DNA of 64,000 nucleotides from an uncultured Pseudanabaenaceae cyanobacterium. Lineage in GTDB: Bacteria; Cyanobacteriota; Cyanobacteriia; PCC-9006; JAAUQQ01. A model generated the notes under the pieces. The model worked only from the letters and a program-made list of their open reading frames with translations. It did no database searches and was not told the origin of the DNA. This document shows, piece after piece, positions 1 through 64,000 of this stretch; position 1 is the stretch's first letter, and the number at the start of each line of letters is the position of its first letter. Position numbers and translations under genes: made by a program. The DNA lies in contig CALLAT010000112.1 in the NCBI GenBank assembly GCA_938002085.1, forward strand, positions 23,688-87,687, in the 5' to 3' direction.

Positions 1-169
1 CTCAGATATCTGAGGTTCAAATCCCAGAGTTTCTATTGTGGCATCTGGATCAATTTCATAAAAGTTGTTCCATCTCAATGCCCAATCTGCTGGAATACGC
101 AATGGCTGCAAAGGTGGATGCCTGACGTTGCTCATTCAAAATCGTGAAATTCTAGACTTTTGCATATGC

Positions 170-739
170 TTAACTCCCAGAAAGGAGGCGATCCACATTC
201 AATGCCAGCCCTTCAACAGCAGAGCTTTGAATCAACTCACCTTTTCCGTAAGTCTGCTCCTCGTACAACCCCTCATCCCAAGTCAGCACCGTCACCCGTT
301 CAGCAGCCGGGTCAATAATCCAATACTCCGCAATGCCTCGTGCTGCGTATTCAGACCGCTTATAGCGATAATCCCGCTTCTCTTGCCCTGGACTCACAAC
401 CTCAACTACCAACAGTGGCGGCGGCATCTCCGGCAAAATCGTCGAGCGCTTCGCCCCTTCCAGCGCTAACGCCCCGTCTTCAGACAACAACATCAAATCA
501 GGGACGCGTACCGAAGCCCGAGAACCAATCACAACGATTTCTGTCTTCAGCGTCAAGCGTTCAGAAGCAATACCCAGCTGACTCAAATGAATCAGCAAAA
601 GCATCGCAATGCGCCGATTAATCTCGCTTTCCGCTGGCATTGCAATCAGCTCCCCATTCTCCAACTCATAGCTAATTTCTGAACCATCGTCATAGTCCAA
701 AAACTCCGCCAGCGTCATTCTCTGAGTTATAAGGGTCAT
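170..739 (-). CDS. Uma2-family (DUF820) putative endonuclease
   Basis: 189 aa ORF with the VPDLMLL...LLVVEVVSPGQEKRDYRYKRSEYAARGIAEYWIIDP pattern typical of cyanobacterial Uma2/DUF820 proteins. Confidence 0.9.
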   Translation of the reverse strand: MTLITQRMTLAEFLDYDDGSEISYELENGELIAMPAESEINRRIAMLLLIHLSQLGIASERLTLKTEIVVIGSRASVRVPDLMLLSEDGALALEGAKRSTILPEMPPPLLVVEVVSPGQEKRDYRYKRSEYAARGIAEYWIIDPAAERVTVLTWDEGLYEEQTYGKGELIQSSAVEGLALNVDRLLSGS

Positions 740-802
740 GGCCTGAATGCCTAAAGCAACATCTCACTCAGCACTAGTTTCGATTTTAACGTTTCTGACT
801 GG

Positions 803-2431
803 CTAGAGAGCGATCGGCTCTTGCCCTGAAACGACTGGCGCGATCGCCCTTAACTTCAAGTCAGGATGATCAGACAGCAATTGCCCCACATTCCAATCAT
901 TACGGAACAACAAAACCGGCCGATTCCAACTATCCTTCACCGTAAACGTATTGAAAATCCGCCCGATTTTCTCCAACGCCTCCCAGCCATCCTCAACCCA
1001 GCGCGCCACCTGATAGGGCATCGGCTCCAGCCGCGTCTCCACCCCATACTCATTCTCCAACCGGAACTGCACCACCTCCAGCTGAAGCTGACCCACCGCC
1101 GCCAAAATCGGCTCCCGCTTCGCCTCATCCGTCGAATACATAATCTGAACCGCGCCTTCCTCCCGCAGCTCCGTCACACCCTTCTTAAAGGGCTTAAACT
1201 TCGACGGATTCGGATTGCGCAAAATCGCAAAAATCTCTGGCGAAAAACAAGGAATCCCCTCATACTCCAGCTTCTTGCCGGTGTAAATCGTATCCCCGAT
1301 CGCAAACATCCCCGGATTATTCAGACCAATCACATCCCCCGCATAGGCTTCCTCCACGGACTCCCGCCCCTGGGCAAACAGCTTTTGGGGCCGCGACAGC
1401 CGCACCGTCTTGCCCGTGCGAGCATGCTTCACCGCCATATCCTTCTCAAACTGGCCGGAGCAAACCCGAATAAAGGCCACCCGGTCTCGGTGTCTTGGGT
1501 CCATATTGGCTTGCAGCTTAAAGACAAAGCCGCTGAACTCCTCATAGTCCGGCGCAATTTCCCCCTGGGTGCTGGTATGGGCACCGGGCTTAAGGCCATA
1601 TTCCATAAAGGCTTTAAGGAACAGCTCCACACCAAAATTGCTCATGGCACTGCCAAAGAACACGGGCGTTAGCTCCCCGGCATGGATGGCTTCCAGGTCA
1701 AATTCAGCGCCCAAGCCATCTAGCAGCTCAACCTCTTCCTTGAGTTGCTCATACAGCTCTTCTTCAATCAGCTCATCCAGCTCCGGCGCGCCCATGGGAT
1801 AGACCGAGGTTTCTGCCTTGCCCTTGCCGTGGGTGCTGCGCACGAACAGGTGGACCAGCTTGGTGCGGCGATCATAGACCCCCGTGAAGCGATCGCCCGT
1901 CCCGATCGGCCAATTCATCGGATAGGTCTGAAGCTCCAGCTCCTGCTCAATCTCATCCAGCAGCTCCAAAGGATCCCGCCCAGGTCGATCCAGCTTATTA
2001 AAGAACGTAAAAATCGGAATCTTACGCATCCGGCAAACTTCAAATAGCTTGCGCGTCTGGGGCTCCAGGCCTTTGGCCGCGTCCTCCAGCATCACCGCAT
2101 TATCCGCAGCGGCGAGGGTGCGATAGGTATCTTCACTAAAATCTTGGTGACCCGGCGTGTCCAGCAGATTGATCTTGACATCGCCATAGTCAAATTGCAG
2201 CACCGTTGAGGTAATCGAGATACCCCGCTGTTGCTCCATCTCCATCCAGTCAGAGGTGGCCTGGCGCTGCGATCGCCGCGCCTTCACCGCACCGGCCTCC
2301 TGAATGGCCCCTCCATACAGCAACAGCTTCTCCGTCAGCGTCGTCTTACCCGCGTCAGGGTGGGAGATGATCGCAAAATTGCGACGCAGCTCGATTTCGT
2401 CTTTAAGGTGCTGGGGGAGGTTGTCGGCCAT
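803..2431 (-). CDS. prfC: Peptide chain release factor 3
   Basis: GTPase motifs [57 protein letters not shown]; full-length RF3-like. Start chosen at MADNLPQ; ORF extends to 2467. Confidence 0.95.
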
Positions 2432-2534
2432 GGGGCAGTAAACGCGGGCGATAGAATCTGGCATCACTCCAGTGAAGTCATGCGCTTAACCATTCTAGGC
2501 GCTTAGCTCCCGACTCATGCGGTGAGTGCGGCGA

Positions 2535-2598
2535 GACACCGGGTGTTTTCTTCGAGCTCCTAAGCTTGCCCAGAGAATTAGCGTAAACACCCGGTGTC
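2535..2598. repeat. Spaced 14-bp inverted repeat GACACCGGGTGTTT...AAACACCCGGTGTC in the divergent prfC/NACHT-like intergenic region
   Basis: Arms 2535-2548 and 2585-2598 are exact reverse complements. Confidence 0.7.
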
Positions 2599-2698
2599 TT
2601 GAACGCGATGTGAACTCAGGAAGCTGCTGCGACTCTATGGCTTCAAATGGGCAACCTGGGAAGAAGCGGTCTCTATTCGCGCTCAGGCTAGCAGCAGC

Positions 2699-5600
2699 AT
2701 GTCTACCCGGATCTGGAAATTTCTCACGACGGATATCAAGGGCCTGATCACGGGTGAACCCTTACCTGCCGGGTTTGACGCGGCAGAAACGGTGCTGCGC
2801 CTCGCGACAAAGCTCGCCGAAGAAGGCCCGAAGTCCCAAGAGCTGGGCCCCATCGTCGGGCAAATCACTTCGCTCCTCGACGTACTCAACCTGCCCCTGG
2901 GCAAGTTTGTGCAGGTCAGCCTGCCCTTCGAAGAAATTGCTGGGGACTTACTGGAATTTTACCGCGACAAAACCCAAGAAGAGCCTGGCCTAGGGCCTTG
3001 TATTTCTCTGCTCAGTCAGGCGGCGTACCTAGAGAGCGTCAAAACCATTTTGGCGAGCCCCAAGCTGGCCCCTTGGCTCAAGAAAGTCGGCCAGGAGCCC
3101 GTTTCTCCCCGCGTTGCCGAAGCCCTGTTGCACATTGGAGAGCTGACGTTTTCTGATGAGACGCTACGCCTTGCCGTCATCGACTTTTCCAGTTCGGATC
3201 TGGCGAAGGTCTTTAATCCCATCTTTGCGGCGCGGTTGACCCAGCTGGGGCTGAAGCGGGAAGCAGCTGTGGCGATCGCCCAGCGCGCCTCCCTCCTCAC
3301 TGACCAGCGCATGCGCGCTCCCCTCAACAATTCTGGCGAGCGCGTTCAACGCCTGATCGAGTGGTATCGCATTGGTGGCAAAGCAGCCCTGCGCAAGTAC
3401 CTCAGCATCGACAGCTATCTCGAAGCAGAAATCCGCCCCCCCGCCGAAGCCAAACCCACTCCCGAGGCCTTCTCCCTCAAAGAACTCTTCGTTCCTCCTC
3501 AAGCCCGTCCTCTCACCTCTGCCGGTGACCCAGTGGTGGGAGCTGCTCAGTTCTCTCTCCAGCAATGGTTGCACCAGTGGCTGGAAGATCCCCTGCGCAA
3601 CGACAAAGTTCTGTTTATTGAAGGGGAAGCGGGCCGAGGCAAAACCACCTTCTGCCAGATGTTTGCTGACTGGGCTCGCATTCACCTTCATCCCGCTTGG
3701 ACCCCCGTGGTCATTCGGGTGAGCGAGGTGCCGCCCCTCAACGAGCAGGACTTTGATGTATGGCTGAGTGACGCGATTTCCCAAGATTTTTCACTTTCCG
3801 ACCCCAATTGGATTGGGGCAGCCAATGTTCGCTTCCTGTTTATGATCGACGGGATTGAAACCCTCGGTTTGGACCGTCGCCCCGCTGCGGTGTTGGAAAA
3901 GTTCTTAGCCCAGGTGGGGCAGTTCCAGCAGCATTGCGCCAGCTATTTGGAGCGGGAGCATCGCATTGTGGTGACGGGGCGATCGCTCTCTCTTCTCGAC
4001 CGCAGCCTCAACATTCCCGACAACATCGATCGCCTGGAAATCTTGCCCCTCGATGGCGAACTCCAAGAAAGCTGGCTCCAGCAACTGGCCCAACGCGTCG
4101 GCTTCCGGCCCGAGCAATTCCAGGCCTTCCTCGGTGATCCGGCCCTGCCCGATTGCATCAGAGAACTGAGCCGTGAGCCTCTGTTTCTGGGTCTCATTGC
4201 CGACATGGTTTACCACGGCGCGATGGACCTGAGCCGTTTTGCAGGCTGTAGCGATGCAGCGGCCAAGGTGATGTTTTACAGCAACCTGTTGGACTGGGTG
4301 CTGAAGCAGAATCCTGAACTCACTGCCACTCAACTGCGGGCTGTCCTTCGCCAAGCTGGCCTTTGTAGCGTTCAGCTGGGCACAGAAACGGTCCCCCTCA
4401 GTGCCATCCAAGAGCGACTCCAACGCCACCACAGCACCCGTTCCATTGGTCTACCAGAAGGACTGGTGGTTCGGCCTCCTGCCATGCCACTGCCCATTGC
4501 TCGCGTTCAGGCTGCCTTGCCCACTCGCCATGGCGCAACCCTTTGCATTAGCCACCGTAGCTTTGGCCAGTTTCTTTATGCAGAACAGTTGCGGGTGGGA
4601 CTTGAAAGCTGGGCCAAGCTGCGCAAGCCCGGCACTCAAACCGCAGCAGTGGATTGGGAAATTTATGACTTGCTAGGCTATGGCGGCCTCACCCAGGAAA
4701 TTGTTCAGTTCCTGCTCGTCATGCTGAATCAGAGCAAAACCTTTGAGCCAGAAGCCCTGTTCCATCGCCTCCAGGACTTCTACTTACGCTGGTCCACCGG
4801 AGCCATGATCGACGAGGAACCGCCGACGCTGCCCCAGCGAAAGATGCAAAGGTTGCGTCGGCAACAACAATATCGTGAGCGTCCCCTGGGTCAACGTCAG
4901 GTGGATGCCTACACCGGCCTGAACGTGATGATTTTGCTTCTGGAGTTAAATCGCTATGCCCGCCATCGCGACGACCTCAAGCAGAAAATTATTTTCTATC
5001 CCAACGGCCGTAGTAATTTGGCTCGCCAGCGTCAGCGACTACTCCACATCAGCCACTACAGCGAATGCATCGGCACAGGAGCGTTTGGGGAAATTGTTGG
5101 CCCCTTCCTCAGCAATGTTCACCTGGGCGGCAGTGACTTGCGTGGACTTAAGCTGCGGGGCGTGGACCTAAGCGGCACAGACCTAAGCGGCTGCAATCTC
5201 AGTGGGGCAGACCTACGCGGTGCAGACCTCAGTGGGGCTGATTTGAGTGGAGCCAACCTGGGCGGAGCAGACTTTAGCGGGGCGAATTTGCGGCGGGTTT
5301 CTCTCAGTCGCGCTCTGATGACCGGGGCTCACTTGGTGGGAGCTTTCCTCAGCAACGCCGATATGATTGGCACCTTGCTCCATGGAGCAGACTTGAGCCG
5401 TGCCGACTTAAGCTTGGCCGATTTGAGCCTAGCCGACTTGCGAGGCACAACGCTCAATCAAGCTGATCTGAGCCTGGCTGACTTGCGCAGCGCCAATCTT
5501 GCCAGCGCCTTACTCCATGGCGCAATCCTCAACCGCGCCTCATTTAGCAGTGCAGATCTACGCCAAGCAGGTCTGACTGAGGCCAACCTCAGCCTGGCTG

Positions 5601-5854
5601 ACCTCAGCAATGCTGATCTCCGTCTCGCAGAGCTCAATGGAGCCAACCTCAGCTTGGCTGACCTCAGTGGTTCCAAGCTGAGTGGTGCCATCCTGAACCG
5701 CGCTGACCTCAGCGGAGCTGACCTCAACCGCAGCAGCTTGGATGGCATTGAGTGGGATAGTGAAACCCAGCTTGAAGGGATTCGAGGACTGGATACTTGT
5801 CGAGGATTACCTGACGATTTGCAGGTTCAGCTGAGCAGTGCTGCCGCATCCTGA
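2699..5854 (+). CDS. NACHT/STAND-like NTPase with C-terminal pentapeptide-repeat domain
   Basis: Walker A-like EGEAGRGKTTFCQ, Walker B-like FLFMIDGIE, then a long A(D/N)LSxADLS pentapeptide array in the C-terminal ~240 aa. Confidence 0.85.
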   Translation: MSTRIWKFLTTDIKGLITGEPLPAGFDAAETVLRLATKLAEEGPKSQELGPIVGQITSLLDVLNLPLGKFVQVSLPFEEIAGDLLEFYRDKTQEEPGLGPCISLLSQAAYLESVKTILASPKLAPWLKKVGQEPVSPRVAEALLHIGELTFSDETLRLAVIDFSSSDLAKVFNPIFAARLTQLGLKREAAVAIAQRASLLTDQRMRAPLNNSGERVQRLIEWYRIGGKAALRKYLSIDSYLEAEIRPPAEAKPTPEAFSLKELFVPPQARPLTSAGDPVVGAAQFSLQQWLHQWLEDPLRNDKVLFIEGEAGRGKTTFCQMFADWARIHLHPAWTPVVIRVSEVPPLNEQDFDVWLSDAISQDFSLSDPNWIGAANVRFLFMIDGIETLGLDRRPAAVLEKFLAQVGQFQQHCASYLEREHRIVVTGRSLSLLDRSLNIPDNIDRLEILPLDGELQESWLQQLAQRVGFRPEQFQAFLGDPALPDCIRELSREPLFLGLIADMVYHGAMDLSRFAGCSDAAAKVMFYSNLLDWVLKQNPELTATQLRAVLRQAGLCSVQLGTETVPLSAIQERLQRHHSTRSIGLPEGLVVRPPAMPLPIARVQAALPTRHGATLCISHRSFGQFLYAEQLRVGLESWAKLRKPGTQTAAVDWEIYDLLGYGGLTQEIVQFLLVMLNQSKTFEPEALFHRLQDFYLRWSTGAMIDEEPPTLPQRKMQRLRRQQQYRERPLGQRQVDAYTGLNVMILLLELNRYARHRDDLKQKIIFYPNGRSNLARQRQRLLHISHYSECIGTGAFGEIVGPFLSNVHLGGSDLRGLKLRGVDLSGTDLSGCNLSGADLRGADLSGADLSGANLGGADFSGANLRRVSLSRALMTGAHLVGAFLSNADMIGTLLHGADLSRADLSLADLSLADLRGTTLNQADLSLADLRSANLASALLHGAILNRASFSSADLRQAGLTEANLSLADLSNADLRLAELNGANLSLADLSGSKLSGAILNRADLSGADLNRSSLDGIEWDSETQLEGIRGLDTCRGLPDDLQVQLSSAAAS

Positions 5855-5934
5855 GGCCCAAGGCAACTGAGAACATGGCATTTCATGCCCCTGTTGGACA
5901 TCAGGCCTGACTTCATGGCTATTCCTTGCCTGGT

Positions 5935-6801
5935 TTAGGCCTGCTGTTTGCGTCCGCTAATTAACCCATAGGTAATCGTTCCATCAGCCAGCCCCTTACG
6001 CATGGGCTCTAAAGCAAAAGCCCCACGCAGCGTGGTCCAACCACTGGTGAGTAAACCCACTAAGGCTTGGGGGTTAATTGCAGAGTCGATCACCACATCC
6101 CAGAAGGGAGAGACGGCTTGGGACCAATCCGCGCTACGAACCCCTTCCAAGGGTAAAGCCTTGGCAATCTCCTCATATTCTGCCAATGAAATGACATAGG
6201 GCAGATGGAATAGGTCATAGACTTGCTTGAGCAACTGAGTCTCTTGGGCACTCAACCCAGGAGGCGCATTGCGATGGCACCAAGTTGCCATCATCAGCCG
6301 TCCACCCGGCCTCAAGACTCGACAGCATTCCGCTAAAAATTGCTGCTTATCGGGCATATGTTCCCCGCTTTCTAGCGACCAAACTAGGTCAAAGCTGTTG
6401 TCGGCGAAGGGCATCTCTAGGGCATTGGCCACCTGGAAATTGGCCTTATAGGCAATGCCTGCCGCCGCTGCTCTCTGCCGGGCACGCTGGGCCTGTTTGG
6501 GGCTGAGGGTAATGCCCGTGGCATTGGCATTGAACTGGCGAGCTAAATGCAGCGTGCTTCCCCCAATGCCGCAGCCTACATCCAGAATGTCCGTCGCCTG
6601 ATCAACATCTGTCCATTTCAGCAATTCCTCAATCAGGTCAATCTGAGCCTGGCGACGCTCCTTCTTGAGGCTGCCATCTGCACCGTAGTAGCCATGGTGC
6701 ATGTGCTCTCCCCAGACTGATTCCCATAATCCTGATGAGGCATCGTAGAAGTCCTGGATGCGTCGATATAGATCAGCTTGGAGAGAAGAAGTGGTGGTCA
6801 T
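5935..6801 (-). CDS. SAM-dependent methyltransferase, gamma-tocopherol methyltransferase-like
   Basis: ILDVGCGIGGSTLHLA motif I, WSLESGEHMPDK, CRVLRPGGRLMMATWCHR; similar to cyanobacterial tocopherol methyltransferases. Confidence 0.75.
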   Translation of the reverse strand: MTTTSSLQADLYRRIQDFYDASSGLWESVWGEHMHHGYYGADGSLKKERRQAQIDLIEELLKWTDVDQATDILDVGCGIGGSTLHLARQFNANATGITLSPKQAQRARQRAAAAGIAYKANFQVANALEMPFADNSFDLVWSLESGEHMPDKQQFLAECCRVLRPGGRLMMATWCHRNAPPGLSAQETQLLKQVYDLFHLPYVISLAEYEEIAKALPLEGVRSADWSQAVSPFWDVVIDSAINPQALVGLLTSGWTTLRGAFALEPMRKGLADGTITYGLISGRKQQA

Positions 6802-7022
6802 GGGGCGATCGCAATGCCTGGCTGGGGTCTTGCTTCAGCCTAGCAACGGTCATTCTGCCCCGGTCCGCTTGTAACGGGTTTGCAGTGCTTTGTCTTGAAC
6901 AGCAAGGTTTAGCCGAAACTTAGCGGTGCAGACAGTTTCCAGTCTCAATAAAATACTGCGTGATCAATACAAACGATCTATGATTGGCTAGTTCTCACCC
7001 ATTGAGCAGTTGCGCGATCGCC

Positions 7023-7523
7023 ATGGAACTGGAAGTCATCGACTTTGAAGGCAAGGTAGTGTTGGGCATTGACCCAGCGATCGCTTCCATCGGCTACGCA
7101 GCCATTTGTGATGAGACTGTGCTGGATTATGGGGTGATCAAGACTGACTCCAAAACCAACCTTTCTGTCAGGCTACGACAAATCTATGACGACGTTTGTG
7201 AGCTTTGCAGCATCGTCAAACCCGATGCTGTGGCCTTGGAGATGCCTTTCTTCAATCGCGAGAACACCAATGCCAACAAGGTGTTGCGGGCGCTGGGCAT
7301 TATTCAGATGGCTCTGGGGGATTGTGGCTTGCAAGAGCCAATCTTTTTGCACCAGTCCCAGGTGAAGTCGTCGGTGGCTCAGTATGGGGCGAGCAAGGCG
7401 GAGATTCAGGAGTCAGTGGCGTTTTTGTTCAAGCTGGATAAGATCCCAAAGCCTGATGATGCTGCGGATGCCTTGGCGATCGCCTACGCTGCCCAGATGG
7501 GCGTTCGCGCCAATGTGAAGTAA
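7023..7523 (+). CDS. RuvC-like Holliday junction endonuclease
   Basis: RNase H-fold acidic motifs GIDPAIASIGYA, ALEMPFF, PDDAADALAIA; start chosen at MELEVID. Confidence 0.75.
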   Translation: MELEVIDFEGKVVLGIDPAIASIGYAAICDETVLDYGVIKTDSKTNLSVRLRQIYDDVCELCSIVKPDAVALEMPFFNRENTNANKVLRALGIIQMALGDCGLQEPIFLHQSQVKSSVAQYGASKAEIQESVAFLFKLDKIPKPDDAADALAIAYAAQMGVRANVK

Positions 7524-7947
7524 CAGGTGGAGGCGATCGCACCTGTCTGCCTTGCTAATGGGCTAGCCCGAGTACTGTCTGCTGCACGTAAGGGTGAGCA
7601 TTTCTCAAGCTGCTGAGTTCAAGTCAAGCGATGGTGCCACGGTCTTACTTAGGCGGATCGCACGTAAAGCCTAGACCGACTGTAAACATATCCTTAGGGC
7701 TTGGGTAAGCTCTGAGACAAAGCATATTTTGATGCTTCTCTCTCCAAAATAATGGGGTGAATAAAAATTTAGGGTAGGTTAACTACCTTTTGCTTGCTCC
7801 TGACGTATCCTATCGTGATGTCTCTTTTGCTTCATCACACTCGATATCGTTGCTTGAGCCCTGTCTGCGATAGAAGTTGATAAATATTGAAGTTACTGCC
7901 TGCTCATCCCGAATATCTGAATTTTCTATGTCTTAACTAACGCTTCT

Positions 7948-8934
7948 ATGACTCCAGCCATCTCCGTTATCGTGCCATGTTTTAACTCCGGCGAAACTAT
8001 CACTGAGACACTCACTTCTGTTTTCGAACAGACCTGGAGGGATTTTGAACTGATCGTTGTCAATTCAGGCTCCTCAGACAATACGAATTTGATGCTTGAG
8101 GCATTTGATGATCCTCGACTTCAGATTGTCAACGCTCCTCCTGGGAATGTCGCACTTAACCGCAATCGTGGTTTGGCTATTGCGTGTGCTCCGCTTGTCA
8201 CGTTCTTAGATGCTGATGATTTGTGGAGTCAGGATAAGCTTGAAGCTCAATATCAAGCCTTGAATGCAGACCCTGATGCTTCCGTCTGCTATAGCTGGAC
8301 CGATTGTATTGATGACAATGGCAGATTTCTATTTGCTGCGAGTCATGCTAGTTGGGAGGGGGATGTTCGCGAGAAATTATTGCTGTCTAATTTCGTCGCG
8401 AGTGGCTCTAACTTCATGGCTCGCACAGATGTGGTTCGTGCTATCCAAGGGTTTGATGACTCGCTTTCGAATTGCCAGGATTTTGATATTTGTATACGCC
8501 TGGCTGAGGAATGTAAGTTTGTTGCTGTTGAGCGCACTCAGATATTTTACCGCTTGCGAGAACAGTCGATGTCTCGAGATTTGCGGGGACTGGAGAAGTC
8601 AAAGCTTAAAATCCTGAAAGATTTTTTCAGTCGCCACCCCAGTCAGGAATTTGAACATATAAAGTCCAAGAGTTACTCCAATTTCTATCTTTTTCTCAGT
8701 TTGAAGGCTCTCGCTGTCCCCCATTCTCAATGCAAACTATCGCTTCAATACCTTTTTCAAAGCATCCAGTGGCAACCTGTGGCAATCTGGAAGCTAAATA
8801 GCTACACAACCTTAATCCGAGCGGCAATGGGTATTGTGCTTGGAGAGAACTTGAATACAGTATTGGTTCGCGGGCTTAAAAACTATAAGTCAAATACTCG
8901 GGAGCTGTTGGTCACACTCCGTCGTGCAGATTGA
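7948..8934 (+). CDS. Family 2 glycosyltransferase
   Basis: ISVIVPCFNSGETITETLTSVFEQTWRDFELIVVNSGSSDNT and FLDADDLW motifs. Confidence 0.9.
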   Translation: MTPAISVIVPCFNSGETITETLTSVFEQTWRDFELIVVNSGSSDNTNLMLEAFDDPRLQIVNAPPGNVALNRNRGLAIACAPLVTFLDADDLWSQDKLEAQYQALNADPDASVCYSWTDCIDDNGRFLFAASHASWEGDVREKLLLSNFVASGSNFMARTDVVRAIQGFDDSLSNCQDFDICIRLAEECKFVAVERTQIFYRLREQSMSRDLRGLEKSKLKILKDFFSRHPSQEFEHIKSKSYSNFYLFLSLKALAVPHSQCKLSLQYLFQSIQWQPVAIWKLNSYTTLIRAAMGIVLGENLNTVLVRGLKNYKSNTRELLVTLRRAD

Positions 8935-9151
8935 ATAGCATCTTGGCTTAGAGGGGGTCTTTGCTCTTGTGGAGATTCGACTGGGCTAAGTTTGAGGGCT
9001 ACTGCTCGATAGAGCGTTAAAAGCCTCTTTCTTCTTGTTCATCGTGGCTTGGAATAACCCCTCGTAAGACTTACTCCTTTGTTGTTGTGCAGATCTTCAA
9101 TGGTTTGATGGGCGATTGATTAGAACGTAGCAATTAAATCTCTATTAATAA

Positions 9152-10084
9152 TTAATGGCTTTCCTTCATCACCCTAAAGTATGCATTCGCCTTCTCAAAG
9201 GCAATCAGGTACCTGAATCCTAGAACAGCTAGCGCTGCTCTTAATTTGAGCCAGGGCTTCTGCGTTGGGATGCGCAAAATTGCTTTGAGAGGAGGTTTTA
9301 AGTCGGAGGATAAAGCCGTTATGAACTCAAGAACATTATGCTTACGTGTTCTAAGCATTGCATTGCCTCTCGCGGTGCGAGTGACCTTAGTATAAAACTC
9401 GTGAAAGGAAGCTCTCGCAGGATGTTGAACTTGAGCCTCAGATGCATACAGTTGCTGGTAGCCAGCCATAAATACCCTCTGGCCCCATTCTTTGTCTCCC
9501 CCAGACTTTAAGGTCGAGTCGAAGCAACCCACCGTACTGATAATGTGTTTGAAGGTAAACATGTTGGCAGTTACGCCAAAGTGGGAATCCCGTAAGTAGT
9601 ACTTCTGCTGTAAATGCATGACGCTATCACATAGCTCAATCACATTGGGACAGTTAGGGTTATGAAAAGAGAATTGGATGTTACCAGCAACTAGACCGCA
9701 ATTGGGAATGCTGGTTAAGGCTTTTACGCCTTCTTCAATCCAAGTCTTTGCTGGAATGCAGTCAGCATCTGTAAAGGCGATTATTTGACCCTTGGCAGCA
9801 GAAAAACCAGCATTCCTCGCATTGTAAGAGCCTGCTTGGGGTTCTTGTAGAGTACGTACCCGGGGAAAGGGAGCTGTGACCGCCTCAATGTCCTCTGTAG
9901 AACCATTGTCAATCACAATAATTTCATAGCTGCGATTTGGATAGCTCTGTTGCTCAAGTGCTGTCAAGCAATGGCGTAAGTGTGAGGAGCTATTCAGAAC
10001 CGGAATAATGACAGAGACAAATTTCTCTGGCTTAGAGATATCTACCTGCTTCCCAAGGAATGACGTGATTGGTGGCATTGTCAT
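9152..10084 (-). CDS. Family 2 glycosyltransferase
   Basis: VSVIIPVLNSSSHLRHCLTALEQQSYPNRSYEIIVIDNGS and FTDADCIP motifs. Confidence 0.9.
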   Translation of the reverse strand: MTMPPITSFLGKQVDISKPEKFVSVIIPVLNSSSHLRHCLTALEQQSYPNRSYEIIVIDNGSTEDIEAVTAPFPRVRTLQEPQAGSYNARNAGFSAAKGQIIAFTDADCIPAKTWIEEGVKALTSIPNCGLVAGNIQFSFHNPNCPNVIELCDSVMHLQQKYYLRDSHFGVTANMFTFKHIISTVGCFDSTLKSGGDKEWGQRVFMAGYQQLYASEAQVQHPARASFHEFYTKVTRTARGNAMLRTRKHNVLEFITALSSDLKPPLKAILRIPTQKPWLKLRAALAVLGFRYLIAFEKANAYFRVMKESH

Positions 10085-11162
10085 TTGCTTAGACCCAAGA
10101 TGCGTTGAAAATGATATTTGTGGCGAGCCCTGGTATTAAGTACTCCGTGACATGAGTCACTGGATTTGTTTGCAATAGAGGGAAAATCACCTCTTGTGAA
10201 AACTCCCGCACCGGCTATTTCGACAGCATTATGGATCATTAGCAATAGTTACTATCGCCTGTCTCATGAACCCCATGAATCCGCTATATTACGTATTCTC
10301 GCTGGAAATTGGTCACCAGCCCCTAAAGGGATTTAGAAATTTTTATACACCCTTCTGTCTTGATAATTCCCATTGGAATAAGTGGCTAACTCCGAACTCC
10401 TTGCTAGGCTTGTGGTTGTAGGAAATTTTGTCTGGTAAGAGGGCAATATTGTCTCCGCAGAGTCTATATCTATTCTCGTTCCTTAATAGTATGACGTGCA
10501 TTTCTGAATTGATGTTTCGATAGGTCTAAAATTAGAATAATAAGCAGATACCCCTATCTTTCCTGACAGTTTAGAGAGCTCTTTCTCTCCATTCTGGAGC
10601 CTTGACCTAGAGAGAATTGGGGGGAACTTTGTGTTCGTCTTTCGCTTTTCTGCTGCACGATTAGCCTATGCGCCGCCTGTAAGCTATTGCGGCAGGTGAT
10701 TGAGGTTTGTACTGAAGCGGAGGCTGCGTCACTTAATTTTTCCCATCCTCATCAATGTTGTCGGAGGGCTCTGCTCCTTGAAAATTACCCATTGGGATTA
10801 GGACTATGCTTTAGCCTCGGCATCAATGTTCTCTGAACTATTGAGTGGGCACTTGCAACTGTGGCTGCCGCACTTCTGTCGGTGGCTCTACTGGCTGTGG
10901 CGAGAGATTTTGATTCCACGGGTTACAGAACATCTCTGACCATGCTGGAACGGTGTATTGCCGGAGGTGTGATACACCGTGAGGCCGGAGAGCTGGCTGG
11001 CTGGGGAGCATGGCCTAAAAGAAGGCAGACAGAGGGCGACAGATAAAGAGGGGCATTGGAAGAGATTGCAGGCGGTCGTGAGGCCTGCACAGATGATGAT
11101 TTGGGCTGTGAAGGCCTGGATGTTGGCCATTCCGATTGTGGCTAGGCTTTGATGGTGGCTGA

Positions 11163-11209
11163 GATAGAAAGAGGCCCGGTGCTCCATGAGCACCGGGCCT
11201 CTTTCTATC
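11163..11209. terminator. 22-bp perfect inverted repeat with 3-nt loop downstream of the ABC-F gene
   Basis: GATAGAAAGAGGCCCGGTGCTC-CAT-GAGCACCGGGCCTCTTTCTATC. Confidence 0.75.
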
Positions 11210-11235
11210 GCTAACAGTGACTAATGCGGCAAAGC

Positions 11236-12966
11236 CTACTTTCCAGCCTTGGCTTTCTTCTTCCCCTTCCGCTCCTTCTCTTTTTCCTTTTGCTTTTCGC
11301 GCTTGGCCGCAGCCTTGGCTTCCTTCTCTGCCTCGATCGCTTTCAACCGAGCCTTCTCCTTCTCCTCTGCCTTCTTGTCCAAGTAATAGTGGTAGTCACC
11401 GCGATAGACCACCAGTTGACCATCCCGCACTTCGACGATCTTGTTGGCGACGCGGGAGATGAAGAAGCGATCGTGGGAGACGATTACCACTGTGCCGTCT
11501 TCGTAGTTGCTGAGGGAGTCCTCCAGCATCTCCTTGGCAGGAATGTCCAAATGGTTGGTGGGCTCGTCCAGGACCAGCAGGTTCATGGGCTGTAGCAGCA
11601 TTTTGGCGAGGGCCAAGCGCGCTTTCTCGCCACCGCTGAGGGCTTCAACATTCTTGAAAGCGGTTTCGCCACTGAAGAGGAATTGGCCCAGGAGGGTGCG
11701 GACTTCTTCGTTTTTCCAGTCGGGCACTTCGTCGTGGATGGTGGCCATGACGGTTTTGCTCAGGTCTAGGGCTTCGGCCTGGTTCTGCTCGAAGTAGCCG
11801 GGGATAACTTGGTGCTCGCCCAGTTTGACGGAGCCGTCGGTGGGCTCTTCCATGCCCATCAGCAGGCGCAGCAGGGTGGACTTGCCTGCACCGTTGGGGC
11901 CGACGATGGCAATGCGATCGCCCCGTTCCACCAGCAAGTTTGCCCCTAGGAACAAAATATTGTCGTTGTACTCATGGACCAAGTCTTTGGCAATAATCAC
12001 CTCGCGGCCACTGCGGGGGGCAGGGGGAAAGCGGAAGCGCAGGCTACGGACTTTAGCATCGGGTAACTCGATGCGATCGATCTTCGCCAGTTGCTTCTCG
12101 CGACTCTTAGCCTGGGTTGAACGGGTGGCGCTGGCGCGGAATTTCTCGACGAAGGCCTGCTGTTTATCCAGCTCTTTCTTCTGGCGTTCGTAGGTGGATT
12201 GCTGGGTGGCGCGGTTAAATTCTTTTTGCTCCAGGTACTGGGAGTAGTTGCCCAGGTAGCTGGCGGAGACGCCCCGCTCGGTCTCGACGATTTGGTTGCA
12301 GAGGCGGTCGAGGAACTCTCTATCGTGGGAGACGATGACCATAGGCGTGGTCAGGCCCAAGAGATATTTCTCCAGCCACTCGATGGTTTCCAGGTCGAGG
12401 TGGTTGGTCGGCTCGTCCAAGAGGAGAAGGTCGGGAGACTGGAGCATGATCTTGCCCAGGCCCATGCGCATCTGCCAGCCACCGCTGAAGCTGGAAACGA
12501 GTCGATCGCCGTCTTCATCACTGAAGTTCAACTGGGGCAGCAGCTTCTCAACGTCTGCCTCTAGGTCATAGCCATTCAGCCCCTCAAACTCCCGCTGGTA
12601 GCGGTCCATTTGCTTGAGCAATTTGTCCAGGTTCTCGGGCTCGGTCTCCATGCGGTGCTGAACATCCAGCAGCTTCTCGTGAACTTCGTTGGCCTGGCTG
12701 AAAGCGCGGAAGAGCTCTTCGCGGACGGTGTTGGTGGAGATAACGTCGAATTCTTGGCTCAAGTAGGCGATGTTCATCCCATTGGGGCGGATGATTTCGC
12801 CGGAGGTGGGCTCAATGCGGCCCGCCACGATATTGAGCTGGGTGGACTTACCTGCGCCGTTGACGCCGACTAGGCCGATGCGATCGCCCGGCTTCACTTC
12901 CCAGTTAACGTCCTTCAGGACTTCGCCCGTGGGATAGATTTTGCTGATGTGTTCAAGGCGCAGCAT
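11236..12966 (-). CDS. ABC-F family ATP-binding protein with Lys-rich tail
   Basis: Two ABC domains (GVNGAGKST, SFSGGWQMRM; GPNGAGKST, LSGGEKARLALAKM), no TM segments, basic C-terminal tail. Confidence 0.95.
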   Translation of the reverse strand: MLRLEHISKIYPTGEVLKDVNWEVKPGDRIGLVGVNGAGKSTQLNIVAGRIEPTSGEIIRPNGMNIAYLSQEFDVISTNTVREELFRAFSQANEVHEKLLDVQHRMETEPENLDKLLKQMDRYQREFEGLNGYDLEADVEKLLPQLNFSDEDGDRLVSSFSGGWQMRMGLGKIMLQSPDLLLLDEPTNHLDLETIEWLEKYLLGLTTPMVIVSHDREFLDRLCNQIVETERGVSASYLGNYSQYLEQKEFNRATQQSTYERQKKELDKQQAFVEKFRASATRSTQAKSREKQLAKIDRIELPDAKVRSLRFRFPPAPRSGREVIIAKDLVHEYNDNILFLGANLLVERGDRIAIVGPNGAGKSTLLRLLMGMEEPTDGSVKLGEHQVIPGYFEQNQAEALDLSKTVMATIHDEVPDWKNEEVRTLLGQFLFSGETAFKNVEALSGGEKARLALAKMLLQPMNLLVLDEPTNHLDIPAKEMLEDSLSNYEDGTVVIVSHDRFFISRVANKIVEVRDGQLVVYRGDYHYYLDKKAEEKEKARLKAIEAEKEAKAAAKREKQKEKEKERKGKKKAKAGK

Positions 12967-13384
12967 AGGGTCTTGGTGGCGAAGGGAAGTGGATAGGGCC
13001 GGTTCCTAGATCAATCTCTGGGCCGGTCATCTTGCTGCCAACAGCGGACTCGCTGCTCTCAGCACTATTGCAAATTGTTGCAATCTGTATCCCTAGCTTA
13101 ATGCCTTTGCTCCCGAGTCGGTAGTGGGTGGGGCTTAAATCTTGAGACTTTATGGAAGATCAAGCCAGCGGGGGGCGGGCATTGAGGGATCGGATTTTCG
13201 CAGGGGCAAAGCCTAATCCTAGCTTCATACTCTGGCCGTATAGAAGCTGAGGAAGGGATGAAGTTGCCACAGAATTCAGAATGATCTATCTAGGCTTTGA
13301 AGCAGCCTTCACAACGAAAGCACCCCTCTACCTCGCTGGGTTTAGGCGGTTTTGCTCTTGATTGCTGTAGCTTCTCTATCTGCC

Positions 13385-14035
13385 ATGAATCTCCGTTTTT
13401 TGCTCTGCTCGACTTTGACCGCCCTGGCTGTGGCGGGTGCCCCAGGACTGGCCCCGGTCGTCGCCCCGGTGATGGCCCAAGAAGTTGATGAGTTTGGTGA
13501 CCCCATCTCTTCCGAAGTGAATCTGGATTTCACGAAGTACCGTGTGGTCAATGCCGGAGACTGGCGCTCGGCCAATGCCAAGGTGCCCTGGTCTACCCCA
13601 GTGATCGTGCGGGATGACTTTGACGGTGACTACTTGGCAGTCTTCGACAAGAACTATCAAAAGAACTTCTTTGGTGAGTCCGAGCATGGCATTGTCAGCA
13701 ACTGGTCTCGCAATCAGCTGCGGGTGTTTGCCTATGACAGCTTCAAGATTTGCTCCGGCTTCTTTTGCAATCGCAAGGTTGAAACCCGAGAAACCCAGAC
13801 CGTGGCCATTAAGGCGGGCGATCAGGTCTTTCGCCTAGAGGGGGAAGATGGTAACTATCCCATCTCCGAAGCGCTGGCTGTGGCACTGCGCGATGCGCCT
13901 CCTGGTGAGACCAAAATTAAGGTGAAGCTGGAAGGTCGGGGTGAAGCGATTACCAGTGATATTGGCAAAAACACCGTCGCGGCTTGGGAGACGGTTTACC
14001 AAGATGCCAAGGGTGGGGCGATCGCATCCCAGTAA
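13385..14035 (+). CDS. Secreted hypothetical protein
   Basis: 216 aa ORF with signal peptide MNLRFLLCSTLTALAVAGAPGLAPVVAPVMAQ. Confidence 0.7.
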   Translation: MNLRFLLCSTLTALAVAGAPGLAPVVAPVMAQEVDEFGDPISSEVNLDFTKYRVVNAGDWRSANAKVPWSTPVIVRDDFDGDYLAVFDKNYQKNFFGESEHGIVSNWSRNQLRVFAYDSFKICSGFFCNRKVETRETQTVAIKAGDQVFRLEGEDGNYPISEALAVALRDAPPGETKIKVKLEGRGEAITSDIGKNTVAAWETVYQDAKGGAIASQ

Positions 14036-14214
14036 CGCTCAGCATTGGCCCAAGCGATTTATCTGAGAAGACTGTGCCTCGGCATTGGGGTACAGCCACT
14101 GTTGAGATACAGCAACTTAGGGCTGAGACCGTATCATTGCAAAGAAAGAGGCCCCTGCTCGGTTCGCTTTTAACCGGGCTGGGGCTGATTCTTATTAATG
14201 CAGCTCTCTAATCC

Positions 14215-14865
14215 ATGACCTTTGCCACCCAGCTTTGGGATGCCAATCAGCCTCTGGCCCAAGCCTGCCTCGATAACGCCTTTGTTCAAGGCATCGGCAA
14301 CGGCAGCCTGCCCAAGGCTAAGTTTGCCTACTACGTCGGCCAAGATGCCTTCTTCCTCGATTCTTTTGCCCGAGCCTACAGCGTCTGCGCTGCCAAGGCT
14401 CCGGACTCGGAGGCCTTTGGGGTGTTCCATGACCTCGCTGGGGGCGTGCTAGAAGAACTCAAGCTCCATGGTGGCTATGCCCAGGATTGGGGCGTTGATC
14501 TCAACAATATTTCGCCCGGTGTCACCACCCGCCGCTACGTAGATTTCCTCGTCGCTACGGCCTGGAGCCAAGACATTGGCGTGACTGCGGCGGCCATGGC
14601 TCCCTGTATGCGGCTCTATGCCTACTTGGGGCAGCAGCTCGCCAAGGACGGTGTCCCCGAGCATGGCTACAGCGACTGGATTAAGACCTACAGCGAAAGC
14701 TTTTTCGAGGATCTCGCTCGCCAGTTAGAAGCCCTGCTAGAGCAATACGGGCAAGCTAACAATACTGTTCGTATTGCCGCCCAGGGAGCCTACGCCTACG
14801 CCATGCAATGTGAATTGGACTTTTTCCAAGCGGCCTGGGAGATAGACAAACAGGAGGCCACCTAA
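14215..14865 (+). CDS. TenA/thiaminase II family protein
   Basis: FVQGIGNGSLPKAKFAYYVGQDAFFLDSFARAYS and C-terminal DWIKTYSESFFEDL resemble TenA; stop overlaps the next start. Confidence 0.85.
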   Translation: MTFATQLWDANQPLAQACLDNAFVQGIGNGSLPKAKFAYYVGQDAFFLDSFARAYSVCAAKAPDSEAFGVFHDLAGGVLEELKLHGGYAQDWGVDLNNISPGVTTRRYVDFLVATAWSQDIGVTAAAMAPCMRLYAYLGQQLAKDGVPEHGYSDWIKTYSESFFEDLARQLEALLEQYGQANNTVRIAAQGAYAYAMQCELDFFQAAWEIDKQEAT

Positions 14866-16235
14866 TGGGCGTCCCTCGCACAATTTGTCTCGGCTTCCTA
14901 GCCATGATCACCGTGGGCACGCTGCTGCTGGTGCTGCCGCTCTCCGTGGCCGATCCACTGTCTGCGGTTAATGCCCCTGAGGAATACAATCTGCTACTGG
15001 CTTGGGTGATTGCTCTATTCACGGCGACTTCAGCAGTCTGCGTTACGGGCCTCTCTGTGGTGGATGTGAGCCAGTATTACAACGGCTTTGGTCAGCTGAT
15101 TGTCTTGCTCCTGGCTCAGATTGGCGGCTTGGGCTACATGACCGCCACGACATTTTTGATTCTGCTCCTGGGGCGACGCTTCTGCCTCAAGGACAAAATC
15201 GCGATTCAGCAGACGATGGATACGCCAGGCATGGCGGGGGCCAAGCAGCTGATCCAGTCGATCATCTCCCTGACGCTGATTTTTGAGCTCACTGGGGCAT
15301 TTCTGTTAATGCTGGCCTGGGTGCCGGAAATGGGCCTAGGCAAGGGCATCTGGTTCTCGATTTTTCATAGTGTTAGCGCCTTTAACAATGCGGGCTTCAG
15401 TCTGTTTCCCGACAGTCTGGTGGGCTATGCCCAGTCACCCGTCGTCATGTTTGCCATCAGCCTGATGATTATTGCCGGGGGCATTGGCTATCAGGTGATT
15501 ATGGAAGGCTTCTTAGCCCTGCGGGAGTTCTTAAAAAAGGGACCTGGCAAGTTCTGGGTGTCGTTGCAATTCAAGGTGGTGACTAGCAGTTCTTTAGTGC
15601 TGTTGATCGGTGGAGCGATCGCTTTCCTAATCACGGAATACAACAACCCCAACACCCTGGGCGCGGAAGTTGCCTTTTGGCCAAAACTGATGCTGGCCTG
15701 GTTCCAGTCCGTCACCACCCGCACCGCAGGCTTCAATAGCCTCGACATTGGCAAAATGACCACGGCGGGCTTATTTCTGACCATTGCCTTTATGTTCGTG
15801 GGAGCTAGCCCTGGTGGCACAGGGGGCGGCGTCAAAACCACCACCATGCGAGTTTTAGTGGACTGCACAAGGGCCGTTCTACGGGGTAAGCAAGAGGTCG
15901 TCTGCTATAACCGTCGTCTGCCCACGGAACTGATTCTTAAGGCCGTGGCTGTGGTCTTCGGCTCCATGATGAGCGTTATCCTCTGCACCGTGCTTCTGTC
16001 CTGGGCAGAGCCGACTATTCCCTTTATTGAACTCTTTTTTGAGGCCGTGTCTGCTTACGCCACGGTGGGAATCTCCACGGGCATCACCGGGATTTTGTCC
16101 TTACCCAGTAAGCTACTGGTGATTCTCACCATGTATGCCGGGCGAGTTGGCATTTTGCTCTTGATCTCAGCCTTGATTAGTGAATCCAAACCCAGCTCGA
16201 TTCGCTATCCCGAAGATGACCTACTGGTGGGCTAA
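14865..16235 (+). CDS. ktrB: TrkH/KtrB-type potassium/sodium transporter membrane subunit
   Basis: Multi-TM protein with P-loop-like TATSAVCVTGLSVVD, SAFNNAGFSLF, TRTAGFNSLD, GASPGGTGGGVKTTT. Confidence 0.9.
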   Translation: MGVPRTICLGFLAMITVGTLLLVLPLSVADPLSAVNAPEEYNLLLAWVIALFTATSAVCVTGLSVVDVSQYYNGFGQLIVLLLAQIGGLGYMTATTFLILLLGRRFCLKDKIAIQQTMDTPGMAGAKQLIQSIISLTLIFELTGAFLLMLAWVPEMGLGKGIWFSIFHSVSAFNNAGFSLFPDSLVGYAQSPVVMFAISLMIIAGGIGYQVIMEGFLALREFLKKGPGKFWVSLQFKVVTSSSLVLLIGGAIAFLITEYNNPNTLGAEVAFWPKLMLAWFQSVTTRTAGFNSLDIGKMTTAGLFLTIAFMFVGASPGGTGGGVKTTTMRVLVDCTRAVLRGKQEVVCYNRRLPTELILKAVAVVFGSMMSVILCTVLLSWAEPTIPFIELFFEAVSAYATVGISTGITGILSLPSKLLVILTMYAGRVGILLLISALISESKPSSIRYPEDDLLVG

Positions 16236-16304
16236 TGGTCTCGCCATTGGTTCTATTGCCAACGTTTTGTCCAACGTCATTGATTTTAGTTAAGGTGGCC
16301 CGCT

Positions 16305-17012
16305 GTGAATTTCTCTGGAATGAACCCGTTTCGCAACGTCAAAGCTGATAACCATCAATACGCCGTGATTGGTCTGGGGCGCTTTGGCCGTGCCGTTTGC
16401 TCAACGCTCCATCAGCTGGGCCATGATGTCTTGGGTATTGATACCAGCGAAAAGCTTGTTGCCCAGGCGATCGCGGAGCAGTACACCGCCCATGCCGTAC
16501 AGCTAGATTCCACGGAGCCCATGGCATTGAAGGAAGCCGGGGTGTTTGAATTCGACACGGTGATTGTGGCGATTGGCAATTACATCCAAGAGAGCGTCAT
16601 CACCACCCTCAACCTCAAAGAGGGCGGCGTGCCCCACGTGGTGGCCAAAGCCTCCAACGATGTCCATGGCAAGCTGTTGCAAAAAATTGGGGCTGACCGC
16701 GTTGTCTTTCCTGAACATGAGATGGGCTGCAACCTAGCCCGTTCCCTCACCCGTCCCAACATTTTGGAGCGCCTGATTCTGGACGAGGAGCACAGCGTTG
16801 TCGAGATCACGGTACCGAATGAGTTTGACGGTCAAACCATCGCGGAGCTGAACCTGCGCAGTCGCTTTGGCCTCAATCTCTTAGCCCTGGGCGAAGACAA
16901 AAACCATTTTCAAATTAATCCCAATCCCAACCAGCGACTGCACAAGGGACAGGTGATGGTGGTCATTGGGGATACCAGCGCGATCGAGCAATTGGCAGAG
17001 GAGAAGGGCTAG
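16305..17012 (+). CDS. ktrA: KtrA/TrkA RCK-domain potassium uptake regulator
   Basis: YAVIGLGRFGRAVCSTLHQLGHDVLGIDTSEKLV Rossmann NAD-binding motif; directly downstream of ktrB. Confidence 0.9.
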   Translation: MNFSGMNPFRNVKADNHQYAVIGLGRFGRAVCSTLHQLGHDVLGIDTSEKLVAQAIAEQYTAHAVQLDSTEPMALKEAGVFEFDTVIVAIGNYIQESVITTLNLKEGGVPHVVAKASNDVHGKLLQKIGADRVVFPEHEMGCNLARSLTRPNILERLILDEEHSVVEITVPNEFDGQTIAELNLRSRFGLNLLALGEDKNHFQINPNPNQRLHKGQVMVVIGDTSAIEQLAEEKG

Positions 17013-17034
17013 GCCGAATTCTCAAACAACCTCT
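17012..17034. mobile_element. Solo terminus of the MITE family seen at 31586 and 51287
   Basis: GGCCGAATTCTCAAACAACCTCTAA matches the right end of the 31586-31716 element with one mismatch; no partner terminus found nearby. Confidence 0.6.
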
Positions 17035-17101
17035 AACCGCGATTTAATAGGTATGGCCCTGGGGTAACCCATGGCGATCGCAAGTAGAGCAAAGAAATCC
17101 C

Positions 17102-18235
17102 ATGCCCCGCATCATCGGTCTCATGAGCGGCACCTCCGTAGACGGTATTGACGCTGCCCTCGTCGAAATTTCCGGTGGCCAAACCGACCTCCAGGTTCAT
17201 TTGGTGAATGGCTTGGTTCATCCTTTTTCCGAGCCTCTCCGGGAGCAGATCTTGGCGGTTTGCAGTGGGGAAGCCATCTCAATGGAAGCCATGGCGGAGC
17301 TGGATGATGCCATTGCGAAGGCCTTTGCTGAAGCTGCGATCGCCGTCAACCAAGGCCATCCCCCCGCTGACCTAATCGGCTCCCATGGCCAAACCCTCTT
17401 CCACCGCCCCGCCGCTGATGGCGTCATGGGCTATTCTCTTCAGCTAGGTCGGGGTGCCTTGATTGCAAACCTCACCGGCATCCCCACTGTTTCCAACTTC
17501 CGCGTTGCCGACATTGCCGCTGGCGGTCAAGGTGCCCCGCTCGTCCCTCCAGTCGATGCTTATCTACTGGGTCACCCCACCGAACATCGCTGCATCCAAA
17601 ACATTGGTGGTATCGGCAACGTCACCTATCTGCCCCCCACTTCAAACCCGGGCTGGCAACAACAGGTCCTTGGCTGGGACACCGGGCCGGGCAACAGTCT
17701 CCTCGATCTGGCCGTGCAACGCCTGTCTAAAGGCGAACTGAGCTATGACGCTGATGGAGCTTGGGCAGCCCAAGGCAAGCCTGACGAAAGTCTGGTTGCG
17801 GAATGGCTCAACCATCCCTACTTCGCCCAGTCACCCCCAAAATCCACGGGCCGCGAGCTGTTTGGCTGGACCTATTGGGAGCAATGTTTGGCTCAAGCCA
17901 CAGCTAGAGACCTCGCAGATGCAGACCTATTGGCGAGTCTCACCGAGCTGACGGCTTGCTCCATTGCAAACAGCTACCGGGATAGCTTGCCTCAGTTGCC
18001 CGATCGCCTACTGCTCTGTGGGGGCGGTGTACGCAATGGCTATTTGTTAAGGCGTCTAAGCCATCATTTACCGGGTGTTGCCCTGCAATCCACCAATGAA
18101 GCGGGGCTGAATGCTGACTATAAAGAGGCGATCGCCTTTGCCGTTCTAGCCCATTGGAATCACCAAGGATTACCGGGCAATATGCCCGCTGTTACAGGTG
18201 CCCTGCGAGCAGTAGTATTAGGTGAATTGGCCTAG
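17102..18235 (+). CDS. anmK: Anhydro-N-acetylmuramic acid kinase
   Basis: [47 protein letters not shown]. Confidence 0.95.
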
Positions 18236-18268
18236 GCAGTTCACTCTCGAAAAGAGTATAAAATTTGC

Positions 18269-18748
18269 GTGCTAGCATGGGCACACAGGGCGCTGAGGAT
18301 AGTTCGAGTGGCACACTCGTTTTTATTAGAAACTGGCATTTGGAATTCCCAGGGGAGTTGGATTAACCCTGATGGCTCCACCCTGCCATTTCAAGGGAAA
18401 ACCATGATCTCCTGGAGTGAAGACTCCTGGTTTGCCATGGTGACCAAATTTGTCTTTCAAGATGGCGATCGCGATGATCTCATCTGGCGCTACCGGGGGC
18501 GCTTAACCGAACCAGGGCGGCGCTATACCTTTTTGCTAGAACACAGCGAAATTGGAAAAATGGAAGGTGAAGGGGTCATTGGTGAGAAAACTATCACGCA
18601 ACGCTCCTGGGCTTTGAATGACTCCCAAAGCCGTAGCACCTTCGAGAGCCTGGTCCGTCTAGATGCGAATTCCTATCAATTTTCCAGTGCAACGATGGCG
18701 AGTCATCGCCTCGGTACTATCGCAGAAGCAGTCTTTGAGCGGGTCTAG
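18269..18748 (+). CDS. Conserved hypothetical protein
   Basis: 159 aa ORF; start codon uncertain. Confidence 0.6.
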   Translation: MLAWAHRALRIVRVAHSFLLETGIWNSQGSWINPDGSTLPFQGKTMISWSEDSWFAMVTKFVFQDGDRDDLIWRYRGRLTEPGRRYTFLLEHSEIGKMEGEGVIGEKTITQRSWALNDSQSRSTFESLVRLDANSYQFSSATMASHRLGTIAEAVFERV

Positions 18749-19087
18749 AATTACTCCCCCTAGGCTCTGGTCTTTTGGCTCAAGTTGCCTTTAAACGGGA
18801 ACTATAAAATCGCAGTGAGGTGATGGTGCTTGACCTTTGATTGCTAAGCAGGATAATTGCTGGGGAGCCCCTGGGGTAAGCCAGACTGGAGATACTGCTT
18901 AGGCGAGATCTAGAGACTTTCTGATCTACCTGGAGTAACCTATTGACTCCGGGTAAAAATTAAAAAGTCCTAGTTGGTTTTGGTTTGGGGAAATACTGCT
19001 TCACGCTGGATTGCTTGATTCAGTGTTGTTCTATTCCCATCGTCGCTTCTAACGCTTCACTTTGATACGCAGTGCGCGAGTCTTGCT

Positions 19088-20698
19088 ATGGCACCGGCAG
19101 ATCCAAATATCGGACGCATCCTCGATAATCGCTATGAGCTGATCGAGCTGGTGGGCAAGGGCGCTATGGGCCGAGTCTACCTGGCTCGCCATGCCAAGCT
19201 CGGGGGGGCCGTCGCCGTCAAATTTCTCTCCCAAGCCTTGCTGGGGGACAAGATGCGGGAGCGCTTTTTCACCGAAGCCCAGACCTGCGCCCACCTAGGC
19301 CAAGAAAGCATCCATATTGTCCGCGTCAGCGATTTTGGCGTCGATGAGCAAGATATTCCTTTCTACGTAATGGAGTATCTCCAAGGTGAAAGTCTGAGCA
19401 GCCTGCTCAGTAATGAGCCCTTAGCCCTACCCCGCTTCCTCGGCATTACTCGCCAAACCTGCCTGGGCCTCAAAGCAGCCCATGAGGGCATTGTGCTTAA
19501 TGGCAAGCGCTGCCCCATCATTCACCGGGATATTAAGCCCAGCAATATTCTGGTTACTCCCGACGAAACAATGGGTGAACTGACCAAGGTCCTGGACTTT
19601 GGCATCGCTAAACTGATCCAAGAAGATGCCAGTCAGACCCAGGGCTTTATGGGCACCTTGGCCTACTCCTCTCCAGAACAGATGGAGGGCCAGGAACTTA
19701 CCCTCAGGTCTGACATCTACAGCCTGGGCATTGTTATGTTCCAGAGCTTGACGGGCAAATTACCCGTGTATACCGAAAACCACACCTTCGGTGGCTGGTA
19801 CAAGGCCCATCACTCCATGCCGCCGCGCCAGTTCAGCGAGGTTGCTTCTCACCTCAAGCTTCCCCAGAGTCTCAGTGCTCTGATTTACGGTTGCCTAGAG
19901 AAGAAGCCAGAGAATCGCCCGGCTAATATGTCGGAGATTCTCGATGGACTCAAGCCATTGGAGCAGCGATTTGGGGTAGGCCGTCAGATTGGCCATCGCA
20001 TTCAGGCTACGCTGGCTCGCTTGCCAGTGGTGAAGTCCAACCCTGAGGACAATCAGAAAAATCCCCCCAGCATTGACGAGATTTGTTTACTTCAGGCTTG
20101 GCCTAAAAATAAACCTACGGCGCGCATTGTTTTCCCTCAAAAACTCAAGACGAGCCAAGGCCCCAAGCCAACTCTGTGGGTGATGTTGCCCAAGGCTGAG
20201 ATCCAGCAGCTGAAGGTCAGCCGCCTCTATACCCAGGTGTATCGCAACTTCCTTTGCACCATGGCGCCCCATCCCATGCTGATGTGGCTAACTGCGTTGC
20301 ACAATCGCTTCTATCACGAGGATCAAGAGGCGCGTTGGTTAACCTGCTTCTTGGATTTAAAGTCTAAGCATGGCCAGAGTTTTGCTGAGCTTTTGGCAGA
20401 GCAAGGGGAATATCGAGTGTTGTTCTTTGCCCTTGAAGAGCCTCGCCGTTGTGCCCATGTGCTGACGACGAAGATTAATAAGGCCCAATGCAGCTTGATG
20501 AAACAGTGGGTGATTACTGGTCGGGGTTGGCAAGGGCAGGGACAGCCAACGCTCAGTAAGAACATGTTGCGGGGAGAGTTGGATCGGATTAAGCCCCAGG
20601 TTCAGCAGAATTTGGATACTCTGACTGGGATTGATGGTAACCGAGTGCCATCTCGAGGGGATGGCGATGATGAAGAACCCCAGCCGGCGAGTGCCTAA
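19088..20698 (+). CDS. Serine/threonine protein kinase
   Basis: LVGKGAMGRVYLARH, HRDIKPSNILVT, DFGIAKL, SSPEQMEGQELTLRSDIYSLGIV. Confidence 0.95.
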   Translation: MAPADPNIGRILDNRYELIELVGKGAMGRVYLARHAKLGGAVAVKFLSQALLGDKMRERFFTEAQTCAHLGQESIHIVRVSDFGVDEQDIPFYVMEYLQGESLSSLLSNEPLALPRFLGITRQTCLGLKAAHEGIVLNGKRCPIIHRDIKPSNILVTPDETMGELTKVLDFGIAKLIQEDASQTQGFMGTLAYSSPEQMEGQELTLRSDIYSLGIVMFQSLTGKLPVYTENHTFGGWYKAHHSMPPRQFSEVASHLKLPQSLSALIYGCLEKKPENRPANMSEILDGLKPLEQRFGVGRQIGHRIQATLARLPVVKSNPEDNQKNPPSIDEICLLQAWPKNKPTARIVFPQKLKTSQGPKPTLWVMLPKAEIQQLKVSRLYTQVYRNFLCTMAPHPMLMWLTALHNRFYHEDQEARWLTCFLDLKSKHGQSFAELLAEQGEYRVLFFALEEPRRCAHVLTTKINKAQCSLMKQWVITGRGWQGQGQPTLSKNMLRGELDRIKPQVQQNLDTLTGIDGNRVPSRGDGDDEEPQPASA

Positions 20699-20714
20699 CT
20701 TCTTGTCTGAAATA

Positions 20715-20755
20715 TTAAAGGCCCTGCTGAAATCTCTCTTCAGCAGGGCCTTTAA
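20715..20755. terminator. Bidirectional terminator hairpin between convergent kinase and USP genes
   Basis: 17-bp perfect arms TTAAAGGCCCTGCTGAA-ATCTCTC-TTCAGCAGGGCCTTTAA, followed by CTTTT. Confidence 0.85.
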
Positions 20756-20783
20756 CTTTTAATATCTCAGTTTGATACTGAGT

Positions 20784-21653
20784 TTAGGCGGGGGGGAAAA
20801 ACAGGACGGGGTGCCAGGATTGGCGGAGAACTTGGGCGCCGAAGCTAGGAACTGACCAGTCTAAGAGGCGATTTGTTTTGCGATCGGAGATGGCGATCGC
20901 ACTAATATCCTCATCCGTCGCAGCAGTCATGATTTGATCCATCAGCGCCCCTCGTCGAACCTGGGTCGTCACATTGAGACCAACGCCTTCTAAATCAGCC
21001 TTGGCTTTAGCCAGCGTGGCTTCTGCCTTACCCTCGGGGTCGGCTTTTGGGAAACGCCCCCCAGCTTCAATCACCCAAACTAGGATGCAGTTTTTGAGGC
21101 AGTTATTCGGATTGTTCGTGACCTGTTGCTTGATTTCATCTAACAGATGATTGGCTGAGTCACTGCCGTCGTAGGGAATGAGGTAACTGGAGAACAGGTT
21201 CTCACAGCGCAACTTCAGCTCTTGAACCATATAGGTGGAGACCACCGGGGGCCGCATGATCAAGAGGGGACGCTTGAGCTGGTGAGCCAGGGCGGAAGAG
21301 GTACTACCAAACATTTTCTGGGTTAGGAGGCTGCGGATGGGAGCTCCCAACAGCACCAACTCGGAGTCGTACTTTTTCACCATGGTGATAATGGCTTCTT
21401 TGGGACCGCCGGAGTCCACTTCCACCGCCACTTCGATGCCTGGAACTTGGGCTGCGATCGCCGGTGCCAAGATATCCTTCGCTCGCTGGACAGCCGCCTG
21501 GTCTTCCTTGGGGATCTCACAGTCATCATCCAAGGGCGCACTGTGCAAGAACGTCACCTGCTTAATTCCAGCGGTGGCGAGCTGGGGAATAAAGTTGACC
21601 AAGCGATTGATGCCGTCGCCTAGGTCCGTGCAGATCAAAATCCGTTGGAACAT
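20784..21653 (-). CDS. Universal stress protein family, two UspA domains
   Basis: MFQRILICTDLGDGINRL; second domain SSYLIPYDGSDSANHLLDEI; start chosen at MFQRIL. Confidence 0.8.
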   Translation of the reverse strand: MFQRILICTDLGDGINRLVNFIPQLATAGIKQVTFLHSAPLDDDCEIPKEDQAAVQRAKDILAPAIAAQVPGIEVAVEVDSGGPKEAIITMVKKYDSELVLLGAPIRSLLTQKMFGSTSSALAHQLKRPLLIMRPPVVSTYMVQELKLRCENLFSSYLIPYDGSDSANHLLDEIKQQVTNNPNNCLKNCILVWVIEAGGRFPKADPEGKAEATLAKAKADLEGVGLNVTTQVRRGALMDQIMTAATDEDISAIAISDRKTNRLLDWSVPSFGAQVLRQSWHPVLFFPPA

Positions 21654-21750
21654 AGCCTCACAGGGTCTGGATAGATGAATCGTCAGCTCTAAAGCTTGGC
21701 CAAAGCCGCAGAATGGGCGGGGCCGAATCTGGGTCACAGAATGCCAAAGA

Positions 21751-21792
21751 AAAAGCGCACTTTAGAACTCCATGGTTCCATTGTGCGCTTTT
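21751..21792 (-). terminator. Terminator downstream of desA
   Basis: AAAAGCGCAC...GTGCGCTTTT arms; on the minus strand the hairpin runs into TTTTTCTTT. Confidence 0.75.
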
Positions 21793-21867
21793 CCCATTCA
21801 ATTTGTAAGTCTGATTACTAGACCTATCTCAACTATCGGGTAGATAGATGTCCGTGTAAGCAGCTGC

Positions 21868-22944
21868 TTATGCAGCCTTGGAGCGTCGCTCATAGGCCGG
21901 AACGCTTTCGTAATAGTTCTCGGGGTGATAGAGGTGGCAGCGCTCTGCAATCTCTTTCATCATGGCGAAGTTGAATTCTCTTTCAATCAAGTGGGGACCC
22001 CAGTTCTCTTGCAAGCTGGCATGGGCTTGACGGAGCTTGTAAGAGGGGATGCCGGTGCTCACATGGTGGGGAATGTGAACGTTGATGTCGTGGCAGAGGA
22101 ACTCAACCCAAGCAGGATACTTGCAGTGCACAGTGCCAGCGAGCTGAGACTCAGCCTCATGCCAATCTGCTGCGTAACGGTAAGGGATATCAGGAGCGGT
22201 GTGGTGAACGATGGTGAAGGTGCTCATCCAGAAGTGGTAGCCAACCCAGGGCATAAACCAAAACTTGAAGACGCCCCAGGCACCCAAAGTTGCAAACATG
22301 ACGGGGAAGGCGATCGCCATGGTCACGAGAACCAACAGAGCTGAGAAACGCACCTGCTCACGCTGCTTGCCTTCAAACTGCTTCCAGTTGAAGTGGCGGC
22401 TCAGCTGGTGGCCAATGGAGCCAATCCACCAGAACCAACCGCGTACCTGGTGGTAACCCCACTGCAATGCTTTAGGAGTCTTGTCGTAGGTCTCCGTCAA
22501 CATGGGCGTCCAAGCGTTATCTTCCTCAAGCTTGTTGGTGTGCTTGTGGTGATGGTTATGGAGAATGCGCCAGGCGTGGAAGGGGTAAATCAAAGGTAGG
22601 AAAGCAATGTGCCCCACCCAGTTATTGACCTTGGTGTTCTTAAAGAAAGAGCGATGGCCGCAGTCATGGCCAATCACAAAGAAACCAGTCAGCGCGGTGC
22701 CAGTCAGGAACCAAGCAAAAGGCAGTAGATACCAAGGGCAAACTGCTAGCAGCGCGTAGGAAGCAGCTACGCTGATTACGCTGATGGCAATCATGCTGAT
22801 GGCTTTACCAGTATCTTTTTCGAATACTTCTGCGGGTAGAGACCGAATCACAGTCCGCAGTTTTAAATTGGGGTCAAGGGGAGGGGCGATTGGTTTGGGA
22901 AACGCTTGGGAAACGCGGGGCTCTACCGGAAGCGAAGTAGTCAT
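21868..22944 (-). CDS. desA: Delta-12 acyl-lipid desaturase
   Basis: His boxes GHDCGH, HNHHHKHTN, HIPHH; overall pattern matches recalled cyanobacterial DesA. Confidence 0.9.
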   Translation of the reverse strand: MTTSLPVEPRVSQAFPKPIAPPLDPNLKLRTVIRSLPAEVFEKDTGKAISMIAISVISVAASYALLAVCPWYLLPFAWFLTGTALTGFFVIGHDCGHRSFFKNTKVNNWVGHIAFLPLIYPFHAWRILHNHHHKHTNKLEEDNAWTPMLTETYDKTPKALQWGYHQVRGWFWWIGSIGHQLSRHFNWKQFEGKQREQVRFSALLVLVTMAIAFPVMFATLGAWGVFKFWFMPWVGYHFWMSTFTIVHHTAPDIPYRYAADWHEAESQLAGTVHCKYPAWVEFLCHDINVHIPHHVSTGIPSYKLRQAHASLQENWGPHLIEREFNFAMMKEIAERCHLYHPENYYESVPAYERRSKAA

Positions 22945-23171
22945 GCAATTCCTGTTCTGGGCAGCAATTCTGAAAATTGTTACAGATTACGAAGTAACTT
23001 CTTCAAAACTTTTGGATCGTAACATAACTCCTTAAGCTTTCTGCTGTCCTGATCTGCTCTGAGCCCCTGAGAGCTTGGGCTTGATAGATATTTTTGACGC
23101 CAGATTTAGAAATGAGTAATTGATCGTAGAATCCTTGCGTTTCCCGATTAACTCAGCTAGATACGACGACG

Positions 23172-23201
23172 ATCACAGGCAAAGGTAATGTTGCCTGTGA
23201 T
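23172..23201. other. Hairpin upstream of the 23228 ORF
   Basis: ATCACAGGCAA-8 nt-TTGCCTGTGAT, 11-bp perfect arms. Confidence 0.5.
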
Positions 23202-23227
23202 ACTCCTTTAGTCTCCTCAGAGGAATA

Positions 23228-23599
23228 TTGCCTAATTCCCCTAGGATTGCTATCCCAGCGATGATTGAAATGGGTCTATCTTTGTTTGCTCAGTACCATC
23301 TTCGGCAACTGTTGCACGAATATCGCGATCGCCTACGCCTCGTGGCAGCCCCAGGGCGAGCACTCTCCGCAAGTGAAGATGCTGATCTAAATGCAGTTGT
23401 AGAGGGCTTGTACCTTGAAGACGTTGAAATTGAGCGAGTGTTCCGGCAGCTTAATACTTTCGTAACGCTCCATTCTGGTGTCAGTCCGGCTTCTCCTGGA
23501 TCCTTGCTCCAGCAAAGCTCTGTTGCTAAACAAGAGCTGGAAGCTAAGATGCTGCGGCTACTCGGTTTGGAACTTATGCCCCTCGCTGTAACAGCTTAG
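23228..23599 (+). CDS. Hypothetical protein
   Basis: 123 aa ORF between desA and desC, with a hairpin at each end of the transcription unit; start may be internal (MIEMGLSLF). Confidence 0.6.
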   Translation: MPNSPRIAIPAMIEMGLSLFAQYHLRQLLHEYRDRLRLVAAPGRALSASEDADLNAVVEGLYLEDVEIERVFRQLNTFVTLHSGVSPASPGSLLQQSSVAKQELEAKMLRLLGLELMPLAVTA

Positions 23600-23692
23600 A
23601 GGTGTCAAAGCTGGCTAGAGCGCTTAGAGCGCTAGGCTTCGAGTTTGAGACCTTAACAGGTGCCCTAGGTCCACATTTGGTATGAAGTCTTC

Positions 23693-23744
23693 GGGCAAAA
23701 GAAAGGAGCAGCACTGAAATAAGCGCTGCTCCTTTCTTTTGCCC
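23693..23744. terminator. Bidirectional terminator, 20-bp perfect arms
   Basis: GGGCAAAAGAAAGGAGCAGC-12 nt-GCTGCTCCTTTCTTTTGCCC between convergent ORFs. Confidence 0.85.
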
Positions 23745-23799
23745 TAATTACGGGGGGCGTCTGAGCGATCTAACCTTTCCCGGCGAAGACAGCTAAAGC

Positions 23800-24630
23800 C
23801 TAGATGTTAGGCAACTTCACCTTCGTTGCGAGGCCTAACTGTCTCAGAACGCTGATGATCATCCAGGTGACATCAATCTCCCACCACTGCAAGCCATGGC
23901 GCGCAGAGTATTGGAAGGCATGGTGATTGTTGTGCCAGCCTTCGCCATAGGTCAGGAGAGCAACCCACCAGCAATTGCGAGAGTTGTCGCCGGAATCATG
24001 GGTGCGATAGCCGAACTTGTGGGTGGCGCTGTTCACGAACCAAGTGCAATGGTAGACCGCAACGAGGCGCACGAAGATGCCCCACACAACGAAAGACCAG
24101 CCGCCGATCGCAAACAATCCGACGCCCAGTAGGATTTGCAGTGGCAGAAAGAAGCGATCAAAGAACAGGTAAACCGGATCGTTGGCAATATCGCGGGTGT
24201 AGCGGTCCAACTGCTGCTTTGCAGGAATGTCGTAGCACATCCAACCAATATGGCTCCACCAGAAGCCCAGATTGGAATTGTGATGGTCCATCTCCTCATC
24301 GGAGTGGGCATGGTGATGGCGATGGAGACCAATCCATTCAATCGGGCTGGCTTGACAAGACAGACTGCCGCAAAACACAAAGAAATACTCCAGCCATTTT
24401 GGAGTGCTGAAGCTGCGATGGGAAATCAGTCGGTGCCAGCCTAATGTGATGCCTAGGCAACCCGTCAACCAATGGAGGAAGACTGCTACACCAACAGCTT
24501 TCCAGCTAAAGTTGCCGGGTAAGAATGCAAATAAAGCACCCACATGCATTCCTCCCAGAAAGAGGATCGTCGGCCAGGTGGGTTTGAGATTCGAGGTTGG
24601 GCTTGGGGGTTTGGGTATTACAGCAGTCAT
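23800..24630 (-). CDS. desC: Delta-9 acyl-lipid desaturase
   Basis: His boxes GWHRLISHRSF, GLHRHHHAHSD, GEGWHNNHHAF; start chosen at MTAVIPK. Confidence 0.9.
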   Translation of the reverse strand: MTAVIPKPPSPTSNLKPTWPTILFLGGMHVGALFAFLPGNFSWKAVGVAVFLHWLTGCLGITLGWHRLISHRSFSTPKWLEYFFVFCGSLSCQASPIEWIGLHRHHHAHSDEEMDHHNSNLGFWWSHIGWMCYDIPAKQQLDRYTRDIANDPVYLFFDRFFLPLQILLGVGLFAIGGWSFVVWGIFVRLVAVYHCTWFVNSATHKFGYRTHDSGDNSRNCWWVALLTYGEGWHNNHHAFQYSARHGLQWWEIDVTWMIISVLRQLGLATKVKLPNI

Positions 24631-24858
24631 TAAATGAGGAAAGTACGACAAGCATCCATTACCTGGAACATAGGAGCGATTCACCGAAAATCGCTATTCC
24701 TAGGACCTAGATACCAGAGGGGATGGACCGCACGACAAGCTGCTGCCACCTTGCTGCATACTGGGTAGTTGCGCAGCAAACGACGATCATCTTGGGGGAA
24801 GCATCCTGGGGGTCGCTCGCTGCTCGTCTCGCTTTTAAAGAATGTAAAAAGGGAATTG

Positions 24859-26094
24859 ATGAACAGCTCTGGAGGTCAACATATTCGCCAGGCAGAGGAG
24901 GCACTGTTACAAATCTTTTCGGGAATTGACGCTCAGGTCAAGGGCAATCTCCGGCGTATCTTGACGGCCTATCGAAATCATAAGGTGGGAGCCCATCATT
25001 TCTCCAGTGTGACGGGATATGGCCATGATGACCTGGGGCGAAAGGTTCTAGACCAAGTGTTTGCCGAAATAATGGGGGCAGAAGCGGCGATCGCCCGCGT
25101 GCAATTTGTCTCTGGAACCCATGCAATTTCTACTGCGCTGTATGGCATTCTGCGTCCCGGTGACGAAATGCTGGCTGTGGTAGGGCCGCCCTACGACACC
25201 TTGGAAGAGGTCATTGGTCTGCGAGGGGAACATCAGGGCTCCCTCAAGGATTGGGGGGTCAGCTATCGCCAGCTTGACTTGACTGGGCAGGGGGAGATGG
25301 ATTGGGAGGCGCTAGAGACGGCAGTGAGCGATCACACTCGCCTGGTCCATATTCAGCGTTCCTGCGGCTATGACTGGCGCAGCAGCCTTTCCATTGACGA
25401 AGTGGAACGCATCATCACTAGCGTCAAGCGTCAAAACCCCAACGTGATTTGCTTCGTGGATAACTGCTACGGCGAGTTCATTGAAGATCGCGAGCCCACC
25501 ATGGTGGGAGCAGATCTGATGGCTGGCTCCCTAATCAAAAACCCCGGTGGCACCATCGTAACCACCGGGGGCTACATTGCCGGTCGGGCAGACCTCGTTG
25601 AAACCTGTGCCTGTCGCCTTACTGCACCAGGCGTGGGCAGTGAGGGGGGAGCAACCCTTAATCAGACTCGTGTGATGTTCCAAGGACTGTTCCTGGCTCC
25701 CCAAATGGTTGCTGAGGCAATTAAGGGCACCCACCTGACATCCCATGTGTTTGATGCCCTGGGCTACGAAGTCAATCCCACTCCTTTTGAGAAACGCCGG
25801 GACATTATCCAAGCTGTGCGCTTAGGCAGCCCTGAAAAGCTCATTGCCTTTTGCAAGGCGATTCAGCAACATTCCCCGATTGATGCCTATGTGGAGCCCG
25901 TTCCTGGCGAGCAGCCCGGCTATGACAGTCAGCTGGTTATGGCGGGGGGGACTTTCATTGATGGCAGTACGTCGGAGTTCTCGGCGGATGGTCCGTTGCG
26001 GGAGCCCTACAACGTATTTGTTCAAGGAGGGACCCATTGGACCCATATGGCGATCGCGCTAGAAGCGGCAGTGGAAGCCATAGGCCCTGCCTAG
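24859..26094 (+). CDS. Methionine gamma-lyase-like / aluminium-resistance family PLP enzyme
   Basis: YGHDDLGRKVLDQVFAEIMGAEAAIARVQFVSGTHAIS, VDNCYGEFIE, GSLIKNPGGTIVTTGGYIAG; start chosen at MNSSGG. Confidence 0.9.
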   Translation: MNSSGGQHIRQAEEALLQIFSGIDAQVKGNLRRILTAYRNHKVGAHHFSSVTGYGHDDLGRKVLDQVFAEIMGAEAAIARVQFVSGTHAISTALYGILRPGDEMLAVVGPPYDTLEEVIGLRGEHQGSLKDWGVSYRQLDLTGQGEMDWEALETAVSDHTRLVHIQRSCGYDWRSSLSIDEVERIITSVKRQNPNVICFVDNCYGEFIEDREPTMVGADLMAGSLIKNPGGTIVTTGGYIAGRADLVETCACRLTAPGVGSEGGATLNQTRVMFQGLFLAPQMVAEAIKGTHLTSHVFDALGYEVNPTPFEKRRDIIQAVRLGSPEKLIAFCKAIQQHSPIDAYVEPVPGEQPGYDSQLVMAGGTFIDGSTSEFSADGPLREPYNVFVQGGTHWTHMAIALEAAVEAIGPA

Positions 26095-26212
26095 CCGTTG
26101 GATTCCAAGCCGCCCGATACCGTTAAATTCGATTCCGATGCCGATGCCCGACGGCCATTAATTTGAACGGTTGCGAACGCACGGCTGTTCATTCGCAAGG
26201 TTGTCAGCAAAA

Positions 26213-26244
26213 AGCGCCTGGAAAAGAATTCTTTTCCAGGCGCT
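26213..26244 (-). terminator. 32-bp perfect palindrome terminator of the RG/GG-tailed gene
   Basis: AGCGCCTGGAAAAGAATTCTTTTCCAGGCGCT; minus strand continues into TTTTTGC. Confidence 0.8.
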
Positions 26245-26291
26245 GGGTTAGCGGTTATCGATTTTGAACTTAATGCTGTCGGTCAAACAGC

Positions 26292-27179
26292 CTATTCAGC
26301 AGTTTCCGGAGCCGGTGCTGCTTTCTTCTTCATGGGCTTGGGCACGGGAGCACGACGCTCACCACCGCCACCACCAGCACGAGGCTGAGGACGGCTGTTG
26401 CCACCGGGACGTCCGCCAGGACGACGACCGCCACTGCCACCGGGACGACGACCCCCGCCGCCACCCTTGCGGCCGGTGCTGCGCTTCTGGGGAATGGCCC
26501 CAATGCAGTTACCGCCAGTGATGACAAGCTCATCGCCCTTGCGAGCAACCTTCAAGTCCCAAAAATGGTGAGCGGCTTTGGGGCCAAGCTTACCTTTGAG
26601 ATTGAGCTTAAAGCCGCGGCTCTTACCATCGGCCCGAGGAGCCTGCTTGATCTTGACGACCACGCTCTCCTTTTCCATGGACTGGTAGACAACTTCACCG
26701 CGCACGGAGAAGAAGCCATCTTCCAAGTCAGAGGTGGATTTAATGGGAGGCTTGGGGCGCATGGGACGGGCCAAGCCGTCCTCACTGGGCTGGACCTCTT
26801 CTTCCTTGAAGATTTCCTTTTGCAGTGTCTCGGGTTCCCACACACCCACAACCTGCACATGGAGCTGAGATTCACGCTCCGGTGTACGAGGATAGACGAC
26901 CCAAAGGTGCTCGTCTTCTAGATTGATGTGCTTTTTGACCAAGCTCATAATGCGGCCGAGAAGCACAGCATCAAGGGTTGCACCATCTTCGGTGACAATG
27001 CTGCCCTTGGTGATTTGCTCTTCGGAGGGATGATACTTACCCCGCACCAAGCCAATGGCACGAAACTGCATCGGCTCACTGGGCTTCGGAATCGGTTCTT
27101 GGCGAAACGGCGCAGCATTGGGGTCTGCACCGTTGGAGGTTTCGCTAGGGGCTGCTGTCGCTGCTGTCTTAGCTGTCAT
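26292..27179 (-). CDS. Cyanobacterial conserved hypothetical with RG/GG-rich low-complexity C-terminus
   Basis: Globular ~200 aa N-terminal part, then RKGGGGGRRPGGSGGRRPGGRPGGNSRPQPRAGGGGGERR; start chosen at MTAKTAAT. Confidence 0.85.
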   Translation of the reverse strand: MTAKTAATAAPSETSNGADPNAAPFRQEPIPKPSEPMQFRAIGLVRGKYHPSEEQITKGSIVTEDGATLDAVLLGRIMSLVKKHINLEDEHLWVVYPRTPERESQLHVQVVGVWEPETLQKEIFKEEEVQPSEDGLARPMRPKPPIKSTSDLEDGFFSVRGEVVYQSMEKESVVVKIKQAPRADGKSRGFKLNLKGKLGPKAAHHFWDLKVARKGDELVITGGNCIGAIPQKRSTGRKGGGGGRRPGGSGGRRPGGRPGGNSRPQPRAGGGGGERRAPVPKPMKKKAAPAPETAE

Positions 27180-27822
27180 GGGACCGGAAGATATTACGTG
27201 AACCGCTAAATAAATCAATAAGGGATCGTTAGCCCTTACGCCGTCAATGATTAACATTGTCGTAGTAATAGGGATGACGCCTTATCTAAGAGGCAACAGG
27301 AAGATGACTAATAATACGGGAGTGACTCAAGTAACTAAGTGTTCCCACGGGTCAAGTCGTGCAAGCACGCTAAACACAGCATATAGGGTAGCACTCAGAT
27401 GGGATAACCCAGGAAGGGGCCTCTATATCCCCTTGACCTAGTTTGCCCACCAATAACTCTCTAATCCAGAAAAAAATCTGTGCAATCCGAAAACTTTTAT
27501 ATAAATGAGTTAAAAAACAACATCTTCCCTTGAAGAATACTGAGTATTGCTTCCTGTCTGAGGTCGCAATTGACTCGCTACGACTTGGTTCCCCGATGAA
27601 GATCGAGCTCCATCATGGCTGTGCGTTATCTATGTGGGGTCTCATGCTTTGTCCGCTAAAGTGCCTGAATCGGTTGACGTAGGCGCAGCTTGGTTCAAAA
27701 TAAGCACATTACAATAATAGTCAAATTGACTTTGTGGACCTCTGGTTGGATATGAGTGGGAACTCGTTTCTTTCACAAGAGGTCTTAGATCGACCCCATC
27801 TGAGTTCCATAGAGGTAAGGAC

Positions 27823-28701
27823 GTGGCAAATAAGCGGAGTAGCGGCTGGCTCATCAAATCCATTTTGGTGGTCTGTGTGATTTCCTTCCTGGGTCTATCT
27901 ATCGCACCGCTGCTGGGCAACGCCTTTCAGCGCTCTCCGGTGGGTGCTGAGGCGGAGGGACAAACAGACCTGTCCAACGATGAAGAGCAGCTGTTGCGAG
28001 ATCAAGCTAAGGGCTTTGAGCTGGTTCTGCAACGAGAGCCTGGGAACCAGACAGCCCTGCGTAGTTTGATGGATATTCGCCTACAGTTGGGCGAAATTGA
28101 GGCGGTCATTCCCCACCTGGAGAAATTTGCAGAGCTCAATCAAGATACGGGGGATTATTCCGTTTTGCTCGCCCAAGTGAAGCAACAGACGGGCGATCGC
28201 GAAGGCGCTGCCCAAACCTACCGTACGTTGCTAGAGGCTAACCCTGGCAACCTCAATGCGCTACAAGGTCTTGTTGCCCTACTGCTCCAGGAGAACCGCC
28301 CCACTGCGGCGGTGAGCTTACTCCAGGACACGCTTAAGCTTGCCCCCGAGGCGAATGAAGCTAAGCCAGGGACTATCGATGAGTCTTCGGTTCAATTGAT
28401 TTTGGGTCAGGTCTACACTGAGCAAAAGCGCTATGACGAAGCGGTTTCGGTTTATGACGAGGTTCAGGAGAAGAACGCCCAGGATTTCCGTCCTGTGTTG
28501 GCTAAGGCGATCGTCTTCAAGACTGAAGGCAAGGACAACGGCGTTTATGAGCCCCTGTTTGAGCAGGCTATGGCTTTAGCCCCTGACCAGTACAAGGATC
28601 AAATTCAGCAGATGGCGAATGCGACCAATGCTCCTGACAGTGCAGCTCCAGTTGAGGGGACTTCTGCCCCAGCTGATGCTCCTGTTCCTGCCGTTGAGTA
28701 A
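27823..28701 (+). CDS. TPR-repeat membrane-anchored protein (GTG start)
   Basis: N-terminal TM segment, TPR-like helices (YSVLLAQVKQQTGDREGAAQTYRTLLEANPGNLNAL). Confidence 0.8.
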   Translation: MANKRSSGWLIKSILVVCVISFLGLSIAPLLGNAFQRSPVGAEAEGQTDLSNDEEQLLRDQAKGFELVLQREPGNQTALRSLMDIRLQLGEIEAVIPHLEKFAELNQDTGDYSVLLAQVKQQTGDREGAAQTYRTLLEANPGNLNALQGLVALLLQENRPTAAVSLLQDTLKLAPEANEAKPGTIDESSVQLILGQVYTEQKRYDEAVSVYDEVQEKNAQDFRPVLAKAIVFKTEGKDNGVYEPLFEQAMALAPDQYKDQIQQMANATNAPDSAAPVEGTSAPADAPVPAVE

Positions 28702-28784
28702 ATCTGGTTGGTTTTTACGCTCAACTCACATTAGTGAGTTGAGCGTGGGCAGCTCGTTGCCCAGAGGATTGAACGATGTGCAAA

Positions 28785-28824
28785 CAAGAATCCCTTGGGA
28801 ACCTATGCTCCCAAGGGATTCTTG
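28785..28824 (+). terminator. 16-bp arm terminator hairpin downstream of the TPR gene
   Basis: CAAGAATCCCTTGGGA-8 nt-TCCCAAGGGATTCTTG followed by GGGGATTTTC. Confidence 0.7.
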
Positions 28825-28854
28825 TGGGGATTTTCTATCTTTCAAACTAACGTA

Positions 28855-28928
28855 TCGGAGCGGCGGGATTTGAACCCACGACCCCCACTACCCCAAAGTG
28901 GTGCGCTACCAAGCTGCGCTACGCCCCG
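28855..28928 (-). tRNA. tRNA-Pro (anticodon GGG)
   Basis: Minus strand CGGGGCGTAGCGCAGCTTGGTAGCGCACCACTTTGGGGTAGTGGGGGTCGTGGGTTCAAATCCCGCCGCTCCG-A; acceptor pairs, anticodon loop TTGGGGT, T-loop TTCAAAT. Confidence 0.95.
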
Positions 28929-29012
28929 TTGACGCGAACACAAGCATATCACAGCCTTTCGCACAGTAACCGAGAAATCTAAGAAATTGTCTGAGCTCTG
29001 GAATCTGCCTTG

Positions 29013-29429
29013 TCAGAATGCTTGCAGTGACTGAGCTGCACGAATTAAGTCTGGTACAACTTCTGCGGGCCAACCTCCTTCTGCTCCCCGTTGCTGGGTC
29101 AGAATCAGTCGTAGGCCATATTTTTGAGGAAATCCTTCGACTTCCAGCCATAGACAATTGCTCTCAGCCTCGCAGCAGAGGCGTTCCTCCTCCATGAGTT
29201 CTCCCTGCATGTGCCTCATTGTTTCAGCTAGCTGGTGGAGCAAACGGCAGAAGTCATCGAGTTCTTGAGCCGTCAGTTCAAAGCCCCAGCCCTGACCTCC
29301 CACGAGTCCTTGGAAAACAGAGCGGCTAGGGTCCCGGCCCAGTCGCCAGCCATTCCCTTCTTTCACAAGCCGGTCTGTGGGTGGGATAGCTCTGGAAGGG
29401 CGATCGCGGGCGGCTGGCATGTCAGTCAT
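29013..29429 (-). CDS. DUF1818 family protein
   Basis: RLVKEGNGWRLG...FQGLVGGQGWGFELTAQELDDFCRLLHQLAETM...CEAESNCLWLEVEGFP; start chosen at MTDMPAAR, ORF continues to 29615. Confidence 0.85.
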   Translation of the reverse strand: MTDMPAARDRPSRAIPPTDRLVKEGNGWRLGRDPSRSVFQGLVGGQGWGFELTAQELDDFCRLLHQLAETMRHMQGELMEEERLCCEAESNCLWLEVEGFPQKYGLRLILTQQRGAEGGWPAEVVPDLIRAAQSLQAF

Positions 29430-29469
29430 GACTTGGGGAAGAGAATGCCACAGGTTGAAGGAGGTTTGG

Positions 29470-30189
29470 TTAAGGCCGGGGGCGAAGTAAGTCAGCTGCA
29501 CCTGGCTCAGCGAGGGGCGGTGGAGCTGGGCGAGGGGACGTTTCTTCGACTGGACGGTTGGGCTGTATGGGCTCTGGGGCGGGCTCTGTCTCTTCTTGGG
29601 GGGGAGCTGGTTCAAAGAAAGCCGCAGGAATACGCGGATCGTAAAGACTGACGATTGTGTTGATCAGCTGTTCTCGTTGTTGACGGTCCATGGCCCGGAC
29701 TGCCGCTCTATCCCCTGCAATGGGATTGGTTGTGAGTTTGCCGATGCTGGGGTAGGTCGATTCCCGCATGACTTCATGGATGCCTAGGTAGTCAGCCAGG
29801 GTCAACTTCCAGTCAAAGCGGGAGCGGGGAGATCGCCCCTTCCGAAAGTTGTGATACTCAATCATTCGCCGCACCAAGGTGTTACTTTCGCTGACCTCGC
29901 CGGTCACGCTACTGATGTATTGGTTTTCCAATGGCAGATTGGGAAGTTGCTCCTGGACTTCTTGCCAGATATCTTGGCGCCGACTACGTTGACTGACCTG
30001 GAGACTGTTGGCTTCGCGGGATGGAGCTTTGGGAGTGATGTGAGGCAGTTCTGCTGCAACGACGACGGTGGAGATGGCCATCATGGCACCGATGAGGGTT
30101 GCGGAGAGCCATCGATGGAGTTGAGGGGGAACGATTGCTGGGGGCCCAGAACGCGATCGCATCAAAAAAGGATGTAGTCGTTTTCCCAT
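29470..30189 (-). CDS. Conserved hypothetical exported protein with Pro-rich C-terminus
   Basis: Hydrophobic N-terminal segment then conserved-looking domain and PAPEPIQPNRP tail. Confidence 0.7.
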   Translation of the reverse strand: MGKRLHPFLMRSRSGPPAIVPPQLHRWLSATLIGAMMAISTVVVAAELPHITPKAPSREANSLQVSQRSRRQDIWQEVQEQLPNLPLENQYISSVTGEVSESNTLVRRMIEYHNFRKGRSPRSRFDWKLTLADYLGIHEVMRESTYPSIGKLTTNPIAGDRAAVRAMDRQQREQLINTIVSLYDPRIPAAFFEPAPPQEETEPAPEPIQPNRPVEETSPRPAPPPLAEPGAADLLRPRP

Positions 30190-30377
30190 GGGAGTTGTTT
30201 CGGTGTTGTGGCGATGACTGGCTACCTTGCCGGGGCTCTTTCATCTTACTGAAGGTCACGCGCGGCTGGCTGTGGCTGTCATTACTGGTGCAATGGCCCC
30301 AAGCCTGTCTGCATTGCTGCGGACAGATACATCACGGGAGGCTGGGAGTTTGATGGCTTAAAAGACCGTGGATATAG

Positions 30378-30417
30378 CAAGAGGGCCAGTGCATTTATAA
30401 ATGCACTGGCCCTCTTG
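30378..30417. terminator. 40-bp perfect palindrome downstream of rpoZ
   Basis: CAAGAGGGCCAGTGCATTTATAAATGCACTGGCCCTCTTG, exactly self-complementary. Confidence 0.75.
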
Positions 30418-30455
30418 AAGTTGCTCAGCATCAACTTGTCAAAATATCCAGAGGA

Positions 30456-30683
30456 CTAGTCGCCGATAATTTCGGGCTGGGTGAGTTCGTCAGACATCTC
30501 GATGATGGCGCGCATGACGGGCTTAATGCCGGAGTCTTCATTGCTCTCGAAGTCCTCATAGCGACGGCGTTTGGCGCGGTTGGCAACCTGTACCGTGATG
30601 CGGTAGCGGTTGGACGCAGCGCTGATTAGCTCTTCTGCGCGAACCATCAGCTGGGAGGACTCGAAGTTAGGACGCTTAGCCAT
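30456..30683 (-). CDS. rpoZ: RNA polymerase omega subunit
   Basis: [46 protein letters not shown]. Confidence 0.95.
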
Positions 30684-30848
30684 GAACTTGCCAAAAACAA
30701 TACTGTCTCTATCTTAACCGGCTTTCAGCGAGACTAGGCGAAGGGCAGTGATGGCTTTCTGACCTGAATGCTGGAAGCCTTAACGAAAGAGCGGTGACTT
30801 GATTTTGTAAACGCCCACAGACTTTGGTTCGAAACCCCAATGGCGATC

Positions 30849-31175
30849 TTAGAAAAAGAAGCCTGATTTACCCCATTGGGGAGCTGCTGTATCTACGCCG
30901 TAGCCCGGAGCATTGACGGGAAAAACCTGGGTAAACACACCATCGACCAAGATCTTCATTCGCTTGGCAAGGCGGAGTTTTGCAACGGGTTCGCGAATGC
31001 AGTCGATCGCGCGAATTAAGTCTTCGGCGGTGCGGGCGTCATCGCAGGTGATGCGCAAGGTGCCCCAGCGGCGGGAGAGATGGCAGTTTTGTAGAACGGC
31101 GATCGCCCGATACTCTTCGGGGTCCTCACGGTAAAAGTCGAGAATTAGGCGGACAAGTTGGTTGCTGAAGTTCAT
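30849..31175 (-). CDS. Conserved hypothetical protein
   Basis: ~108 aa ORF MNFSNQLVRLILDFYREDPEEYRAIAVLQNCHLSRRWGTLRI. Confidence 0.7.
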   Translation of the reverse strand: MNFSNQLVRLILDFYREDPEEYRAIAVLQNCHLSRRWGTLRITCDDARTAEDLIRAIDCIREPVAKLRLAKRMKILVDGVFTQVFPVNAPGYGVDTAAPQWGKSGFFF

Positions 31176-31585
31176 GGGCCAAGCCACCATTTGCGCGATG
31201 GAAGAATGTAATAAAACTCAAACAAAACTAAAGAGATTTCCTGGGTTATTCAAAGGAAATAGCCTTTGAGAACTTTGCCTTGCTGGGAATCAGTAGACCC
31301 TGAGCTGCAAGGGGGAGAGCTTTGTTAGTTCAGAACGGTCTGGAGCAGCGATGAAAATGTTGATCTCTGCAAAGTTCAGACTGGCCTTGAATCATTGATA
31401 CCCCAAGGATTTGTAGATCGGGCGAACCGCAAAAAGAGTTAACGCGGAAGAGGGAAGTCTGAAATGAAAGTTCAGCTTATTTTGTGGAAGAAATTCGATC
31501 TATCCGTTAAGGACTGCGATTCAGATTTTAATTAGAGAGAGAATTTTGGCAGCTTCGTTCAACCTGAATTCTTGCTATTGGTTTA

Positions 31586-31716
31586 AGAGGTTGTTTGAAA
31601 AGACATTTGGCTGTAGCAAATGACTCTGCGGTGCGTCGCAGACAACGGAATCCACATGATGTGGGCTTGATTCAAGCTGCAAATTTGACGCTTGGCCGAA
31701 TTTTCAAACAACCTCT
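31586..31716. mobile_element. MITE-like element, 131 bp with 16-bp perfect TIRs
   Basis: AGAGGTTGTTTGAAAA...TTTTCAAACAACCTCT; terminal regions match the copy at 51287-51419. Confidence 0.85.
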
Positions 31717-31820
31717 AACGAAGAACATCTTTGATTCTGAAGAAATGAGACAATTCTCAAGCATTGTTCTTTTTTAAGAATCGTTGCGGCTGTTTACTCC
31801 TCTCTACATCGCCATCGCCC

Positions 31821-33398
31821 ATGAGCCTCGCAATTGACTTTGGCACGAGCAACACAGTGGTTGCTCGCTGGAATCCAGTGACGCAGCAAGCGGAGACGGT
31901 GGCTTTACCGGGGGTAAGTCTGTCCCAGGGCGGGAGCCCGCCCCTGGTGCCCAGTTTGGTTTATTGGGAGCAGGAAGGGACTGTTATTGGCCAGGCAGTG
32001 CGCGATCGCGGCCTTGATCTCAAGAATGACCCCCGCTTTTTCCGAGGCTTCAAGCGGGGCATTGGCTCCGATGTGCAGGGCTTTTTGCCCGAGCTGGATG
32101 GCAAAAGTCTTAGCTTCGAGGCCATTGGTGAAGCCTTCTTGCAACAGACCCTGTCGGCGGTGAAGCAGGTGCCCCTGCCGTTGGATTCCCTGGTCGTGAC
32201 CGTTCCGGTGGATAGCTTTGAGGCTTACCGCCACTGGCTTGGTTCCGCTCTGGGGGATGCGGTAGAGAATGTGCGCATGCTGGATGAGCCCACGGCGGCG
32301 GCGCTGGGTTACGGCATGGCAGATTGCGATTTACTCCTCGTCGTCGATTTTGGTGGGGGAACCTTGGATCTGTCTCTGGTGCAGCTGGAGCGGGAGCAGG
32401 TTAAAAAGGCCACGGGGTTTGTACTTAAGTGGGGCCAGAAGGATTTTTCTGAGCAGTCGGCTCAGCGGGTGGAGGTGGCCAAGGTTCTGGCTAAGGCAGG
32501 ACAGAACCTGGGCGGGACGGATTTGGATGGCTGGTTGGCGGAGGCTTTGGGCCAGCAGCATGGCTTTGAACCCACGCCCCTGGTGACGCGATTGGCGGAG
32601 CGCATGAAGATTTCCCTATCGCTTCAACAGGATGCCAGCGAGACCTATTTTGATGACGAGAGTTTTGAAAGCTATGAATTGAAGGCTAGTCGCGAGCAGT
32701 TTGAAGCGTTGCTGCGGTCGAAGGGATTCTTTGAACAGCTGGATAAGGCGATGGAGCAGGTGCTCCAGCAGGCCCGCCGCCAAGGCGTGAAGGTTGATGA
32801 TATTGAAGGGGTTTTACTCGTTGGTGGTACGAGCCAGATTCCGGCGGTGCAAGATTGGCTCAAGGGCTACTTTGAGGAAGGCAAGATTCGCAGCGATCGC
32901 CCTTTCGAAGCGATCGCCCAGGGAGCCCTACAACTGGCCCAAGGCATCGAAATCAAGGACTTCCTCTATCACCGCTACGGCATTCGCTATTGGAACAACC
33001 GCATTAACGGCCATGATTGGCATCCCATTATTCAGGCCGGGCAGTCCTATCCCATGCCGGAGCCGGTGATGTTTACCTTTGGGGCCTCGGTGGAGAATCA
33101 GCCGGGCATCGAGGTGGTGCTGGGAGAACTGGGGGCGGAGACCAGCACGACGGAGGTTTACTTCGATGGTGATCGCCTCATCACACGCAGTCTGGCTACG
33201 GGGCAATCGGCAGTGCAGCCCTTGAACGATAAGGATGGATCCAGGGTGATTAACCTGGACCCCTTTGGCAATCCGGGAGTGGATCGGATTCAGGTGTTCT
33301 TCCGCGTCGATGGCGATCGCTTCCTGCGCATGACGGTAGAGGATGTCCTAACGCTTAATACTCTGGTGGATGACCAGGTGGTGTTGCAATTGTCCTAG
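31821..33398 (+). CDS. Hsp70/DnaK-like family protein
   Basis: AIDFGTSNTVVARWN, DEPTAAALGYG, LVVDFGGGTLDLSLV, GVLLVGGTSQIPAV; start chosen at MSLAIDF. Confidence 0.9.
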   Translation: MSLAIDFGTSNTVVARWNPVTQQAETVALPGVSLSQGGSPPLVPSLVYWEQEGTVIGQAVRDRGLDLKNDPRFFRGFKRGIGSDVQGFLPELDGKSLSFEAIGEAFLQQTLSAVKQVPLPLDSLVVTVPVDSFEAYRHWLGSALGDAVENVRMLDEPTAAALGYGMADCDLLLVVDFGGGTLDLSLVQLEREQVKKATGFVLKWGQKDFSEQSAQRVEVAKVLAKAGQNLGGTDLDGWLAEALGQQHGFEPTPLVTRLAERMKISLSLQQDASETYFDDESFESYELKASREQFEALLRSKGFFEQLDKAMEQVLQQARRQGVKVDDIEGVLLVGGTSQIPAVQDWLKGYFEEGKIRSDRPFEAIAQGALQLAQGIEIKDFLYHRYGIRYWNNRINGHDWHPIIQAGQSYPMPEPVMFTFGASVENQPGIEVVLGELGAETSTTEVYFDGDRLITRSLATGQSAVQPLNDKDGSRVINLDPFGNPGVDRIQVFFRVDGDRFLRMTVEDVLTLNTLVDDQVVLQLS

Positions 33399-33424
33399 CT
33401 TTGAACAGCTCTGTGGAGTCGAAG

Positions 33425-34354
33425 CTAAAGCGCATTCCTAGCCCAGAACAGGCCATCTTCATAGCCCTGAATTGTGGGATTGCTCTCTGCGAGATCCAAC
33501 CGCTTTTGCGCCAGGCAGCAGTAGGTCAAGTCCTGCTCAATGCCAATGAAGCGTCGGCCCAGCTTTTTGGCCACCACAGCCGTTGTGCCTGAGCCGAGGA
33601 ATGGATCGAGGATGACATCTCCAGGGTTGCTGCTGGCTAGCAACAGTTTGGCGAGTAGCTTCTCCGGCTTCTGCGTCGGATGGTCGGTGTTCTCGGGCAT
33701 GGACCAAAAAGGCACGGTCAGATCAGTCCAAAGGTTTGAGGCACTGGTGAGGCGATAGTTACCGCTGTCTGTTTCCTCCCAATCTTTGGGTTGACGCTGG
33801 GCGTTGCGATAGGGGGCAACGACTTTGCGCTTGAGGCGAACAGCTTCGGCATCGAAGCTGTAGTCGTTGGAGACGGTGCAGAACCAAATGTCTTCGGAAC
33901 AGTTTTTCCAGTTTGTTTTAGCGCCGCGCCCTTTTTCCCGCTCCCAGGTGATGCGGTTGCGAACGATGAGGTGTTTCTCGGCGATGCGCTGGAGGGCTCC
34001 CGATGATTTCCAGTCACCGCAGATGTAAACCGTGGCGGTGGGCTTGAGTGTCTTGAGTACTTGGGGAAACCAGGATTCGAGCCAGTCGTAATAGTCGTCG
34101 TTGGAGCGTTCGCGGAAGGTTTTGCCGTTGAAGGACTTGGTCAGGTTGTAGGGCGGGTCGAGAAAGAGTAGGTCAACACATTGGGTCGGAAGCCAGCCCA
34201 GGAGATCGAAGAGATTGTGATGGAGGATGCGATCGCCCACAGTCTCAAAATCTACAGGCCCATTGAGCGACAGCAATTGGGGAGCAAGCGTTTCCCGTTC
34301 ACCCTCGTTGAGGATGAGCGTTCGATTGCGGGGGGCGCGGCGCTTGCCGTTCAC
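33425..34354 (-). CDS. Orphan site-specific DNA methyltransferase (N4-cytosine/N6-adenine, beta-class motif order)
   Basis: FLDPPYNLTKSF (motif IV) precedes DVILDPFLGSGTTAVVAKKLGRRFIGIEQD (motif I); no restriction gene next to it. Confidence 0.9.
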   Translation of the reverse strand: MNGKRRAPRNRTLILNEGERETLAPQLLSLNGPVDFETVGDRILHHNLFDLLGWLPTQCVDLLFLDPPYNLTKSFNGKTFRERSNDDYYDWLESWFPQVLKTLKPTATVYICGDWKSSGALQRIAEKHLIVRNRITWEREKGRGAKTNWKNCSEDIWFCTVSNDYSFDAEAVRLKRKVVAPYRNAQRQPKDWEETDSGNYRLTSASNLWTDLTVPFWSMPENTDHPTQKPEKLLAKLLLASSNPGDVILDPFLGSGTTAVVAKKLGRRFIGIEQDLTYCCLAQKRLDLAESNPTIQGYEDGLFWARNAL

Positions 34355-34688
34355 TGGCCTGACTCCTGGGGCTGGGTAAGTTCAAGATGGATTGGCATGG
34401 TTGCGAATGCCAGCAAGGCATGGCGCTTTGGACAAGATGGATAAAACTCCATAAAAAAGACTACTAGCTCATCCAGGGGAAAACCCATAGGGATAGATCA
34501 ACTCGGGATCTATGGGATTTCCAAGAAGCTGCGCGATCGCCCATGAAACCATAGAATATGTCTAATTTTGACAGCGTGTAGGTAGTGATCCCCATTGAGC
34601 CAGCTGAAAAGCTTGGGTTTCCCTGGGGTGAAATATCTTCCCTTTGCAGCTGACCCCTTTGAAGACTTCCACCGGTGTAAGGGATTCC

Positions 34689-35651
34689 ATGGCCCAAATT
34701 ATCGCAACCACGAACATGAAAGGCGGTGTGGGTAAAACCACCCTCTGCGTTAACTTGGCTGCCTGCCTGGCTCGCAACTTCAACAAGCGAGTGCTGGTCG
34801 TGGACCTCGATACTCAAATCAGTGCCACCCTCAGCCTCATGTCTCCCCAGGATTTTGTGAAATGCCGCAAGGAAAAGCGCACCCTGCGGCAGCTGATCAG
34901 CCAGGTGGTCCAGCCGGAAGGCACCCAGCTGCATGAGACTGCGGATGTGATTCGCTCCTATGTTTGTCAGCAGAAGGATTTGTCTCTGCTACCCGGCGAC
35001 TTGGACCTCTACGACGATTACATGGTCTCTGCTGCGCTCCACCGTGAGGCACTGAAGCAAGCTGGGGAAGATGGTGCTGCCTCAGACGGAGACTTTGAGG
35101 GAGCCTGGAGCAATTTTGAGAGTGGGCTGATTAAGAAGATATTGGCTCCCATTGAAAAGGACTACGACTTCATCATTCTCGACTGTGCGCCAGGCTATAA
35201 CTTGCTGACCCGTAGCAGCTTTGTGGCCAGTGACTTCTACATTCTGCCTGCGAAACCAGAACCCCTTTCAATCGCAGGCATTCAGCTGCTCCAGCGACGC
35301 ATCGCTCGGCTGCGCCAAAATTATGAAGACGCCCCGGAGCCGATGAATATTGAGCTCCTGGGCATTGTCTTCACCATGTCTGGCAATCTGTTCACCAGCC
35401 GCTATTACAACCAGGTGATGAAGCGGGTTCAGCAGGATTTTGCTGAGCATCAGGTGTTCAAGACTCAAATTCCCAATGACACCCAGGTGGCGCGAGCGGT
35501 AGATACCTTTAAGCCGGTGGTGATTAGCAATCCCACGACGTCGGGGGCTAAGGCGTTCGTTAAGTTAGCGGGCGAGATGCTAGAGAAGCTAGATTTCTTG
35601 ATGGGCGTAAAGGACCAGAAGAGCGGTATGAGCCTGGCTTCTATGGATTGA
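34689..35651 (+). CDS. ParA-family ATPase
   Basis: Deviant Walker A MKGGVGKTTLCVNLA, FIILDCAPGYN; start chosen at MAQIIATT. Confidence 0.9.
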   Translation: MAQIIATTNMKGGVGKTTLCVNLAACLARNFNKRVLVVDLDTQISATLSLMSPQDFVKCRKEKRTLRQLISQVVQPEGTQLHETADVIRSYVCQQKDLSLLPGDLDLYDDYMVSAALHREALKQAGEDGAASDGDFEGAWSNFESGLIKKILAPIEKDYDFIILDCAPGYNLLTRSSFVASDFYILPAKPEPLSIAGIQLLQRRIARLRQNYEDAPEPMNIELLGIVFTMSGNLFTSRYYNQVMKRVQQDFAEHQVFKTQIPNDTQVARAVDTFKPVVISNPTTSGAKAFVKLAGEMLEKLDFLMGVKDQKSGMSLASMD

Positions 35652-35673
35652 CACCCTCAAAATATTGATGCAC

Positions 35674-35743
35674 GTAGGGGCGGGGTCTTCCCGCCCTATG
35701 CTCGGCGATTGCAAACAGCCGGGCGGGAGGACCCCGCCCCTAC
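35674..35743. repeat. GC-rich palindromic repeat GTAGGGGCGGGGTCTTCCCGCCC / GGGCGGGAGGACCCCGCCCCTAC
   Basis: 23-bp arms with one mismatch and 24-bp spacer, between convergent parA-like and aroA. Confidence 0.8.
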
Positions 35744-35755
35744 CAGGGTTGGAAT

Positions 35756-37108
35756 CTATTTGGTCTGGCAGACCTCTTCTAGGGTTTCGAAGAAATTGGG
35801 ATAGGAGATGGAGGCGGCTTCGGCACGGGCAATGGTGGTTGTGCCCTTTGCGACGGCAGCTGCGATCGCCAGGCTCATGGCAATGCGATGGTCCGTGTAG
35901 CTATCCAGCTTGGCTCCGTTCAGCGGGCTCCCGCCAGTAATTTCCATGCCATCGGGATGCTCGATGACTTTGGCTCCCATGTCGGTGAGTTGCTTCGCCA
36001 TGACTGCTAGGCGATCGCTTTCCTTAACTCGCAGCTCCGCCGCATCCTTGATCACCGTTGTCCCTTCCGCAAAGGCCGCTGCTACCGCCAGGATAGGCAC
36101 CTCATCGATCAAGCGAGGAATGATGTCGCCGCCAATCTCGCAGGCTTTTAACTGGGCATAGCGGACCTTGAGGTCCGCCACGGGCTCACCGGCCACCTCT
36201 CGTTCATTCAGCCGCTCAATGTCGGCATTCATCATTTCTAAGGCTTCGAGGATGCCAACCCGAGTGGGATTGACGCCCACGTTCTCAATCACCAGCTCAG
36301 AGCCGGGCACAATGCTTGCTGCCACCAGCCAGAAGGCTGCGGAGCTTATGTCTCCTGGGACCACAACCTTTTGGCCGGTAAGGGTGGCTGGACCGGTCAC
36401 TGTGACGCTACAGGTTGCGGCATCCACATCCACTTGGGCTCCAAAGGCTCGCAGCATCCGCTCACTATGGTCGCGGGAGAGGTGAGGCTCCGTCACCGTG
36501 GTCTTTCCAGGGGTCATTAGGCCCGCCAGCAATACACAAGACTTCACCTGGGCCGAGGCAATGGGGGATTGATAATGGCTGGGTTTCAGGGTTTGCCCTT
36601 GGATGGCTAGGGGGGCCAGGCTGTTGTCTTTGCGTCCCCAGATTTGTGCTCCCATCTGCTGGAGTGGCTTGACCACGCGGGACATGGGGCGCGATCGCAG
36701 TGAGTCATCTCCTGTGACCGCGAAAAAGCGATCGCCATGGGAGGCCAAAATACCCAGCATCAGCCGCAGGGTTGTGCCAGAATTGCCCGCATCCAAAACA
36801 CTGGTGGGTTCCTGGAGGTTCCCTAGACCAACGCCCTCGACCACAACATGCTCAGGATTCAAGTCTGAAATCTTGACCCCCATCTTGCGGAAGCAAGCGG
36901 CAGTGCTTTGGGGGTCTTCCCCCACTAGGAGGCCTTCGATTTCGGTGGTGCCTGAAGCCAGGGCTCCCAGCATCAATGCCCGGTGGGATATCGATTTATC
37001 CCCCGGTACCCGAATCTTGCCCTGGAACGTTAGTCCATTCTCAGGAGGATTAATGTGAAGGACCGTTTGATCTTCAGTGTTTTCGAGCAAGACGAGGGCA
37101 TTGACCAT
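35756..37108 (-). CDS. aroA: 3-phosphoshikimate 1-carboxyvinyltransferase (EPSP synthase)
   Basis: [39 protein letters not shown]. Confidence 0.95.
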
Positions 37109-37449
37109 TGGGCTAGACTGGGCGCGACGGTAGCTATCCTACCGTTTTGCTGGCCTCCACTTTGGCTGGCACCCATTTCGTTAGCAGCCCTGAACGACCG
37201 AGTTTGCCCCCCTCCCGGTTGCCCCTCGTAAGGACGAGCCATTTTGGCTGGTCACTGTGTAACCGTTGTGCGGACAATTTCCGCTGCAGCTAAACGCAGG
37301 CCTTTGGCCGCTCTACTCAACCGCAATTCAGTCACGGTCTTGAAGTGAGACTGAGTCGAATCCTGAAGCGATTCCTGAATTGCTCCCTAGACAGGGTACG
37401 GATGAGCAGAGCCCATGCTGCCCGGACATTGTTTCTAAGTTCCCCTTCC

Positions 37450-37929
37450 ATGATCACTTACCCTCGTAAGCCGATTAGCTTGTCGCTAACGTCTTCTGAT
37501 CTTTGCCTCGATAACAAATTAGAAACAGCCGCAACGCTTTATCAGAAAGGCAATGATTGCTTTCACCTGTTGCTGACGGAGCCTGCTTTATCGGAGTTTG
37601 ATTTGCCGGGCTCTGGGGTTGCTACGGCGGCACAGCCTCGTTTGCTGTGGCTTGAGATATCACCTTACCGCTTGATCATGACCATGCAGAGCAACGGTCG
37701 CTTTAGCTATCGTCACTGGCTAGAGCGAGGGATCTACGGCATGAGCCGGTACTGGTTGCAGGATGAATCGTTAGGGCAAGGGGGACAGGTGAGGCTGCGA
37801 AACTTTACTCGCCAGTTGGAGTTTGATGGGGACCCGCTACCGACTTCTCTGTCTGTGGAGTATGAACTGTGGGCTAACCGCGTCCAGATGGGGCGCTATG
37901 CGCTGAATTTAGAAATTCATCACGACTAG
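37450..37929 (+). CDS. Hypothetical protein
   Basis: ORF 37345-37929, probable start MITYPRKP. Confidence 0.65.
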   Translation: MITYPRKPISLSLTSSDLCLDNKLETAATLYQKGNDCFHLLLTEPALSEFDLPGSGVATAAQPRLLWLEISPYRLIMTMQSNGRFSYRHWLERGIYGMSRYWLQDESLGQGGQVRLRNFTRQLEFDGDPLPTSLSVEYELWANRVQMGRYALNLEIHHD

Positions 37930-37941
37930 CCCTTGCGATCG

Positions 37942-38913
37942 CTAGCTGTAGACCACGACGCGATTTCGGCCACTTTGCTTGGCCTTTCTCAGGCATTGGT
38001 CCGCCCGCTCAAGCAGGGCGAGACCATCGGCATCATCACCTTCTCGTAGCTCGGAGACACCGACGCTGACGGTCAGAGAGAGCTCTAAGTCGTCATTGAT
38101 CGTGAAGGACTGCTGGCTGATGATTTGACAGAGACGGCGGGCAATATCGCCTGCTTCGTCGTGGGGCGTGTCGGCTAGGAGTACGACAAATTCTTCTCCG
38201 CCATAGCGAAACAAAGTGTCCTTGGCGCGGAGATTGTGGCGCAGGCGGGCAGAAAGCAGCTTGAGGGAGACATCGCCGACCAAATGGCCATAATTGTCAT
38301 TGATGCGCTTGAAGAAATCCAGGTCGAAGATTAAGAGGCAGAAGGGGCGATCGCCCTGCCTGGCGGCCTTAATTTGTCGAGGTAAATCCCAATCCAGCGC
38401 CCGGCGATTGTTGAGCTCTGTGAGGGGGTCCACCAAGGCGATGGTGGAAAGTAGGTCATTCGTTTGAACGAGATCCCGATAGCGATTAGCAGATTGGAGA
38501 CCAATCTTGAGCTGCGCCTTGAGTAGAAGACTGTAAGGCGCATCCAGCTGAAATCGCTGTTGATTAAAATTTCCATCAACATTGAGATATGCATCGGCCC
38601 CAAGCTCTAAAGCTTGGGTTTTCTGATGTAATTGGGTCGCAGTCTCATGGTTTAGACCGGGCTCACATCCCGCCACTAGAAGGCTATAGAACCATTGAAA
38701 ATTACTACGGTTTTGAAGGTTGAGACAACTTTGGGCAAGGCTTAAGCGATCACCTTGGATGATCACAAAATCTGGAGCTTGGGCTTGCATGGACAGCCCT
38801 GCTTCCATGGCATTTTGGGCCAGAACGATTGCGCTGGAGGTCAAAGGTTGAAGTTGCGTCTGGATCATCCGACCAAAGGCGGGATGACCCACAATTAAAA
38901 TGGAATGCTCCAT
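37942..38913 (-). CDS. GGDEF diguanylate cyclase with receiver-like N-terminus
   Basis: DPLTELNNRRALDWDL, DLDFFKRINDNYGH, RYGGEEFVVLLADT. Confidence 0.9.
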   Translation of the reverse strand: MEHSILIVGHPAFGRMIQTQLQPLTSSAIVLAQNAMEAGLSMQAQAPDFVIIQGDRLSLAQSCLNLQNRSNFQWFYSLLVAGCEPGLNHETATQLHQKTQALELGADAYLNVDGNFNQQRFQLDAPYSLLLKAQLKIGLQSANRYRDLVQTNDLLSTIALVDPLTELNNRRALDWDLPRQIKAARQGDRPFCLLIFDLDFFKRINDNYGHLVGDVSLKLLSARLRHNLRAKDTLFRYGGEEFVVLLADTPHDEAGDIARRLCQIISQQSFTINDDLELSLTVSVGVSELREGDDADGLALLERADQCLRKAKQSGRNRVVVYS

Positions 38914-39320
38914 GGGGGCTCAAGGCGATGCAGAGGCTATAAACACGCGCTTTGGAGCACTGTAGGGCTTAAGTCTTAGATATGGACTCAAGGCATTACT
39001 GGTCGTAATACCTAGATAGACACTATCTATGGGGACCTAAGAAGATGCTGAGGCACGGAGGTTAAATCACGAGGGGACAAAGCAGTTGAATTTTGAACCC
39101 CAGGTTAGCGATCCTAGTCGGAATACAAATTCCTTCCCTGACGAAAGAATCGATATTTTCACTACTTCATCTACCCTTCATATACATCCGGAGAATTGAT
39201 AGAACTTGCGAACATTCCTGAGAATTTCCTTCTCAGGGAAATGCATGTCTTGCAAATCGAACTGTTCCATTGTGATGGCAAAGTCCTTACTTGGAGATTT
39301 GTCCGGTGTTGAACAGGCGT

Positions 39321-39357
39321 CAGCTGTATCAGTCAATTGCGGTGACTGATACAGCTG
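39321..39357. repeat. 15-bp perfect inverted repeat CAGCTGTATCAGTCA-7 nt-TGACTGATACAGCTG
   Basis: Arms 39321-39335 and 39343-39357 exact reverse complements, intergenic between GGDEF gene and alaS. Confidence 0.75.
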
Positions 39358-39531
39358 CTTCAAGGGCTGAAGCACCTTGTATATATGCTCTCCAGCTTAT
39401 AGCTTTGACGCCTTAGGTTCATGAATAGAGACGATTTACCTTGGGTGCAGGGATTTACCCCCTACAGAATGCTCAATTGCCTTACATAATAGAAACCACT
39501 GTAAATTTTTTCCTCCGCTTCTTTACTTCCC

Positions 39532-42165
39532 ATGGCTACCCCCCTCAGCGGCGACCAGATTCGGCAGACCTTCCTCAGCTTTTATGAAGCGAAGGCCCAT
39601 AAGCAGCTGCCGAGCGCGTCTCTGGTGCCTGAGGATCCTACGGTGTTGCTGACGATCGCGGGAATGCTCCAGTTCAAACCCATATTCCTGGGTCAGCGCA
39701 AGGCTGAGGTGGACCGGGCAACGACGTCCCAGAAATGTATTCGCACCAATGACATTGAGAATGTGGGGCGCACGGCTCGCCACCATACTTTCTTTGAAAT
39801 GCTGGGGAATTTCAGTTTCGGTGACTACTTTAAGAAGGAAGCGATCGCCTGGGCCTGGGAGCTGTCTACTGAAGTGCTGAAGCTGCCCGTTGAGAATCTG
39901 GTGGTGAGCGTCTTTGAAACCGACGACGAAGCCTACGACATTTGGAAGAATGACATTGGCGTTCGGGAGACCCACATTCGCCGCATGGGCGAAGCGGATA
40001 ACTTCTGGAAGTCTGGCCCGACAGGCCCCTGTGGCCCCTGTTCGGAGATGTACTACGACTTTTATCCCGAGCGCGGCGATAAGGATATCGATTTAGAAGA
40101 CGACAGTCGCTTTATCGAGTTCTACAACCTGGTGTTCATGCAGTACAACCGGGATGACGAGGGTGAGTTGACCCCCCTGGCCAAGCAGAACATTGATACA
40201 GGGATGGGTCTGGAGCGCATGGCCCAGATTTTGCAGGGCAAGCCGAATAACTATGAAACGGACCTGATTTTCCCAATCATTGAGGCAGCTTCCAAAATCT
40301 CTGGTCTCCACTATGAGAAGTGCGATGAGAGCCAGAAGACTTCCTATAAGGTGATTGGCGATCACATTCGCGCAGTGAGTCACCTGATTACGGATGGTGT
40401 GGTGGCGTCAAATCTGGGCCGGGGCTATATTCTGCGGCAGTTGATTCGCCGGACGGTGCGTCATGGCCGTTTGCTGGGCATTGACCGGCCTTTCACCGCT
40501 GAGTTGGTGGAAAGCGCGATCGCTCTCATGGAGGACACCTACCCAGCCCTGCGAGAGCGTGAGAAAACTATCAAAGATGCCCTCGTTTTTGAAGAAAAGC
40601 AGTTCCTCAAGACGCTAGAGCGCGGCGAGAAGCTGCTGGCCGATGAAATCGCCAAGTTGAAGAAGGCGAAGAAGAAAGTGATCTCTGGCCCGGTGGCGTT
40701 CAAGCTCTTCGCAACCTATGGTTTCCCAGTGGAACTGACCCAGGAGATTGCTGAGGAACAGGGCTACAGCGTCGATTTACCTGGCTTCCGTGAGGAGATG
40801 GAGGTTCACTCCGGTCTCTCCAACGCTAAGGGGGATATTGACCTAACCCAGCAGTCCGATATGAAGAAGCTGGCGGCGCGGACAGAGGCCACAGCCTTTA
40901 GCGGCTATAGCGAGGTTCAGGGCACTGCGACAGTGACTGACTTGTTTGTTGAGGAGCAACAGGTTGAGGTGGCCGAGGCTGGGGCTGCGGTGCAGTTAGT
41001 GCTGGATGGCACGCCATTTTATGCGGAGTCTGGGGGGCAGATTGGCGATCGCGGCTATCTCTCCAGCGATGACCTCATCGTCCGCATTGACGATGTTCAA
41101 AAAGAAGGCAGCACCTTTGTTCATAAGGGCCACGTGGAACGAGGCTCCCTCAAGGTCGGCGATAGCGTCAACGCCCAAGTGGATCGCGCTTGCCGTCGTC
41201 GTGCCCAGGCCAATCACAGTGCGACTCACCTGCTCCAAGCTGCGCTGAAGCAACTGGTGGATGACAGCATCTCCCAGGCTGGCTCCCTAGTGAACTTTGA
41301 CCGCCTACGCTTTGACTTCAACCTCAACCGGGCCCTGACGCCTGAGGAGCTGGAGCAAGTCGAAGCCCTGATCAATACCTGGATTTCCGAGGCCCACGGC
41401 GCTGACATTGCCGAGATGCCCATTGCTGATGCCAAGGCCAAGGGGGCTACAGCGATGTTTGGTGAGAAGTATGGTGACACTGTACGGGTGGTGGATTTCC
41501 CTGGGGTATCCATGGAGCTGTGCGGCGGCATCCATGTGGGTAACACGGCGGAGATTGGCGTGTTTAAGCTGATTTCTGAGACGGGAATTTCCTCGGGCGT
41601 GCGACGGATTGAGGCGGTGTCGGGTCCGGCGGTGCTGGACTATTTGAACGTGCGCGATGGCGTTGTTAAGGAGCTGGGGGCAAGGTTTAAGGCTAAGCCT
41701 GAGGAGATTGCCGATCGCGTGACTTCGATTCAGGAGGAGCTGAAGGCGGCCCAGAAGGAGCTGGCTGGGGTGAAGTCTCAATTGGCGATCGCCAAGTCCG
41801 ATAGCCTCCTGGCCGAAGCGAAAGACATCGGCAAGTTCAAAGCCCTCGTGGCCCAAATGGATGGCGTTGACCCCAAGTCGCTGCAAACAGCGGCGGAGCG
41901 GATGCTGCAAAAGCTGGGCGAGAACGGTGCTGTGGTGCTGGGCTCTGATGTGGGCGAAGGCAAAGTTAGCCTCGTTGCAGCTTTTACCAAGCCTGTAAAT
42001 GAAGCGGGCTTGCAGGCTGGCAAGTTCATCGGCGGCATCGCCAAGATTTGCGGCGGTGGCGGCGGTGGACGCCCCAACTTTGCCCAGGCCGGTGGCCGCG
42101 ACGCCAGCAAGCTGCCTGAGGCAATGGAAACTGCGCAGAAGCAGCTTAAAGAGGCCTTGAGCTAG
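39532..42165 (+). CDS. alaS: Alanyl-tRNA synthetase
   Basis: QIRQTFLSFYEAKAHKQLPSASLVPEDPTVLLTIAGMLQFKPIFLG, C-terminal GGGGGGRPNFAQAGG. Confidence 0.97.
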   Translation: MATPLSGDQIRQTFLSFYEAKAHKQLPSASLVPEDPTVLLTIAGMLQFKPIFLGQRKAEVDRATTSQKCIRTNDIENVGRTARHHTFFEMLGNFSFGDYFKKEAIAWAWELSTEVLKLPVENLVVSVFETDDEAYDIWKNDIGVRETHIRRMGEADNFWKSGPTGPCGPCSEMYYDFYPERGDKDIDLEDDSRFIEFYNLVFMQYNRDDEGELTPLAKQNIDTGMGLERMAQILQGKPNNYETDLIFPIIEAASKISGLHYEKCDESQKTSYKVIGDHIRAVSHLITDGVVASNLGRGYILRQLIRRTVRHGRLLGIDRPFTAELVESAIALMEDTYPALREREKTIKDALVFEEKQFLKTLERGEKLLADEIAKLKKAKKKVISGPVAFKLFATYGFPVELTQEIAEEQGYSVDLPGFREEMEVHSGLSNAKGDIDLTQQSDMKKLAARTEATAFSGYSEVQGTATVTDLFVEEQQVEVAEAGAAVQLVLDGTPFYAESGGQIGDRGYLSSDDLIVRIDDVQKEGSTFVHKGHVERGSLKVGDSVNAQVDRACRRRAQANHSATHLLQAALKQLVDDSISQAGSLVNFDRLRFDFNLNRALTPEELEQVEALINTWISEAHGADIAEMPIADAKAKGATAMFGEKYGDTVRVVDFPGVSMELCGGIHVGNTAEIGVFKLISETGISSGVRRIEAVSGPAVLDYLNVRDGVVKELGARFKAKPEEIADRVTSIQEELKAAQKELAGVKSQLAIAKSDSLLAEAKDIGKFKALVAQMDGVDPKSLQTAAERMLQKLGENGAVVLGSDVGEGKVSLVAAFTKPVNEAGLQAGKFIGGIAKICGGGGGGRPNFAQAGGRDASKLPEAMETAQKQLKEALS

Positions 42166-42198
42166 TACCTCACAGTCGGAGCTGCTGAAGGATGCTGG

Positions 42199-42229
42199 AC
42201 ACCAGGTACTTTGGGAAGGTACCTGGTGT
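42199..42229 (+). terminator. alaS terminator hairpin
   Basis: ACACCAGGTAC-9 nt-GTACCTGGTGT followed by TTGTGTTTG. Confidence 0.75.
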
Positions 42230-42246
42230 TTGTGTTTGCCGCTGCT

Positions 42247-43827
42247 ATGGTTCCAGTAAAAATTTCCCGAACTTCTGGTGCTATCGCTGCTGGCCACCCC
42301 GCCACAGCTAAAGCGGGCCGCATCATCCTTGAACAAGGCGGCAATGCCTTCGATGCTGCCGTTGCTGCCAGCCTCGCCGCCTGCGTCGTCGAGCCTATGC
42401 TCACCTCCCTCGGCGGCGGCGGCTTTCTGCTGGCTCACCCTGCTGAGGGCAAGCCCGTCCTATTCGACTTCTTCACCCAGACGCCCCAGAAGAAGCAAGC
42501 TGATCTAGATTTTCGCGAAGTCCAAGTTGATTTTGGGGACGCCACCCAGGATTTCCATGTGGGCCTGGGCAGTATTGCAGTGCCGGGGCAGATCGCAGGA
42601 CTATTTCGCGTTCACGAGCGGCTGGGGCGGCTGCCGATTAAAGAGGTGTTTGCCCCCGCGATCGCCCTCGCCCGAAGCGGTGTCATCCTCAACCGCTTCC
42701 AGGCCTACTGTATTAAAATCCTTGTCCCTATCCTCACGCTTGAAGCTGAAGGCCGAGACATCTATCAGCCCCAGGGCAAGGTTGTGGCAGAAGGCGATTG
42801 TCTCCACCTTCCTCAACAGGCCGCTGTGCTGGAGCAACTGGCCGATGAAGGTCCAGGTTTGTTCTATCGAGGAGAGTTGGGGGAACAACTGGTAAAAGCT
42901 TGTGCCGATCAGGGCGGGCTGATCACTCAAGCCGATTTGGAACAGTATGACGTGGTGGAGCGATCGCCCCTCAGCTTCAGCTACCGCAACCACCAGCTCC
43001 TCACTAACCCACCTCCCAGCTCCGGAGGTGCCCTCATTGCCTTTGCCCTGGCCTTGCTCGAAGATTCTGACCTGCAACGCTTTGGCAGTCCAGTTCATCT
43101 GAAGGCCTTGGTCCAGGCTATGCGGCTGACAAACCTGGCCCGCAAGGACGGCTATGACGAGCAGATCTACGATCCAACCGTGGCGGAACGCTTCCTCTCC
43201 CAGCCTCACCTTGAGCAATATCGTTTGCAGATGCTGAACCAACTCAGCGGTAATCTGCCACCTGATGCCAAGCTGGGCAGCACCACCCACATCAGCGTCA
43301 TCGACGGCGAGGGCAATGCCGCCAGTGTCACTGCCTCCAATGGTGAGGGCAGTAGCTACTTCATTCCGGGAACGGGCATCATGCTCAACAACATGTTGGG
43401 CGAAGCAGACCTCAATCCCCAGGGCTTTCACCAATGGCAACCCAACCGACGGCTATCGTCGATGATGGCTCCGACCTTGGTGATTGATGGAGGGAAGCCG
43501 ACGCTCTGTTTGGGCTCCGGTGGCTCTAACCGCATTCGCACGGCGATTCTTCAGGCGTTGCTGAACAAACTGGATTTAGGCATGCCTCTGTCGGATGCCG
43601 TGGAAGTCCCTCGGGTTCACTGGGAGAACAGTATCTTGAACTGGGAGCCGGGATGGGATGGAGAGGCGATCTCAGCTTGCTCTCGCCCCGACGAAACCGT
43701 CATTCCCTGGTCAGCTCCCAACATGTTCTTTGGCGGGGTCCATGGGGTTGGTTGGAATGGTGCCCAAGGCTTTGAAGCGGTGGGCGATTCCCGTCGCTGC
43801 GGTGCATTTGAAGTCGTGGACGGTTGA
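42247..43827 (+). CDS. ggt: Gamma-glutamyltransferase family protein
   Basis: ISRTSGAIAAGHPATAKAGRIILEQGGNAFDAAVAASLAACVVEPMLTSLGGGGF; STTHISVIDGEGNAASVTASNGEGSSYFIPGTGIMLNNML. Start at MVPVK preferred because the 42211 start lies inside the alaS terminator. Confidence 0.9.
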   Translation: MVPVKISRTSGAIAAGHPATAKAGRIILEQGGNAFDAAVAASLAACVVEPMLTSLGGGGFLLAHPAEGKPVLFDFFTQTPQKKQADLDFREVQVDFGDATQDFHVGLGSIAVPGQIAGLFRVHERLGRLPIKEVFAPAIALARSGVILNRFQAYCIKILVPILTLEAEGRDIYQPQGKVVAEGDCLHLPQQAAVLEQLADEGPGLFYRGELGEQLVKACADQGGLITQADLEQYDVVERSPLSFSYRNHQLLTNPPPSSGGALIAFALALLEDSDLQRFGSPVHLKALVQAMRLTNLARKDGYDEQIYDPTVAERFLSQPHLEQYRLQMLNQLSGNLPPDAKLGSTTHISVIDGEGNAASVTASNGEGSSYFIPGTGIMLNNMLGEADLNPQGFHQWQPNRRLSSMMAPTLVIDGGKPTLCLGSGGSNRIRTAILQALLNKLDLGMPLSDAVEVPRVHWENSILNWEPGWDGEAISACSRPDETVIPWSAPNMFFGGVHGVGWNGAQGFEAVGDSRRCGAFEVVDG

Positions 43828-43830
43828 GAT

Positions 43831-44325
43831 TTACCAAGTCTGCAACTGTCCTTGGGTCGCATCCTCGGGGTATCCCGTCTTTGACTTTGGATCAAAAGCC
43901 AACTCATAGACCGTGGCAGGTTCGCCAGCGACATGGTCCTTACCCATGGCATCTTTGCTCGCCACAATCAAGGTTTCCCAGTCCGAATCGCTGGCTTCCG
44001 AGCCCAAGCGCACATGGACATTGCGAATATCTGAAACCAGCTTGAGGCGATTGCCGCGATTTTCAAACACCAGCATGGTGCAGCCCTGCCCAGTGCAAAG
44101 CGTTGGCTCATCCCAGATGTAGACCATTACGTCATCTAGGTGGTCACCATTGAGATCATCTAGGGACGTAGACATGCGAGCTAAATTATTGTCGCCACCT
44201 TGAGCTTTGACGTAGCGCTTGGCTAGGTCCATCGCATCGTTGTGAATGGCCCGATCATCGAGGGGATCGCTACAGCCGGTGAGCATGAGCGTTAGGGCTG
44301 ACAAAGAGAACAGCAGCTTTCGCAT
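43831..44325 (-). CDS. Hypothetical lipoprotein
   Basis: Lipobox LTGC after signal sequence MRKLLFSLSALTLM. Confidence 0.75.
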   Translation of the reverse strand: MRKLLFSLSALTLMLTGCSDPLDDRAIHNDAMDLAKRYVKAQGGDNNLARMSTSLDDLNGDHLDDVMVYIWDEPTLCTGQGCTMLVFENRGNRLKLVSDIRNVHVRLGSEASDSDWETLIVASKDAMGKDHVAGEPATVYELAFDPKSKTGYPEDATQGQLQTW

Positions 44326-44716
44326 GTTGGGTCAGATGGCAGGTCTATTGTCATCATTCCCCAACTAATAGGCGGCTCTATATTCTTTGCCCGAACCTTA
44401 TAAGTCAGTCTTCATAATGCTTTGAGAGGATTAAGGCAGTCATTCTGAGTGAGCCCGTCCGTCAGTGAAATTGCTTGGGAATCGTGGGTTCAGCTTGAAC
44501 TTTATGCATTTTCCGCTTTGGGCTGATTTGCTACTCGTATTTTGTCACGAATGAACTTAAGGCTTGTTTATCCCTGCCTGGGGGCGATCTAAGGCTTTTC
44601 TCTGGCGATCGCAAAAAGCACGAGTATCCGCAGATACAGTTCCATCTGAATGGAGACGATTCTATAAAACCTATCGGTTTCGCAATGTAGGCGATTCCTT
44701 CCGTTACAGGTTTTCT

Positions 44717-46564
44717 ATGGTTGCCTCATCCCGCAATGTCCATCCCAAAATCCTGAAGCAGTTTCAACATCTGTTGGGCTCTATTCAGTTAGCTGTGCCA
44801 TTGTTGGTGGCCATCATTGGTGTTTTGGTTGGGGCGACATTTTATGAGTCTCAGGTGGGGTCGCCCACCGTTCAAAACCTGATTTATAAGAGCCATTGGT
44901 TTGGGGCCTTGATGTTTTTGCTGGCGGTGAATCTGTCGGTGTCGGCCCTCTCTCGCTATCCCTGGCGCGGTCCTCGCAAGATAGGTTTTGCCCTGACCCA
45001 CTTTGGCTTGGTGGTCTTGATTGCGGGCTCGGCTGCGGTGATTCACATCAGCACGGAGGGGATGCTGCTGGTGCGGACGGACCAGGGCGCGAACCGTTTG
45101 GTGCGGGTGGAGGGCGAGTTGCTGGATTTTGTGGGGCCAGAGGGGCAAGAGCAGCAATTCAATCTATTTATCAAGCCAGATAATACGGTTTCGCCTAGCC
45201 AGGCCGGCGACTTAGAGCTGCTGCGCTATGGCGAGAATGTGATTACGACGACGAATTTTGTTGAGCAAGGGGAGGTAGCGAATTCGGCGGTGAAGTTGCA
45301 GTTGCAGAGCGATCGCATGAACCAAACCCTGGAGCGCTGGCTGGCAGTTGCGCCAGCATCCTATAGCGAAGTCTCGGTTGGTCCAGCAACCCTGCAAGTC
45401 CAGCAGGCCCAGTCCGAAGCTGAACTAAAAGCCATGCTGGCTGCACCACCTAAGGCGGGCGACATTCCCAAGTTCGGCACCCTGTTGCTGGATTCGGGTA
45501 AAACTATTGATGTGGAGCAAAGCCAGGGACAGCTGATTGAGCTACCCGGTGGCGCTGACATGGTCATCACCCAAGTTTGGCCAGACTTCCGTCTCAACAG
45601 TGACAACCGGCCTGAAACGGCTTCTGAACAATTCAATAACCCCGTGCTTCAGGTCGCTTTGCGGGATGGAGAAAAAGAAGCCCGCTGGTTTGTCTTTGCC
45701 GAAGGCGGTTTTGAGCCGGTCAAGACGACGGTGGCGGGTGAGCCTTTGGATGCAAAGGCGTTGGGATTGGCCAATCTCAGTTATGAGGTTCAGCCCCAAC
45801 CGTTAGAGGACTACTTCCGAGTTGTCATTGCACCGGATGGGAGCCGCTTCTACGCTGCCAACTCTTCTAAAGGCTTCAAGTCTGGCCCCTTTGAGGCGGG
45901 CGAAGCCGTCACTCCCGGCTGGGCAGACTTCCGCATTAGCCTGGCGGACAGCCTCGACCATGCCGTGATTAATCGCGAGGTGGTAGAGGTCCCAGAAGAT
46001 GAAGGCTTGCAGGGTGAACCTGCCCTGCTAGTCCAAACGCCCGATGGTTCTCAGCAGTGGCTGCCCTGGGGCGAGGCCACGACTCTTAGTGATGCTGACG
46101 GAGACTATTACGCATCCTTTAGCGCTCAGATGCTGGAGTTGCCCTTTGGGGTCAAGCTGGAAGACTTCATTGTCGAGCGCAACGAAGGCAGTGAATCGGT
46201 GGCGATGTGGACGAGCCAAATTCGCCTGGATGATGCTCAAGCAGGTCCTCAAGAGAGCCGTCGCGTTTGGATGAACCACCCCACTTGGTACCAGGGCTGG
46301 AAAATTGCCCAGGCTTCTTGGAATCCCGGAGATCTCAACCAGTCCACCCTGCAAGTGAAGCGAGAGCCCTGGTGGGTGACGGGGCTGACCTGGTTGGGCT
46401 CGTTGATGGTGGTTGTGGGTACAGCAGTCATCTTCTACGGTCGCAGTGCGATGAAGAATCTCAAGGCTGCGTTGCCGGAGGAGAAAGATGAAGCGGTTAG
46501 CGCCGAGGCTGCCGCTGTGCCGTCGGCTCAGGCGAAGGGGCTTGATGCTCCGTTGTCGGTTTAG
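44717..46564 (+). CDS. ResB/Ccs1-like cytochrome c biogenesis protein
   Basis: N-terminal TM pair GSIQLAVPLLVAIIGVLVGATFYESQ, IGFALTHFGLVVLIAGSAAVIHISTEG, large periplasmic region, C-terminal TM; followed by a ccsA-like gene. Confidence 0.8.
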   Translation: MVASSRNVHPKILKQFQHLLGSIQLAVPLLVAIIGVLVGATFYESQVGSPTVQNLIYKSHWFGALMFLLAVNLSVSALSRYPWRGPRKIGFALTHFGLVVLIAGSAAVIHISTEGMLLVRTDQGANRLVRVEGELLDFVGPEGQEQQFNLFIKPDNTVSPSQAGDLELLRYGENVITTTNFVEQGEVANSAVKLQLQSDRMNQTLERWLAVAPASYSEVSVGPATLQVQQAQSEAELKAMLAAPPKAGDIPKFGTLLLDSGKTIDVEQSQGQLIELPGGADMVITQVWPDFRLNSDNRPETASEQFNNPVLQVALRDGEKEARWFVFAEGGFEPVKTTVAGEPLDAKALGLANLSYEVQPQPLEDYFRVVIAPDGSRFYAANSSKGFKSGPFEAGEAVTPGWADFRISLADSLDHAVINREVVEVPEDEGLQGEPALLVQTPDGSQQWLPWGEATTLSDADGDYYASFSAQMLELPFGVKLEDFIVERNEGSESVAMWTSQIRLDDAQAGPQESRRVWMNHPTWYQGWKIAQASWNPGDLNQSTLQVKREPWWVTGLTWLGSLMVVVGTAVIFYGRSAMKNLKAALPEEKDEAVSAEAAAVPSAQAKGLDAPLSV

Positions 46565-46629
46565 GGCAGATCGCTGATTGGTTTGGCTACAGGTTTTGTT
46601 TTCAGTCCCTTATGGTTCGCGCGATCGCT

Positions 46630-48378
46630 ATGAAATTCCTAAAATTCCTAATCGGCTTTACCCTCGGCCTGATGCTGCTGGTCTTGCCCCTTAGCCAATT
46701 CCAGGCTGGCCCCCTGGCTCCGCTGCAATCCCTAGCGGTGCAGATCGACGGGCGCAAAAAGCCTCTGGATACTGTGGCGCTGGAGACGGTGCAAAAGCTC
46801 CATGGTTCGGCCAGCTACAAGCAAGCCGATGGCTCCAAGCTGGACTATCTGCAAACCTACTTTGCCCTCGCTTTCAACGATCGCGATTGGAACAACGAGC
46901 CCTTCCTCCTCTTTAGCTATCGCCCGCTCAAAGAAGAAGTGGGCTTCAACCCGGAGCAAAAGTACTTCAGCTTTCAGGAGCTGCTCTCCTCTAAGTCCCT
47001 GAGCCAGGTGATCAACCGAGCCCATGCTCGCGAGATAGCGGGGGAAGACCTATTTCGCCTGGAGCGGGAGGCCCTGTCAATTGAGGACCGTGCGACACTG
47101 CTCTATCGCACCGTGGGAGACAATAGCCTGCCTCTCGTGCCCCATCCCAGCGATGCCAAGGGAACTTGGGTGACGATTGAGAATGCTGCCGAGCTGTATC
47201 CCCCTGAAACCGCAGCGGACCTGATGGCCTTGGAGCAGCAGGTTCAGCAGGGCTATCGCTTTGGAGCAGCGCACTTGGACTATGTAGGGCAGTTGGGCGG
47301 CAAGTTAAAACAGTCTTTGGCTGAGCTGAGCCCGATGGTCTATCCCAGCGATGCAACCCTCCAGCGCGAAGTCTTCTATAACCACTTCCACCCCTTCGGC
47401 AAAGCCTGGATGATCTTTGGTCTGGGCTTCCTGGTGATGCTGGCATCCCTCTGGTTCAAGCCCCTGGAGCTGTACGGCAGTGCAATCGGTCTGGCCGCAG
47501 CAGGTTTAACGACGGAGGCCTATGGTTTCATTTTGCGGATGCAAATCGCGGACCGTCCTCCTGTCACCAACATGTATGAGTCAGTCATTTGGGTGAGCTT
47601 TGGGGTTATTGCTCTAGCCCTGATTTTTGAACTGACTTCTGATAAAGCCCGCTACTATCTGCTCTCCGCTTCGCCAGTTGCCGTCGTTTGTTTGCTCTTG
47701 GCCGATCGCCTGCCGGTGGTGCTGGACCCCAGCATTGCGCCCCTGGTGCCGGTGCTGCGCGATAACTTTTGGCTCAGCATCCATGTCCCGACGATTACCC
47801 TGGGCTATGCCGCCTTTGCCCTGGCCATGGGCTTGGGTCATGTTTCCCTTGGCCATTACCTGTTTGCTAACCCTGCCAACCCCACGGTCAAAAAGCGTCT
47901 GCAAACCCTGTCCCAGTTCAACTACCGCACGCTCCAAGTGGGGGTGTTGCTGCTGACCACTGGCGTCATCCTGGGCGGCATTTGGGCGCACTTCTCCTGG
48001 GGCCGTTTTTGGGGCTGGGACCCGAAGGAGACCTGGGCTTTGATTGCCTTGCTGTGCTACTTGGTTCCGCTCCACGGTCGCCTAGTGGGTTGGATCGGCA
48101 ACTTTGGCATTAACGTTGCTGCTGTGGTGTCATTCAATGCAGTTTTGATGGCCTGGTATGGGGTTAACTTCGTCCTAGGGACTGGCTTGCACAGTTATGG
48201 CTTTGGTACGGGTGACTCCCAACTCATTGTGGCAGCGGTGGTTGTGGCTGACTTGGCGATCGTGGCCCTGACGGCCCTGCGTCATCGCAGCCGTAAGCCC
48301 TCGGGGCAACCCTTGATTATTGAAGAGGTCACGCTCTCTGAAGAAGCCATCCAAGCCATGGCGAGCGAAGCCCAGTAA
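46630..48378 (+). CDS. CcsA-like cytochrome c synthase subunit
   Basis: WWD motif WGRFWGWDPKETWALIALLCYLVPLHGR, multiple TM segments, extended N-terminal periplasmic domain. Confidence 0.9.
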   Translation: MKFLKFLIGFTLGLMLLVLPLSQFQAGPLAPLQSLAVQIDGRKKPLDTVALETVQKLHGSASYKQADGSKLDYLQTYFALAFNDRDWNNEPFLLFSYRPLKEEVGFNPEQKYFSFQELLSSKSLSQVINRAHAREIAGEDLFRLEREALSIEDRATLLYRTVGDNSLPLVPHPSDAKGTWVTIENAAELYPPETAADLMALEQQVQQGYRFGAAHLDYVGQLGGKLKQSLAELSPMVYPSDATLQREVFYNHFHPFGKAWMIFGLGFLVMLASLWFKPLELYGSAIGLAAAGLTTEAYGFILRMQIADRPPVTNMYESVIWVSFGVIALALIFELTSDKARYYLLSASPVAVVCLLLADRLPVVLDPSIAPLVPVLRDNFWLSIHVPTITLGYAAFALAMGLGHVSLGHYLFANPANPTVKKRLQTLSQFNYRTLQVGVLLLTTGVILGGIWAHFSWGRFWGWDPKETWALIALLCYLVPLHGRLVGWIGNFGINVAAVVSFNAVLMAWYGVNFVLGTGLHSYGFGTGDSQLIVAAVVVADLAIVALTALRHRSRKPSGQPLIIEEVTLSEEAIQAMASEAQ

Positions 48379-48447
48379 GGCCCCGCGAGGTCCATAGGTT
48401 CAGTTTTGGCTGAGCCCTGTTCTACTTTCATTCTTTAATTCATTGCT

Positions 48448-48954
48448 ATGGAACGTCGCAAATTTCTCTCTTGGTTGGGCGTTGGTGCATTAGCAACTTC
48501 TTTGCCCACGGTTTTGGCGGCTTGCTCTAGCACTTATGAAACCAGCACTGATTCTGTTGATACCAGCACCGAAAATATCATCACTAGCGACGACCCGATT
48601 CAGTCGGCAAAATCAGAGATTAGTGAGACCCCAGATGCGGATGGCTTCTACTCGGTGGGCACCTTAGCTGCGGTGGCCGCAGGGGGAGCGATTACTTCCA
48701 AGAAGTTTTCTAGTGCCTCTGGGGCATTGATTGTGGTTCAAGACCCAGCCAACCCTGAGGGAGTGGTGGCCCTCGATGCTCGCTGTACTCACCAGGGCTG
48801 TGCTGTTGATTGGGAAGATGGCAGCTTTGTTTGTCCTTGTCATGCCTCTGCCTTTGCCATTGATGGTGCCGTAGAGAAAGGCCCGGCCACAGAGCCTTTG
48901 GGAGTCTTTGAGACCAAGATTGAAGGCGACCAAATTTTTGTCAAACCGGCCTAG
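48448..48954 (+). CDS. Rieske 2Fe-2S protein with Tat-like signal and lipobox
   Basis: [24 protein letters not shown] cluster-binding motif; N-terminus [26 protein letters not shown]. Confidence 0.9.
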
Positions 48955-49093
48955 CCTTGAGCCCTAACGATGATGCAGAGACAGACTGTGAGGCTTTCGC
49001 AGAGATTGATCCCGTCTATTTTCTGTTGCTCACGATGGTCTTTGCATCTCACCCCTTACGCTATTTTTGTCTCCTGTTGTATTGGCTAAGGCT

Positions 49094-50020
49094 ATGTCCC
49101 AGCTTTCCTCTGAACAAGTCCTGGCGGCGATCGCGATGTCCCAGTCTCTGCGTAAGCATGAGTTGAGTCGCATCGAGCTGTCCCAGCAGAGCATTGCTGG
49201 GGGCGACTTTACGGAGGCCTATATGCGATCTGCGAATTTAGCAGAGAGCCACTGTGAGGGCACGAACTTTACCGAAGCCACGTTGATTTGGGCGAATTTG
49301 ACCGGGGCGAATTTGACCGGGGCAAAGCTGGAGCGATCGCTGCTCACTTGCGCCCTGTTCAAGCAAGCGAATTTGCGCGGCGTCCATGCCAGCCATGCCA
49401 ACTTTACCGGGGCGGATCTGGAGCGCATGGATGGCTCGGAAGGCTGCTTTGATGGGGCTGATTTCCAAGATTCCAAGGGTTGCCACAGCTGCTTTAAAGG
49501 CAGTAGCCTCCAGCAGTCCAAAGGCGTGGGGGCGGACTTTAGCTGGGCCGAGATGGCCGAAGCAAAGCTCCAAGCCAGCCGTTGGAATAATAGTAATTGG
49601 GTGGCGGTACAACTAGAGGCCGCTAACTTGGAGAAGGCTCAATTTGTGGGCTGCGATTTGTCCGAGGCCAATCTCTCTCGGGCCAACTGTCTCAATGGCA
49701 AATTTGCAGGCGTTCGGCTTCACAGCGCTGATTTGAGTGGTGCTCAACTGGACTGGGCTGACCTGTCCACAGCTAATCTGCGCCAGGCAAAGCTGGTTAG
49801 AACGTCGTTGTTCAATGCCAGCTTGGAGCGGGCTAGTTTGATGGATGCGGACTTGTCGGGGGCGAATTTGCGGGATGCCAGTTTGGAAGAGGCGAACTTG
49901 GCGGGGACCTGCTGGGATGAGGCGATCGTGACGGGAGCTGTGTTTACGGATTCCCAAGGACTAACGCCAGAGCAGAAGCTATGGCTGCGGGAGAACGGCG
50001 CGTTGAATGTGCCGAAGTAA
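49094..50020 (+). CDS. Pentapeptide-repeat protein
   Basis: Repeated A(D/N)LxxA motifs (ANLTGANLTGAKLERSLL, ADLSGAQLDWADLSTANLRQAKL). Confidence 0.9.
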   Translation: MSQLSSEQVLAAIAMSQSLRKHELSRIELSQQSIAGGDFTEAYMRSANLAESHCEGTNFTEATLIWANLTGANLTGAKLERSLLTCALFKQANLRGVHASHANFTGADLERMDGSEGCFDGADFQDSKGCHSCFKGSSLQQSKGVGADFSWAEMAEAKLQASRWNNSNWVAVQLEAANLEKAQFVGCDLSEANLSRANCLNGKFAGVRLHSADLSGAQLDWADLSTANLRQAKLVRTSLFNASLERASLMDADLSGANLRDASLEEANLAGTCWDEAIVTGAVFTDSQGLTPEQKLWLRENGALNVPK

Positions 50021-50067
50021 TTGGTTCGCTTGCTTAGGAACGCGAATTTAATAAGACCGAATTTACC

Positions 50068-50179
50068 GTAGGGGTAGGGTCTCCCTACCCTCATCCTTGT
50101 CCAAGGTCAGGGAAACCCAGCCCCTACATGACGATTCGCGGCCCAGGGCGGGGAAACCCCAGCCCCTACGTGACGATTT
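50068..50179. repeat. Compound GTAGGGG-type intergenic repeat cluster
   Basis: GTAGGGGTAGGGT...GGGAAACCCAGCCCCTACATGACGATT...GGGGAAACCCCAGCCCCTACGTGACGATT between convergent genes. Confidence 0.75.
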
Positions 50180-50219
50180 AAGATGAACGGGATTTTCGGT
50201 ATCAATAAATTGCGATTCC

Positions 50220-51245
50220 TTAGGGGCTGAGCCAAAAGTAATCCGCAATGCCACCTTCGCCCCCCTGGGCCATCGTTTCCGAGGGATTGAGTAGAACCGT
50301 GGTGTGTTGCAAGTCTGAGCCCAAGCGACGCGCCACCCGGTCCGGAATGCCCCAGCCATGCATAATATGGCCCTGCCCCGCTAGCACAACAACGGTATGG
50401 TCTGGGTTGTTCTGAGCAAACTCTGCCACGGTCTCCGCCATGGTTTCATCCCACAGCACCTGGGCCGAAAAGAAGCGCTCAAAGGCCGCATCCATGGCTT
50501 CCGGGTCCATGTCCTTTGAAGCATGGCCATGGCCGTGGTGGCCCATAAACACGCTGGCGACCCAACTGCGATATTCCACGTTGTTGAGGCTGATCTCTTC
50601 CAAGGGCGGAATCTGAGCCAGGGCTTCGTCGTCTAGGCTCTCAAATCCTTCGCGAGCGACCTGGCGGGTCAGCTCCTGGGGCGTGTTGGCGGCGAGCAGG
50701 GGCAACCCCTGAGCCTTGCCGTAGCTGATGATGGGCTCATACAAGGCCCAGTCAAAGCCCCAGCGTTCGTCGTACTCGCTGTCGCGGCGCAGGCTGTCGG
50801 CATCAATTTTGCCTGCGCTGTAGTCGTCCAGGACGGATTGGAAAGGGCGCTGGAACATCTCAAAGGCGATCGCCACCTTCTTCCCATCCGCTTCTCCCTG
50901 CGCCACCAAAGCTTGAATAATCTCCAACTGAGCCTGGTGATCCAGCTCGCTATCGTGACGCTCCCCGAGATACACCACACGGGATTCGCTGAGCGCCTTG
51001 AGGATAGTGGCGCGATCGCTCGCTTCACCCATTACAGTCTTTGCTTCCGTATTTGATTCTGCCTCAGCAGATTGGGCCTCGGCCTCCACAGCCACCTGGT
51101 TTTGGGCGGGCAAACTGGATTCTGCAGGCAAAATCTTACAGCCCGTCGTCACCAAACAGAGCAGAACCAGCAAAGCCCAAGGGCCGGAGCGTTGACGCAG
51201 AGGGATAACAGGCAAGGGCTTTGTTCCTTCGAAGAGACGAGGCAT
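50220..51245 (-). CDS. ChaN-like lipoprotein (heme-binding uptake family)
   Basis: Lipobox VTTGC; YLGERHDSELDHQAQLEIIQALVAQ, EMFQRPFQ, GHHGHGHASKDMDPEAMDAAFERFFSAQVLWDETMAE, VLAGQGHIMHGWGIPDRVARR. Confidence 0.85.
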   Translation of the reverse strand: MPRLFEGTKPLPVIPLRQRSGPWALLVLLCLVTTGCKILPAESSLPAQNQVAVEAEAQSAEAESNTEAKTVMGEASDRATILKALSESRVVYLGERHDSELDHQAQLEIIQALVAQGEADGKKVAIAFEMFQRPFQSVLDDYSAGKIDADSLRRDSEYDERWGFDWALYEPIISYGKAQGLPLLAANTPQELTRQVAREGFESLDDEALAQIPPLEEISLNNVEYRSWVASVFMGHHGHGHASKDMDPEAMDAAFERFFSAQVLWDETMAETVAEFAQNNPDHTVVVLAGQGHIMHGWGIPDRVARRLGSDLQHTTVLLNPSETMAQGGEGGIADYFWLSP

Positions 51246-51263
51246 ATCGTGTCGTTGGCGTAG

Positions 51264-51284
51264 GGACATGGCACTGCCATGTCC
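51264..51284. repeat. Palindromic repeat GGACATGGCA-C-TGCCATGTCC
   Basis: 10-bp perfect arms around one base, directly abutting the MITE TSD. Confidence 0.8.
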
Positions 51285-51286
51285 TA

Positions 51287-51419
51287 AGAGGTTGTTTGAG
51301 AAAGGCATCCAGCTGTAGCAGGATGACCTACGACGCGGCTTAAGTTAACGAGCTTTCGGTGTTTTGTTAAGGCTCAAGGTAGTAAATTTGATGCTTAGCC
51401 AAATTCTCAAACAACCTCT
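51287..51419. mobile_element. MITE-like element, 133 bp, 16-bp TIRs, TA target duplication
   Basis: TA-AGAGGTTGTTTGAGAA...TTCTCAAACAACCTCT-TA; related to 31586-31716. Confidence 0.88.
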
Positions 51420-51634
51420 TACGAATATTGTTGATCAGACCACCAGCAATAGGCCAACGTGGGCACCGCCGTGGCTAGCAAAATCACAATGGCACTGGCG
51501 CCTGTGCTCTGAATCCACCAGGTATCGGCAAAGCCCACCCACAGCGCCAATAGCCCTTCTCGGCTACCCGCCAGCTCCAGAAATTCCAGGAGGGTGAGCA
51601 GACCCAACAGCAAAAATTTAATTGAATGGCTCAT
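51419..51634 (-). CDS. Small membrane protein
   Basis: ~71 aa with two hydrophobic segments; start chosen at MSHSIKFLL; stop codon at the MITE junction. Confidence 0.6.
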   Translation of the reverse strand: MSHSIKFLLLGLLTLLEFLELAGSREGLLALWVGFADTWWIQSTGASAIVILLATAVPTLAYCWWSDQQYS

Positions 51635-51688
51635 GATTAACTCCTCATTCACTAGAGCGCGCGATCTTCAGTATTCAAGACGGTGGGC

Positions 51689-52216
51689 TTAGGAAAGGTT
51701 TGAGGTGGACAGCGATTGGGCCAGGTTGCCATCGTCTTCCAGCAAAGGCGCGATCGCCCGATCCAACAGCTTCCCCGGCACCCGCCCCACAAATTCCTCC
51801 TGCACCTCACCCTCAGCCGTCAGGGTCAGCAGGTGGGGAATGCCCGTGACGGAATATTGCCGAACCGCTGCCGCCGCCTGGGCATCGTCGATATTGACCA
51901 TGACAAAGTTGATGCGATCGCCATAATGACCGTGCAGCTCCGTCACTACAGGAGCCATAGATTGGCAGCTACTGCACCAGTCCGCATAAAACTCCAGCAC
52001 CGTAGGCTTTTCATCGGCCATTGCTTGGTCATAGGGCACGGATTGCTGAGCCATCGTCTTTAGCGCCATCAGGCCTTTGACCGGCGACAGGGAGGCGGCT
52101 ACGGCGGGGGGCGCTAGGCTCAGGGCAAGACAAAGGGCGATCGCAACGGTGATGAAGAGGCGCTTAGCTTGCCGATACCAGGGCGAATGGAATTGCGTTG
52201 AGTTTGAACAAGTCAT
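51689..52216 (-). CDS. Exported/membrane-anchored thioredoxin-like protein (HCF164/TxlA type)
   Basis: Hydrophobic N-terminus, VLEFYADWCSSCQSMAPVV active site, cis-Pro GIPHLL. Confidence 0.85.
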   Translation of the reverse strand: MTCSNSTQFHSPWYRQAKRLFITVAIALCLALSLAPPAVAASLSPVKGLMALKTMAQQSVPYDQAMADEKPTVLEFYADWCSSCQSMAPVVTELHGHYGDRINFVMVNIDDAQAAAAVRQYSVTGIPHLLTLTAEGEVQEEFVGRVPGKLLDRAIAPLLEDDGNLAQSLSTSNLS

Positions 52217-52273
52217 AAATCAGAACGGTTAAGGGGCGATTCGGACTAGGGCCTCATCACATCTGGCATGGCT

Positions 52274-52888
52274 TTAGGCATAGAAATAGACCATAAAAAT
52301 ATGGAAGCCCAACATGACAAAAAACATAAAAGTGAAAAAGATATGGGTCGATAGCCAAATCGCCCGCATATCGCGAATTAAGGGTCCCTTCGAAAATACT
52401 CCAAACGGTAGTTTTTGAGGCTTCATCTCTGGCGTAACCGGCACCCAACCAAAATACTTTCTCGGGGATTCAAGCACGCCCGTTTCAGCAACCACTCCCA
52501 CCAGAGCAGAAATAGAAGTGCCCCAAAAGACCCACATCAGGGCCGCATTAAAATTAACGCCCGTTGTCCCCACAGTGTGAAGCATCACAATCCCAACCAA
52601 ACCCACCCCAGCAAAAACATGGAGACTGCGCCAAATTAAAATGGAGCCGGGTAGCTTAATCTTCCACTTCCGACCTCGCTTACGGAGCGTTAAAGCAATC
52701 TCTGACAGTACAAAAGCTAAACTGACAAAACCTGTCACTTGCTTGTACAAATTTCCCCTTAGAAACTCATGGATCTCAAAGGCTTGGGCCTGGAGTTGAG
52801 GCATGTATAGCCCACTAAAGACAAACGGCATCAACAACAATGCCGTCACGAAAGTTAAGAGAATAAGCGTTGAGAATCGAGGCTTCAT
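52274..52888 (-). CDS. Multi-TM protein, predicted diheme cytochrome b-like
   Basis: Two HX13H motifs: HVFAGVGLVGIVMLH and HIFFTFMFFVMLGFH within hydrophobic helices. Confidence 0.7.
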   Translation of the reverse strand: MKPRFSTLILLTFVTALLLMPFVFSGLYMPQLQAQAFEIHEFLRGNLYKQVTGFVSLAFVLSEIALTLRKRGRKWKIKLPGSILIWRSLHVFAGVGLVGIVMLHTVGTTGVNFNAALMWVFWGTSISALVGVVAETGVLESPRKYFGWVPVTPEMKPQKLPFGVFSKGPLIRDMRAIWLSTHIFFTFMFFVMLGFHIFMVYFYA

Positions 52889-52923
52889 GGAAACTGAAGT
52901 GTCAGCAAAGACAATTTAAGAAG

Positions 52924-52949
52924 AGAGCGAGCTTTTGAAGGCTCGCTCT
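52924..52949 (-). terminator. Hairpin between the Tll0287-like and cytochrome b-like genes
   Basis: AGAGCGAGC-8 nt-GCTCGCTCT. Confidence 0.5.
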
Positions 52950-53022
52950 AAAACGTTAATCCTGGGTCAGGGGATTAATAGCTTGGAATTAGCAAAATTC
53001 GTAGTTGCTAATGGTTGCAAAA

Positions 53023-53694
53023 TTATGCAGCTTCATCCAAAGGAATGTTGATGATGATTCCGCCCATAACATCACCCATTTCAAACACCTTGTCGGGATA
53101 ACGCTCTAGGTGAGTGGGGTGAGTGTTGTGACAAGTCACGCAAGCTTCTGCCACTGCTTTGTCTGGATAGAGCGCGGAGAAATAAGGCTTGCCAGCAACT
53201 TCCTGGTATTCCTTATAAGGTTCGCCGGTATCCACAATGGATTGAATAGCAGTCTTCTCAAACTCAGTTCTGGGCTCGTGGTTATCGTTGATGTACCAAC
53301 TAGACAAGAGCTGATAAGTAAAGGGACTGCCATCAGAAGCAATCTCCGAACCAAGGCGGAACATTTGAGCAGGCAGCGGAATGCCATCGGTTTGCTGCCA
53401 AGACTCGGTTGCCTCCACGTCGATCACGCCATCTGGCTTATCTTTACCTTCCAGCGTCTTGAGACGGTTAATAACATGCTTCGTGTAAGCGGTGCGATCC
53501 GCTTCCATCACAGCGTGAATATAGTCCGCGACGATGTCTGGGGCGATGCCTGCCGCCGCCACAGGAGTCGAGCCGCCGCCAGAGCCACCGGCACAGGAGA
53601 CTGCTAGAAAACAAACTGCGATGGCCATGGAGACCATCCCAATGGTTTTGGCCTTTAACCGACTAAACCAATTTGATGAACTGTTCGCACGCAT
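53023..53694 (-). CDS. Tll0287-like (DUF3365) mono-heme c-type lipoprotein
   Basis: Lipobox LAVSC, single CVTCH, SALYPDKAVAEACVTCHNTHP...GDVMGGIIINIPLD. Confidence 0.8.
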   Translation of the reverse strand: MRANSSSNWFSRLKAKTIGMVSMAIAVCFLAVSCAGGSGGGSTPVAAAGIAPDIVADYIHAVMEADRTAYTKHVINRLKTLEGKDKPDGVIDVEATESWQQTDGIPLPAQMFRLGSEIASDGSPFTYQLLSSWYINDNHEPRTEFEKTAIQSIVDTGEPYKEYQEVAGKPYFSALYPDKAVAEACVTCHNTHPTHLERYPDKVFEMGDVMGGIIINIPLDEAA

Positions 53695-53788
53695 TATCTT
53701 CGCAATCCTTTGGTTGAACGCAACAGGTGTTAGAACTCAAATCAAATGTGAAAAAATCTTTGAGCAATCTTGAGGGAGTGAGTTTTGG

Positions 53789-54589
53789 TTATTTCCCTTC
53801 TCGCTTTTCTTGAAGAACTCTAACCATGTCAAAACTCTTTAGATGAATTTCTGGTGGTCTAGAAAAGTTTGAATTAACCAGCTCATTGTCAAAGATACTA
53901 TTGAAGGCGTATTCCATTCCGTGGCAATTCATACAAACTTCGCTAGCCATGCGATCTCTTGGCTTTAAATTGTAGGTATTGTTGTGGTTTACGAATGTAT
54001 TTTTGCCTGATTTATCTGCTTCTCTTTGTAAGTGGCAAGTGGAGCAAGTGACCGAAGCATTAGAAGGTCTTTCAATATTTCCTTCTGCCAAGAATGACTG
54101 GCTATGTTTTGAATTTTTGTAGTTCAAAGAATGCTCATCATTGTGACAAGTTAGACAAGAGTCCACAGAGGCTTGATAGGTATCAACAGAATGAACGTTG
54201 TGGCAAGCATTGCAATTCATTTGCTTGCTATGGGCCTCGGGCTTCATGGCAATTCTTGCCTTGGTGGGCGTGAGTGGAGTTTGGCCTTCTCGTAGGCGAA
54301 TGCCATGCTTGCCAAGTAGGAAGGTATCCGTCTCTCCCTCGTGGCAGCTCTGGCAGCTTTCGTAGTTTGGCTTCTCGACAAAGGCCTTTGTTTCACTGTC
54401 TTGGTGGCAACTGGAGCAGTTGACGTCGGCCAAGGCATGGGCGCTCGGTTTCCACTGGGCCGTGATCTCGTTGAGTTCCGCTTCGGTAATACTGTCTGCT
54501 TGGGCTGGCAAACTGGCCGTTAGACTTAGGCCGAGGGAAAGGGCCAGGGATAGGGTGATAGAGAAGGCGATCGCCAATAACTTCTTCAT
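53789..54589 (-). CDS. Periplasmic hexaheme c-type cytochrome
   Basis: Signal peptide plus six CXXCH: CSSCH, CQSCH, CNACH, CLTCH, CSTCH, CMNCH. Confidence 0.9.
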   Translation of the reverse strand: MKKLLAIAFSITLSLALSLGLSLTASLPAQADSITEAELNEITAQWKPSAHALADVNCSSCHQDSETKAFVEKPNYESCQSCHEGETDTFLLGKHGIRLREGQTPLTPTKARIAMKPEAHSKQMNCNACHNVHSVDTYQASVDSCLTCHNDEHSLNYKNSKHSQSFLAEGNIERPSNASVTCSTCHLQREADKSGKNTFVNHNNTYNLKPRDRMASEVCMNCHGMEYAFNSIFDNELVNSNFSRPPEIHLKSFDMVRVLQEKREGK

Positions 54590-55239
54590 GTCCCACCTCC
54601 CAAAAACTCACTTTTCAAATCGGGGCTAGGGGCCGTTTCTAATTGAGCCTCAACCACAATTTCTGGAACGGTCTGCACGGGCAGCATCGGCGGCTGGTCT
54701 AAGTTGTCGTACAGGAAACCCGTGGAAATGGAGCGATGGTCATGGTAGTTATGACAGCCTGCGGTCCAGCAACCATCCGCCGTAAAGCCCTCGTGGCTGG
54801 TCATTTCACCCGTGATGATGCCCTCGTGGCAAGCCATGCAAAGGTCTGGCTGGAGATGAACGCCCCGGCCATACATTTTCACATGCTCGCCATGGCAGGC
54901 TGTACAGGTCAGAGCATCCAGCTTTTCTAGCTTCTCGGCCCAGCGAATATCGCGAAACTTCTTGTCACCATGGATATCTTGTTCTAGCTCTGCTTCATGG
55001 CAACGGTTGCAGGTTTCATTGGAGACTTTTTTGAACCCCTCGTGGCAGGAAGCACAACTGGCTTCAAAGCCTAAATGACCTTCAGAGGTGACGCCCGGCA
55101 GAAAGATTGCTTTTTGCTCCGTCGCCATCGTCATGGTGGCAACTAGCCAAACTAGAAGAAAGACAACTGCTCCTCCAATGATGGTTTTGATATTAATGAA
55201 GGACTTGAGCCCTCGACCTTTTCCCGATCTAGAAGCCAT
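54586..55239 (-). CDS. Membrane-anchored multiheme c-type cytochrome (4 CXXCH + 1 CX4CH)
   Basis: N-terminal TM IIGGAVVFLLVWLVATMTM; CASCH, CNRCH, CTACH, CMACH and CWTAGCH; ATGA overlap with the next gene. Confidence 0.9.
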   Translation of the reverse strand: MASRSGKGRGLKSFINIKTIIGGAVVFLLVWLVATMTMATEQKAIFLPGVTSEGHLGFEASCASCHEGFKKVSNETCNRCHEAELEQDIHGDKKFRDIRWAEKLEKLDALTCTACHGEHVKMYGRGVHLQPDLCMACHEGIITGEMTSHEGFTADGCWTAGCHNYHDHRSISTGFLYDNLDQPPMLPVQTVPEIVVEAQLETAPSPDLKSEFLGGGT

Positions 55240-55514
55240 TGAAGAGAGTCATCGAAGATAAAAGATAAACGCGATCGCCCTATTCCCGCTATGGCTAAAC
55301 TGCATGAGAAAGCAGAATGGCTCTAGTCAAAAGACTGGATATACTAGGCGCTTTCTAGCTCTAAAGCCTAGGTCTAGGACTTGCCTGAACCTAGGGAAAA
55401 TCAGCGAGTTAAAAACTGCTGAAATCATCTTGAATACTGTGGAATTCTGTCTTGAATAAATGAGAAATACGCTTCTGTGGATATCGCCCATTGATTCAAT
55501 AAATGATTCAGTCT

Positions 55515-56612
55515 CTAGAGCAGAATGAACAAGAAAATCACTGCAACGAGTCCTACAACACCACCTGCTACAGGCAACACTGGAAAGTTAGAACTTTCCT
55601 CCTGACTCACCTCACTATGCATTGGCCCCCCACTGGGGGTAGCAGGCTCAGGAGCTGGAGGCGTCACATTGGGCAAGCTTGGCTCAGCCGGAGCAGCCGG
55701 AGCCGCAGACTCTAACTGAACGTCTTGTTGAGAGTAATCAGCCCCTTCCAGCATCAATGCCGTAATGGCTCCGTAGGCCTCCACCCAAGCGTTCTTGGTG
55801 GTTTCGGTCCAGTCCGCGCCTAGATACTGTTCAAAGGTTTTGAGCAAGCTATTACCCACCAACGGATAGTGCTCTGGCAAAGCGCCATATTTGACATGGC
55901 GAGCCCCCAACCCGCCCAAGGCCTTGCTTAAAACCTCTGGCTTGCGAAGGTTCTCCACGACCATGACGAGGCCGCCCTTAAGCATTTGCCCCTGGCTCTT
56001 CATATTGGTGTGTTCAAACAGAGGCTTCGCTGCTGGATAGTCCGTGAAGAGGTTGTCATAAAAGCTCATCACAAACTCATCAGCTTGGGGAGCAACCTTC
56101 CCAAAGCTTTCTTCTAAAAGGCTTACATTAAGCCCGGCTTCTTCTTCAGATTCTGAAGGCGTCTCTGCAGGTACCGGAGCGTTGTCTAGATCTACCTCGG
56201 AGCTGCTGTAGTCAGCCCCTTCCAGCATGAGAGCGGTGATGGCTCCGTAAGCCTCAACCCAGGCTGTCTTTGTTTCCTCCGTCCAATCCTCTTTTAGATA
56301 CTGTTCAAAGGTTTTGAGCAAGCTATTGCCCACCAATGGATAGTGCTCAGGTAAGGCCCCATATTTGACATGGCGAGCCCCCAATCCGCCTAACGCCTTG
56401 CTCAAAACATCGGGATTGTTGAGGTTCTCCATCACCATGACAAGCCCCCCTTTGAGCATTTGCCCCTGCTTTTTCATATCACTGTGCTCAAACAGTGGCT
56501 TAGCAGCGGGGTAATCGGTGAAGAGATTGTCGTAGAAGCTCATGACAAAATCATCAGCTTGGGGGGCGACTTTGCCAAAACTCTGCTCTAGCAAATCAAC
56601 TTGCAACGACAT
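55515..56612 (-). CDS. Tandem two-domain globin (flavohemoglobin-type globin fold) with C-terminal TM anchor
   Basis: Two near-identical domains ...FVMSFYDNLFTDYPAAKPLFE...GGLGARHVKYGALPEHYPLVGNSLLKTFEQYL..., then PVLPVAGGVVGLVAVIFLFILL. Confidence 0.88.
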   Translation of the reverse strand: MSLQVDLLEQSFGKVAPQADDFVMSFYDNLFTDYPAAKPLFEHSDMKKQGQMLKGGLVMVMENLNNPDVLSKALGGLGARHVKYGALPEHYPLVGNSLLKTFEQYLKEDWTEETKTAWVEAYGAITALMLEGADYSSSEVDLDNAPVPAETPSESEEEAGLNVSLLEESFGKVAPQADEFVMSFYDNLFTDYPAAKPLFEHTNMKSQGQMLKGGLVMVVENLRKPEVLSKALGGLGARHVKYGALPEHYPLVGNSLLKTFEQYLGADWTETTKNAWVEAYGAITALMLEGADYSQQDVQLESAAPAAPAEPSLPNVTPPAPEPATPSGGPMHSEVSQEESSNFPVLPVAGGVVGLVAVIFLFILL

Positions 56613-57132
56613 AAATAACCCCTCGTTTGGCTCAGAAAATGGTTCTACAGTAAAAAGTCAATTCTCTTCCTCAAACAAATCTATAAGGCAGATTCAATCA
56701 ACATAAGTGAACTTCTATCCACTCTTAATGCTGCTGAAAATTAACATCTGCAATAAAACCTGTTGGCTAGATTTAATAGACTGAATCTGAAGAGCTATCT
56801 CTAAAAAAGAGTGCTTTGAGCTTTCAGATATAGCTCTAATCTTCTTAGCCGTGAAGAAGGAAATCTACTGCTTGGGATAGAGGTTATGAGAAATGATTCG
56901 TTGAAATGGTGTAAGAAAATACCTATTAGAGCCAATTATGATGTCGATGCATCGAATCGATGATAGACCTGTATTCAGTCGAATGAACGGTATTTTAGTT
57001 CGCGTAATGGTCGATACTTTTTATTTTTAATTCCTGTCATCCTTGCTACTAAAAATATGATTTGGGCTTGTTTGTAGCGAAGATTACTTTGCTGAACTCT
57101 AGTGAGTCTTGTCGTTCTCAATTCCTTCTCTA

Positions 57133-57366
57133 CTAATCCTCTAGCGTTTCAATCAGCAGTTCTACTTGCGCTTGTTTCTCTTGCAGGAATTGCTCGCACT
57201 GACCTAAAGATTGGACGGCTTGCTGGAACTGTTCAAAGACTTCGCCCAATTCCAGTTCTCCTGTTTCTAGTCGATCCACGATCGCCTCCACCTGCTCCAC
57301 TGCCGATTCATATTTCCAATCCTCTGGGAGTGCATTGGATTTAGCTGCTTTCTTACGGGGGGCCAT
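57133..57366 (-). CDS. xseB: Exodeoxyribonuclease VII small subunit
   Basis: WKYESAVEQVEAIVDRLETGELELGEVFEQFQQAVQ. Confidence 0.93.
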   Translation of the reverse strand: MAPRKKAAKSNALPEDWKYESAVEQVEAIVDRLETGELELGEVFEQFQQAVQSLGQCEQFLQEKQAQVELLIETLED

Positions 57367-57446
57367 AACTGAAAACCTTTATAGAGAGCGAATGAGAGGG
57401 GTGAGAAGTCTTATTTGGGAGCCTTTTCTAGAGGCGGCGGCATGGG

Positions 57447-58691
57447 CTAGGGCTCAGGGGTGACTTCAGTGACCTGGGCTTGAACACTGCCTTGCCCCAA
57501 TTGCACTGCGATCGCATCACCCGGCTTAAGGTCACCAGCATTACGAATTACTCGACCTGATTTCTCAGCTCGCACCAGGGCATAGCCCCGCTTCAACACT
57601 CGATGCGGGTCCAGAGCATCTAGGGTTTGGCGCAGGGCCAGCTGATGCTGTTGGGCCTGGTCCAAGCGTTGGTGCAGGGATTGGAGCAGGCGCTGTTTGA
57701 GCCAGCGCTGTTGTTCCTGTTCCCGTTCAAGCTGGCGGGTGATGCTGTAGCGCTGGAGTCGCTGCTGGAGAGCGGTGAGGCGATCGCCATTGGTCTCCAA
57801 CTGCCACATCACGGCCTGGTGCAGTCGCAGCTTCAGCTCCTGGTGATTCTCCCAAAGGTCCTCTAGCATCGGCACCGCCATAGCGGCAGCGGCGGTGGGG
57901 GTATGGGCATAGCCATCGGCAGCCAAGTCAGCCAGGGATTCGTCTCGCTCATGGCCAATGCCGGAAATGATGGGGATGGGGCAATCGGCGATCGCCCGCA
58001 CCACTTGTTCTTCGTTGAAACAAGCTAAGTCTTCTGCTGCCCCGCCGCCCCGAGCCAAAATAATCACCTCAGCCCGCCCATCGGCCGCGACCCGCTCCAA
58101 TGCCTTGGCGATGCTAGCCGGAGCCGTTTGCCCCTGCACCGTCGCTGGAGAGAAGAGCACTTTCAGGCCGGGATAATGATGGAGCAGCGTCTTTTGGATA
58201 TCGCCCCAGGCTGCTGCTTTCTGAGAAGTCACCACCGCCACCGTGCGAGGATGCAGCGGCAGCGGCAGCTTGTACTCCGGGTCAAACAGGCCCTCCGCTT
58301 GCAAGCGCCGCTGGAGCTGCCGGAAGCGCAGAGCCAGCAGCCCATCGCCCCCAGGCAGGCATTGCCACACCGTCAGCTGATACTGACTGCGCTGGGTATA
58401 GACCTTGACTTGCCCCAAGACAATGACCTGGTCGCCCGGCTGAGGCAAAGCAGCCACCTTGGCCTGCTGACTCTTCCAGATCACGCAGTTGAGCGATGCG
58501 CCGGTTTCGGGGTCTTGCAGCGTAAAGAAAAGCCCTTTCGGGTGGTTGTTGGCACTGGAAACCTCGCCCACCACCCAAATTTGATGGAGCTGGTCATTCT
58601 GTTCCAGCAACGCCTTGATATAGTCGGTGACCCCAGCAACGGAGACTGCGGTGTCGGGGAATGCCTGGGAGGTTCGGGCGGCCATGGGCAA
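57447..58691 (-). CDS. xseA: Exodeoxyribonuclease VII large subunit
   Basis: VWVVGEVSSANNHPKGLFFTLQD, VIILARGGGAAEDLACFNEEQVVRAIADCPIPIISGIGHERDE. Confidence 0.95.
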   Translation of the reverse strand: MPMAARTSQAFPDTAVSVAGVTDYIKALLEQNDQLHQIWVVGEVSSANNHPKGLFFTLQDPETGASLNCVIWKSQQAKVAALPQPGDQVIVLGQVKVYTQRSQYQLTVWQCLPGGDGLLALRFRQLQRRLQAEGLFDPEYKLPLPLHPRTVAVVTSQKAAAWGDIQKTLLHHYPGLKVLFSPATVQGQTAPASIAKALERVAADGRAEVIILARGGGAAEDLACFNEEQVVRAIADCPIPIISGIGHERDESLADLAADGYAHTPTAAAAMAVPMLEDLWENHQELKLRLHQAVMWQLETNGDRLTALQQRLQRYSITRQLEREQEQQRWLKQRLLQSLHQRLDQAQQHQLALRQTLDALDPHRVLKRGYALVRAEKSGRVIRNAGDLKPGDAIAVQLGQGSVQAQVTEVTPEP

Positions 58692-58792
58692 GGCTGAGTG
58701 AGAGCGATCGCTTTCTATCCTCCCACAGCGATATCTCGTCGGTTGTTACGACGTTCTCTATGGAGAAGTCGCTTCTGTAAAAATGTCTTTAT

Positions 58793-58822
58793 AGTACGTG
58801 CGAACTTAAGTACTTCCGTTCT
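58793..58822 (+). promoter_or_regulatory. Candidate LexA/SOS-box-like sites upstream of recA
   Basis: AGTACTTCCGTTCT (58809-58822) fits recalled consensus RGTACNNNDGTWCB at 13/14; AGTACGTGCGAACT (58793-58806) fits less well. Confidence 0.45.
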
Positions 58823-59078
58823 ATACTGTCTCCGGGAGCAACATAAACCACGAAGCCATTGATAGCTCTACATTAGTGGCTTTGCCATTCTCTCCAAAAG
58901 AGAATGATTCATCCGGTTGTTGCTCTACTCTGGAAGCTTGACTTCTTTTTCGATGCTGTTGAACCAGCAGCTCTCCGCATCTAGCCTCTATTTTGCGCTC
59001 GCCGCTCGATAGAATTAACAGGTTCCCTCAGCATCGATGGGCACCTCTCCGAACTCCCTTAATTAGAAGAAATCGCCC

Positions 59079-60248
59079 ATGGCACCTAAGACAGACCAGG
59101 AAGCTAAACAGCGCGCCCAAGCCCTTGACCTGGTTCTCAATAATATTGAGCGTAACTTTGGCAAGGGCTCCATCATGCGCCTCGGTGATGCGGCTCGCAT
59201 GAAGGTAGAGACTACTCCCACAGGTGCGCTTACCCTTGACCTGGCTCTGGGCGGCGGTATCCCTAAGGGCCGTGTGGTTGAAATTTACGGACCAGAAAGC
59301 TCTGGTAAGACTACGTTGGCGCTTCATGCGATCGCCGAGGTCCAAAAAACAGGCGGTGTTGCAGCGTTTGTAGATGCTGAACACGCACTTGACCCGGTCT
59401 ATGCCGCTGCCCTGGGCGTCAATATCCAAGACCTCCTCGTCTCCCAGCCCGATACGGGAGAAATGGGTCTTGAGGTCGTTGACCAACTGATCCGCTCTAC
59501 CGCAGTAGACATCATTGTTGTTGATTCCGTTGCTGCTCTCACCCCCCGCGTGGAAATCGAAGGGGAAATGGGTGACATGCAAGTGGGCACCCAAGCTCGC
59601 TTGATGAGCAAGGCCCTGCGTAAGATCACCGGCAACATCGGCAAATCTGGCTGTACGGTCATCTTCCTCAACCAGTTGCGCCTCAAAATCGGCGTCACCT
59701 ACGGCAACCCTGAGACCACGACGGGTGGTAACGCTCTCAAGTTCTACGCCTCCGTTCGCCTAGACATTCGACGTATTCAGACTCTGAAGAAAGGCAATCA
59801 GGAATTTGGCATTCGCGTGAAAGTCAAAGTGGCCAAGAACAAAGTTGCTCCTCCTTTCCGCATTGCAGAATTCGATATCCTCTTCGGCCGAGGGATTTCC
59901 ACCCTGGGCTGTATGCTCGACCTCGCCGAAGAAACAGGCATCGTCATTCGCAAAGGCGCTTGGTATAGCTACCAGGGCGACAACATTGGCCAGGGCCGCG
60001 ACAATACGATCATCTACTTTGAGGAGAATGCTGCGATCGCCCAGGATATCGAGACCCAAGTGCGCGCCAAGTTAGAAATGGGCGCAGAGGTCTCAGCTAA
60101 TACCGTGGGTCACCCCAATAGTGTTGAAGACCTAAAGGCTGAAGCGCCGGAAGGCATACTCGAAGCAGAGCCAACGCCTGAGGCTGCTACTGCAGCAACA
60201 GCAGCGGCTTCTACCAAGAAGAAGCGTGGCCGCTCTAAGTCCTCATAA
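59079..60248 (+). CDS. recA: Recombinase A
   Basis: [54 protein letters not shown]. Confidence 0.98.
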
Positions 60249-60372
60249 TGTTTTGACAATAGATTATGCAAAATCCGATTGAGTGCCCCCGATTCCCATA
60301 AGTTGAGCTGTGAGGGCAAACCGCCGTTCGTCCATAGAAGAGTTGGGGAGACAGCAATTAGGATTTGGTCTT

Positions 60373-60428
60373 AGAGATCTAAAAACGGGGGTAAAGCATT
60401 CGCGCTTTACCCCCATTTTTAGATCTCT
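60373..60428. terminator. Long bidirectional terminator between recA and the FHA gene
   Basis: AGAGATCTAAAAA-C-GGGGGTAAAGC-ATTCGC-GCTTTACCCCC-A-TTTTTAGATCTCT. Confidence 0.9.
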
Positions 60429-60445
60429 TGTTGAAATAACAACGC

Positions 60446-61318
60446 CTAGGGCATGTTCTTCAGGCGCTTTAATAGCCTGGCTTGGCGATCGCTCTGTTCC
60501 GGTTTCGACGTGTTTCCCGATGTAGACTTCTGGACTGGAATTTCTCCTCTTAAAAAGACCATCGTGTCATCGCTAGGCGTTGCCTTTTGTTCAGTCTGTT
60601 CTGGCTCGGCAAACAATTGCGGCGTAACGGGGTCAGGTTCTCTACCTAGCTTCTCAAGGACTCCCTCAGGGAGTTGTGGAAGATTTTGAGGCTCAGATTG
60701 TTCAAAAAACAAAATTGTCAAGCTGCCTAGGCGAATGCGATCGCCTTCCTTCAAAGGCTTGCGGTGGCGTACCGCTTCTCCGTTAACAAAAGATCCGTTT
60801 GTACTCCCCAAGTCCACTAGCTCGAAGCCTTGGTCTGAAGAAAATTGAATTGCCGCATGGTGACGAGATAGCCTAGCGTCCTCTAAACAGAGGCCAGACT
60901 CAGGAGCGCGGCCTATCAGCCAAATTTGCTCAGGCTGGAGTAGCGTTTGACTGCGATCGTCTAAAAGATTGGTGGTCAGGCTCGCATCATTATTACCAGT
61001 GCGATTACCAATGATGTAAAGCGGAACTTTCGCATTGGAAGCTTGACCTGTAGGCAGATTCTCTAAGGCGATCAGTTCATCCAATAGGGATGGATTGGTA
61101 TCGTATAACCTCTGAAATACCTGGTATAGCCCTAGCTTTTGTTCCAAGCTGGGAGTGCGCTGGGACTTGAGCAGTTGGGTCGTTTGTTGGAAAGGATTGG
61201 GACGAGACATGGAAGACGCTTGTGATGGCGAGCCTGTAGCAGAATGACGTCCCTGATTACCAGTGCGACTATCTCCCTTAGGGAAGGGTGGCCTGACTAG
61301 ATGACCTGGCTTAGTCAT
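60446..61318 (-). CDS. FHA-domain protein
   Basis: WLIGRAPESGLCLEDARLSRHHAAIQF...LVDLGSTNGSFVNGEAV. Confidence 0.9.
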   Translation of the reverse strand: MTKPGHLVRPPFPKGDSRTGNQGRHSATGSPSQASSMSRPNPFQQTTQLLKSQRTPSLEQKLGLYQVFQRLYDTNPSLLDELIALENLPTGQASNAKVPLYIIGNRTGNNDASLTTNLLDDRSQTLLQPEQIWLIGRAPESGLCLEDARLSRHHAAIQFSSDQGFELVDLGSTNGSFVNGEAVRHRKPLKEGDRIRLGSLTILFFEQSEPQNLPQLPEGVLEKLGREPDPVTPQLFAEPEQTEQKATPSDDTMVFLRGEIPVQKSTSGNTSKPEQSDRQARLLKRLKNMP

Positions 61319-61623
61319 GACTTAATACCAGGATGCTGGATAACTACTATTTATTCCACTGATGGTTTCCACCATTATGGAAAGTTAATTTGTAGATGTG
61401 GTCAGAAAATATACTAAAGGTTGTCCGTGAGTAAAGATATTCTGTTCAATCTTTGAATATCAGAATCTAGCCATCATTGTAAATGATGGCCTAAAAGCTT
61501 GCTGTACATAGCTTCTCGCTCTTTCGTCGTTCTAGCTAGCCCCCTGTTTGAATTGAGGAATTGCAAATTGTAGCCGTGCCAATAGCAATGGCCTCTGAGC
61601 GATTTTATTGGGCCAACGAGAGC

Positions 61624-62505
61624 TTAGTAGCGCTTCAAAAACTGTGTTAGTTCACGATTGACAGTTTGAGGCGCTTCTTGGTTGATCCAATGACCGCACT
61701 GATCAACGAGCTTGAAACGACAAGGCCCAGAAATGAGTCTTTCCATGCCTTTTGCAAGGCGATGACTGAAAAGAGTGTCATCTTGTCCCCAAAGAATCAG
61801 CGTGGGGCGAGCGATGGAGCTAGGCGCCTTCGTGAGAAGCTGGCCGACATTACGGGGGGTGAGGAGCTGACGATAGTGACTTAGGGCTGCTCGGATTGCT
61901 CCTGGCTTTGCCAAGGCTGCTTCGTACAGCGCTGTATCTTCTTTGGAGAAGGCCCCCTTACGAACGGATTGTTGCTGGAACAAACCGCGCACAATGTTGG
62001 GTAAATTAGCCCGCACCATTAGCTCGGGAAGATTAGGGACTTGGGCTGCCCAGATATACCAACTGCGACCAAATTGTTCGAAATTACCGGCTGCCTCTTG
62101 GAGAAAGCGCTGGGGGTGAGGAGCGGAAAGTAAGGCTAAAGATTGAACACATTGGGGAACATTCTCAGCTAAGGACCAGGCAATGGAGCCTCCCCAGCCA
62201 TGGCCCACAATACGCGCCTTTTTGTAGCCTAAGGCTTTAATTAATCCTTGAATATCTCGGCTTAGATTTTCTAAGTCGTAGCCGCCGTGAGGCTTGTCTG
62301 AATCGTTGTAGCCTCTTAAGTCTGGCGCGACTACTTTAAAGTGCTTAGACAAAATCGGTAGCTGGTGGCGCCAGGAGTACCAAAACTCAAGGAATCCGTG
62401 GAGGAGAATCACTAGCTCACCTTCGCCTTGGGTGACGTAGTGGAGGCGGATATTGTTAGTCTCAACAAATTCGTGACGCCAAGGGAAGACGCTTACGTTG
62501 CTCAT
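61624..62505 (-). CDS. Alpha/beta hydrolase (epoxide hydrolase-like)
   Basis: LLHGFLEFWYSWRHQLPIL, VGHGWGGSIAW, CGHWINQEAP. Confidence 0.9.
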   Translation of the reverse strand: MSNVSVFPWRHEFVETNNIRLHYVTQGEGELVILLHGFLEFWYSWRHQLPILSKHFKVVAPDLRGYNDSDKPHGGYDLENLSRDIQGLIKALGYKKARIVGHGWGGSIAWSLAENVPQCVQSLALLSAPHPQRFLQEAAGNFEQFGRSWYIWAAQVPNLPELMVRANLPNIVRGLFQQQSVRKGAFSKEDTALYEAALAKPGAIRAALSHYRQLLTPRNVGQLLTKAPSSIARPTLILWGQDDTLFSHRLAKGMERLISGPCRFKLVDQCGHWINQEAPQTVNRELTQFLKRY

Positions 62506-62791
62506 CTATGAATATAAATGTAGTGAGCCCACGCTTTTATCTTTGGACCAAGGTTGAAAACGACCTTGGAGACCAGTGCCACCCTACTTAGTATGTATAG
62601 GTGCAAGGTCTATTGCCAGGGGCTCTTGAATGGGTGACGGCTTGAGATTGGGGCAGGGTGCTCTTTCTTCTAAAGTTCAGTTTGCCCACTTCGGTGCATA
62701 AAACTAAGGCTATGCCGCCCTCTATTGCTTCCGCCTTCTATTGACTTTAACTCAGAGCTTGTTAGAGAAATCAGCTCTAAGACTGCAGTCT

Positions 62792-63130
62792 TTAACGACT
62801 GCGCAGCAACTCGCAATCCGCTGGACTCACTTTGAATTTAACGAGGCTGGCTAGTTCATGGAGCTGGCTAATCGCTTCAGAGCCTTCTAGCTTCATTAGT
62901 TCGCGATCGTCACGCATCTCTGTCCAAGTAATGCCGTAGTCAGAGACGAGGAAGCGGATGAGATGGCCCTCAGCAAGGCTCACCATAAATGAGGCGCTAT
63001 TACGCTCGCCACCGCAGGTATAGCAGGATGAAGAATAACCTTGATTCTCCAGAGTCTGAGCCAGAGCCTGGAGGCTCATGACGAGGTCTTGGACAAACTG
63101 GCTATGTTGAAAGGCTAGTCGGTTGAACAC
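62792..63130 (-). CDS. DUF1815 family protein
   Basis: MFNRLAFQHSQFVQDLVMSLQALAQTLENQGYSSSCYTCGGERNSASFMVSLAE. Confidence 0.8.
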   Translation of the reverse strand: MFNRLAFQHSQFVQDLVMSLQALAQTLENQGYSSSCYTCGGERNSASFMVSLAEGHLIRFLVSDYGITWTEMRDDRELMKLEGSEAISQLHELASLVKFKVSPADCELLRSR

Positions 63131-63579
63131 GATACTCCTCCGGTCACTTGTACACTTTACACTTTTTTAAGAATCTGTTCCAGGCAACCAACTTTTGGGT
63201 ATATGAAACGCCGTAACCTCAGACTATGTCGTTAGTATTGCCACATATATATTTTCTTAAGCATCGGTAAAGCTACTGAAATAATGTTTTCCCTACGCGC
63301 TCTATATGGTTATTGCCTTGGGGATCGCCCGGTATGTCTGCATTCTGTTTTGTGTTGGCGTCTAGTCTCGGCATTTACGCCATGAGGCTGCCATATACGA
63401 GCTTAGAGTTCTTTAGATGCGGTGATCGTCGCATTTGTTGCTTTAAGGAGCAATCTTATTGATAAAAGTTGTGAGAGAGATTGGCCTTCATTATGATTTA
63501 GGCGATCGCTGACTCAGTCTTTTCAGGTTGCATCTGTTCTGCGACTTGGGTTCTAGGGGCCTTCCCTCCTCTGTTGAGA

Positions 63580-63620
63580 CAAAAAGCGACGGCCCCCACT
63601 TTCGCAGGAGCCGCCGCTTC
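63580..63620 (-). terminator. psbA terminator
   Basis: Minus strand AAGCGGCGGC...GCCGTCGCTTTTTG hairpin with T-run. Confidence 0.75.
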
Positions 63621-63657
63621 TCAAACCTTTTTCAAGGACTGAATCTCACCGGGAGAT

Positions 63658-64000
<343 letters not shown>

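Follow-up and report, generated by a model that had tools for sequence, protein, structure and literature searches.

How bacteria re-reduce those of their haemoglobins that have no reductase domain is still an open problem; the title of one study (PMC2323109) names the reduction of haemoglobin as a limit on NO dioxygenation in vivo. In ferric reductases and NADPH oxidases, two helices bear paired histidines with a spacing of about 14 residues. A haemoglobin tied to nitrate assimilation is known from Bradyrhizobium, where a single-domain haemoglobin and a flavoprotein encoded in nrtABC / narK-bjgb-flp-nasC detoxify NO arising from nitrate assimilation (PMC4724949). The Tll0287 family of heme proteins, now named sCache_heme, includes a signalling member that binds NO tightly and a stand-alone Tll0287-type protein that looks redox-active and binds NO weakly (PMC12889525).

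Here we describe a genuine island of electron-transfer genes, inherited together and uncommon among cyanobacteria, at positions 44717-56612 of the window, i.e., the whole analysed stretch of 64,000 nucleotides from an uncultured Pseudanabaenaceae cyanobacterium (Table 1). It is a conserved and apparently undescribed electron-transfer unit, no account of the gene set having been found in the literature, judged mostly from titles and the beginnings of abstracts. Each gene named by a first-pass annotation is an open frame at its given position, most with Pfam support, including resB, for which the given ATG start is better than a longer TTG frame because homology begins close to position 44717; the pentapeptide-repeat gene and that of the 77-aa membrane protein had been omitted.

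Table 1. Genes of the island, with positions in the window and the features on which their assignment rests
Feature	Position	Strand	Evidence and role
ResB/Ccs1-like cytochrome c heme-ligation protein	44717..46564	+	Pfam ResB 2.7e-14; dedicated copy, accessory/maturation
Long CcsA-like heme-ligation protein, 588 aa	46612..48378	+	Cytochrom_C_asm 7e-32; accessory, maturation
Tat-type Rieske lipoprotein	48448..48954	+	Rieske 4e-10; CTHQGC...CPCH motif; lipobox; accessory
Pentapeptide-repeat protein	49067..50020	+	Pfam Pentapeptide 5e-46; recurrent neighbour
ChaN-like heme-binding lipoprotein	50220..51308	-	ChaN PF04187 4.8e-72; accessory
77-aa small membrane protein	51419..51652	-	Hydrophobic stretches 11-29, 51-69; recurrent neighbour
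Exported thioredoxin (WCSSC)	51689..52216	-	Thioredoxin 9e-19
Predicted transmembrane diheme cytochrome b, 204 aa (core)	52274..52888	-	4 invariant His in two pairs, each spaced by 14
Tll0287-like (sCache_heme) monoheme c lipoprotein (core)	53023..53694	-	PF11845 4.2e-21, CXXCH, lipobox
Exported hexaheme cytochrome c (core; one half of 11-heme wire)	53789..54589	-	6 CXXCH + 6 distal His
Pentaheme cytochrome c with membrane anchor (core; other half of wire)	54586..55239	-	4 CXXCH + 1 CX4CH
Tandem globin, C-terminal membrane anchor (core partner)	55515..56612	-	Two Globin domains 1.6e-37

The core consists of five genes on the minus strand (52274-56612), in the order globin, pentaheme, hexaheme, Tll0287-like lipoprotein and cytochrome b, with a 4-base overlap of the pentaheme and hexaheme genes at the hexaheme start. 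Since four genes (resB, ccsA, Rieske and pentapeptide) lie on the plus strand and the remaining eight on the minus strand, the island is not a single operon and comprises at least two transcription units. Its flanks are ordinary (alaS, gamma-glutamyltranspeptidase, xseB/xseA and recA), and a plasmid search was negative. The cyanobacterial host is represented by a partial genome assembly (62.6% complete, 176 contigs), in which two more globin genes lie outside the island, on contigs C71 and C133.

A hexaheme search identified carriers in 3/292 cyanobacterial genomes, host included, which bears out the earlier impression that such multihemes are rare in this phylum; a search of species genomes retrieved 8 cyanobacterial and 5 gammaproteobacterial loci. 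Contrary to expectation, the multiheme protein is more frequent in Gammaproteobacteria, being present in 37/392 genomes of the order to which a Spongiibacteraceae carrier (L016) belongs. A sample of 349 Pseudomonadota genomes yielded 3 with it. In a tree of 40 multiheme sequences the cyanobacterial members form one group (support 100/100). All five core genes occur together in 11 cyanobacterial loci, and likewise in the 5 gammaproteobacterial loci from species genomes, wherever the contig is long enough, and the recurrence of this five-gene block in two phyla argues that it is more than chance. Conservation of gene order in relatives, proposed at the outset as a test of the island, was therefore found and the claim stood, except that its restriction to a cyanobacterium proved too narrow: there are cyanobacterial carriers, among them the cultivable Leptolyngbya sp. 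Heron Island J, but most known members are gammaproteobacterial.

Within Cyanobacteria, resB adjoins the multiheme block in 8 loci (the window counted); the pentapeptide-repeat gene, which also recurs in the relic loci described below, is present in 8 and the thioredoxin gene in 7. ChaN neighbours the core in loci L006, L007 and L048 and is present in both relic loci, and the 77-aa protein has homologues in L006 and L007. In L048 (genome G170) an additional globin gene (6831-7361) lies between those for thioredoxin and cytochrome b.

The hexaheme has the six CXXCH sites that had been counted in it, and the pentaheme, previously given as "probably five", has four CXXCH and one CX4CH; because the relative L096 has an ordinary CXXCH in place of CX4CH, five is the correct count. 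The pentaheme has an N-terminal membrane anchor and the hexaheme a single, signal-like N-terminal hydrophobic stretch; in gammaproteobacteria the two are fused into one protein of 10 CXXCH and 1 CX4CH. An alignment of 40 multiheme sequences contains 22 heme Cys, 11 proximal His and 11 other conserved His, i.e., five invariant distal His in the pentaheme part and six conserved ones in the hexaheme part, the whole set being kept except for a single one absent from a single sequence. One conserved distal His per heme makes a bis-His wire the simplest reading of the 11-heme protein, which looks like a wire rather than an enzyme. Met214 of the hexaheme is, besides the heme ligands, invariant in 40/40 sequences. 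Pfam matches are to Cytochrom_c3_2 and MtrC-like models for the hexaheme (4e-11, 8e-10) and to Cytochrom_c3_2 for the pentaheme (7e-7); the AlphaFold model of the hexaheme has a pLDDT of 50, and the matches of its profile to octaheme and NrfA enzymes in the PDB are limited to CXXCH-rich stretches. A multiheme nitrite reductase of NrfA/OTR type was considered and rejected, because every site is CXXCH or CX4CH with its conserved distal His, leaving no open (non-His-capped) heme site and no CXXCK equivalent.

The cytochrome b carries four invariant His in 13/13 sequences, as two pairs spaced by 14 on two helices, a pattern that fits a transmembrane diheme protein with one heme predicted near each membrane face. 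It has no match above cut-off in Pfam/NCBIfam, the bc1/b6 family included, and its AlphaFold model (pLDDT 72) gave no Foldseek match below E = 0.001. In gammaproteobacteria it is usually the C-terminus of a [2Fe-2S] protein with Pyr_redox_2, Rubredoxin_C and Fer2_BFD domains, the reductase part of which most resembles the N-terminal region of NirB (NAD(P)H/FAD/[2Fe-2S]); in L096, BFD and FAD_binding_6/NAD_binding_1 domains precede it. A separate case is L083 (6974-8152), where cytochrome b is fused to GPP34 (Golgi phosphoprotein 3-like) in place of a flavin reductase. A Rieske/cytochrome b quinol oxidase of bc1/b6f type, the electron source first envisaged, is not borne out: the cytochrome b shows no relation to bc/b6, the Rieske protein is an accessory (in 6/9 cyanobacterial neighbourhoods, none seen in gammaproteobacterial loci), and in gammaproteobacteria the visible source of electrons is NAD(P)H, through FAD and [2Fe-2S].

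The gene of the Tll0287-like lipoprotein adjoins the multiheme gene in 39/39 gammaproteobacterial loci. Its alignment contains no conserved Cys apart from those in CXXCH and the lipobox, and conservation therefore does not extend to the Cys that is reported as an axial ligand in Tll0287; a PDB search with its profile led to nothing.

The fifth core member is a gas-binding protein whose identity varies among lineages. The cyanobacterial globin is a tandem with a C-terminal membrane tail (residues 345-363 in the host), which is present in 8/9 cyanobacterial relatives, the ninth having a single globin without tail. Aligned globin domains share invariant Tyr27, Gln49 and His81, which we take to be globin positions B10, E7 and F8. 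A gas-binding protein is encoded near 30/39 gammaproteobacterial loci (19 globins, 5 truncated haemoglobins and 6 hemerythrins), and these partners thus appear to be interchanged; the other 9/39 loci have none adjacent, some of them ending at a contig edge. In one gammaproteobacterial clade (L065, L067, L081, L082, L085 and L087) a hemerythrin-like gene lies directly upstream of the conduit, replacing the globin, and in several of these loci, by sequence reading, citrate synthase and succinate dehydrogenase genes adjoin. In L062 (11271-12708), L056 and L077 a truncated haemoglobin gene followed by that of a [2Fe-2S]-FNR reductase lies beside the cassette, and nrtABC adjoins it as well in L056 and L077.

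A second recurrent context is nitrate assimilation. Nitrate genes (nrtABC, narK, nasT) are found no more than about 8 kb from the cassette in 10/39 gammaproteobacterial loci, the other 29 having none adjacent; in a crude chance model that gives each locus a 1% probability of being close to one nitrate locus and ignores relatedness, at least 10/39 has p ~5e-12. A single cluster in L076 combines narK, nitrate reductase, nirB, a NirD-like gene, nasT, nrtABC and a porin, then the cassette, and this wider cluster is the only one with a nitrate reductase near the cassette. nirD is present in 34/37 cassette genomes against 244/355 others (p = 0.002 by Fisher test, without correction for phylogeny). 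The idea that the cassette substitutes for NirBD was accordingly discarded, and the retention of nirD in those 34 genomes indicates that the cassette comes in addition to NirBD. Around the cyanobacterial cassettes no adjacent nitrate gene was recognised, and no flavoprotein is encoded there.

We consider it about an even bet (probability roughly 0.5) that the core is a transmembrane electron conduit paired with a gas protein and devoted to NO/nitrogen-oxide defence tied to nitrate/nitrite metabolism. The cytochrome b, the penta/hexaheme and the Tll0287-like protein would form a conduit across the cytoplasmic membrane, in which two b hemes, stacked within the membrane, would exchange electrons with a far-side chain of 11 bis-His c hemes, along a path that would end at, or run through, the Tll0287-like heme protein. 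This conduit would partner a cytoplasmic or membrane-tethered diatomic-gas protein, predicted to be a tandem VHb/flavohaemoglobin-type globin here; the gammaproteobacterial counterpart would be a single globin, a truncated haemoglobin or a hemerythrin. We infer redox activity and the direction of electron flow for a conduit that may keep its presumed client, the globin, reduced for the dioxygenation of NO, the presumed substrate, and/or feed periplasmic NO/nitrite chemistry; in cyanobacteria a donor is postulated. Defence against NO and nitrogen oxides is proposed on the basis of the Bradyrhizobium Bjgb/Flp logic and of the NO-binding or redox-active sCache_heme members (PMC4724949, PMC12889525). 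Several observations speak against this reading: the 29 gammaproteobacterial loci with no adjacent nitrate genes and the 9 with no adjacent gas-binding protein, the cyanobacterial cassettes that have neither a recognised nitrate gene nor a flavoprotein beside them, and the weak NO binding of the stand-alone Tll0287-type protein (PMC12889525). A single reaction using both ends is not obvious either, since the globins face the cytoplasm and the 11 hemes the periplasm.

The same components may also be read as an outward reductase, passing electrons from NAD(P)H in gammaproteobacteria, or a low-potential donor in cyanobacteria, to periplasmic or soluble extracellular Fe(III), nitrite or NO, the globin or hemerythrin being a separate O2/NO safeguard. 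The NAD(P)H-FAD-[2Fe-2S]-diheme b series does resemble ferric reductase/NADPH oxidase logic, the wire is on the periplasmic side, and many gammaproteobacteria also carry monoheme c and porin genes alongside; we nevertheless regard this as unlikely given the gas-binding partner of 30 gammaproteobacterial loci, the tail-anchored globin of cyanobacteria, the lack of any recurring iron-transport family noticed among the neighbours, and 11 hemes that all look bis-His, leaving no catalytic heme in the wire. Still less probable is a role in O2/redox supply or sensing, with a globin that stores or delivers O2 as in Vitreoscilla, or a Tll0287 protein that senses redox or NO, and a wire that sets redox poise: the globins are VHb-like, hemerythrin occurs as an alternative, and there are NO sensors among sCache_heme domains (PMC12889525), but the core has no fused signalling domain and 11 strictly conserved bis-His hemes are more than a sensor needs.

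Extracellular electron transfer through an Mtr-type conduit, one of the functions originally suggested for the island, appears very improbable. Its appeal lies in the combination of a multiheme bis-His wire (11 hemes, 11 distal His) with a membrane cytochrome b and in weak profile matches to MtrC and DmsE/OmcA-type models. These matches, however, reflect spaced CXXCH motifs; no outer-membrane barrel-cytochrome pair is found among the core or recurrent neighbours; and the gammaproteobacterial porin (Opr/Alginate_exp type) goes with the nitrate transporter genes and is missing from many loci. With globin or hemerythrin and nitrate assimilation as the recurring context, nitrogen-oxide/gas handling accounts for the island better than extracellular electron transfer does.

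The neighbouring maturation genes support the earlier notion that the island brings its own machinery. Two CcsA matches, the long form of the island and a shorter one elsewhere (about 250-365 aa), are found in 7/8 carrier genomes, the remaining assembly having the long form only; in the host the shorter, housekeeping one (about 340 aa) lies on another contig. Long CcsA occurs in 5/292 cyanobacteria, three being multiheme carriers and two lacking multihemes. The latter two look like relics of the island: G054, which retains resB, a ccsA that carries a stop, Rieske, ChaN, pentapeptide, thioredoxin and cytochrome b, interspersed with genes read as transposases, and G211, which retains ccsA, thioredoxin, ChaN and pentapeptide. 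This co-retention with carriers (p = 2e-6, few genomes) supports a dedicated maturation role. The extra ResB/CcsA, the thioredoxin and perhaps ChaN would thus probably serve heme loading of the island cytochromes, with the thioredoxin (WCSSC) probably acting in apocytochrome/disulfide maturation and the ChaN-like lipoprotein possibly in heme handling.

More tentatively than the nitrogen-oxide defence proposed above, these loci may represent an undescribed conduit class common to Cyanobacteria and Gammaproteobacteria, in which a diheme b and an 11-heme wire would power or drain interchangeable gas-binding proteins, i.e., a membrane haemoglobin reductase linked to nitrate assimilation. A conserved membrane wire beside globins, truncated haemoglobins or hemerythrins is a candidate for haemoglobin re-reduction; if so, an oxygenic phototroph would gain an 11-heme cytochrome system together with the machinery to mature it, and periplasmic electron wires would be tied to nitrate assimilation in proteobacteria.

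Like System II maturation (ResB/Ccs1-CcsA), the island has matching ResB and CcsA domains with a thioredoxin nearby, but its second, long CcsA is confined, in our sample, to island carriers or relics. With the multiheme conduits (Mtr, NapC/NrfH, DmsE) it shares membrane-anchored chains of bis-His c hemes, whereas its multihemes have no family match to NapC/NrfH, its 5+6 architecture of 11 hemes fits no named family, and it has no catalytic or outer-membrane partner. The lipoprotein resembles Tll0287 (DUF3365, sCache_heme) in its PF11845 match with CXXCH and differs in missing the Cys axial ligand reported for Tll0287 (PMC12889525). Ferric reductases and NADPH oxidases have a similar His-pair spacing and, as in gammaproteobacteria, a flavin reductase that faces the cytoplasm; neither sequence nor fold comparison gave a match to them, however, and the gammaproteobacterial form has a NirB-type FAD module with BFD [2Fe-2S] and its output to 11 hemes c. 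The Bradyrhizobium Bjgb/Flp unit (PMC4724949) shares with the cassette systems a globin of Hmp/VHb type that has no reductase domain of its own, an NAD(P)H flavoprotein, a nitrate ABC transporter and NasS/NasT; the unit contains no transmembrane cytochrome b, multiheme wire or Tll0287 protein, and the island cassette in turn has no NasC. The residues that we assign to TyrB10/GlnE7/HisF8 are found here too, but the globin is mostly tandem in cyanobacteria instead of single, and the adjacent NAD(P)H flavoprotein is absent from the cyanobacterial loci, whereas in gammaproteobacteria a related module is fused to the cytochrome b.

Follow-up and report, generated by a model that had tools for sequence, protein, structure and literature searches.

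A split undecahaem cytochrome in cyanobacteria and its candidate role in transmembrane electron export

Introduction

Proteins of the NapC/NirT/NrfH type share with the pentahaem cytochrome described here an N-terminal transmembrane (TM) anchor and external c haems; the pentahaem protein differs from them in its five haems, its one CX4CH motif and the separate cytochrome b in its operon. The HAO family (1fgj, 4n4j, 6h5l) shares a fold with the predicted structure of the adjacent hexahaem cytochrome, whose haems align with HAO haems 2, 3, 5, 6, 7 and 8. Unlike HAO, the hexahaem half is without haems 1 and 4, has an invariant candidate distal His for each haem and is joined to a pentahaem anchor. 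An undecahaem cytochrome, UetJ, has been reported in Tenderiales and Gallionella together with a porin, trihaem proteins and NHL proteins; like the present pair it has eleven haems and is annotated as cytochrome c3 family (PMC10734462). Here a TM anchor, a cytochrome b and a Tll0287-like lipoprotein are found instead, and the two systems are set apart on the basis of gene neighbourhood.

NirB, the large subunit of the NADH nitrite reductase, has an N-terminal FAD + BFD half in common with a flavocytochrome encoded at the non-cyanobacterial loci; in the flavocytochrome, a dihaem membrane cytochrome b replaces the nitrite-reducing half. In Bradyrhizobium, a globin, an NAD(P)H flavoprotein and NasC detoxify NO (PMC4724949). 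The NarK-Bjgb-Flp-NasC operon resembles some non-cyanobacterial loci in its single-domain globin, NAD(P)H flavoprotein and nitrate genes, but unlike the present module it contains neither a multihaem cytochrome nor a membrane cytochrome b (PMC4724949). Finally, Wolinella NrfI (for CXXCK) and CcsA1 (for CX15CH) are specialised System II synthases (PMC12285233). As in Wolinella, an extra CcsBA-type synthase accompanies a cytochrome whose haem motif departs from the canonical form; in contrast, the motif here is CX4CH, not the CXXCK or CX15CH of Wolinella, the synthase comprises two polypeptides, and its link to CX4CH is one of co-occurrence only.

The cytochrome pair

The window analysed is a stretch of 64,000 nucleotides of cyanobacterial DNA. 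It carries the following features of the pair.

54586..55239, minus strand: pentahaem membrane-anchored cytochrome c, 217 aa, with four CXXCH and one CX4CH; putative N-terminal half of a split undecahaem protein
53789..54589, minus strand: secreted hexahaem cytochrome c, 266 aa, with six CXXCH and a predicted HAO-type fold; putative C-terminal half of the same protein
54586..54589, minus strand: ATGA stop/start overlap of the pentahaem and hexahaem genes
54596..54600, minus strand: Shine-Dalgarno-like GGAGG within the last codons of the pentahaem gene, placed to serve the hexahaem gene
54751..54771, minus strand: CWTAGCH, the CX4CH haem motif (C157-WTAG-C-H163) of the pentahaem protein

An earlier, sequence-only reading of this DNA had proposed six CXXCH motifs in the downstream protein, and four CXXCH motifs, CWTAGCH and an N-terminal TM anchor in the upstream one. 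The open reading frames (ORFs) bear this out: the pentahaem protein has a single TM segment, with a peak starting at about residue 20, and the hexahaem protein has a signal-peptide-like N-terminus that ends in AQA. All cysteines of the pentahaem (10/10) and hexahaem (12/12) proteins sit in the 5 + 6 haem motifs, and the motif count is therefore internally consistent. Composition-preserving shuffles of the proteins gave a mean of 0.02–0.03 CXXCH and a maximum of 2 (n = 20,000), so a chance origin of the motifs can be dismissed. The translational coupling suggested from the ATGA overlap also holds up, with GGAGG embedded just upstream and exact conservation of the overlap in most cyanobacterial relatives.

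Relatives were collected by scanning the pentahaem alignment against one genome per species, which found 281, the best 80 of which were kept. Within this set (the best 80 of 281), all 42 readable cyanobacterial loci have the pentahaem gene next to, but separate from, the hexahaem gene; 39 of these have the exact 4-nt ATGA/GTGA overlap, including one (L009) with a frame anomaly in its contig, and 41 have a Shine-Dalgarno-like sequence at the end of the upstream gene. The relatives in the set that come from six other phyla carry one ORF in 36/36 loci, roughly 430–660 aa untrimmed, with 10 CXXCH and 1 CX4CH in every case. The full motif set, CX4CH included, is intact in each of the 42 cyanobacterial pairs and each of the 36 fused homologues. 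Since the non-cyanobacterial homologues are single polypeptides throughout, the cyanobacterial pair can be read as a split undecahaem cytochrome, its members being two halves of one protein elsewhere. Fusion of this kind is strong comparative evidence for a 1:1 complex of the two proteins, and gives a definite ratio to the stoichiometric complex proposed earlier. A single branch of a maximum-likelihood tree, with support of 100/100, separates the cyanobacterial pairs from all other sequences; the tree is unrooted and does not fix the direction, split or fusion. The natural split and fusion offer material for studying multihaem assembly.

The module is rare, occurring in 4/386 sampled cyanobacterial genomes and in 3/399 sampled Pseudomonadota genomes (query genome included), and a search of plasmids with the fused protein gave no match. 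Searches of the open-licence literature turned up no description of it, and it is apparently an undescribed, yet conserved, redox gene set. To our knowledge, multihaem wires have rarely been described from oxygenic phototrophs. The pair is a real, conserved two-gene cytochrome that varies on multihaem electron-transfer systems already known; its function is what we infer below.

Operon partners

Beyond the pair noticed in the sequence-only reading, the window holds further partners: a cytochrome b, a Tll0287-like lipoprotein, a tail-anchored globin and a second Ccs1/CcsA synthase. The first three, and the smaller genes around them, are as follows.

55515..56612, minus strand: tandem double globin, flavohaemoglobin-type, with a C-terminal TM tail; first gene of the operon
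53023..53694, minus strand: Tll0287-like (PF11845) monohaem c-type Cache protein, probable lipoprotein
52274..52888, minus strand: membrane cytochrome b with 4–5 hydrophobic segments and invariant His 90, 104, 182 and 196
51689..52216, minus strand: exported thioredoxin-like protein (WCSSC)
51419..51652, minus strand: 77-aa two-TM protein, found only in close relatives
50220..51308, minus strand: ChaN-like haem-binding protein (PF04187), linked in about 8 loci
48448..48954, plus strand: Rieske protein, short and with a Tat-like signal; adjoins the extra ccs genes, with linkage in 18/42 cyanobacterial loci

The order in cyanobacteria is globin, pentahaem, hexahaem, Tll0287-like protein, cytochrome b and often thioredoxin, present in 41, 42, 42, 41, 37 and 28 of the 42 loci respectively, many of whose contigs are short. 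The window's globin consists of two globin domains and the TM tail only, with no FAD/NAD reductase domain of the kind that defines a flavohaemoglobin. Operon globins of other cyanobacterial loci (e.g. L006, L014, L025) have one to five tandem flavohaemoglobin-type domains and no reductase domain, and usually end in a C-terminal TM tail. These globins sit directly upstream of the cytochromes. Outside cyanobacteria, a globin is a neighbour in 15/36 loci.

The Tll0287-like protein belongs to PF11845 (E 4.2e-21) and has one CXXCH; although the Pfam match is clear, a phmmer search of the PDB with the window protein gave no match. Among its relatives CXXCH is present in 97–98%, and, in a comparison made with the His/Cys ligation of T. 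elongatus Tll0287 in mind, the only other conserved Cys lies in a lipobox-like motif. The gene is a neighbour in 35/36 non-cyanobacterial loci. A stand-alone Tll0287-type protein shows redox behaviour and is not a strong NO binder (PMC12889525). The lipoprotein encoded here is likely to be a further redox partner of the pair.

The four His of the cytochrome b are invariant in 73/73 sequences and form two HX13H pairs, which argues for two b haems. Outside cyanobacteria, a homologue of the window protein forms the C-terminal portion of a NirB-like flavocytochrome b (~650–720 aa), in which FAD (PF07992), BFD [2Fe-2S] and cytochrome b domains are fused and which is found in 35/36 loci; its N-terminal part matches the NirB half (TIGR02374, 356 bits). 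No curated family encountered spans the whole of this fusion (L056:7859-9964, L066:7809-9965 and 33 other loci). A search of cyanobacterial genomes for a stand-alone NirB-like FAD/BFD partner found none that is dedicated to the module; there were weak general flavoprotein matches elsewhere, and full NirB-like proteins (868–882 aa ORFs) only in the window's own genome and one other (G004). The nitrite reductase expected in cyanobacteria is the ferredoxin-dependent NirA, and the NirB-like protein of the window's genome (G000:C67:51714-53114; 882-aa ORF) is unusual for a cyanobacterium.

An extra cytochrome c synthase

Two genes of an extra System II synthase lie beside the Rieske gene.

44564..46564, plus strand: Ccs1/ResB
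46612..48378, plus strand: CcsA, CcsBA-type

Residues 43–559 of this CcsA align to the CcsBA structure 7s9y (E 6e-50), a full-length CcsBA-type match; housekeeping cyanobacterial CcsA copies match over the core only, at about 291–531. The long CcsA was found in 7/7 genomes with the hexahaem gene and 0/8 without it. Strong Ccs1 homologues (> 250 bits) occur in 5/386 cyanobacterial genomes, including all 4 that have the hexahaem gene, and Ccs1 and CcsA lie within 26 and 24 of the 42 cyanobacterial loci. The fifth Ccs1 genome (G104) retains ccs1, ccsA with an in-frame TAA, the Rieske, ChaN and thioredoxin genes and a truncated cytochrome b; an unrelated transposase-like ORF occupies the expected place of the cytochrome genes. 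The locus (L095, 9573-18874) is a decayed form of the cluster, with an interrupted pentapeptide-repeat gene, the truncated cytochrome b beside the transposase-like ORF and the cytochromes gone.

Twelve further cytochrome-bearing genomes, chosen mostly because the gene was incomplete in the fetched locus, had a long CcsA in eight cases (one partial), a fragment in one and none in three (two Symploca and one Halomicronema MAG). Three Xenococcaceae genomes (L014, L023, L035; G824-G826) have the long CcsA only, with no match to an ordinary cyanobacterial CcsA, and a replacement of the ordinary protein by the long CcsBA-type form is possible there; most hosts of the pair also carry a housekeeping CcsA. 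The exceptions among the twelve weaken the idea of a strictly dedicated synthase. In cyanobacteria, the extra synthase appears strongly associated with the pair, though neither universally nor exclusively dedicated to it, given the three genomes without the long CcsA and the three Xenococcaceae with the long form alone. No ccs genes were found within the fetched non-cyanobacterial loci, and the electron-transfer core therefore stands alone there. Together, the co-occurrence and the decayed copy make this a natural setting in which to ask if a System II synthase of its own is required for attaching the CX4CH haem.

Haem ligation and fold

An alignment of 82 sequences has the 11 haem motifs and 11 further His conserved at 98–100%, the pentahaem part contributing five of these His and the hexahaem part six. 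As the eleven non-motif His match the eleven haems, the simplest reading is that all eleven haems are bis-His ligated, and the undecahaem complex is thus probably an electron wire rather than an enzyme.

For the hexahaem protein, an AF2 model built from a 77-row alignment (pLDDT 88; without haems) found HAO 1fgj as its best Foldseek match (E 5.3e-5, probability 1.00, TMq 0.50), and 6h5l (E 1e-4) and 4n4n were also matched with probability 1.00. A HAO fold is predicted for this half, the relationship being one of remote homology in view of the modest TM-score (0.50 by query). In both single-sequence and profile alignments, the CDMCH of 6h5l, which we take to mark HAO catalytic haem 4, lies opposite a haem-less stretch of the hexahaem protein, and HAO haem 1 falls outside the aligned region. 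The hexahaem half would thus be a HAO fold without haem 1 and without catalytic haem 4, an apparent reuse of the fold as a pure wire. The aligned chain of PDB 6r2q carries CXXCH motifs, although the entry is labelled 'cystathionine beta-synthase'; it was not used to assign function.

The pentahaem half gives profile matches only to general cytochrome c3-type families. In the predicted structure of a fused homologue this half is unreliable (pLDDT mostly < 50), and Foldseek searches with that model were uninformative except for HAO 4n4m (E 0.15).

An electron-export model and its alternatives

From the split and fusion, the haem and ligand count, the fold, the partners and the synthase co-occurrence, all read from sequence, we infer a direction of electron flow, a cyanobacterial donor, an acceptor and a physiology. 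With a probability of roughly 0.6, the pair and its partners form a transmembrane electron-export module, an eleven-haem wire fed by cytochrome b and possibly serving nitrogen-oxide handling. The pentahaem half would be held in the membrane by its N-terminal helix, with its haems facing outside, and the exported hexahaem half would bind it 1:1, aided by translational coupling. The bis-His eleven-haem complex would then act as a conduit, not an enzyme. Electrons would be supplied across the membrane to the pentahaem anchor by the operon's dihaem cytochrome b, which outside cyanobacteria may be fed by NAD(P)H via its fused NirB-like FAD + [2Fe-2S] module; in cyanobacteria, where that module is absent, quinol or another donor may take its place. 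The exit path may run from the pentahaem to the HAO-fold hexahaem protein, perhaps on to the Tll0287-like lipoprotein, and then to an extracytoplasmic acceptor encoded outside the operon; among the 42 cyanobacterial and 36 other loci, the module has no conserved gene for a terminal acceptor or reductase. The circuit is testable, the module being present in cultured strains, e.g. Leptolyngbya sp. PCC 7375, Xenococcus sp. PCC 7305, Microbulbifer and Marinobacter.

An undecahaem, all-bis-His wire could also belong to a cell-surface conduit of the UetJ or MtrC type, delivering electrons to minerals or mat neighbours. The weak profile matches to MtrC/MtrF and DmsE point that way, as does the placement of many cyanobacterial hosts in benthic or mat-forming genera. 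The anchor at the N-terminus, however, is an inner-membrane one, and Uet-type neighbours were not found: the 36 loci show no recurrent gene set of porin UetC, trihaem UetDEG and NHL UetHI, and Opr-type porins occur in only 5/36, always with nitrate-uptake genes. A surface conduit is therefore considered unlikely.

Somewhat less probable still is a catalytic HAO-family enzyme, whose hexahaem subunit would act on NO, hydroxylamine or nitrite with the pentahaem protein as electron donor or acceptor. The HAO fold of the model, the sequence matches to NrfA/ONR/HAO and a nearby globin, sometimes with nitrate genes, are what such an enzyme would lead one to expect. HAO enzymes, however, have eight haems, with haem 4 lacking a distal ligand; the hexahaem protein has six, no counterpart of the catalytic haem 4 motif, and an invariant candidate distal His for every remaining haem, so that no open coordination site is expected. 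Nor is there a Lys-ligated haem with an open distal site as in NrfA (CXXCK or equivalent), all motifs ending in His. With haem 4 missing and a haem:His ratio of 11:11, catalytic readings of either kind are disfavoured. The suggestion that neither protein is an obvious known enzyme thus gains support; that of a 'soluble multihaem partner' is right as to an exported multihaem protein and incomplete in that its HAO fold has lost the catalytic haem.

It is very unlikely that the module serves mainly in cytochrome c maturation or extracytoplasmic redox homeostasis, with the pair as a source of reductant for haem or thiols. The neighbouring genes that would favour such a role are those for ChaN, the thioredoxin-like protein (28/42 loci), Ccs1 (26/42) and CcsA (24/42); against this, the fetched non-cyanobacterial loci have no ccs genes, and housekeeping CcsA is also present in most hosts.

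The profile comparison proposed with the sequence-only reading gave no match to NapC/NrfH, a general c3-type match for the pentahaem protein and a HAO-type match for the hexahaem protein. The NapC/NirT-like donor of that reading, a quinol dehydrogenase with a nitrite reductase partner as in NrfHA, is largely refuted, for although a TM-anchored multihaem protein does adjoin an exported one and the hexahaem profile gives weak NrfA matches, NapC/NirT and NrfH models match neither the pentahaem protein (E <= 0.1) nor the 36 fused homologues (E <= 0.001), there are five haems and ten Cys rather than four haems, CXXCK is absent, and the operon carries its own cytochrome b.

Nitrogen-oxide context

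Within the electron-export reading, a link to the handling of NO or nitrite is a tentative proposal, to be held lightly; it draws on the globins, on the nitrate-assimilation genes that accompany a minority of the non-cyanobacterial loci and on the Bradyrhizobium precedent. A fuller version is rather doubtful as a whole: that at least seven phyla share an undescribed export complex in which a dihaem cytochrome b, an undecahaem wire and globins act in nitrogen-oxide defence, driven by NAD(P)H (in cyanobacteria by quinol), with a HAO-fold module that lost its catalytic haem and a cyanobacterial CcsBA-type synthase that handles the CX4CH haem. Of the non-cyanobacterial loci, 29/36 lack nitrate genes, and the cyanobacterial loci showed none; nitrate-type ABC transporter genes (NrtA/B/D) lie beside the other 7/36 fused loci (L051, L060, L066, L067, L073, L074 and L084), and L066 also has NarK and a NasC-like reductase.

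Follow-up and report, generated by a model that had tools for sequence, protein, structure and literature searches.

A tail-anchored tandem globin at the head of a conserved cyanobacterial multihaem cytochrome cassette

The window analyzed is a stretch of 64,000 nucleotides from an uncultured Pseudanabaenaceae cyanobacterium (contig CALLAT010000112.1). On its minus strand, a gene for a tandem globin opens a cassette with a conserved order: a globin (one to three domains), a pentahaem c-type cytochrome, a hexahaem c-type cytochrome, a Tll0287-like haem lipoprotein, a candidate five-helix cytochrome b and a thioredoxin-like protein. The second multihaem gene (MHC2) overlaps the first (MHC1) by 4 nt. 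Beyond a ChaN-family gene, the genes for ResB, CcsA, a Rieske protein and a pentapeptide-repeat protein lie on the opposite strand. The features, in window coordinates, are as follows.

55515..56612, minus: tail-anchored tandem globin, 365 aa, first gene of the cassette (open reading frame, Pfam, orthologues)
56208..56606, minus: globin domain 1, residues 3–135 (Pfam, HGbI alignment, pocket invariance)
55734..56132, minus: globin domain 2, residues 161–293, with the same haem-pocket residues as domain 1 (Pfam, HGbI alignment)
55524..55580, minus: C-terminal hydrophobic helix, residues 345–363, the tail anchor (hydropathy; preceded by an acidic, Pro-rich linker)
54586..55239, minus: MHC1, N-terminal transmembrane helix and pentahaem c-type cytochrome, 217 aa (four CX2CH motifs and one CX4CH)
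53789..54589, minus: MHC2, hexahaem c-type cytochrome, 266 aa (six CX2CH motifs and six invariant His outside them)
53023..53694, minus: Tll0287-like mono-haem c protein, PF11845, haem-Cache (Pfam; lipobox-like Cys34)
52274..52888, minus: candidate five-helix membrane cytochrome b, 204 aa (H90-x13-H104 and H182-x13-H196; two b haems predicted)
51689..52216, minus: exported thioredoxin-like protein (CSSC motif; Pfam)
50220..51308, minus: ChaN-family haem-binding lipoprotein, PF04187 (adjoins several cassettes, not all)
49067..50020, plus: pentapeptide-repeat protein (adjoins most cassettes)
48448..48954, plus: Rieske [2Fe-2S] protein (CTHQGC...CPCH)
46612..48378, plus: second CcsA-type cytochrome c assembly protein, 588 aa (PF01578)
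44750..46564, plus: ResB/Ccs1-type cytochrome c assembly protein (start codon uncertain)

The globin reading frame runs from ATG to stop and is matched twice by PF00042 (Globin; 129 bits, E = 1.6e-37, against a curated cut-off of 22); the Pfam scan of the 365 residues returned no other domain. Both domains, 133 aa each, are of the 3/3 flavohaemoglobin type. The best PDB matches were HGbI of Methylacidiphilum infernorum (3s1i, E = 1.5e-22), the closest solved structure by sequence, and then the globin of HGbRL (3wfw). In domain 1 the haem pocket comprises Tyr27 (B10, within SFY), Phe41 (CD1), Gln49 (E7, the first Gln of QGQ), Leu53 (E11) and His81 (F8, within ARH). Alignment with HGbI, for which the numbering of B10 and E7 is given in PMC11203436, places Tyr27 on Tyr29, Gln49 on Gln50 and His81 on the F8 His, and the counterparts in domain 2 fall likewise. 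The two flavohaemoglobin-type domains with Tyr, Gln and His that had been proposed in a sequence-only reading of this DNA are thus borne out. Since the five pocket residues are invariant in all 72 full-length domains compared, every domain copy should bind haem and gas ligands.

The same reading had described an acidic, Pro-rich linker followed by a transmembrane helix, and this description holds. The linker carries a net charge of −7, and residues 345–363 of 365 have a mean Kyte-Doolittle hydropathy of 2.74. The N-terminus is not hydrophobic (0.16), and no signal peptide was recognized there. A single C-terminal hydrophobic helix without a signal peptide is the pattern of a tail-anchored protein, and from it we infer an N-in topology in which the globins face the cytosol, consistent with the membrane-tethered cytosolic globins suggested earlier. 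Pfam found neither an FAD/NAD(P)H reductase domain, as had also been predicted, nor a signalling output domain: the globins are followed by the linker and the helix only. A search for the globin-globin-helix architecture recovered it in full from independent assemblies, and because it recurs in this way we consider it real rather than a product of chance. A flavohaemoglobin that had lost its reductase by truncation was rejected as an explanation, because the relatives, too, finish with such a helix or stop. A promoter scan gave nothing above chance, and the terminator scan listed no terminator-like site between globin and MHC1.

The two halves of the globin are close at the protein level (88.7% identity) and much less so in DNA (79.2%), so their description as near-identical stands for the protein and fails for the gene. 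The comparison of synonymous sites that the sequence-only reading had proposed gave pS 0.68 and dS of about 1.8, with dN/dS about 0.05. Synonymous sites are near saturation, which speaks against a recent origin, and the domains are under strong purifying selection. The three-domain relatives used for comparison were G001 and G002, from the window's own genus, and the near relative L023; the window protein has one domain fewer. In the domain tree, window domain 1 groups with domain 1 of these proteins (support 99/93) and window domain 2 mainly with their domain 3 (98/98), in a set that also holds the second domain of G002. It follows that the domain split is older than the divergence of these relatives. 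The notion that the halves reflect a recent duplication, gene conversion or a duplicate made in assembly, without functional meaning, draws on their high protein identity and on the truly recent pair found in Spirulina SIO3F2 (97% nucleotide identity), but it is refuted for the window gene by the synonymous divergence and by the orthology of its halves to different domains of relatives; we give it practically no credence. The same two observations led us to reject an assembly artefact as the source. In G004, Hyella, Spirulina and G495, each domain is closest to another domain of its own protein, which indicates that duplication or homogenisation has occurred several times. The Spirulina SIO3F2 domains (L027, 8001–8990; 100% identical in amino acids) are the only clearly recent case of duplication or conversion that we saw.

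By sequence, known families account for every part of the cassette but the membrane cytochrome, for which Pfam gave weak resemblance and no confident match. No MHC1 orthologue departs from the haem-motif pattern, and neither does any MHC2 of full length. Outside the motifs, MHC1 has at least five invariant His and MHC2 has six, enough for bis-His ligation of all haems, so both proteins are probably wires, not enzymes. A catalytic role for MHC2 of the NrfA/HAO type was considered and set aside, since six invariant His to spare are better suited to bis-His wires; its PDB resemblance to HAO-like proteins is weak (E = 4e-6), and its AF2 model is poor (pLDDT 39). The candidate cytochrome b carries H-x13-H twice, on two helices, in 14 of 14 orthologues. 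This spacing is that of the stacked b haems of bc-type and NOX-type cytochromes. A fold search with its weak model (pLDDT 59) gave no significant match. In the Tll0287-like protein (PF11845, 76.3 bits) the CXXCH motif is invariant and the only other invariant Cys is the lipobox-like C34, as compared with the axial Cys ligand of Tll0287; a PDB profile search with this protein found no relative.

The association of globin and cytochromes was examined in 393 Cyanobacteriia genomes from 161 genera, searched with an MHC1 profile. Pentahaem MHC1 was present in 38 genomes from 19 genera. Two of the 38 are cut by contig ends and were left out of the upstream count; a globin reading frame lies immediately upstream of MHC1 in all 36 with readable upstream DNA. 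The gap is mostly 3–71 nt, widening to 149–275 nt in a small number that includes the window's genus. The upstream globin has two domains and a helix in 21 of the 36 genomes and three domains and a helix in 5; it has one domain with a helix in 4 and one without in 4. One genome has two domains and a weak helix, and in one more a contig end truncates the globin. The label of a globin dimer therefore fits the window protein and not the family, whose members carry one, two or three domains. Five further cases (G252, G394, Hyella, Spirulina and L023) agree in having a globin beside the cassette, and tblastn recovered this order of genes from Hyella patelloides, Spirulina SIO3F2, G017 and four further near assemblies. 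In the long loci of five further genomes we found the Tll0287-like, cytochrome b and CcsA genes, and the thioredoxin, ResB, Rieske and pentapeptide genes in most of the five, within the stretch fetched. A separate sample across the phylum gave the globin family in 31 of 392 genomes and an MHC2 match in 4, with a globin beside MHC2 in 4/4; the frequencies of the two samples differ, probably because different genomes were drawn and because a single sequence served as query in one and a profile in the other. When plasmids were searched with the globin, only distant globins were returned, the best in Nostoc plasmids. The suggested link with the nearby membrane cytochromes is well supported by these data, the same multihaem operon lying directly downstream in every informative genome, and the globin very probably belongs functionally to the haem cassette.

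The genome that contributes the window also encodes a standard CcsA, which scores 363 bits where the cassette copy scores 159; the cassette thus seems to be equipped with a c-haem assembly system of its own. Within the cassette of G017, a second, divergent single globin lies between the cytochrome b and thioredoxin genes (L030, 5831–6361), with changes in the E-helix region and in the F8 motif (GAYHVTKG).

In the mechanism that we propose, the globin gene would supply the cytosolic, membrane-tethered arm of a conserved cyanobacterial haem-redox module. The five-helix protein would carry two b haems across the membrane and join the c haems and the Rieske centre of the p side to the n side. This relay could re-reduce ferric globin haem at the membrane, taking the place of the flavin reductase of flavohaemoglobin, and the globin array might then turn over as a membrane-coupled NO dioxygenase or an O2-consuming scavenger, the domain repeats raising the number of sites near the relay. 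The chances of direct redox coupling between the globin and the membrane relay, with NO/O2 chemistry, are in our judgement about even. The full scheme, a flavin-free globin enzyme of several proteins in which the relay drives the tethered cytosolic array and couples the photosynthetic or respiratory chain directly to NO/O2 removal, is offered tentatively and may well not hold.

Redox coupling is favoured by the unbroken position of the globin upstream of MHC1, the invariant pocket of the HGbI type, the repeated H-x13-H of the cytochrome b with the constant haem motifs of its partners, and the spare His of MHC2, which would suit a bis-His electron wire. It is consistent, too, with the second, divergent CcsA, the additional globin gene of the G017 cassette and the redox roles reported for stand-alone Tll0287-type proteins (PMC12889525). 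A reductase-bearing globin was not found in the window's assembly, which is weak evidence at an assembly completeness of about 63%. According to one review, membrane reductases may be helped in reducing globins when these are associated with membranes; it also cautions that NO dioxygenase function cannot be declared a priori (PMC3820574). Against coupling, electron flow from the p side to the cytosol opposes the membrane potential, and the models of cytochrome b and MHC2 are poor, with no significant match in the fold search. Four or five cassettes encode a single, anchor-less globin; tethering can therefore not be essential. Relatives fused to a histidine kinase, MscS or pentapeptide repeats point to a sensory or regulatory role for some members of the family at least. 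These same fusions (L014 to the kinase; L028 and L029 to MscS; L041, L050 and L053 to transmembrane helices and pentapeptide repeats) would favour a globin array that senses O2 or NO and controls the haem module allosterically or transcriptionally while taking no electrons from it, and a Tyr B10/Gln E7 pocket also fits tight ligand sensing. Yet the cassette globin ends in a helix with no output domain, and up to three near-identical domains with intact pockets would point to capacity, not signal; we regard such a sensor as unlikely.

Binding capacity does rise with domain repeats, as would be expected if the array were a membrane-bound store or scavenger that sets local O2 or NO levels without catalysis. 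Such a mode of action has been proposed for Nostoc GlbN and the Vitreoscilla globin (VHb), both membrane-associated; titles cited in PMC3820574 describe GlbN as a peripheral membrane protein and report membrane binding by VHb. A buffer of this kind seems to us distinctly improbable, because no recognizable O2-using terminal oxidase is encoded in the cassette and the coupling to a second cytochrome c assembly system would go unexplained. In a further reading, the array would act as a haem courier, keeping b-haem on the cytosolic side ready for the second CcsB/CcsA exporter, which would feed the 12 c-haem sites of the cassette; CcsB/CcsA are nearby, as is ChaN in several loci. However, a pure courier would have no need of the distal Tyr and Gln that all 72 domains retain, and we think this very improbable indeed. 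Redox coupling to the relay is the reading carried forward here.

HGbI resembles each window domain in being a 3/3 flavohaemoglobin-type globin with Tyr B10, Gln E7 and the F8 His and without a reductase; it differs in having a single domain and no membrane anchor. To our knowledge, it is not part of a multihaem cassette. Flavohaemoglobin (Hmp) has a globin domain of the same lineage, and its model NF009805 covers only the globin part of the window protein (140.5 of 432 bits, below the cut-off); in contrast to Hmp, the window protein has no FAD/NAD reductase, has a tail anchor and belongs to a family with one to three globins. GlbN is a 2/2 truncated globin. It is cyanobacterial and membrane-associated like the window protein (the latter by a reference cited in PMC3820574), but is peripheral, not anchored, and of a different family. 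A census from 2006 listed flavohaemoglobins and globin-coupled sensors as the only chimeric globins (PMC1457004). The cyanobacterial globin-kinase, globin-MscS and globin-pentapeptide fusions share the globin family of the cassette protein, which, unlike these fusions and the globin-coupled sensors, lacks an output domain. With its two H-x13-H helices and nearby Rieske protein, the cassette recalls bc- and NOX-type cytochrome b systems; it differs in the five helices of its candidate cytochrome b and in having multihaem c proteins in place of cytochrome c1/f, and no significant sequence or fold match linked the two (model pLDDT 59). Its haem-Cache member is of the stand-alone Tll0287-like type, for which a study that mentions neither globins nor an operon reports a likely redox role in preference to NO sensing (PMC12889525).

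It has long been asked how bacterial globins of a single domain regain their reduced state. In the cassette, a globin that has no reductase domain accompanies, in every informative genome of our sample, a defined membrane electron-transfer operon with haem-assembly proteins nearby, so that donor and acceptor can be tested together. From the gene order, the globin may draw on a membrane electron chain where flavohaemoglobin uses a flavin reductase, and we know of no flavin-free, relay-driven globin enzyme of this kind. The cassette also brings multihaem c-type cytochromes, a class rarely considered for cyanobacteria, to about one in ten of the Cyanobacteriia genomes sampled, together with a globin protein whose domain number ranges from one to three. 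Searches of the open literature for tandem or membrane globins in cyanobacteria, globin-pentapeptide proteins and globin-multihaem clusters found nothing relevant; most subscription literature lay outside them, and novelty is accordingly provisional.

The wider globin family offers several further observations. Eight loci (L041, L050, L051, L052, L053, L056, L058 and L060) from several cyanobacterial genomes encode two tandem globins fused to transmembrane helices and a pentapeptide-repeat domain in about 640–680 aa; a pentapeptide-repeat gene likewise adjoins the haem cassette. In Nodosilinea and Coleofasciculus (L028, 6600–8432; L029, 228–2078), an MscS-type channel carries a C-terminal globin of the window's family, possibly as a gas-gated channel. 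In L014 (664–1953) such a globin is fused to a soluble histidine kinase (HisKA and HATPase_c). Two single-domain globins of another subfamily, similar to each other, occur on separate short contigs of the window's genome (L002, 1435–1938; L003, 715–1233), perhaps as paralogues or through a mixed bin. Finally, the globin of L008 (1393–2430) is followed by a long EPELVAEPEPV repeat tail.
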